Assembly: GCA_013330825.1 (NCBI GenBank)
Contig: DUHN01000039.1
Coordinates: 1 to 21,488, forward strand
DNA from: Candidatus Woesearchaeota archaeon
GTDB lineage: Archaea > Nanobdellota > Nanobdellia > Woesearchaeales > GW2011-AR4
Reading direction: 5' to 3'
Length of the DNA: 21,488 bases
Shown here: positions 1-21,488 of the stretch, piece by piece
Numbering within the stretch: position 1 is the stretch's first letter
Layout: each line of letters begins with the position of its first letter
Translations under genes and position numbers: made by a program
The notes under the pieces: generated by a model
Told to the model about the DNA's origin: nothing
What the model saw: only the letters and a program-made list of their open reading frames with translations
The model's database searches: none

Positions 1-18
1 GATTTCTGGCTCACGGTG

Positions 19-282
19 TTAAACAATATCCTCTTCCGCCACAACCAAAAAGTCCCCGATGGCAATAACCGCGCTAAAGGGTATCAAAATCCTGCCGTTC
101 TGGTCCTTCTCGAGCTCCATCTTCTCGGTGAAGGACGTGGGGTTCTCCAGAACCATATGGATGAGCTCGCCTGACTTGGCTTCGAAGATGATGTCTGCCA
201 GCTCGCCGAAGCGCTTGCCGGTCTTGCTGACGACGGTCTTCCCAATCAACTGCTTGGAGAATTTCTTTTCTTCTTCTGCCAT
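19..282 (-). CDS. PRC-barrel domain protein
   Basis: This is a small 87-residue protein made almost entirely of one PRC-barrel domain: a conserved opening around residues 10-30 (LIGKTVVSKTGKRFGEL), a short beta-rich middle, and a closing IPFSAVIAIGDFLVV segment. PRC-barrels are known in photosynthetic reaction centre H subunits and in RNA-processing proteins such as RimM. Stand-alone archaeal copies are common but their role is poorly defined; FtsZ/CdpB-linked functions are known for some. The ATG at 282 is supported by a GAGGA ribosome-binding site at 289-293 and a TATA box near 328-336. It is divergent from the sodium symporter gene. The family call is firm; I cannot assign a specific function. 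Confidence 0.85.
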   Translation of the reverse strand: MAEEEKKFSKQLIGKTVVSKTGKRFGELADIIFEAKSGELIHMVLENPTSFTEKMELEKDQNGRILIPFSAVIAIGDFLVVAEEDIV

Positions 283-327
283 GGTTGTTCCTCAGTAGTT
301 GCTACTCCTTGATTGTAGGCCACGTTC

Positions 328-336
328 TATTTAAAT
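328..336 (-). promoter_or_regulatory. TATA box for PRC-barrel gene
   Basis: On the minus strand this reads ATTTAAATA. Its centre lies about 50 nt upstream of the ATG at 282, so transcription should begin near 305 and leave a leader of about 23 nt that carries the GAGGA ribosome-binding site. Confidence 0.5.
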
Positions 337-376
337 CTTTTGTTTGCATCCAGGGCATCTCCCATCGGGGAAAAGC

Positions 377-384
377 TTTATATA
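377..384 (+). promoter_or_regulatory. TATA box for sodium symporter gene
   Basis: TTTATATA preceded by GC. Its centre is about 32 nt before the GTG start at 413, predicting a transcript with almost no leader. The same (G)CTTTATA core recurs before several other genes in the window. Confidence 0.6.
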
Positions 385-412
385 GGCCGCGAGGAAAGAT
401 AACTCCATTCAG

Positions 413-1912
413 GTGGTAAAACTGGCAGAACAGCGCGCGCGATGGGATTCAAGGCTCATCTTCCTGTTCGCGGCGATTGGCTCCGCTGTCGGCCTCGGCA
501 ACCTCTGGAGATTCCCGTACATCACCTACAAGTTCGGGGGAGGGGCGTTCCTCATCCCGTACCTCATCATCCTCCTTGCCATCGGCATTCCCGTCCTCAT
601 CTTGGAATTCGCCCTCGGCCAGAAGATGCAGCAGGGGGCCATAGGCTCGTTCAGGAAGATCAACAGGAGATTCTCCGGCCTGGGGTTCCTGGCGGCATTC
701 GTCTGCTTCGTGGTGGTGGCGTATTATGCGGTGGTGATGGGGTGGTCGCTCATCTACATGCTGGGCTCGCTCCATGCGCCCCTGCCCTGGTCCGGGGAGC
801 CGGAGAAGTTCTTCGCCAACAACGTGCTGCAGCGCAGTGCCGGCATCGGGGACATCGGCAGCCTGAGCGTCGCGCTGGTGGTCGCGCTGGCGGCGGTGTG
901 GATTGCGATATTCTTCTGCGTGTTCAGGGGGGTGAAGAGCATCGGAAAGGCGGTCATGGTGAGCATGCCTCTTCCGTTCATCCTGCTCGTCATCCTCTTC
1001 CTGCGGGCCATCACCCTTGACGGGGCGCTTGCGGGGATCGCCTACTACATCCGCCCGGATTTCTCGCTGCTCCTGTCCGGAGAGCTGTGGCTTGCGGCCA
1101 TCTCGCAGGTGTTCTTCTCCCTTTCCATCGGCTTCGGCGTGCTGATCGCGTACGGGAGCTTCAACCCTTTGAGGCAGGGCATCACCAGGAACGCGTTCGT
1201 GGTGGCTCTGGCGGACACCGGCCTGAGCCTGCTCGCCGGATTCGTGGTCTTCGGCGTCCTGGGGCATATGGCGCTGGTGCAGAACGTCCCCATAGAAGAC
1301 GTGGTGAAATCAGGGCCTTCTCTCGCGTTCGCGGCATTCCCCCAGGCGCTGAGCCTGCTCCCGCTGGCCGGCATCTTCTCCCTGGTCTTCTTCGTGACAA
1401 TCTTCTTCATTGGCATCGATTCCGCGTTCTCGCTCGTGGAAGGCGTCACGACAGTTGTGAGGGACAGGTGGAGGAGAATCGCGGTTCCGCTCGTGGCGTT
1501 CATCGTGTGCGGGATCGGCTTCATCTCCGGACTGATCTTCACCACCGGGGCAGGGCTGTACTTTTTCGACATCATCGACCATTACGTCAACAGCTATCTT
1601 CTGGTTGCCGTGGGCATCGTGCAATGCATTCTCGTCGGCTGGGTGTACGGCGCGGAGAAGATGAGGAACTACATCAATTCAGTCTCGCGGATGAAGATCG
1701 GCAGGTGGTGGGATGTGTGCATCAGGTGGGTGATTCCCCTCTCGCTCGGCATCCTGATGGCGATGCAGTTCATCACGGACATCAGGGCACCCTATGAAGG
1801 CTACCCGCAATGGGCGCAGGCCATCGGATGGGGAATAATCATCCTTCCGCTGGCCATCGCGCTGCTGATGGCGTTCCTGCCCTCACGACCTTCTCCCGCA
1901 GCGCAACGATGA
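413..1912 (+). CDS. Sodium-dependent transporter, SNF (NSS/LeuT) family
   Basis: This 499-residue integral membrane protein belongs to the neurotransmitter:sodium symporter family, which moves amino acids or related small molecules inward with Na+. The diagnostic TM1 signature is near residues 20-45 (IGSAVGLGNLWRFPY then FGGGAF), and a TM6-like segment SLSIGFGVLIAYGSFN follows near residue 235. Hydropathy suggests 11-12 helices, and the length fits LeuT-fold relatives. The start is a GTG; the nearby TATA box at 377-384 implies a nearly leaderless message. The 3' end overlaps the convergent Cas4-like gene by 74 bp. The substrate cannot be read from sequence. Confidence 0.93.
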   Translation: MVKLAEQRARWDSRLIFLFAAIGSAVGLGNLWRFPYITYKFGGGAFLIPYLIILLAIGIPVLILEFALGQKMQQGAIGSFRKINRRFSGLGFLAAFVCFVVVAYYAVVMGWSLIYMLGSLHAPLPWSGEPEKFFANNVLQRSAGIGDIGSLSVALVVALAAVWIAIFFCVFRGVKSIGKAVMVSMPLPFILLVILFLRAITLDGALAGIAYYIRPDFSLLLSGELWLAAISQVFFSLSIGFGVLIAYGSFNPLRQGITRNAFVVALADTGLSLLAGFVVFGVLGHMALVQNVPIEDVVKSGPSLAFAAFPQALSLLPLAGIFSLVFFVTIFFIGIDSAFSLVEGVTTVVRDRWRRIAVPLVAFIVCGIGFISGLIFTTGAGLYFFDIIDHYVNSYLLVAVGIVQCILVGWVYGAEKMRNYINSVSRMKIGRWWDVCIRWVIPLSLGILMAMQFITDIRAPYEGYPQWAQAIGWGIIILPLAIALLMAFLPSRPSPAAQR

Positions 1913-2741
1913 GGGAGTCCATGAGGCTGCTGTCGTAGCATTGCCGCTTCAGGCCGCAGGCGGCGCATTTCTGCCTGGAGGAGCAGAACTCCGGCATGAG
2001 CCGGTTGTCCATCAGCTCCATGATCTCCCCGACAAGCATCCTGATCTCGTCCTTCATGAAGGGATTCATGGGAATCATCCTTTTTTCGTTCGCGTCCAGG
2101 TAATGCACGATGGCGTGGGGGACTGCCTTTCCGTAGCGCTCCCCGATGAGAAGGGCGTACGCGGCTGCCTGCACGCGATGGCCGGGCCACACGCCTTCCC
2201 TTGGCATTTTCCCTGTCTTGAGCTCGACCGGGATCATGGAATCTCCAGTCTCATGGATCTGATCCACTATGCCGGTAAGATGAAGCTCGTCGGAGTCAAT
2301 GGCGACCTCGGAGCGTATCTTGGGTGTCAAGGCGTCCCAGAGTTGCCTGCCCGCCAGCTTCGTCGAATCCATGCAGCGGTGCAGGTTCGCGGTGCGCGTC
2401 TCCGCTTCCCGCAGGAGGGTGGGCAGGGCGCGGTGGTACGCGTCAAGGGGGTCCATGCCGAGCGACTCCAGTGCGGGGACGTGCCTCTGGACGACATCGC
2501 GGAGCAGGGAGAGGTATTGCGCCTTGTATATCTCAAGGATGTCGTCATAAGAAAGGATGCCGTCCACCTCTGAGGAGACGAGCGCTTCCTCCGCTTTCGC
2601 CGCTTCCTCAAGGGCCTGGTGCCGTATGGTGCCGAGGACAAGGGGCTGTCTTGGGGGTTCTCTCAACCTGAGGACGCGCTCCAGAAAGACCTTGCGCGGA
2701 CAGTAGAGGTATGTCGAGAGGAGGGAAACAGGAATCTTCAT
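1839..2741 (-). CDS. Stand-alone Cas4/RecB-like PD-(D/E)XK nuclease with Fe-S cysteines
   Basis: This 300-residue protein has the features of the Cas4/DUF83 branch of RecB-type nucleases. There is an N-terminal cysteine in YLYCPRKVFL (C14), an RHQALEEA helix (H41), the acidic GIVDQI motif (D160), VELKTGK (E173, K175), a Q-motif helix GHRVQAAAY (Q191), and a C-terminal cluster C253, C259, C262, C268. In the family the four cysteines (one N-terminal, three C-terminal) bind a 4Fe-4S cluster and the D/E/K residues hold metal for DNA cleavage. The reading frame is open to 3023, but ATG 2741 is preferred because a TATA box lies 27 nt upstream, which predicts a leaderless mRNA and avoids overlapping the helicase gene. 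No CRISPR array or other cas gene is in the window, so a DNA repair or recombination role is more likely than spacer acquisition (inference). Confidence 0.85.
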   Translation of the reverse strand: MKIPVSLLSTYLYCPRKVFLERVLRLREPPRQPLVLGTIRHQALEEAAKAEEALVSSEVDGILSYDDILEIYKAQYLSLLRDVVQRHVPALESLGMDPLDAYHRALPTLLREAETRTANLHRCMDSTKLAGRQLWDALTPKIRSEVAIDSDELHLTGIVDQIHETGDSMIPVELKTGKMPREGVWPGHRVQAAAYALLIGERYGKAVPHAIVHYLDANEKRMIPMNPFMKDEIRMLVGEIMELMDNRLMPEFCSSRQKCAACGLKRQCYDSSLMDSLIVALREKVVRAGTPSAARWPAEG

Positions 2742-2764
2742 GCGTTCGCAAGGCAGAAAGAAGC

Positions 2765-2772
2765 TTAAATAG
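2765..2772 (-). promoter_or_regulatory. TATA box for Cas4-like gene
   Basis: On the minus strand CTATTTAA. Its centre is 27 nt upstream of ATG 2741, the spacing expected for a leaderless archaeal transcript, and this decides the start codon. It lies in the 55-nt gap after the helicase stop. Confidence 0.6.
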
Positions 2773-2796
2773 TTTGTCCGGAGGTGGCCAGTGGGC

Positions 2797-4155
2797 CTAC
2801 TCGCCCCTGTGCCCGCCGTGGGAAGAATGCGAAGAGGAATGGGATGAGAACCTGCTGCGGCCGTGTGAAGGGGAACGGCCGTGCTGCCCACCGTAGCCTG
2901 TGCGCGCTCCTCCGCGGTGGTCGCCACTTTCGCCGCGATGCCCTCTTCCGCCGTAATGCTCCCTCCTCTCCCCTGAGAAGGACCCCCGCGAATGCCGGTC
3001 GCGGTCTCCGAACGGACGGCCACGCTGCGAGTTCCGCATGAACCTCACCCGCTCGAAGGAGGGCACCTCTGCCCGCTCGACGTTGAGTGTGCGGTCTCTG
3101 AGGACGTTGTTGAAATTTTCGTAATCCCTGTCAGTGAGCAGGGTGACTGCATCTCCCTCGGCTCCTGCGCGGGCGGTGCGGCCGATGCGGTGGACGTACT
3201 CGTCCGAGGTCTTCGGCACGTCATAATTGTAGACATGGGAAATGTGCTTGACATCGAGGCCGCGCGCAGCGACATCGGTGGCGACCATGACGTCAATGTG
3301 CTCCTTCTTGAGCTGATCCAGCACGTGGAGGCGCCGGCTCTGGCTGAGGCCGCCGTGGATGGCCATGGCATTGACGCCGTTCATGTGCAGGTTCCTGGCG
3401 ACGACGTCCGTCTCGCTCCTGGTCGCGCAGAACACCATCGCGAGCCCCGGCGTCTTGTTCCTGAGCAGGTGGACGAGAAGCGAGAACTTATCGTGCTGGG
3501 GAATATTGTAGTAAACCTGGCGGAGAAGCGAGCGATCGACGTGGATGTGTGTCTTGATGATCACCGGATCGCGGAGATGCTTCCTGATGAGCGCATTCAC
3601 GGTCGGCGGCACCGTCGCGCTGAAGAGCATGGTCTGCCTTTCCCTTGGGACCTGGCTCATGATGCGCTCGACGTCCTCCACGAAGCCCATCTCGAACATC
3701 TTGTCCGCCTCATCGAGGACGAAGAACCTGACATTGGTGAAGGAGATGGTCCTGCGCTCAAGGTGGTCGAGTATCCTTCCGGGGGTGCCGACAACGATTT
3801 CCGCATACCGGAGGGCGTCGATCTGGGGGTTGATGCCCACGCCGCCATAGACGGCAGTCGACCTGAGGCGAAGGTGCTTTCCAAAGCTGTTGAGCATGTC
3901 ATTGACCTGCACGCACAACTCGCGCGTGGGGGTGAGGATGAGCGCCTGTATCCCCTGGCGCGGCTGCACCTGCTCAAGGATGGGGAGGCCGAACGCCGCC
4001 GTCTTGCCGGAGCCGGTGCCTGACTGGCCGACAACATCCCGGCCCTTCTTGATTTCCGGTATGCATTGCTGCTGTATGGGGGTGGGCTCCGTAAATCCCA
4101 TCTCAAGCACCGCCTGGACGAGCTGGGGGTGCACCTTAAGGTCTTCAAAGTTCAT
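2797..4155 (-). CDS. DEAD-box ATP-dependent RNA helicase with Gly/Arg/His/Ser-rich tail
   Basis: This 452-residue RNA helicase unwinds short RNA duplexes using ATP and probably acts in ribosome assembly, RNA turnover or cold adaptation. All core motifs are visible: Q motif (GFTEPTPIQQ, ~20-30), motif I (SGTGSGKT, 45-52), Ia (PTREL), Ib (TPGRILD), II (DEAD, 148-151), III (SAT, 179-181), V (ATDVAARGLDV) and VI (HRIGRTARAG). The last ~80 residues form a low-complexity tail rich in G, R, H and S, typical of RNA-binding extensions of DeaD/RhlE-like proteins. Motif I has G where the family usually has Q (AQTGTGKT or similar). The ATG at 4155 is 27 nt downstream of a TATA box, so the mRNA is probably leaderless. 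Identity is secure; the specific RNA target is unknown. Confidence 0.95.
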   Translation of the reverse strand: MNFEDLKVHPQLVQAVLEMGFTEPTPIQQQCIPEIKKGRDVVGQSGTGSGKTAAFGLPILEQVQPRQGIQALILTPTRELCVQVNDMLNSFGKHLRLRSTAVYGGVGINPQIDALRYAEIVVGTPGRILDHLERRTISFTNVRFFVLDEADKMFEMGFVEDVERIMSQVPRERQTMLFSATVPPTVNALIRKHLRDPVIIKTHIHVDRSLLRQVYYNIPQHDKFSLLVHLLRNKTPGLAMVFCATRSETDVVARNLHMNGVNAMAIHGGLSQSRRLHVLDQLKKEHIDVMVATDVAARGLDVKHISHVYNYDVPKTSDEYVHRIGRTARAGAEGDAVTLLTDRDYENFNNVLRDRTLNVERAEVPSFERVRFMRNSQRGRPFGDRDRHSRGSFSGERREHYGGRGHRGESGDHRGGARTGYGGQHGRSPSHGRSRFSSHSSSHSSHGGHRGE

Positions 4156-4178
4156 ATGATGCTGGGGAGATGTGGCCC

Positions 4179-4186
4179 TTTATAAA
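4179..4186 (-). promoter_or_regulatory. TATA box for DEAD-box helicase gene
   Basis: The palindromic TTTATAAA is centred 27 nt before ATG 4155, predicting a leaderless transcript. On the minus strand it is preceded by GC, giving the same GCTTTATAAA string as the eL34 promoter. Confidence 0.65.
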
Positions 4187-4281
4187 GCATGGTGTTCATT
4201 GCTTCATGGTTTTGTGCGGATGCAACCCTGACAGGCGCCAAAAAAAAGGAGGGCGTATCTGGGCAAGGCGTGCCGGCAATC

Positions 4282-4289
4282 TTTATAAA
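4282..4289 (+). promoter_or_regulatory. TATA box for biotin carboxylase gene
   Basis: CTTTATAAA centred 27 nt upstream of ATG 4312. This fixes the start at 4312 rather than the in-frame ATG at 4189, which lies before the promoter. Confidence 0.65.
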
Positions 4290-4311
4290 CGAAGTTCCCT
4301 TCCGCAAGAGC

Positions 4312-6189
4312 ATGGCGACGAAGGAAGAGAAGGCCGGCATGAGAAGGAAAAAGGTCCTCGTGGACTGGATCAACAGCATGCTCGCTCCCCTCGAGAAGGG
4401 CGTGGCCGCCACGAAGGATTTTGCCAGGAAGGCGCGCGAGGCGATGCCCTGGCTCTATGACCACCTCGAGGGGATGCTCGGCCACCACATTGTCAAGCCG
4501 CTCACCGACAGGGAGAAGAAAGAGGTGAGCGCCCTCCTCACTTCGACGATCATCAGGAGGCTGCCCCACATCGACGATGCGCGGCTGCAGGGCCTCCTCT
4601 CCAGGAATGACGCATCCTTCCTGGAGATACTCACCGCAGGCCTCGGCATCGACCCTTCCCGGGAGCGCAACTATTCCATCATCAGGTCGAAGAAGCTCTT
4701 CAGGAGGGTCCTCATCGCCAACAGGGGGGAGATCTCGCTGCGCGTCATCAGGGCGTGCAGGGAGCTCGGCATCGAGACGGTGGCCATCTATTCGGACCAG
4801 GAGAAGGACGCCCTCCATGTCAAGTTCGCGGACAAGGCGTACTGCATCGGCAAGTCCAAGAATTACCTCGACATCAGGAAGATTGTGAAGGCTGCGAAGA
4901 AGATGGGGGCGGATGCCATCCACCCGGGCTACGGCTTCCTTTCCGAGCGGGCGGATTTCGCGGCGCTGTGCAAGAAGAAAGGCATCAAGTTCATCGGGCC
5001 GAGCGCCAAGGAGATTGCCCTCCTGGGGGACAAGGTGGAGGCGAAGAAGCGCATGATGACCAACGGGGTGCCCATCATCATCGGGCATGCCGATCCGCTG
5101 GAGAGCAAGGAGCAGGCCGCGCAGATCGCGCAGAGCACCGGTTATCCCATCATTATCAAGGCGGCTGCCGGCGGCGGCGGGAAGGGGATGCGCATCGTGC
5201 GCAGGCAGCCCGATATCGGCGCGGCGTTCGACGCGGCGAAGTCTGAGGCGAAGAGCGCGTTCGGGGACGACACGGTCTACATCGAGAAGTACGTGGAAGA
5301 CCCGCGCCACATCGAGTTCCAGATCCTCGCGGACAGGTACGGCAACGTCATCCATTTCGGCGAGAGGGACTGCAGCATCCAGCGGAGGCACCAGAAGCTC
5401 ATCGAGGAAGCGCCTTCCCCTGCGCTGACTCCGGAGCTGCGCGAGAAGATGGGGACGGCGGCCGTCAACGCCATCAAGGCCATCGGCTACGAGGGGGCTG
5501 GCACCGTCGAGTTCCTGCTCGACAAGTCGCGGAATTTCTATTTCATCGAGATGAACACGCGCATCCAGGTGGAGCACGGCATCACCGAGCTCATCACCGG
5601 CGTGGATTTGGTGAAGGAGCAGATCAAGCTCGCGGCGGGGGCGCGGCTCTCCTACAAGCAGGAGGACATCAAGATAGATGGATGGGCCATCGAATGCAGG
5701 CTGAATGCGGAAGATCCCTCCAATGATTTCACGCCCTCGCCTGGCACCGTCGTCAACTACCTCCCTCCCGGCGGACCGGGCATCAAGATCGGCAGCACCG
5801 TGCATGCGGGATATAGGGTGTCGCCCCATTTCGATTCGCTGCTTGCCCTGCTCATGTGCCTCGGCAAGGACCGCGAGGAGGCCCTCTCGAGGATGCGCCG
5901 CGCGCTGCACGAGTACGTCATCGAGGGCGTGCAGACGACCATCCCCTTCAACGAGTTCGTCGTCAACCACCCGCAGTTCATCAAGGGGAACGTGACGACG
6001 TCATTCATCGAGCGCTACCGCGTCATGGAACACCTGAAGAAGGCGCGCGCCAGGAAGGGCGGCCCTCTTTCCAAGGAGAAGAAGATGCTCCTCGTGACGA
6101 CGGCCGTGTCGCACTACCTCAAGGACAGGCAACCGGCTCCGCAGGGATCCTCCTGGGCGAAGGCGTCGCGCCTCGACCATCTCGAGTAG
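4312..6189 (+). CDS. Biotin carboxylase subunit with N-terminal extension (acyl-CoA or pyruvate carboxylase type)
   Basis: This is an ATP-grasp enzyme that carboxylates the biotin of a carrier protein using bicarbonate and ATP. In the 625-residue product the carboxylase core runs from about residue 130 (RRVLIANRGEISLRVIRAC) to about 577. Key parts are the glycine-rich ATP loop KAAAGGGGKGM (~283-293), RDCSIQRRHQK (K362), EMNTRIQVEH (413-422) and ECRLNAEDP (461-469). Substrate- and metal-binding residues appear intact, although the usual HPVTE is HGITE here. Residues 1-129 precede the normal start of the enzyme and look helical and charged; I recognise no domain there. There is no biotin-carrier (AMKM-type) domain at the C-terminus, which ends in a ~50-residue basic tail. 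The biotin ligase gene follows after 20 nt. The start follows from the promoter at 4282-4289. Partner subunits are not in the window. Confidence 0.92.
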   Translation: MATKEEKAGMRRKKVLVDWINSMLAPLEKGVAATKDFARKAREAMPWLYDHLEGMLGHHIVKPLTDREKKEVSALLTSTIIRRLPHIDDARLQGLLSRNDASFLEILTAGLGIDPSRERNYSIIRSKKLFRRVLIANRGEISLRVIRACRELGIETVAIYSDQEKDALHVKFADKAYCIGKSKNYLDIRKIVKAAKKMGADAIHPGYGFLSERADFAALCKKKGIKFIGPSAKEIALLGDKVEAKKRMMTNGVPIIIGHADPLESKEQAAQIAQSTGYPIIIKAAAGGGGKGMRIVRRQPDIGAAFDAAKSEAKSAFGDDTVYIEKYVEDPRHIEFQILADRYGNVIHFGERDCSIQRRHQKLIEEAPSPALTPELREKMGTAAVNAIKAIGYEGAGTVEFLLDKSRNFYFIEMNTRIQVEHGITELITGVDLVKEQIKLAAGARLSYKQEDIKIDGWAIECRLNAEDPSNDFTPSPGTVVNYLPPGGPGIKIGSTVHAGYRVSPHFDSLLALLMCLGKDREEALSRMRRALHEYVIEGVQTTIPFNEFVVNHPQFIKGNVTTSFIERYRVMEHLKKARARKGGPLSKEKKMLLVTTAVSHYLKDRQPAPQGSSWAKASRLDHLE

Positions 6190-6209
6190 GGTATCCTGTT
6201 CCCCGCACC

Positions 6210-6932
6210 ATGGCTTTCTATACGCTGAAAAAATACCCGTGCGTTTCCTCGACCAATGAGCATGCCAAAAGGCTGGCTGCAGGGGGAATGCCTGAATGGA
6301 CTGCGGTCCTCGCCGGGAAGCAGCTCAGGGGAAGGGGGCGGCGCGGGAGAAGATGGGCGTCTCCTCAAGGCGGGCTTTATCTCTCCATTGTGCTGTATCC
6401 AAGGAGGACAGATCATGTGCAGGTGCTTACCTTTGCCGTTGCCCTTGCTGTGGAAGATGCCATAGGGAAGCGGCATTTTCTCAAGACATCAATCAAGTGG
6501 CCCAATGACGTCCTGCTCAACGGCAAGAAAGTGTGCGGCATCCTCACCGAGACGGCGTTTGGCAGCAGCATATCTTGCATCGTCGGCATTGGCCTGAATG
6601 CCAACCAAAAAAGGTTCTCTCCCCAGATAGCCAGCAACGCGACATCGTTGCTCATCGAGAGTGGCGAGAAAACAGACATTGATGATCTTGCGCATGATAT
6701 TCTGGTACGGCTCAAGGAATATTATGCATTTTTCCAGGACGGGAAAGAGGCAAAAGTCCTGGACGAGTGGAAAAAAAGATGCACGACACTGGGGAAGAAC
6801 GTCCGGATCGCTTCGCCTTCCGGCTCATTTTCAGGGAAAGCTGTCGGCGTCACGGAAGAAGGCATGCTGCGCGTCAGACTGCCGTCAGGAAGAATCAGGG
6901 TCGTTGCAGAAGGGGACGCGAGCGTGCGCTAG
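6210..6932 (+). CDS. birA: Biotin--[acetyl-CoA-carboxylase] ligase, class I (no DNA-binding domain)
   Basis: This enzyme activates biotin with ATP and attaches it to the lysine of a biotin carrier protein. The 240-residue product shows the biotinyl-AMP loop GRGRRGRRWASPQGGLYLS (~41-59), the KWPNDVLLNGKKVCGILTE motif (96-114), the VGIGLN strand (~125-130) and a small C-terminal SH3-like domain (GKNVRI to end). There is no N-terminal helix-turn-helix, so it is the monofunctional form and not a repressor. It begins 20 nt after the carboxylase stop, with no clear ribosome-binding site, and is probably cotranscribed with it. The stop overlaps the stop of the convergent thioesterase gene. Confidence 0.95.
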   Translation: MAFYTLKKYPCVSSTNEHAKRLAAGGMPEWTAVLAGKQLRGRGRRGRRWASPQGGLYLSIVLYPRRTDHVQVLTFAVALAVEDAIGKRHFLKTSIKWPNDVLLNGKKVCGILTETAFGSSISCIVGIGLNANQKRFSPQIASNATSLLIESGEKTDIDDLAHDILVRLKEYYAFFQDGKEAKVLDEWKKRCTTLGKNVRIASPSGSFSGKAVGVTEEGMLRVRLPSGRIRVVAEGDASVR

Positions 6933-7327
6933 CTCTTTTCCAGTTTTTTTCTGATGTCCGGCGGTATTTCCGTCGACGACGTGCCTTTGGCGAAGACATT
7001 GACGGTGTGGCCCTGCGCGAGAAGCTTCCGGCCTTCTTTCCTCAGTATCCCATAAGAGAACGTGATGCTCTTGTTGCCTATCTTCATTATGGAGGTCTCG
7101 ATGAGGATGATGTCGTTGTAGAGCGCGGGGGACTTGTACTCGCACTTCACCTCGACGACGGGCAGGAGGATGCCCTCCCTGTCAAGCTCGCCCTGCTCGA
7201 TGCCCAACTCCCTCAGGAGCTCCGTTCTCCCGACCTCAAACCGTCTCAGGTAGGACGCGTAGTAGGCCACGCCGCCGTGGTCGGTGTCGGCGTAATAGAC
7301 GCGCTGCTCTGTTGTCGAAGAGAACAT
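6929..7327 (-). CDS. Acyl-CoA thioesterase, YbgC/4-hydroxybenzoyl-CoA thioesterase family
   Basis: This 132-residue hot-dog fold enzyme hydrolyses acyl-CoA thioesters. The family signature is at residues 10-35: YYADTDHGGVAYYASYLRRFE, in which the aspartate of the YADTD segment is the usual catalytic residue, followed by a long helix RTELLRELG. Length matches the family (~130). The gene starts 2 nt after the eL14 stop, with no clear ribosome-binding site, and is probably the last gene of the eL34-eL14 transcript. The family is best known from bacteria, so its place behind ribosomal genes in an archaeon may reflect transfer (inference). The natural substrate is unknown. Confidence 0.88.
   Translation of the reverse strand: MFSSTTEQRVYYADTDHGGVAYYASYLRRFEVGRTELLRELGIEQGELDREGILLPVVEVKCEYKSPALYNDIILIETSIMKIGNKSITFSYGILRKEGRKLLAQGHTVNVFAKGTSSTEIPPDIRKKLEKS
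6933..6951 (+). terminator. Possible T-rich terminator after birA
   Basis: Immediately after the ligase stop the plus strand contains TCTTTT and then a run of seven T. Archaeal RNA polymerase terminates at such oligo-T tracts. The stretch also encodes the C-terminus of the opposite-strand thioesterase, where it reads as lysine codons, so the T-run may be coincidental. Confidence 0.35.
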
Positions 7328-7329
7328 CG

Positions 7330-7734
7330 TCAGTTTTCTGACTTCTTTCCCTTTTCCGCCTTTGGCTTTGCCTGTGTGGAAGGCTTCGCGGCTTTCTTCT
7401 CCGCCTTCTTTGCTGCCGGCTTTTCCGGGGCGGATTCCGGCGCTGCCTTGGGGGAAGCTCTCTTGGTGACGGGCCTTGCCGCCGCCTGCTTCGGCTTCGT
7501 CTCCCGCGCAGTGATGCCTTCCTTCTTCAGCGCCTCGGAGACGGCCTTGTGGCTTGCGCCCTTCTCTATCTCGACGATGAGGTCGATGGGCTCAAGGTGG
7601 AGGATGTTGCATTTCCTCCTGCGGGTCTCGCCGTCAACCAGAACAAAGTTCCTGTCAAGAATCTCAACGACTGCGCATCTCTTCCCGGCGTCCCTGCCGG
7701 CGATCTTCACGCACACTCTTCCGATGTCAATCAT
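7330..7734 (-). CDS. rpl14e: Large ribosomal subunit protein eL14 (L14e)
   Basis: The 134-residue protein begins with the KOW-like core of archaeal eL14: MIDIGRVCVKIAGRDAG, then CAVVEILDRNFVLVDG and the RRRKCNILHLEP motif (to ~residue 52). The core ends near residue 80, and about 50 residues of Ala/Lys/Pro-rich low-complexity tail follow. The frame is open upstream to 7983, but ATG 7734 fits the family and has a strong GGAGGA ribosome-binding site just before it. In many archaea cmk lies between eL34 and eL14; here only an 83-nt spacer is present. Confidence 0.92.
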   Translation of the reverse strand: MIDIGRVCVKIAGRDAGKRCAVVEILDRNFVLVDGETRRRKCNILHLEPIDLIVEIEKGASHKAVSEALKKEGITARETKPKQAAARPVTKRASPKAAPESAPEKPAAKKAEKKAAKPSTQAKPKAEKGKKSEN

Positions 7735-7817
7735 GGTGGTTTCCTCCTCTTCCTGGGGGCGTCGCCGCATCCCCGGGAGAAATGACAAATCAATGAACGC
7801 TAAAGCGATGAATGGGA

Positions 7818-8090
7818 TCAGGATGATGCCCGTGCCTTCGCGACGTGCGCATCCCGTGCGCAGGCGCTGCACAGCATGCCGCCGTAGGGGCGCGACGGCC
7901 TCCTGCCGGACAGCGTGTGCTTCCTGACGCGCGAGAGCGTGCCGTGGGCCATCCCCAGGAGCGCATCGCCGCATTTGCCGCACGCGGGCTTGCCTACCTT
8001 GCGCTCCTTGTACTGCATCGAGACGCGGCCGCCGGGAACTTTCCTCTTCACCCTCCTCAGGGAGCGTGAGCGCAATGCTGGCTTTACCAT
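7818..8090 (-). CDS. rpl34e: Large ribosomal subunit protein eL34 (L34e)
   Basis: This 90-residue basic protein has the eL34 pattern: RSRSLRRVKRKVPGGRVSMQYKERK, then a zinc-ribbon-like pair CGKCG (~37-41) and the later CSACA near residue 75, with the intervening RVRKHTLSGRRPSRPYGG typical of archaeal and eukaryotic eL34. It opens the eL34-eL14-thioesterase operon. A TATA box sits 26 nt upstream of the ATG, so the message is probably leaderless. It is divergent from the pilin-like gene. Confidence 0.93.
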   Translation of the reverse strand: MVKPALRSRSLRRVKRKVPGGRVSMQYKERKVGKPACGKCGDALLGMAHGTLSRVRKHTLSGRRPSRPYGGMLCSACARDAHVAKARASS

Positions 8091-8111
8091 GATTTTGGGA
8101 GAGGAAGGCGA

Positions 8112-8119
8112 TTTATAAA
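8112..8119 (-). promoter_or_regulatory. TATA box for the eL34 operon
   Basis: TTTATAAA centred about 26 nt before ATG 8090, preceded on the minus strand by GC as in the helicase promoter. It predicts a leaderless start. Confidence 0.65.
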
Positions 8120-8160
8120 GCTATCCTTGACGTCGGGGCAGCCTTTCGCGACATTCACAA

Positions 8161-8170
8161 TATTTAAATA
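8161..8170 (+). promoter_or_regulatory. TATA box for pilin-like gene
   Basis: TATTTAAATA centred about 27 nt before ATG 8192. A GGAGG sequence at 8183-8187 also precedes the ATG by 4 nt, so the gene has both leaderless spacing and a good ribosome-binding site. The true start of transcription may lie slightly upstream of the usual distance. Confidence 0.6.
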
Positions 8171-8191
8171 GAAACCATCATTGGAGGATTC

Positions 8192-8674
8192 ATGGCCTTT
8201 TCCTCAAAAAAAGGTGTGTCGCCGCTCATCGCGACCATCCTCCTGATAGCGTTCGCCGTGGCCCTGGGCACGGTCATCATGAACTGGGGACTGAGCCTGG
8301 GCAGCTCATCTGACGACCCGTGCGCGAAAGTGGCCCTGGAACTGAAGAAGATGGTGGACAACGGGGAAGTGTGCTACGGCAACCGGGGAGCGGAAGGCTA
8401 CCTCAATTTCGTCATCGAGAACAGCGGCTCGACGGACATCAGCGGGGTGAGCATCTGGCTCACCGGCAGGAAAAAGACGGACCTGGTGGACCTGGGCAGC
8501 CTGTCCATCCCGCGCCGCGAGACATTCGACAAGACCGGCAACGGTGTCATTTTCGACTTCAGCGCCATCGGGAACCTCGATCAGGTGCAGTTCATCCCCC
8601 GGATAATGGTGAACGGCAAGGAGAAGGCGTGCATCAAGCAGGCGGTGCAGCCGAGTGACGTGAAATTCTGTTGA
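8192..8674 (+). CDS. Type IV pilin-like secreted protein (class III signal peptide)
   Basis: The 160-residue product starts with a short basic leader ending KKG, followed by VSPLIATILLIAFAVALGTVIM (given in two parts: VSPLIATILLIA and FAVALGTVIM). This is the class III signal peptide and hydrophobic assembly helix of archaeal pilins. Cleavage by the FlaK/PibD-type peptidase is expected after G8. The rest is an exported beta-rich domain with four cysteines (44, 61, 147, 160) that could form two disulfides. No assembly ATPase or other pilin gene is nearby. The gene stands alone in reverse orientation between the DUF106 gene and eL34, interrupting a conserved ribosomal cluster. The class is clear; whether it is a pilus subunit, adhesin or surface protein is not. 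Confidence 0.85.
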   Translation: MAFSSKKGVSPLIATILLIAFAVALGTVIMNWGLSLGSSSDDPCAKVALELKKMVDNGEVCYGNRGAEGYLNFVIENSGSTDISGVSIWLTGRKKTDLVDLGSLSIPRRETFDKTGNGVIFDFSAIGNLDQVQFIPRIMVNGKEKACIKQAVQPSDVKFC

Positions 8675-8700
8675 GAATCCTTCTTTTGAGGCGTATTATG

Positions 8701-8732
8701 GCTAATAGGGCTGTATAGCTAATAGCTAATAT
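8701..8732. repeat. Short GCTAATA repeats between convergent genes
   Basis: GCTAATA occurs three times, at 8701, 8718 and 8725, in the 51-nt space between the pilin-like and DUF106 stops; the last copy covers the DUF106 stop. It may only be AT-rich spacer sequence. Confidence 0.4.
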
Positions 8733-9484
8733 ACCTTCATCAGCTTCCTCAGTCCAAGGCTGAAGGCAATCGAGAGGATGATGTAGACGGCCAGCCATCC
8801 CATCTTCCAGCCGAGGAGGTTCAGCACGATGTGCTTCTGGTAGTTGATCTCCAGTGACTTGATGTCGGAATCCTTGACAGCGGTCTTGACCAGCCTGTCA
8901 GCATACGCCCGCTCGGAGGTCACGATCACTTCCTGCAGGTAGCTCTGCCCCTTGTAGATGTAGTCCAGCGTGTATGTCCCCTCCTTGCCTGCCTTCAGGG
9001 TGAAGATGATGGAGTCCCCGCTGATGTCCTTCGTCGCAGAGCCGTCGATGGAAAGGCCGTCCGGCACCTTGAGGGAAACCTGGCCGTCCGCCATTGGGCG
9101 CGTGAAGTGCACCGTGGTCGAGAACTGGTCCCCCTGCTGTATCGGCTCGAAGGCCAGATGGGTGTTCATCCAGCCGAAGATGAAGATGATGGGGATGAAC
9201 GTGATGAGCGTCGATTTCATGGACATGCTCATGTACTTGAGGTTGGTCTTCATGGCCTCCTTCTGCACGCGCATGACCTCTCCGGGCTTGTCCTTGAGCT
9301 CCTTCATCTCCTTCTGGAACTCCTTGATCTCGCCCTTGAGCTGCTTCATGAGGCTCTGGTTGGTGGTGTACTTGTAGATCAGGGTGATGAGCAACGATAC
9401 CAGCAGAGAGAATATCAGGAGGGCGAGGAAGGAAGGGAGCCGGAACAGCGGCCCGAGGAATGGGTCGAGGAAGCTGAATGCCAT
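8726..9484 (-). CDS. DUF106 membrane protein, archaeal Oxa1/EMC3/TMCO1-like insertase
   Basis: The 252-residue protein has the Oxa1-superfamily layout: TM1 (~17-37), a cytosolic charged coiled-coil hairpin (~43-80), TM2 (~91-107) and TM3 (~218-245). Archaeal members (DUF106) are related to YidC, Get1, EMC3 and TMCO1 and help insert membrane proteins beside the ribosome and SecY. Its location right behind secY (3 nt after its stop) fits that role. Between TM2 and TM3 there is an added beta-rich stretch (~111-190) that should face outside the cell and makes this copy longer than the simple three-helix members. Start ATG 9484. Confidence 0.85.
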   Translation of the reverse strand: MAFSFLDPFLGPLFRLPSFLALLIFSLLVSLLITLIYKYTTNQSLMKQLKGEIKEFQKEMKELKDKPGEVMRVQKEAMKTNLKYMSMSMKSTLITFIPIIFIFGWMNTHLAFEPIQQGDQFSTTVHFTRPMADGQVSLKVPDGLSIDGSATKDISGDSIIFTLKAGKEGTYTLDYIYKGQSYLQEVIVTSERAYADRLVKTAVKDSDIKSLEINYQKHIVLNLLGWKMGWLAVYIILSIAFSLGLRKLMKVY

Positions 9485-9487
9485 GGC

Positions 9488-10900
9488 TTATCCACCCATG
9501 AACCTGCGCATCATGGGGTTCATGTCCATCATGTGCTGCTTTGCGATCTCCTCATAGAGCTTGTAGGTGATCATGACCGCAAGCAGGAGGGCGGTGCCGT
9601 TGCTCAGCGAGCCGGAGATGTCCGCTATCGCGGCGAGGAATCCGACGGTGAGGCCGCCCATGACCGTGAGGGGGGTGATGTACCTGCCAAGGAGCCGTTC
9701 AAGCACGCGCTGGTCCTTGCGGAATCCCGGCACCTGCAGGCCGGAGGACATCATGTTCCTCGCCTGCGACTTGGCGTCCATGCCGGCCGTCTGCACCCAG
9801 AAGATGCTGAACAGCACGCTGCCTCCCATGAGGAAGAGGAGGTAGACGAAAGCCTGCGCGTAGATCTGCCAGCCGATGAAGGCCGTGTGCTGCTGGATGA
9901 TGGAGGTGATGAGCCTCGGCGCCTGTATCCAGTAGACCAATCCGGATGTCGCCTGGCCGGCCGAGCTGAACGTGCCAAGCAGGGGATGGCCCCAATTCTG
10001 GAGCAGGTTCCCCCAGAGCTGGAAATTCGCCATGAGCGCGGAGATGAGGATGACGGGGATGTTGGAGGTGTAGATGAACGACAGCGGCCACCGCACGCCG
10101 TGCCCGCGCACCATCCCGAAGGAAAGGGGGATCTCCACTTTCATGGCAGAGGCATAGACGGCGATGACGAACACGAACGCCGTCGAGAGGATGCCCGCGA
10201 TCATGAGGGTAGCGGTCGTTGGGTCGCCGGCGGCGAGGCTCTGGAAGAACGCCGGCACCGCCCCTGCAGAATAGGTGATGCCGCTGATGCCGGAAGGGCC
10301 GGGAAGCCAGTTGAAGGTCTGCAGGAGGAGGCTCTTCGCCACTCCCGCGACGATGAAGAGCGAGACACCAGACCCGAAGCCCCATTTCGAGACGACCTCA
10401 TCCATGAAGAGGATGAGGATCCCGCCCAAAAAGAGCTGGAAGATGAGCATGAGCTGGAACTGGAAATACCATGGCGTCCCGGCGAGGCTCTCCGCCGGGG
10501 CAAGGCCGCCCATGAAGACGTAGATGGAGGACTCGAAGAGGATGAAGAAGACAGAGAGGATCTTCTGCGTGCCCTGGAAGAGCTTCTTGCCTTCCGGAGC
10601 GGTGAGGTCAAACTTGATGATGCCAGAGCCGTTGAGCAGCTGGAGGACGATGGACGCGGTGACGATGGGGCCGATGCCGAGAGAGATGAGGGAGCCGAAT
10701 TCCGCGCCGAGGATGATGGAGAGCGTCTCGAAGCGCTGGAGGGCGTTGACGCCGAGGCCGAACAGGGGCATCATGCCCATGAGGAAGAAGATGGAAAGGA
10801 CGATGAGCGTCCACTTGAGCTTCTCCTTGAAGGAGAGCGTCTTCTGCGTCGGCCCCTCCACTTCGGGGAGATTGTTGAGAATGGTCCTCCAGAGCGCCAT
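9488..10900 (-). CDS. secY: Protein translocase subunit SecY
   Basis: This is the channel subunit of the archaeal SecYEbeta translocon, which moves proteins through and into the membrane. The 470-residue product has about ten hydrophobic helices. Recognisable parts are the N-terminal FKEKLKWTLIVLSIFFLMG, the GPIVTASIVLQLLNGSGII segment after the plug, and the cytosolic loop region with FRKDQRVLERLLGRYI near residue 390 that contacts ribosomes. Length is normal for archaeal SecY. The gene follows uL15 after 167 nt, the longest gap between genes in the cluster, which holds a likely separate promoter. It is followed by the DUF106 insertase gene. Confidence 0.97.
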   Translation of the reverse strand: MALWRTILNNLPEVEGPTQKTLSFKEKLKWTLIVLSIFFLMGMMPLFGLGVNALQRFETLSIILGAEFGSLISLGIGPIVTASIVLQLLNGSGIIKFDLTAPEGKKLFQGTQKILSVFFILFESSIYVFMGGLAPAESLAGTPWYFQFQLMLIFQLFLGGILILFMDEVVSKWGFGSGVSLFIVAGVAKSLLLQTFNWLPGPSGISGITYSAGAVPAFFQSLAAGDPTTATLMIAGILSTAFVFVIAVYASAMKVEIPLSFGMVRGHGVRWPLSFIYTSNIPVILISALMANFQLWGNLLQNWGHPLLGTFSSAGQATSGLVYWIQAPRLITSIIQQHTAFIGWQIYAQAFVYLLFLMGGSVLFSIFWVQTAGMDAKSQARNMMSSGLQVPGFRKDQRVLERLLGRYITPLTVMGGLTVGFLAAIADISGSLSNGTALLLAVMITYKLYEEIAKQHMMDMNPMMRRFMGG

Positions 10901-10943
10901 GGTAGTGGTATGCCAAAAATAAAGGGGTTTTTATGCCTTGTTG

Positions 10944-10952
10944 TTTTTTATA
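10944..10952 (-). promoter_or_regulatory. Likely TATA box for secY
   Basis: On the minus strand TATAAAAAA, centred about 48 nt upstream of ATG 10900. Transcription would start near 10921 and leave a leader of about 20 nt. A second AT-rich run at 10915-10923 lies only ~20 nt from the ATG, too near to be the TATA box of a leaderless start. Confidence 0.45.
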
Positions 10953-11067
10953 GGGGAGTCATTTCAATGATGTGTGAAAACATTGACAAAAACAAACAAC
11001 CCACCATACCTTTCCATAACCAAAATATAATACAACCAATTTTAACCAACAACAACCAGATGAGCGA

Positions 11068-11547
11068 TTATGCCTGCTCTTCCTTCCCTGGTGATTTGTT
11101 GCCGGCTCCAGTAGCGATGACATCTCCGCCTGCCTGCTTGATCCTCTCGACGGCCTGCTGGGAAGCGTAAGAGACCGTGACCTTCATCCTGGTCCGCGCA
11201 ACCCCCCCTCCCAGGAGCTTGGTGTAGCCTGCCTTGCCGAGGTCCACGCTGATCGTCTCCTTGTCCTTCGAGGCGCTGCCCTGCGCGATGAACTGCGGCA
11301 GCCTCTCCTCGAGGAGATTGAGGTTGATGACCGCATCCTTCTTCCTGCGCGATTTCGAGGTGAAGCCGCGCTTGCCGAAGTACGGCTCCTTCCAGATGCT
11401 GGGCTTCTTGCTGTCCGCGCGCTTGCCGGAGCCGGCCATGCCCCTGCCGCCGCGGTGGCCCGCGCCTCTCCTTTTCTTCTTGGCGCCGCCGCCGTGGGTC
11501 TGGCTTCCGCGGTACCTGCTTTTCTTCGAGCGTTTGTTGACAACCAT
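11068..11547 (-). CDS. rpl15: Large ribosomal subunit protein uL15
   Basis: The 159-residue protein has the Gly/Arg-rich N-terminal extension of uL15 (SRYRGSQTHGGGAKKKRRGAGHRGGRG) split here as SRYRGSQTHGGG and KKKRRGAGHRGGRG, the archaeal GKRGFTSKSRRKK segment, and the C-terminal globular part containing KLLGGGVARTRMKVTV, which binds 23S rRNA. The ATG at 11547 has a good AGGTGA ribosome-binding site. Cotranscribed after uL30. Confidence 0.95.
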   Translation of the reverse strand: MVVNKRSKKSRYRGSQTHGGGAKKKRRGAGHRGGRGMAGSGKRADSKKPSIWKEPYFGKRGFTSKSRRKKDAVINLNLLEERLPQFIAQGSASKDKETISVDLGKAGYTKLLGGGVARTRMKVTVSYASQQAVERIKQAGGDVIATGAGNKSPGKEEQA

Positions 11548-11586
11548 GAGTCACCTTGCTATCACAATCACATCATCATATTATGA

Positions 11587-12012
11587 TCATATCATGCGCT
11601 GGAGGAGATCGTTGATCTTCTCCCCGCGATAGCCGAGAGCGCCTCCCTTGCTGAACACTTTCTTCGTGCCCTTGCGCCCGTATCCCTTACGCGGTGGGCT
11701 CAGGCGGAAATACCTCTTCAGCATTTTTCCGCCTTCCTGAACATATTTTCCCTCCTCTTCCTTGCCGCCCTTGAACTCCTCCCCTTTCTTCTCGACGAGG
11801 AGCTTATGCGTGGCATCATCGATCTCCCCCCAGGTGATGAAATCCTTCGCTCTCTGAAGCATGCCAAGGTATTCCGGGCTGTGAGGGATGATGGTGCAGT
11901 AGTTCTGGCGGTGGAGGCGCAGGCTCCTCAATGTCGCCTTGGCGTTCCCGGTCGCGCCGATGGTGCCGCGCACCTGGACGACAGCAATCCGCTGAGTGGT
12001 CTTGTCTGCCAT
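11587..12012 (-). CDS. rpl30: Large ribosomal subunit protein uL30
   Basis: The 141-residue product has the archaeal long form of uL30: IAVVQVRGTIGATGNAKATL, then the LRLHRQNYCTII motif and the C-terminal RLSPPRKGYGRKGTKKVFSKGG that archaeal and eukaryotic L7/L30 proteins carry. GGAG, overlapping the uS5 stop, serves as ribosome-binding site 4 nt before the ATG. It lies between uS5 and uL15 as in other archaea. Confidence 0.95.
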   Translation of the reverse strand: MADKTTQRIAVVQVRGTIGATGNAKATLRSLRLHRQNYCTIIPHSPEYLGMLQRAKDFITWGEIDDATHKLLVEKKGEEFKGGKEEEGKYVQEGGKMLKRYFRLSPPRKGYGRKGTKKVFSKGGALGYRGEKINDLLQRMI

Positions 12013-12013
12013 C

Positions 12014-12928
12014 TTACTCCGCCTTTGCCAGCGATCCCTCCACGATGCACAGCGATTTCTCGTCGTTTGCGAGGACCTTCATCTCCATGAGCTTCTTGAG
12101 GGCCTCAAACAGCGCGTACAGGACGTTCATCTTGGACTTGGTCTCGCCCTCTGTCTTCGACCAGACGTCCTTGATACCTGCGAGGCGGAGGATCTTCTTG
12201 CATTCGTCGCCGATGCAGAGCCCGGTGCCGCGGGGAGCGGGCATGAGGGTGACTTTCACCGAGCCGCACTTGCCGGAGACGGCGAAGGGGATGGTGTTGG
12301 GCTCGTTGCCCGTGTCCTGCCACGTGCCGTTGCCCCTCCGTATCCTGATGATGTTGAGCTTCGCGTTCCTGATGGCCTTCTCCCTGCCGGGGACAGTCTC
12401 GCGCGCCTTGCCGAACCCGATGCCGATGTAGCCGTCCTCGTTTCCGAGGGCAGCGACGGTGGAGAAGCTCGGCTTGTTGCCCTCGCGCGTCTTCTTCTGG
12501 GTCTGCTTGAACACGCGCTCCTGGCCGCCGCCGAACTTTCCCTTCGCCTGGCCGACCATGAGGAGCTCCGTCTTCAGCCCCGGCATGAGCGCGTCGACAA
12601 TCTCCGCCTCAAGGATGCGCTCGCGCGCATCGAGAATCTGGTCGATGGAGGTGACGTTCCCCGCCTTCACCCTCTTCCCGAGCGAGGTCTTGGGACTCCA
12701 TGCATCCTTGTTGAACATGCCTTCGGTGTCGGGCTTGCTGACTTCCTCGACGTCGACGATGACGACCGGCTCCTCAGCCTCCGGTGCGGGCGGCAATGCC
12801 AGCGCTGGTGATGGCACCGGTGTCTCTGCTGCCGGCAGTGCTGCAGCCTTTTCCTCCGGCGCCTCTTCGGCCTGTGCGCCCTTCGTTGCTTCGTTCTCCG
12901 TGTCAGCAGGTGTCTTTTTCTTTGGCAT
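12014..12928 (-). CDS. rps5: Small ribosomal subunit protein uS5 with acidic N-terminal extension
   Basis: This is a component of the small subunit near the mRNA entry and decoding centre. The conserved part starts near residue 80 (WSPKTSLGKRVKAG), with the double-stranded RNA-binding-like domain (ARERILEAEIVDALMPGL) and the GNEDGYIGIGFGKA motif, and ends with APRGTGLCIGDECKKILRLAG and following helices. Residues 1-~75 form a low-complexity extension rich in Ala, Pro and Glu, not typical for the family (~210-220 residues in archaea; 304 here). ATG 12928 is preferred over the one at 12946 because a GAGGG site lies 7 nt before it. Confidence 0.94.
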   Translation of the reverse strand: MPKKKTPADTENEATKGAQAEEAPEEKAAALPAAETPVPSPALALPPAPEAEEPVVIVDVEEVSKPDTEGMFNKDAWSPKTSLGKRVKAGNVTSIDQILDARERILEAEIVDALMPGLKTELLMVGQAKGKFGGGQERVFKQTQKKTREGNKPSFSTVAALGNEDGYIGIGFGKARETVPGREKAIRNAKLNIIRIRRGNGTWQDTGNEPNTIPFAVSGKCGSVKVTLMPAPRGTGLCIGDECKKILRLAGIKDVWSKTEGETKSKMNVLYALFEALKKLMEMKVLANDEKSLCIVEGSLAKAE

Positions 12929-12950
12929 TCGTGTTCCCTCGATCATGCAT

Positions 12951-13511
12951 TCATGCGTTCAGTATCTTTGACTTCATCTCCTGGAATCTCGCCACGATGT
13001 CGTCCGGCTTGTGTCTTTTCCTGTAGGAGCCGAATTGCGTGTCGCCGGCGGATGCCGCATAGGAGGCGATGTGCCTGCCCTCGATGCGGTCCTTGTCCGG
13101 CAGGACATCCTTGCTGTGCGGCACCTGGAGCCCGGCATCGACGGCACCGGCCAGGGCGGCATACAGCCTCGACTTCTTGATGGGAGTGTACAGGCCAAGG
13201 TCGAGGATCGCTTCCCCCATCCTGAGCTTCTTCGCTTTCGCGCCCAAGAGCAGGCCGACGAGGTATGCGCTGGGCAGGTTCCCCCCATTGATGTCCCAGC
13301 CGAGCTTCTTCAGCTCCTGGGTGCTCGACGAGGCGAGAATCCTGTCCCCATTGCCATGGAATCCGACAAGGGAGGCGTACATCCCCTTCAGGGATTTCCG
13401 CACCACCAGGCGCGGCTTTCCTGACTGCAGGAGCTTGAGGCGCTTCCTGTAGTTCGTCCTCCCTTCCCGCTTCCTGCGATGGGGCACCGTGTAGATGTTT
13501 TGCGCTTTCAT
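12951..13511 (-). CDS. rpl18: Large ribosomal subunit protein uL18
   Basis: The 186-residue protein binds 5S rRNA with uL5. It shows the archaeal long form: YTVPHRRKREGRTNYRKRLKLL split as YTVPHRRKREGRT and NYRKRLKLL, KPRLVVRKSLKGMYASLVGF, the GWDINGGNLPSAYLVGLLLG region, and DLGLYTPIKKSRLYAALAGA. An AT-rich segment upstream could carry an internal promoter. The stop is 22 nt before the selected uS5 start. Confidence 0.95.
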   Translation of the reverse strand: MKAQNIYTVPHRRKREGRTNYRKRLKLLQSGKPRLVVRKSLKGMYASLVGFHGNGDRILASSSTQELKKLGWDINGGNLPSAYLVGLLLGAKAKKLRMGEAILDLGLYTPIKKSRLYAALAGAVDAGLQVPHSKDVLPDKDRIEGRHIASYAASAGDTQFGSYRKRHKPDDIVARFQEMKSKILNA

Positions 13512-13522
13512 GGTGATTTACA

Positions 13523-13547
13523 GTATTTTACAGTATATTTGTATATT
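13523..13547 (-). promoter_or_regulatory. Possible internal promoter for uL18
   Basis: The 35-nt gap between eL19 and uL18 is very AT-rich in an otherwise GC-rich cluster. On the minus strand it reads AAATATACAAATATACTG, with a TATA-like segment (CAAATATA) about 27 nt from ATG 13511. It also contains two copies of TTACAGTA. A weak internal promoter is plausible but unproven. Confidence 0.35.
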
Positions 13548-14014
13548 TATGGTGATGGTGATTTGGGTTGCGCGGTCATCTTGTGCTCTTCCATATAGAG
13601 CTTGATGTGGCGCTTGTTCCTGAAAAAGCCGCCCTTGATCTTGAGGTACAATTCGCGGAATGCCTCTGAGCCGATGATATCCTTCTCCTTGAGGTCCTTG
13701 ATGAACGCGCGCTGGAGGCGCGTCTTTGCCATCCAGATCTCCTTGGGATGCGCCCGTGCAGAGCCGCGCCCTTTCCTCGATCCAGGACCGCGCTGCCTTC
13801 CTTTGCTCTTCTGGTGCTGGATGTTGCGCGCCCTGAACCGGGAGACTCCCCTGGCAGGGATTTCAACGATGGCCCTGCGCTTTATCAGGACCTTGATGTC
13901 CGCCTTGGTGATGGCTTCCTTGATTTCCTCGAGCGCTTCCGGCTCAAAGCGAACCCTCTTCGTCGAGCAGCCGAGGAGCTGCGCCGCAAGCCTTTTCTGG
14001 ATGGTGAACTGCAT
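13547..14014 (-). CDS. rpl19e: Large ribosomal subunit protein eL19 (L19e)
   Basis: The 155-residue protein has the eL19 pattern: FTIQKRLAAQLLGCSTKRVRFEPEALEEI near the start (shown as TIQKRLAAQLLGCSTKRV and RFEPEALEEI), then KVLIKRRAIVEIPARGVSR, and the basic region KGRQRGPGSRKGRGSARAHPK that lies along 23S rRNA. ATG 14014 is chosen with a GAGG site at about 14025-14028. A TTG start at 14023 is possible and would add three residues. It follows eL32 with stop and start nearly overlapping. Confidence 0.95.
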   Translation of the reverse strand: MQFTIQKRLAAQLLGCSTKRVRFEPEALEEIKEAITKADIKVLIKRRAIVEIPARGVSRFRARNIQHQKSKGRQRGPGSRKGRGSARAHPKEIWMAKTRLQRAFIKDLKEKDIIGSEAFRELYLKIKGGFFRNKRHIKLYMEEHKMTAQPKSPSP

Positions 14015-14019
14015 GGTGC

Positions 14020-14676
14020 TCAAAGCCTCTTGGTGAGGAGCTTATCCTGCTCCTCCTTGTCCTTCTTCTTCTGTTCCTCTTCGGTGAGCTTCCCGGCGCC
14101 CTGCGCAGGCGGTTTTTGCCCGTTGTCTCCCTTCTGTTCTTTCTTTTCTTTCTGTTCTTCTTTATGTTCCTCTTTATGTTCCGCTTTCCTGGCGTCTTCT
14201 TTCTTCTCTTCCTGCTTCCCTTCTTTCTTCGGGGCTGCCTTCGGCCTCTTCCTGGCTGCCTTGCGCTGCGCCATCTGCTCGGAGACTGATTTCAGGAAGG
14301 CGCCTGCATCCCTGACATTGAGGACAGTGATGTTTTTCTTCCTGGCGTGCTCCACCAGGGCCACCCTCTTTCTCATGCCGACGGTGGCCGCGATTACCGC
14401 GCCTTCGCCTTCCTTGATAGAGTCAATCTGCTGCAGTGTCGCGGCCAGCACCGACCTCAGGCCAGAGGGATGGAGCCCTTCAACTTCCCGCGGGGAGCCC
14501 CAGCCGGGAGTCGGGGAGCGCTTCTTGCCGCGGACGTGGAGCCTCATCTTGGAGTGCATGCCCCGCGGCTTTCTCCACTCGTGGCCGACCCTTGCCTTGC
14601 GGTGGGATTCCTGCCTCGTGAATGTGGGTTTCTTCCCCTTGATCCTGCTCCTCGTCTGCAAAAGCGTGCTGCTCAT
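14020..14676 (-). CDS. rpl32e: Large ribosomal subunit protein eL32 with long charged tail
   Basis: The 218-residue product has an eL32 core from about residue 10 to 125: KPTFTRQESHRKARVGHEWRKPRG (as KPTFTRQESHRKARVG and HEWRKPRG), KRSPTPGWGSPREVEGLHPSG, and the C-terminal Rossmann-like strand RKKNITVLNVRDA. Beyond that ~85 residues form a tail of Lys, Glu and Gln repeats (HKEEHKEEQKEKKEQK). Archaeal eL32 is usually ~130 residues. ATG 14676 is taken, 1 nt after the uL6 stop; an upstream in-frame ATG at 14721 overlaps uL6 and does not match the family. Confidence 0.94.
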   Translation of the reverse strand: MSSTLLQTRSRIKGKKPTFTRQESHRKARVGHEWRKPRGMHSKMRLHVRGKKRSPTPGWGSPREVEGLHPSGLRSVLAATLQQIDSIKEGEGAVIAATVGMRKRVALVEHARKKNITVLNVRDAGAFLKSVSEQMAQRKAARKRPKAAPKKEGKQEEKKEDARKAEHKEEHKEEQKEKKEQKGDNGQKPPAQGAGKLTEEEQKKKDKEEQDKLLTKRL

Positions 14677-14677
14677 G

Positions 14678-15277
14678 CTACTTGATCTCCTTGCCGTGCT
14701 TGTTGATGATGTAGATGCCATCCTGGAAGATGCGGGTGTCGAATCCGGGCCTCCTGACGAGCTGCTCGATGTCCGCGCTGACCTGGCCGGCGGTCTCCTT
14801 GGAGGAGCTTTCTACGGTAATCTTGTCGCCCTCCACCTTCACCGCAGCCCCTTTCTTGAGATGCAGCATGCGCGGCACCTTCTCGCCAAAAAAGTTCTTG
14901 ATGGTGAGCTTGTCCCCCTGCACCGCGACGGTCATGGGGAAGTGGCCGGAGCAGATCTTGAGCGTGTACTTGTAGGGCTCCTGGACGCCCCTGACGAGAT
15001 TCCTGACATGGGCCTCGACGGTGCCCACCATCATCTTGTCCTTCTGGGCGGCGCCCTTGCCGGTGACAATCACCGTAGCGCCCTGTACCTGGAGAGAGAC
15101 CTTGCGCTCCTCGATGCTGTGGGAGGCCTCCCCCTTCTGCCCTTTCAGCGTCAGGACGCCGTCCGTGAAGGAGGCGGTGATGCCCTGCGGCAGCTCGATG
15201 GTTGCGGACATCTTCTCCTGTTTGCCCTTTTGTGCCGCGCCTGTTCCCTTTCCCGGAGTCCTTTTCTGCTGTGCCAT
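14678..15277 (-). CDS. rpl6: Large ribosomal subunit protein uL6
   Basis: uL6 lies near the factor-binding site of the large subunit. Both repeated beta domains are visible: IELPQGITASFTDGVLTLKG (N domain), PYKYTLKICSGHFPM and the NFFGEKVPRMLHLKKG segment, then the C domain VRRPGFDTRIFQDGIYII. The length is 199 residues if translation starts at 15277, 15 nt after uS8, adding a basic 22-residue leader. An internal ATG at 15211 (177 residues, usual archaeal length) has an AGGAG site and is a serious alternative. Confidence 0.93.
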   Translation of the reverse strand: MAQQKRTPGKGTGAAQKGKQEKMSATIELPQGITASFTDGVLTLKGQKGEASHSIEERKVSLQVQGATVIVTGKGAAQKDKMMVGTVEAHVRNLVRGVQEPYKYTLKICSGHFPMTVAVQGDKLTIKNFFGEKVPRMLHLKKGAAVKVEGDKITVESSSKETAGQVSADIEQLVRRPGFDTRIFQDGIYIINKHGKEIK

Positions 15278-15292
15278 TGTTTGCTGATGCCG

Positions 15293-15679
15293 TCAGTAGC
15301 AATACGCGATGAGGCGGCCCCCGCTCTTGCGCTCCTTCGCCATGCGGTGCGTGGTGATGCCCTGCGGCGTTGAGATGACAATGATGCCCATATTCTTCGC
15401 CGGCAGGTAGCGCTTCTCGAATTTCTCGAACTCGGGGAGCTGGACGCTGTACCTCGGCTTGATGACGCCGCACTTGTTGATGGAGCCGCTGAGCTTGACC
15501 ACGAGCCTGCTGCGCTGGTTCTCCGCCTCCTGGAAGCCGGCGACATAGCCGACATCCCTCATGAGCGAGAGGACGTGCCTGATGAGCTTGGAGTCCTGGA
15601 CCGTGCAGGTCGTCCTGCCGAGCATCTCTGCCTTCAGGATGGTGGACAATGCATTTGAAAGTGTGTCGTTGAGTGCCAT
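15293..15679 (-). CDS. rps8: Small ribosomal subunit protein uS8
   Basis: The 128-residue product begins ALNDTLSNALSTILKAE and ends with the conserved PAKNMGIIVISTPQGITTHRMA and GGRLIAYCY, matching archaeal uS8 (~130 residues), which binds helix 21 of 16S rRNA. Although the frame is open to 15823, ATG 15679 is clear: it has a strong TAGGAGGAA ribosome-binding site and starts just after the uS14 stop. Confidence 0.96.
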   Translation of the reverse strand: MALNDTLSNALSTILKAEMLGRTTCTVQDSKLIRHVLSLMRDVGYVAGFQEAENQRSRLVVKLSGSINKCGVIKPRYSVQLPEFEKFEKRYLPAKNMGIIVISTPQGITTHRMAKERKSGGRLIAYCY

Positions 15680-15687
15680 GATTCCTC

Positions 15688-15921
15688 CTAGCTGTATTTC
15701 TTGAATCCGAGCTGCGTCGCGATCTCGCGGAAGCACTGCCTGCACACGTTGAGGCCGTACTTGCCGATGTTGCCCCTGCCGAGCCTGCCGCATCTGGTGC
15801 ATTTCATGAGGGAAAACCCGCATGACCTTTTCTTCGGCGCGTTGTGCTTCCTGAATTTCGCGAGCTTGACCGGCTTCGCGCGGAGCTGCTTGAAGACCTT
15901 GCGATGATCGCTGTATGTCAT
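15688..15921 (-). CDS. rps14: Small ribosomal subunit protein uS14, zinc-binding form
   Basis: The 77-residue protein carries the Zn-binding uS14 core: C34 in RSCGF, then CTRCG (41-45) and CRQCF (60-64), with [12 protein letters not shown] between. Four cysteines can hold one zinc. The ~25-residue basic N-terminus ([19 protein letters not shown]) is longer than in the shortest archaeal forms (~55). Start ATG 15921 overlaps the uL5 stop (ATGA) and has GGGAG upstream. Confidence 0.95.
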
Positions 15922-16433
15922 TTATTCTCCCCCATTTTGATGCTGAAGCTCTTTGCCATGAAGTCGATGGCCTCCTTCCGTGTGATGCGCTGCCTCTTCG
16001 GGAGGCGCTTGCAGAAGACCTTCCTCCTCTTGATCCTGAAGCCCGGCCTTTCGAGAGTGATGCATGCCTGCAGGCCCATGATGCCTATCTTCGGGTCGTA
16101 CTTGGCGCCCGGGATGTCAATGTATTCGTGGATGCCAAAGGAGATGTTGCCGTTGTCGTCGAACTGGCTCTCCTGCAGCCTGAAGTCCTTGGCGTCGAGG
16201 AGCCTCTTGAGCATCTCTGTCGCTGCCTCCCCGCGCAGGGTCACTTTGCAGCCAATCGGCAGGCCGGGGCGGAGCCCCCATTCCTGGATGCGCTTCTGGG
16301 TGAAGGTCTTAACCGGAGTCGCGCCGGAGACGCTCTTGAGCAGCTCGACTGCCTTGTCCAGTCTCGACTGGTCCTTACCGCACCCGATATTAAGGGTGAC
16401 TTTCTCTATCCGCACGTCTCTCATGCCTGTCAT
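15918..16433 (-). CDS. rpl5: Large ribosomal subunit protein uL5
   Basis: uL5 binds 5S rRNA and the P-site tRNA. The 171-residue product starts [18 protein letters not shown] and contains the family segments [26 protein letters not shown] (as [14 protein letters not shown] and [12 protein letters not shown]), [22 protein letters not shown] and [19 protein letters not shown]. The start is uncertain: ATG 16433 and ATG 16424 fit the family, and a GTG at 16469 with an AGGA upstream would add 12 residues. The stop overlaps uS14 by ATGA. Confidence 0.94.
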
Positions 16434-16474
16434 GGTCGTCGTGATTGCGATTTGCGAAATATGTTCCACCTATC

Positions 16475-17197
16475 CTACGAGTTGTCCTGTGATTTCCTGT
16501 CCTGTGATGCTGAAATGGTGAGCGCGGGCTTCCCTTCCCCGATGACGAAGGCGTATTCCTTCTTCGTCTCCTGGATGGCGCCGTCCTCGGTCCTGTACAT
16601 CAGGCGGTCGCCGGAGATGCCTTCGACCGTGCCGATGTGGCCGAGGTGCTTCCCCCCGGTGAGGAAGATGGCTGCCTTCTTGTCGAGCCTGAGGTGCTTC
16701 CTGATGTCCTGAGACGGGAGCCCGATGAGCAGGGTGTCGCCGGTCCTGTAGCCGTCCTTGTCAACGAGGATGTTCCTGCCGTCGCTGAGGTTGAGCTGGA
16801 CCTTGCCTTTCACCATGCTCTTGCCGGTGATCCTGCAGGGCTTGAGCGCGGCTTCTTTCTTGTCGACGGCCACGACATCTATCTTGCCGTTGGTGTTGAT
16901 GGTGATCCTGAACCTGGTGTCGGCCTCCGGGAATTCGATGATGTCGAAGAGCCCGACGATGAGGTGCTCGTCCTTCCTCCGCTTGCCGTCCACAAGGACT
17001 GTTTTCTGGTGCAGGATGCGCCGCGCTTCCCTGTTGGTGCGGGCATACCTGAAGACCTCCTTCAGGAACGTGCCAAGGGACATGCCCTCGTCAAACGAAT
17101 GCGCCCCGGGAGAGGGGCGATAGATGAATGTGCTGCTTTTGCGCTCGACCGGCCAGGTCCTCGGCACGGCCATCCTCTTGAGGTGTCGTTTTGCCAT
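16475..17197 (-). CDS. rps4e: Small ribosomal subunit protein eS4 (S4e)
   Basis: The 240-residue archaeal/eukaryotic protein has an N-terminal basic segment (HLKRMAVPRTWPVERK), an S4-type RNA-binding domain (ARTNREARRILHQKTVLVDGK), the central eS4 domain (DIIEFPEADTRFRI) and a C-terminal KOW part (GGKHLGHIGTVEGI). It lies between uL24 and uL5 as in many archaea. Start ATG 17197 is 7 nt after the uL24 stop. Confidence 0.96.
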   Translation of the reverse strand: MAKRHLKRMAVPRTWPVERKSSTFIYRPSPGAHSFDEGMSLGTFLKEVFRYARTNREARRILHQKTVLVDGKRRKDEHLIVGLFDIIEFPEADTRFRITINTNGKIDVVAVDKKEAALKPCRITGKSMVKGKVQLNLSDGRNILVDKDGYRTGDTLLIGLPSQDIRKHLRLDKKAAIFLTGGKHLGHIGTVEGISGDRLMYRTEDGAIQETKKEYAFVIGEGKPALTISASQDRKSQDNS

Positions 17198-17204
17198 TGT
17201 CTTC

Positions 17205-17627
17205 TTACCCTTTCTGCTCCTTATGAATTTGGATTTTCTCTGGTTTCTTTTCCTGTGCGGGGCTCCTGCCGAGCCTTCGCTGGTCTTCAGTATTGAGCTC
17301 GATCATCACCATGCTGGCCGGGGCGATGCCCACGAGGGCCTTGGTACCGTCCTTCTTCGACCTCTCAATGCCGGTGATGAATATGCGGTAGTCCTTCATG
17401 TCGACGCGCTCGACCTTGCCTTCCGAGCCGGCGAAATCACCTTTGATGACTTTTATCCTATCCCCAACGCGCACGCTGATGCTGCGCATCCTGTGCTTCT
17501 GCCGGAGATCCTTGGCGAGATGGACGGCAAGCATCCTCCTCCTGAGGTGCAGCGGCGCCCTGAGGCGGTACTTGCGCTGCTTCCTTGGGCTCTTGCTTGA
17601 CTTCCATGCGGATGAAAATGGTCTCAT
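17205..17627 (-). CDS. rpl24: Large ribosomal subunit protein uL24
   Basis: The 140-residue product opens with the archaeal SKSPRKQRKYRLRAPLHLRRRM segment (shown as SKSPRKQRKYRL and RAPLHLRRRM), followed by the KOW motif RVGDRIKVIKGDFAGSEGKVERV (as RVGDRIKVIKGDFAG and SEGKVERV) that contacts rRNA, and ends in a short Lys/Glu tail. uL24 helps start large-subunit assembly. An AAGGAAG site precedes ATG 17627. A 61-nt purine-rich gap (minus strand) separates it from uL14. Confidence 0.95.
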   Translation of the reverse strand: MRPFSSAWKSSKSPRKQRKYRLRAPLHLRRRMLAVHLAKDLRQKHRMRSISVRVGDRIKVIKGDFAGSEGKVERVDMKDYRIFITGIERSKKDGTKALVGIAPASMVMIELNTEDQRRLGRSPAQEKKPEKIQIHKEQKG

Positions 17628-17688
17628 GATTGCTTCCTTTTTCCGTTTTTTCTTTGGTTGCCTTTCTGTTCGTCCTGTCTTCCCTGCC

Positions 17689-18090
17689 CTACACCACCAT
17701 GCTGGCTATCTTCGCGATTGCCGGCCACCGCTCCGCCGCTTCCTTGGCGATCGGCCCTTTGAGGAGCGTCCCCTGTGGGTTGCCCTTGTCATCCTTCAGC
17801 ACGACCGCGGCGTTGTCCTCGAACTTGATGCGCATGCCGTCCGGGCGCCTGTATTCCTTCCTCTGCCTCACGATGACGGCGAACATGGTCTGCTTCCTCA
17901 TATCCGGCCGCCCTCTCTTGACGGACACCATGATGAGGTCGCCGACGCCTGCGGCAGCGACCCTGCCCCAGACCGTCTTCGCGCCCATGACCGTGAATAC
18001 CTTGACGACCTTCGCCCCGGAATTGTCGCAGGTGTCAATCTCCGCGCCGAGCGGGATTCCCTTGGTGATGTTCGCCTTGACCGGCCTCAT
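17689..18090 (-). CDS. rpl14: Large ribosomal subunit protein uL14
   Basis: The 133-residue protein shows the uL14 barrel: IPLGAEIDTCDNSGAKVVKV, the GVGDLIMVSVKRGRPDMRKQ segment and the C-terminal GTLLKGPIAKEAAERWPAIAKIAS of archaeal forms (as GTLLKGPIAKEA and AERWPAIAKIAS). It sits at the subunit interface and helps form bridges to 16S rRNA. Start ATG 18090 overlaps the uS17 stop (ATGA), with GAGGG upstream. Confidence 0.96.
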   Translation of the reverse strand: MRPVKANITKGIPLGAEIDTCDNSGAKVVKVFTVMGAKTVWGRVAAAGVGDLIMVSVKRGRPDMRKQTMFAVIVRQRKEYRRPDGMRIKFEDNAAVVLKDDKGNPQGTLLKGPIAKEAAERWPAIAKIASMVV

Positions 18091-18557
18091 TGCGCGCCCT
18101 CTTGGCTGGAATCTTTCTGGTCTTTCTTATCGCCGTCCTTGGCGCCTTCCTTGGCTTCCACCTTCTTGCCCCTTCCCGTCTTTGACGCTTCCATGGCGGC
18201 GGCCTTGAGATGGTAGCCCTTCTCCCGCCCCAGGTTCTCGATGACGGCGTAGTGCTTGGTCTTGGACAGCGGGCGCGTCTCGGCGATGCGCACCATGTCC
18301 CCTTCCTTGACATCAAGGCAGTCCGGAGCGTGGACGGTAATCTTGCTGAGTCTCTTCTCGTAACGCTCGTACTTCGGAAGGAAATGGCGGTATTCCCACT
18401 GCACCACCGCGCTCCTGCTCATCTTCGCGGAGATGACGGTGCCGGTGTGCTCCCTCCCCCTCACCCGGACGGTGCCGTGGAAGGGGCAGTGCGCGTCCGT
18501 GCAGGATTTCTTTGGCTGCGGGACCGCGATGCCGATGGTAGCTGCTTTCTGTGCCAT
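18087..18557 (-). CDS. rps17: Small ribosomal subunit protein uS17 with charged tail
   Basis: The 156-residue product contains the archaeal N-terminal CTDAHCPFHG motif (C20 and C25 by position), the OB-fold body (GTVISAKMSRSAVVQWEYRH) and DCLDVKEGDMVRIAETRPLSKTKHYAV (as DCLDVKEGDMVRIAE and TRPLSKTKHYAV), which binds 16S rRNA. About 35 residues at the end are a Lys/Asp/Gly-rich tail not seen in most archaeal copies (~110). ATG 18557 is favoured over 18569 because a GGTGA site lies 5 nt before it. Confidence 0.94.
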   Translation of the reverse strand: MAQKAATIGIAVPQPKKSCTDAHCPFHGTVRVRGREHTGTVISAKMSRSAVVQWEYRHFLPKYERYEKRLSKITVHAPDCLDVKEGDMVRIAETRPLSKTKHYAVIENLGREKGYHLKAAAMEASKTGRGKKVEAKEGAKDGDKKDQKDSSQEGAQ

Positions 18558-18571
18558 TGTAATCACCATAC

Positions 18572-18808
18572 TTACTGGTTCTTGATCCGCTCTTCCGGCC
18601 GGGAGGCGATGCCGCTCCCCGGGACCCTCATGATCCCTTCCTTCGCGCGTATGAGGAATGTGTGGTTGCTCTTGATCATTTTCCTGTTTCCCTCCTGGGT
18701 CTCTATGAGCAGCGTGTGCTTGGTTTCGTCGATGACTGTCCCGTTGATCGAAGTCCCTTCCACTTCGACATGCTTTCCTATCATCTCTTCCCTAAAGGAG
18801 GGTGCCAT
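18572..18808 (-). CDS. rnp1: RNase P protein component 1 (archaeal P29/Rpp29)
   Basis: This 78-residue protein is a subunit of archaeal RNase P, which cuts the 5' leader of tRNA precursors. It shows the Sm-like P29 barrel: EEMIGKHVEVEGTSINGTVIDETKHTLLIET (as EEMIGKHVEVEGTSING and TVIDETKHTLLIET), then MIKSNHTFLI and VPGSGIASRPEERIKNQ. Its position between aIF1 and uS17 is the conserved archaeal one. ATG 18808 has GAGGT upstream and overlaps the aIF1 gene by 28 nt; ATG 18784, in ATGA overlap with the aIF1 stop, would shorten it by eight residues. Confidence 0.9.
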   Translation of the reverse strand: MAPSFREEMIGKHVEVEGTSINGTVIDETKHTLLIETQEGNRKMIKSNHTFLIRAKEGIMRVPGSGIASRPEERIKNQ

Positions 18809-19116
18809 TGCCTGACCTCTATAGTGTTGAGGGCGAATCCCATCCTGAGCAGGATGTCTTTCGTCCGCTGCAAGTGGACTCCCTGCAACTCGATCTTGCC
18901 GCCCTTGATGGTGCCGCCGCACGCCAGCTCGCTCTTGAGGCGCTTGGCGGTGTCCTTGAGGTCGATTTCCTTCGCGTCCAGGCCCTCCACGATGGTGTAG
19001 GGCTTGTTGAACTTCTTCTTCTCGATGGAGATGGTGATCTTCTGGCTCTCTTTCGCGATGGACTCGCAGACACACAGTTCCTTCACCAGCCCGCAGGTTG
19101 AGCAAATCTCGGTCAT
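18781..19116 (-). CDS. Translation initiation factor aIF1 (SUI1 family)
   Basis: This 111-residue factor helps choose the start codon on the small subunit. It has an N-terminal cysteine knuckle (CSTCG and CVC, residues 5-17), found in many archaeal members, and the SUI1 domain: KITISIEKKKFNKPYTIVEGLD, then LKSELACGGTIKGGKIELQG (the GGT/K-rich loop), and LLRMGF near the end. Start ATG 19116 overlaps the uL29 stop (ATGA). It lies between uL29 and rnp1, as in many archaea. Confidence 0.95.
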   Translation of the reverse strand: MTEICSTCGLVKELCVCESIAKESQKITISIEKKKFNKPYTIVEGLDAKEIDLKDTAKRLKSELACGGTIKGGKIELQGVHLQRTKDILLRMGFALNTIEVRQWHPPLGKR

Positions 19117-19340
19117 GCCTTTGCCTTTGGACCCCCTTGGTTGATGTCCTGTTGAGCCTGCTGGCTCTTGACGAGGATGGCGCGGGCGATGGTCCGGCGC
19201 AGCACCTTTGACCTGCCCGGGTTCTTCGGGACCGTGCCGACGGCTATCTGGCCGCGGATCTTGAGCAGCTCCTTCTTCATCTCGAGGAGCTTCTCGTCGA
19301 TCTCCTTACTGCTCATTCCCTTCAGTTCCTTCATTCTCAT
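19113..19340 (-). CDS. rpl29: Large ribosomal subunit protein uL29
   Basis: The 75-residue protein is the two-helix uL29, placed at the peptide exit tunnel where SRP and the translocon dock. It starts MRMKELKGMSSKEIDEKLLEM (as MRMKELKGMSSKE and IDEKLLEM), then KKELLKIRGQIAVGTVPKNPG and the second helix RTIARAILV. Its start at 19340 lies inside the end of uS3, a 35-nt overlap; ATG 19316 would reduce the overlap to 11 nt but loses the conserved RMKEL opening. Confidence 0.94.
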   Translation of the reverse strand: MRMKELKGMSSKEIDEKLLEMKKELLKIRGQIAVGTVPKNPGRSKVLRRTIARAILVKSQQAQQDINQGGPKAKA

Positions 19341-20166
19341 GTGTTTTCACTTCTTCCTTCGGCTGCTCCTTCTGCTGCCCGCCTTCTGTGTCCGGCTGGG
19401 CTTCCTGCCCCGGCTCCTTGGCCTTCGCAGGCTTTGCCGCCTTCTTCGATGGTGATCGTTTCCTCTTCGGCTTCTTCTCGTCCTGCTTCTTCTCTTCCGC
19501 GTCCTTGGCGGCCGCTTCCGCTTCCGCTGCCCGGCTTTCCTCCGCCGGCTTCTGTGCGGCTTCCTGCTCGGCCGAGAGGACGCTGATGTCATCCGGCAGC
19601 TTGGTGTCCGGCGGCATGATCCTGACCTGGATGCCGACGATGCCCGTCTTGAGCTGGGCCTGCTTGTGGGACCTCCGCACTCCGCTCACCGAGACATCCC
19701 CTGATTTCTTGAGATAGCCCTGGTAGAAGCGCCAAGTCTTGGCCCTGCTTGAGGGGACTTTTCCGGATATCTTGATCTCGATGCCCAAGGCGCCGGCGCC
19801 CATGACCTCCGTCATGATCTTGTGGCCGATGGCCTTGAACTTCTGGGTGCCGAAGCGCTCAAGGTAGCTTGCGATCTTCTCCGCGATGATGTCCGCGTCG
19901 AGCGAGGGATTGGGGACTTCCGCTATCTCTATCTCCGGATTGTCGAGGTTGAACCTCCCCTTGACCGACTTGGTGAGCTGCTTGATGTTCGCTCCCTTCC
20001 TGCCGACGATGAGCCCGGGGCGCGAGGCGAAGATGACGACTTTCTCCCCGAGGGGGGTCTTGACCAGCTTGGTCTTGCTGTAACCGACATTGTCGAGGAA
20101 CTCCCCGATGTACTCATGCACCTGGAACTCCTTCTTCTTCTCCGCCACGAACTTGCGCTCGATCAT
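19306..20166 (-). CDS. rps3: Small ribosomal subunit protein uS3 with long charged tail
   Basis: uS3 forms part of the mRNA entry tunnel. The 286-residue product has the KH domain (VVIFASRPGLIVGRKGANIK, with the GRKG loop, ~43-62), and the C-terminal uS3 domain (GAGALGIEIKISGKVPSSRAK and GIVGIQVRIMPPD). From about residue 205 onward it is a low-complexity Glu/Ala/Lys tail (~80 residues) with a KRKRSPSKKAAKPAKAK patch. Start ATG 20166 overlaps the uL22 stop (ATGA). Confidence 0.95.
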   Translation of the reverse strand: MIERKFVAEKKKEFQVHEYIGEFLDNVGYSKTKLVKTPLGEKVVIFASRPGLIVGRKGANIKQLTKSVKGRFNLDNPEIEIAEVPNPSLDADIIAEKIASYLERFGTQKFKAIGHKIMTEVMGAGALGIEIKISGKVPSSRAKTWRFYQGYLKKSGDVSVSGVRRSHKQAQLKTGIVGIQVRIMPPDTKLPDDISVLSAEQEAAQKPAEESRAAEAEAAAKDAEEKKQDEKKPKRKRSPSKKAAKPAKAKEPGQEAQPDTEGGQQKEQPKEEVKTHENEGTEGNEQ

Positions 20167-20765
20167 GATTGTGCCTCTTTCCTCTGCTCCTTATCCTGCT
20201 CCTTATGCTCCTGTTTCGGCGATGATGCGTGCTCATGAACATGATGCGCGGTGTCGGCAGCCTTTTGCTCCTTTGCTTCTGGCGCGGCCTTCTTCTGCTT
20301 TCCGCCTTTTTTCCCTTTCTTCTGCTCCGCCTTGGATTCCTTCGCGATGATCTCGATGGTTGCCCTCTTCATCTTCCGCCGGCGCTGCCTGCCGTAATGC
20401 CACGTGACCGGCGCCTTCTGGACGACGGCGCTGGTGATGACGAGGTTGGCGGTGCTCAGGCCCTGGAACTGGGCGTTCGCCTCGACGGACTCGAGCAGCT
20501 TCTTGATCTCCTTCGAGGTGTTGACGGGAAAACGCCCGGGTCCGATGCCCGTCTTGTGCGCCAGGCCATGGTGGAATCTCCTGTAGGGGACGGCCTGCTT
20601 CTCCGTGATGACCCTGTCAAGCATCCTCTTGGCGTCTGCGACGTTCCTGTTGCGGATGTAGTTGCACACCTCGACGCTGTGCTTGACGGAGACCGGCAGG
20701 GCGATTCCCACTGCGCGGGCCATGCTCTGCTTGCTGAAGTCCTTTGTGGAGTAGTGGTAGGTCAT
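20163..20765 (-). CDS. rpl22: Large ribosomal subunit protein uL22 with charged tail
   Basis: uL22 lines the peptide exit tunnel. The 200-residue product has the archaeal N-terminal YHYSTKDFSKQSMARAVG, a core with NVADAKRMLDRVITEKQAVPYRR, the HKTGIGPGRFPVNTSKEI loop, and the C-terminal hairpin TWHYGRQRRRKMKRATIEII. From ~145 on it has a Lys/Ala/His/Glu tail (HHVHEHASSPKQEHKEQ) beyond the family's usual ~150 residues. Start ATG 20765 is 13 nt after the uS19 stop, with no strong ribosome-binding site. Confidence 0.95.
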   Translation of the reverse strand: MTYHYSTKDFSKQSMARAVGIALPVSVKHSVEVCNYIRNRNVADAKRMLDRVITEKQAVPYRRFHHGLAHKTGIGPGRFPVNTSKEIKKLLESVEANAQFQGLSTANLVITSAVVQKAPVTWHYGRQRRRKMKRATIEIIAKESKAEQKKGKKGGKQKKAAPEAKEQKAADTAHHVHEHASSPKQEHKEQDKEQRKEAQS

Positions 20766-20778
20766 GGTGTTGCGTTGC

Positions 20779-21162
20779 TTACTTGACCGACAGTGCGGCG
20801 CTGGATTTCGTTGCTCCGATGCCTGGGGCGGAGTGCGCGACTGATTTCCGCGTCATCACGAACTCGCCGAGGCGGTGGCCGAGCATCTCCCCGTCGATGG
20901 CGACGACCTGGAAGCCCTTGCCGTTGTAGACCCTGATCTGCTGGCCGACCATGTCCGGAATGATGACCATGTCCCTGCAGTGCGTCTCTATGTTCGCTTC
21001 CTTCTTCCTGACGCGCACCAGGAGCCGCTTTTCAGCGTCGGTGAACCCCCTCTTGATCTTCCGCCTGTCGCGGGAGGGAACGAGCGCTGCGAACTCCCCG
21101 AGGCTCATCTTCTGGAGTTCATCGAGAGTCTTTCCGTAAAACGTGAATTCTTTTTTTGCCAT
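20779..21162 (-). CDS. rps19: Small ribosomal subunit protein uS19
   Basis: The 127-residue protein sits at the head of the small subunit and contacts uS13. It contains the archaeal FTFYGKTLDELQKMSLGEFA opening, SRDRRKIKRGF, and the family motif IRVYNGKGFQVVAIDGEMLGHRLGEF (as IRVYNGKGFQVVAI and DGEMLGHRLGEF). A GAGGT ribosome-binding site about 12 nt before ATG 21162 lies in one of two direct repeats that border the 120-nt element just upstream. Confidence 0.96.
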   Translation of the reverse strand: MAKKEFTFYGKTLDELQKMSLGEFAALVPSRDRRKIKRGFTDAEKRLLVRVRKKEANIETHCRDMVIIPDMVGQQIRVYNGKGFQVVAIDGEMLGHRLGEFVMTRKSVAHSAPGIGATKSSAALSVK

Positions 21163-21167
21163 GAGTT

Positions 21168-21314
21168 ATTTACCTCTTCATGTGTTTAGCAGCTTCTCGC
21201 TTTTGCATTCCTAACCGGCATCCGGCATTCCCCGGATGGGGCTTCCCCCTTGCCGATTTGCTTTCGTGGCCTCCAAGCTCGACTGATGCTGCTAAACACA
21301 TAATCTACCTCTTC
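21168..21314 (-). mobile_element. 120-nt palindrome-ended element with flanking direct repeats (MITE-like or structured RNA)
   Basis: Inverted ends TGTGTTTAGCAGC (21181-21193) and GCTGCTAAACACA (21288-21300) match perfectly, and one further pair (21180/21301) makes 14 bp. Outside them lie direct repeats, 11 of 12 identical: 21168-21179 and 21303-21314. The right copy covers the end of uL2 including its stop; the left copy supplies the GAGGT site of uS19. This is what insertion with target duplication would leave. Inside, the minus strand can fold into a three-way junction: closing stem 21252-21257 with 21214-21219, hairpins 21246-21249/21238-21241 (GAAG loop) and 21232-21237/21220-21225. An outer helix 21275-21282 with 21195-21202 contains tandem G-A pairs. 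No open reading frame of note. Confidence 0.6.
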
Positions 21315-21488
21315 GTCCTTCCGGTGCGGCGCGGGGCGATGCTCCCGACTTTCCTGCCCGGCGGCGCGTTCCTTGACGCCTGGGTGGGCCTTCCCTTCGT
21401 GTGGGAGCCCTTGCCGCCGAACGGATGGGCGACCGCGTTCATGGAGATGCCCGAGACTATGGGATAAAACTTGTTCTTCGCCTTCATC
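21305..21488 (-). CDS. rpl2: Large ribosomal subunit protein uL2 (C-terminal part)
   Basis: Only the last ~60 residues are in the window; the gene continues beyond the right edge. The uL2 C-terminal signature is present: [21 protein letters not shown] (with the conserved MNAVxHPFGG loop near the peptidyl transferase centre) and [20 protein letters not shown]. The stop TAG at 21305-21307 is within the direct repeat of the adjacent 120-nt element. In archaea uL2 precedes uS19, as here. Confidence 0.96.

Follow-up and report, generated by a model that had tools for sequence, protein, structure and literature searches.

The uL2–uS19 junction and its insert

The window analysed here, a stretch of 21,488 nucleotides from a Candidatus Woesearchaeota archaeon, carries on its minus strand an archaeal ribosomal-protein cluster, in which uL2 runs off the right end and is followed by uS19 and then by further ribosomal proteins (gene names were assigned from translations). 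The C-terminal part of uL2 (21305–21488, minus strand) leaves the window with its frame intact and ends in GRTKR and the stop codon, and uS19 (20779–21162, minus strand) is intact as well, with 127 aa. Between the uL2 stop (21305–21307) and the uS19 start (21162) there are 142 bp, which include an inserted element at 21180–21302 on the minus strand (123 bp if the flanking duplication is taken as 12 bp). The only open reading frames listed across these 123 bp are frames that run through from neighbouring sequence. The original prediction, that a non-autonomous element sits in an essential operon without breaking a gene, thus agrees with the state of both flanking genes. A search of the window for tRNA and tmRNA found none. 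Elsewhere in the window, a biotin-carboxylase-like gene is followed by a biotin-ligase-like frame (4189–6932, recognized from translations only).

The element is closed by a terminal stem, whose 5' arm (21285–21301, minus strand; ATGTGTTTAGCAGC perfectly paired, 17 nt with one mismatch) and 3' arm (21180–21196, minus strand) are 94% complementary and lie 88 nt apart, the outer 14 pairs being perfect as judged by eye. Outside the arms there is a direct repeat of 12 nt, 11 of them identical and 9 exact, with one copy on the uL2 side (GAAGAGGTAGAT, minus strand, 21303–21314), which includes the final uL2 codons and the stop TAG, and the other on the uS19 side (GAAGAGGTAAAT, minus strand, 21168–21179), which contains the GAGGT site upstream of uS19, a putative Shine-Dalgarno site. 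Inverted-repeat ends and a 12-bp direct repeat had both been predicted at these positions, and the direct repeat is beyond chance: when the window's flanks were compared with those of 102 other copies of the element, none of the 204 comparisons matched the window's repeat (9 exact, or 12 with one mismatch), the best of them being 7 exact or 8 with one mismatch.

Inside the terminal stem, family alignments place a short helix with tandem G.A (CGAGC at 21277–21281 and GCGAG at 21196–21200), a P2 helix (CGGCA at 21251–21255 and TGCCG at 21223–21227) and, enclosed by the latter, a conserved core AGGGGGAAGCCCCATCCGGGGAA with a CCCC/GGGG hairpin (21228–21250), all on the minus strand. The minus strand of the element folds at -56.7 kcal/mol, compared with -35.06 (sd 3.84) for 200 shuffled sequences, none of which is equally low (z -5.64). 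A kink-turn reading of the internal loop was dismissed by eye, as Watson-Crick pairs stand between the bulge and the tandem G.A.

Comparison with relatives, none of which belongs to the host genus, reveals what this junction looks like when it is empty. Among 39 genomes, 38 proved to have uS19; 30 loci were returned, and with them 28 relatives, as well as the own genome, have a readable junction. The uL2 stop and the uS19 start lie -1 to 62 bp apart in 27 of these 28 relatives (median over all 28, 3.5 bp), as against 142 bp here, in keeping with the predicted tight packing of the two genes. Five relatives (G009, G012, G016, G021 and G027) read AAGAGGTA(A/G) with the uS19 start directly after it, several read AAGAGGTA(A/G)-N-ATGGC, and the motif of the direct repeat occurs once. 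Since this motif abuts the uS19 start, the GAGGT of uS19 overlaps the end of uL2 in these relatives. If the element and one repeat (135 bp) are subtracted from the window's junction, 7 bp would remain between the two genes. The predicted course of events, an insertion after the uL2 stop whose target duplication gave uS19 its own GAGGT, is supported in that the duplicated segment carries both the uL2 stop and the GAGGT; as the junction motif was duplicated, uL2 retained its end and uS19 its site. The outlier is G020, whose junction of 175 bp is filled by something else, with no match reported by the family models. Compared with G018, which has a single TTTTTAAGT, the G020 junction contains an unrelated-looking stretch of 103 nt between TTTTCAAGT and TTTTTAAGT (8 of 9 letters alike), which may represent another insertion event at this operon junction, independent of the first.

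A dispersed family with a conserved core

No second copy had been noticed in the window, which is true of the window only; the own genome as a whole (1,157,455 bases in 83 contigs, 87.1% complete) has others. A plain DNA search, independent of any covariance model, found further pieces there at 78–92% identity, among them two matches in C11 (one of 56 bases at 86% with E 2e-12, the other of 46 bases at 87% with E 1e-9) and one in C49 (78%, E 1e-6). A covariance model (R1) made from an alignment of 10 sequences, own-genome pieces (the window copy included) and matches in relatives, hit the own genome 42 times at E<=10 and 41 times at E<0.01, the window copy counted, and at E<=0.1 it had matches in 18 of 59 genomes, including the own one. 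We therefore find further copies in both places suggested for a search, the genome itself and its relatives; the pattern named beforehand as contradicting a mobile element, an absence of copies elsewhere together with one spacer retained at this locus, did not appear. A second model (R2), made from 103 matches, hit 55 of the 371 genomes of a phylum sample (own genome counted), which represent 24 families; every genome hit is classed as the own one, of the same family or of the same order, in a sample whose share of genomes outside the order is not shown. A search of 84,980 species genomes for the core pattern AAGGGGGANGYCCCNTNCGGGGAA gave 69 stretches, 51 from Woesearchaeota, 5 from Nanoarchaeota, 6 from Nanoarchaeia and 7 from unnamed archaea according to record titles; none of the viral contigs searched has it. 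The host is accordingly an archaeon of the Woesearchaeota type. The element is therefore a member of a large, clade-specific family of Woesearchaeota and Nanoarchaeota, short and non-coding, with a conserved folded core.

Two sets of copies underlie the comparisons reported below. One comprises 103 copies: 60 of the 90 matches in relatives, all 42 own matches (including C81:20680 in spite of its E of 1.6) and one copy in C33 that was found by its ends and added by hand. The other is an independent set of 40 copies from 37 sampled R2-matched genomes, which is tied to R1 and R2 only through the search that found them.

A full copy consists of a terminal repeat on the outside (GGCTCTGTAGAAAATG, GGCTCTGTCCCGAA and GGTTGGTGCGAAATTG are examples), an inner stem of about 10 bp, the short helix with tandem G.A, and the P2 helix around the core, with an extra CGAGCGAAGCGAG-like piece on the 3' side; in part of the own-genome copies the core holds an additional insert of two hairpins (CGGAAGCGAGCTTCCG and CCACTGCGTGG). 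We detected outer repeats in 25 of the 43 own copies and in 53 of the 60 others (108 of 143 with the later set included). The window copy has none and starts just inside the position that the outer repeat usually occupies. The two outer arms of one copy agree at 94%, a value biased upward by the acceptance of arms at 11 of 14 pairs, whereas between copies the agreement of the outer ends is 45%, a value lowered by ungapped registers, and there are 84 distinct 14-mers among the 108. The inner arms follow the same trend (94% versus 63% and 59%). Despite both biases the contrast between agreement within a copy and divergence between copies is large.

Several observations concern the surroundings and variants of these copies. 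Eight contig ends in the own genome (C12, C18, C27, C33, C57, C72, C73 and C74) stop inside the family ends GGCTCTGTCCCGAA..., as expected of unresolved repeats; three of them share GGCTCTGTCCCGAAAGTCTGA and possibly belong to an unassembled autonomous element. Gaps of two N letters lie inside or at copies at C37:276, C29:26575, C75:7799 and C11:2133, where scaffolding seems to have collapsed repeats. In one relative (L358, G116:C1) two copies are adjacent in opposite orientation. Longer elements with the same outer ends and other hairpin-rich interiors, in one case of about 630 bp with no gene noticed, occur at L196 (G007:C86) and at L206, L208 and L210 (G008), which suggests that a wider set of non-coding elements uses these ends. 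Conversely, small hairpins at L041 and L064 (G028) and L043 (G026) have only the P2 and the GGGGGA-GCCCC-GGGG core of the family anatomy. The early supposition that the core loop houses the IS gene found no confirmation.

Target duplications and candidate mobilisers

In a search that accepted only paired termini, 38 of the 103 copies proved to have a target duplication, in 25 cases of 9 bp; one or two of the duplications are of low complexity, and 20 reshuffles, which concerned only the copies with a hit, gave 0–2. The independent set yielded duplications for 14 of its 40 copies (10 of them 9 bp), compared with 0–1 in 20 reshuffles. The window copy is the only one among the 103 in which the duplication lies directly beside the inner stem. 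When 318 loci (1.20 Mb including overlaps) were scanned for 9-bp duplications beside 14-bp ends, 33 elements were found, none longer than 260 bp, and hence no autonomous element in those loci.

The ends of sister copies lead to IS5-like insertion sequences. In G031, an IS of 1019 bp encodes a 305-aa protein (NF033579, IS5, 145 bits, the only one above the cut-off of 140), is flanked by a 9-bp duplication AAATAGAAG and has ends GGCTAATATGAAACCC identical to both arms of a copy in G225 (16/16). The left end of an IS in G044 (130 bits) equals the 5' arm of a copy in G041 (16/16) and its right end matches family arms at 13/16; this IS reaches the end of the locus, which leaves any duplication outside view. 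An IS of 892 bp in G020, to which one of the DDE_Tnp_1 matches had led (PF01609, in 4 of 9 genomes, the own one excluded), encodes a 276-aa DDE protein (PF01609 60.9 bits; NF033579 135.2 bits) between GGCTCAGTAGAAAATC ends, and no target duplication was seen at it. The ends of a fourth IS, in G047 (108.7 bits), match family arms at best at 13/16. In G058 there are eight partial matches, every one with ACTTTCTACAGAGCC at its end. The protein family of the G020 IS is present in 12 of 59 genomes, the own one not among them, and a search for IS5-like transposases in the own genome (87.1% complete) gave 0 matches. IS903 has GGCTTTGTTG ends and 9-bp duplications. Two other candidates were discarded: IS6, considered on account of IS6-like ends (PF13610 in 3 of 10 genomes, with 4 matches, none bounded by family ends), and IS1595 (PF12762 in 0 of 9 genomes). 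An autonomous relative with the same ends therefore exists at the level of the family (the G031 IS and the G225 copy, which come from different genomes) and none was found for the window copy. Because the outer repeats match the ends of IS5-like insertion sequences, we file the family under IS5-type MITEs; as the window copy has no outer repeat and the own genome no detected IS5-like transposase, an IS5-like enzyme is a mere candidate for the mobiliser of this copy.

Like MITEs, the element is short and non-coding and has terminal inverted repeats, a flanking target duplication and many dispersed copies. We are confident that it is a small non-autonomous transposable element of the MITE type, from a Woesearchaeota family, that was inserted at the uL2/uS19 junction. 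The observed basis of this reading is an insertion at an otherwise short junction, a flanking duplication, dispersed copies that have target duplications of their own, and ends of sister copies that match IS5-like insertion sequences. The element would have entered the junction with duplication of its target (9 bp exact, 11 of 12 bp), so that uL2 would have kept its end and stop and uS19 its own GAGGT site; an IS5-like transposase acting in trans presumably moves the family, and either such an enzyme or another one may have moved the shorter window copy. The insertion was probably tolerated because nothing is interrupted and the hairpin can be read through.

Two other explanations have been weighed against this one. 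An enzyme of another kind, which recognizes the inner ends ATGTGTTTAGC, might have moved the window copy, given that this copy lacks an outer repeat and yet has its duplication directly at the inner ends. We regard this as rather unlikely: no second copy without an outer repeat shows a duplication at its inner ends, and the candidate families screened were IS6, IS1595, DDE_Tnp_1 and IS5-like. Alternatively, the insert could be a resident structured RNA, such as a ribosomal-protein leader of this operon that controls uS19, as its stable fold and its position within a ribosomal-protein operon would allow. The conservation at the junction expected of such an RNA is not seen, as the junction is short in 27 of the 28 readable relatives and holds something else in the 28th; about forty dispersed copies lie elsewhere in the own genome, and the window has no match to any Rfam family at the gathering score, so that we consider a resident RNA highly improbable. 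Two Rfam matches below the gathering score (E 1.6 and 3.6) look like chance.

The paired stems and the core: RNA or DNA

A MITE-type element with a conserved inside raises the question of what keeps the stems and the core. One answer is that the core is a functional RNA that hitch-hikes on transposon ends, these being a mere vehicle, and that the arms are complementary because the RNA must fold. The covariation score is indeed far above that of shuffled alignments, 0.550 versus 0.204 in alignment A3 (0.028–0.081 when slid) and 0.606 versus 0.210 in A4 (0.063–0.136 when slid), with 0 of 500 shuffles reaching it in either case, but the model structure had guided the fitting of both alignments, and the copies are related. 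RNAalifold, run unaided on A4, recovers the inner stem, P2 and the core hairpin (21 pairs, 18 with both sides changed), and the tandem G.A is kept in 72 and 75 of 101 rows in A3 and in 27 of 41 in A4. G-U exceeds A-C in the core hairpin (50:20 in A3, 24:5 in A4) and, in A3, also in columns 2–10 of the inner stem (16:4). In these same columns of A4 the ratio is 2:1 and in P2 it is 5:12 (23:12 in A3), however, and cells with G-U are few in the long stems (16 and 2 in the inner stem columns of A3 and A4), fewer than one would expect of an RNA helix. A first count of the inner stem that included its outermost column (0:17 in A3, 1:2 in A4) gave 20 G-U to 23 A-C and thus no asymmetry, and the outer arms have 22 to 16. 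Nor is a bias of gene orientation clear: by crude gene calls, 29 of the 51 copies in relatives that could be classified have a co-directional gene downstream. Counts for the whole set (77 copies classifiable by crude ORF calls; upstream/downstream strands -+ 29, ++ 22, -- 16, +- 10) were set aside, because the calls placed 18 copies within an ORF (15 belong to the own genome, whose GC richness makes chance ORFs long) and gave the window copy itself a chance-ORF neighbour. All in all, a core that is a functional, hitch-hiking RNA seems rather unlikely to us.

The other answer places the cause in the DNA: the arms would stay matched because one is corrected on the template of the other, or through inversion, a transposase would in addition recognize the ends, and shared descent and mobility would conserve the core; to this we give close to an even chance. 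It accords with the agreement of the outer arms within a copy at 94% while the ends of different copies agree at 45% (the former biased upward by the threshold of 11 of 14, the latter lowered by ungapped registers), with the rarity of G-U intermediates, and with the nearly equal numbers of G-U and A-C in the outer arms. By itself it explains neither the conserved unpaired letters of the core across 24 families nor the excess of G-U in the core hairpin. An explanation by RNA only predicts more G-U in the long stems, and one by DNA only fails to predict the core hairpin or the kept tandem G.A. We infer control at the DNA level for the ends and stems, and for the small core a possible role as a folded strand; evidence for the core acting as an RNA is mixed. 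A bolder proposal, that Woesearchaeota share a clade-wide folded RNA module which rides on interchangeable IS5-type ends, sometimes on none, and is kept by an RNA function, be it in the host or in mobility, strikes us as unlikely.

Under the MITE reading, the locus is an example of how a mobile element gets into a compact, essential operon and does no harm, since the duplicated target provides one gene with its end and the following gene with its ribosome-binding site, and it brings to light a numerous family of elements in little-studied, reduced archaea. A conserved inside with changeable ends is the reverse of what is expected of a MITE, and raises the question whether the inside is selected as an RNA or whether long palindromes are re-matched at the DNA level and so mimic a covarying RNA. 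If the latter is true, it is a warning for the discovery of RNAs by covariation.

Within the part of the literature on MITEs, insertion sequences and structured RNA of Woesearchaeota and DPANN archaea that was covered, we found no report of such elements. One source describes the Sulfolobus MITEs SM1–SM4, with 25–44 copies per genome, and the ERIC and Correia elements, which are intergenic, palindromic and fold in transcripts (PMC10969869). The former resemble our family as archaeal MITEs with tens of copies per genome, in another host clade; the latter resemble it as intergenic palindromic elements that fold, although they are bacterial and their relation was judged only by the absence of Rfam matches at the gathering score in the window. 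A close likeness is to MITEs of IS5-family elements with IS903-like ends, which are also short and non-coding, with terminal inverted repeats, target duplications of about 9 bp, many dispersed copies and ends matching IS5-like insertion sequences. Unlike in those MITEs, the outer ends of our family vary widely between copies and are lacking in some, the window copy included, whereas 24 archaeal families share the inner folded module.
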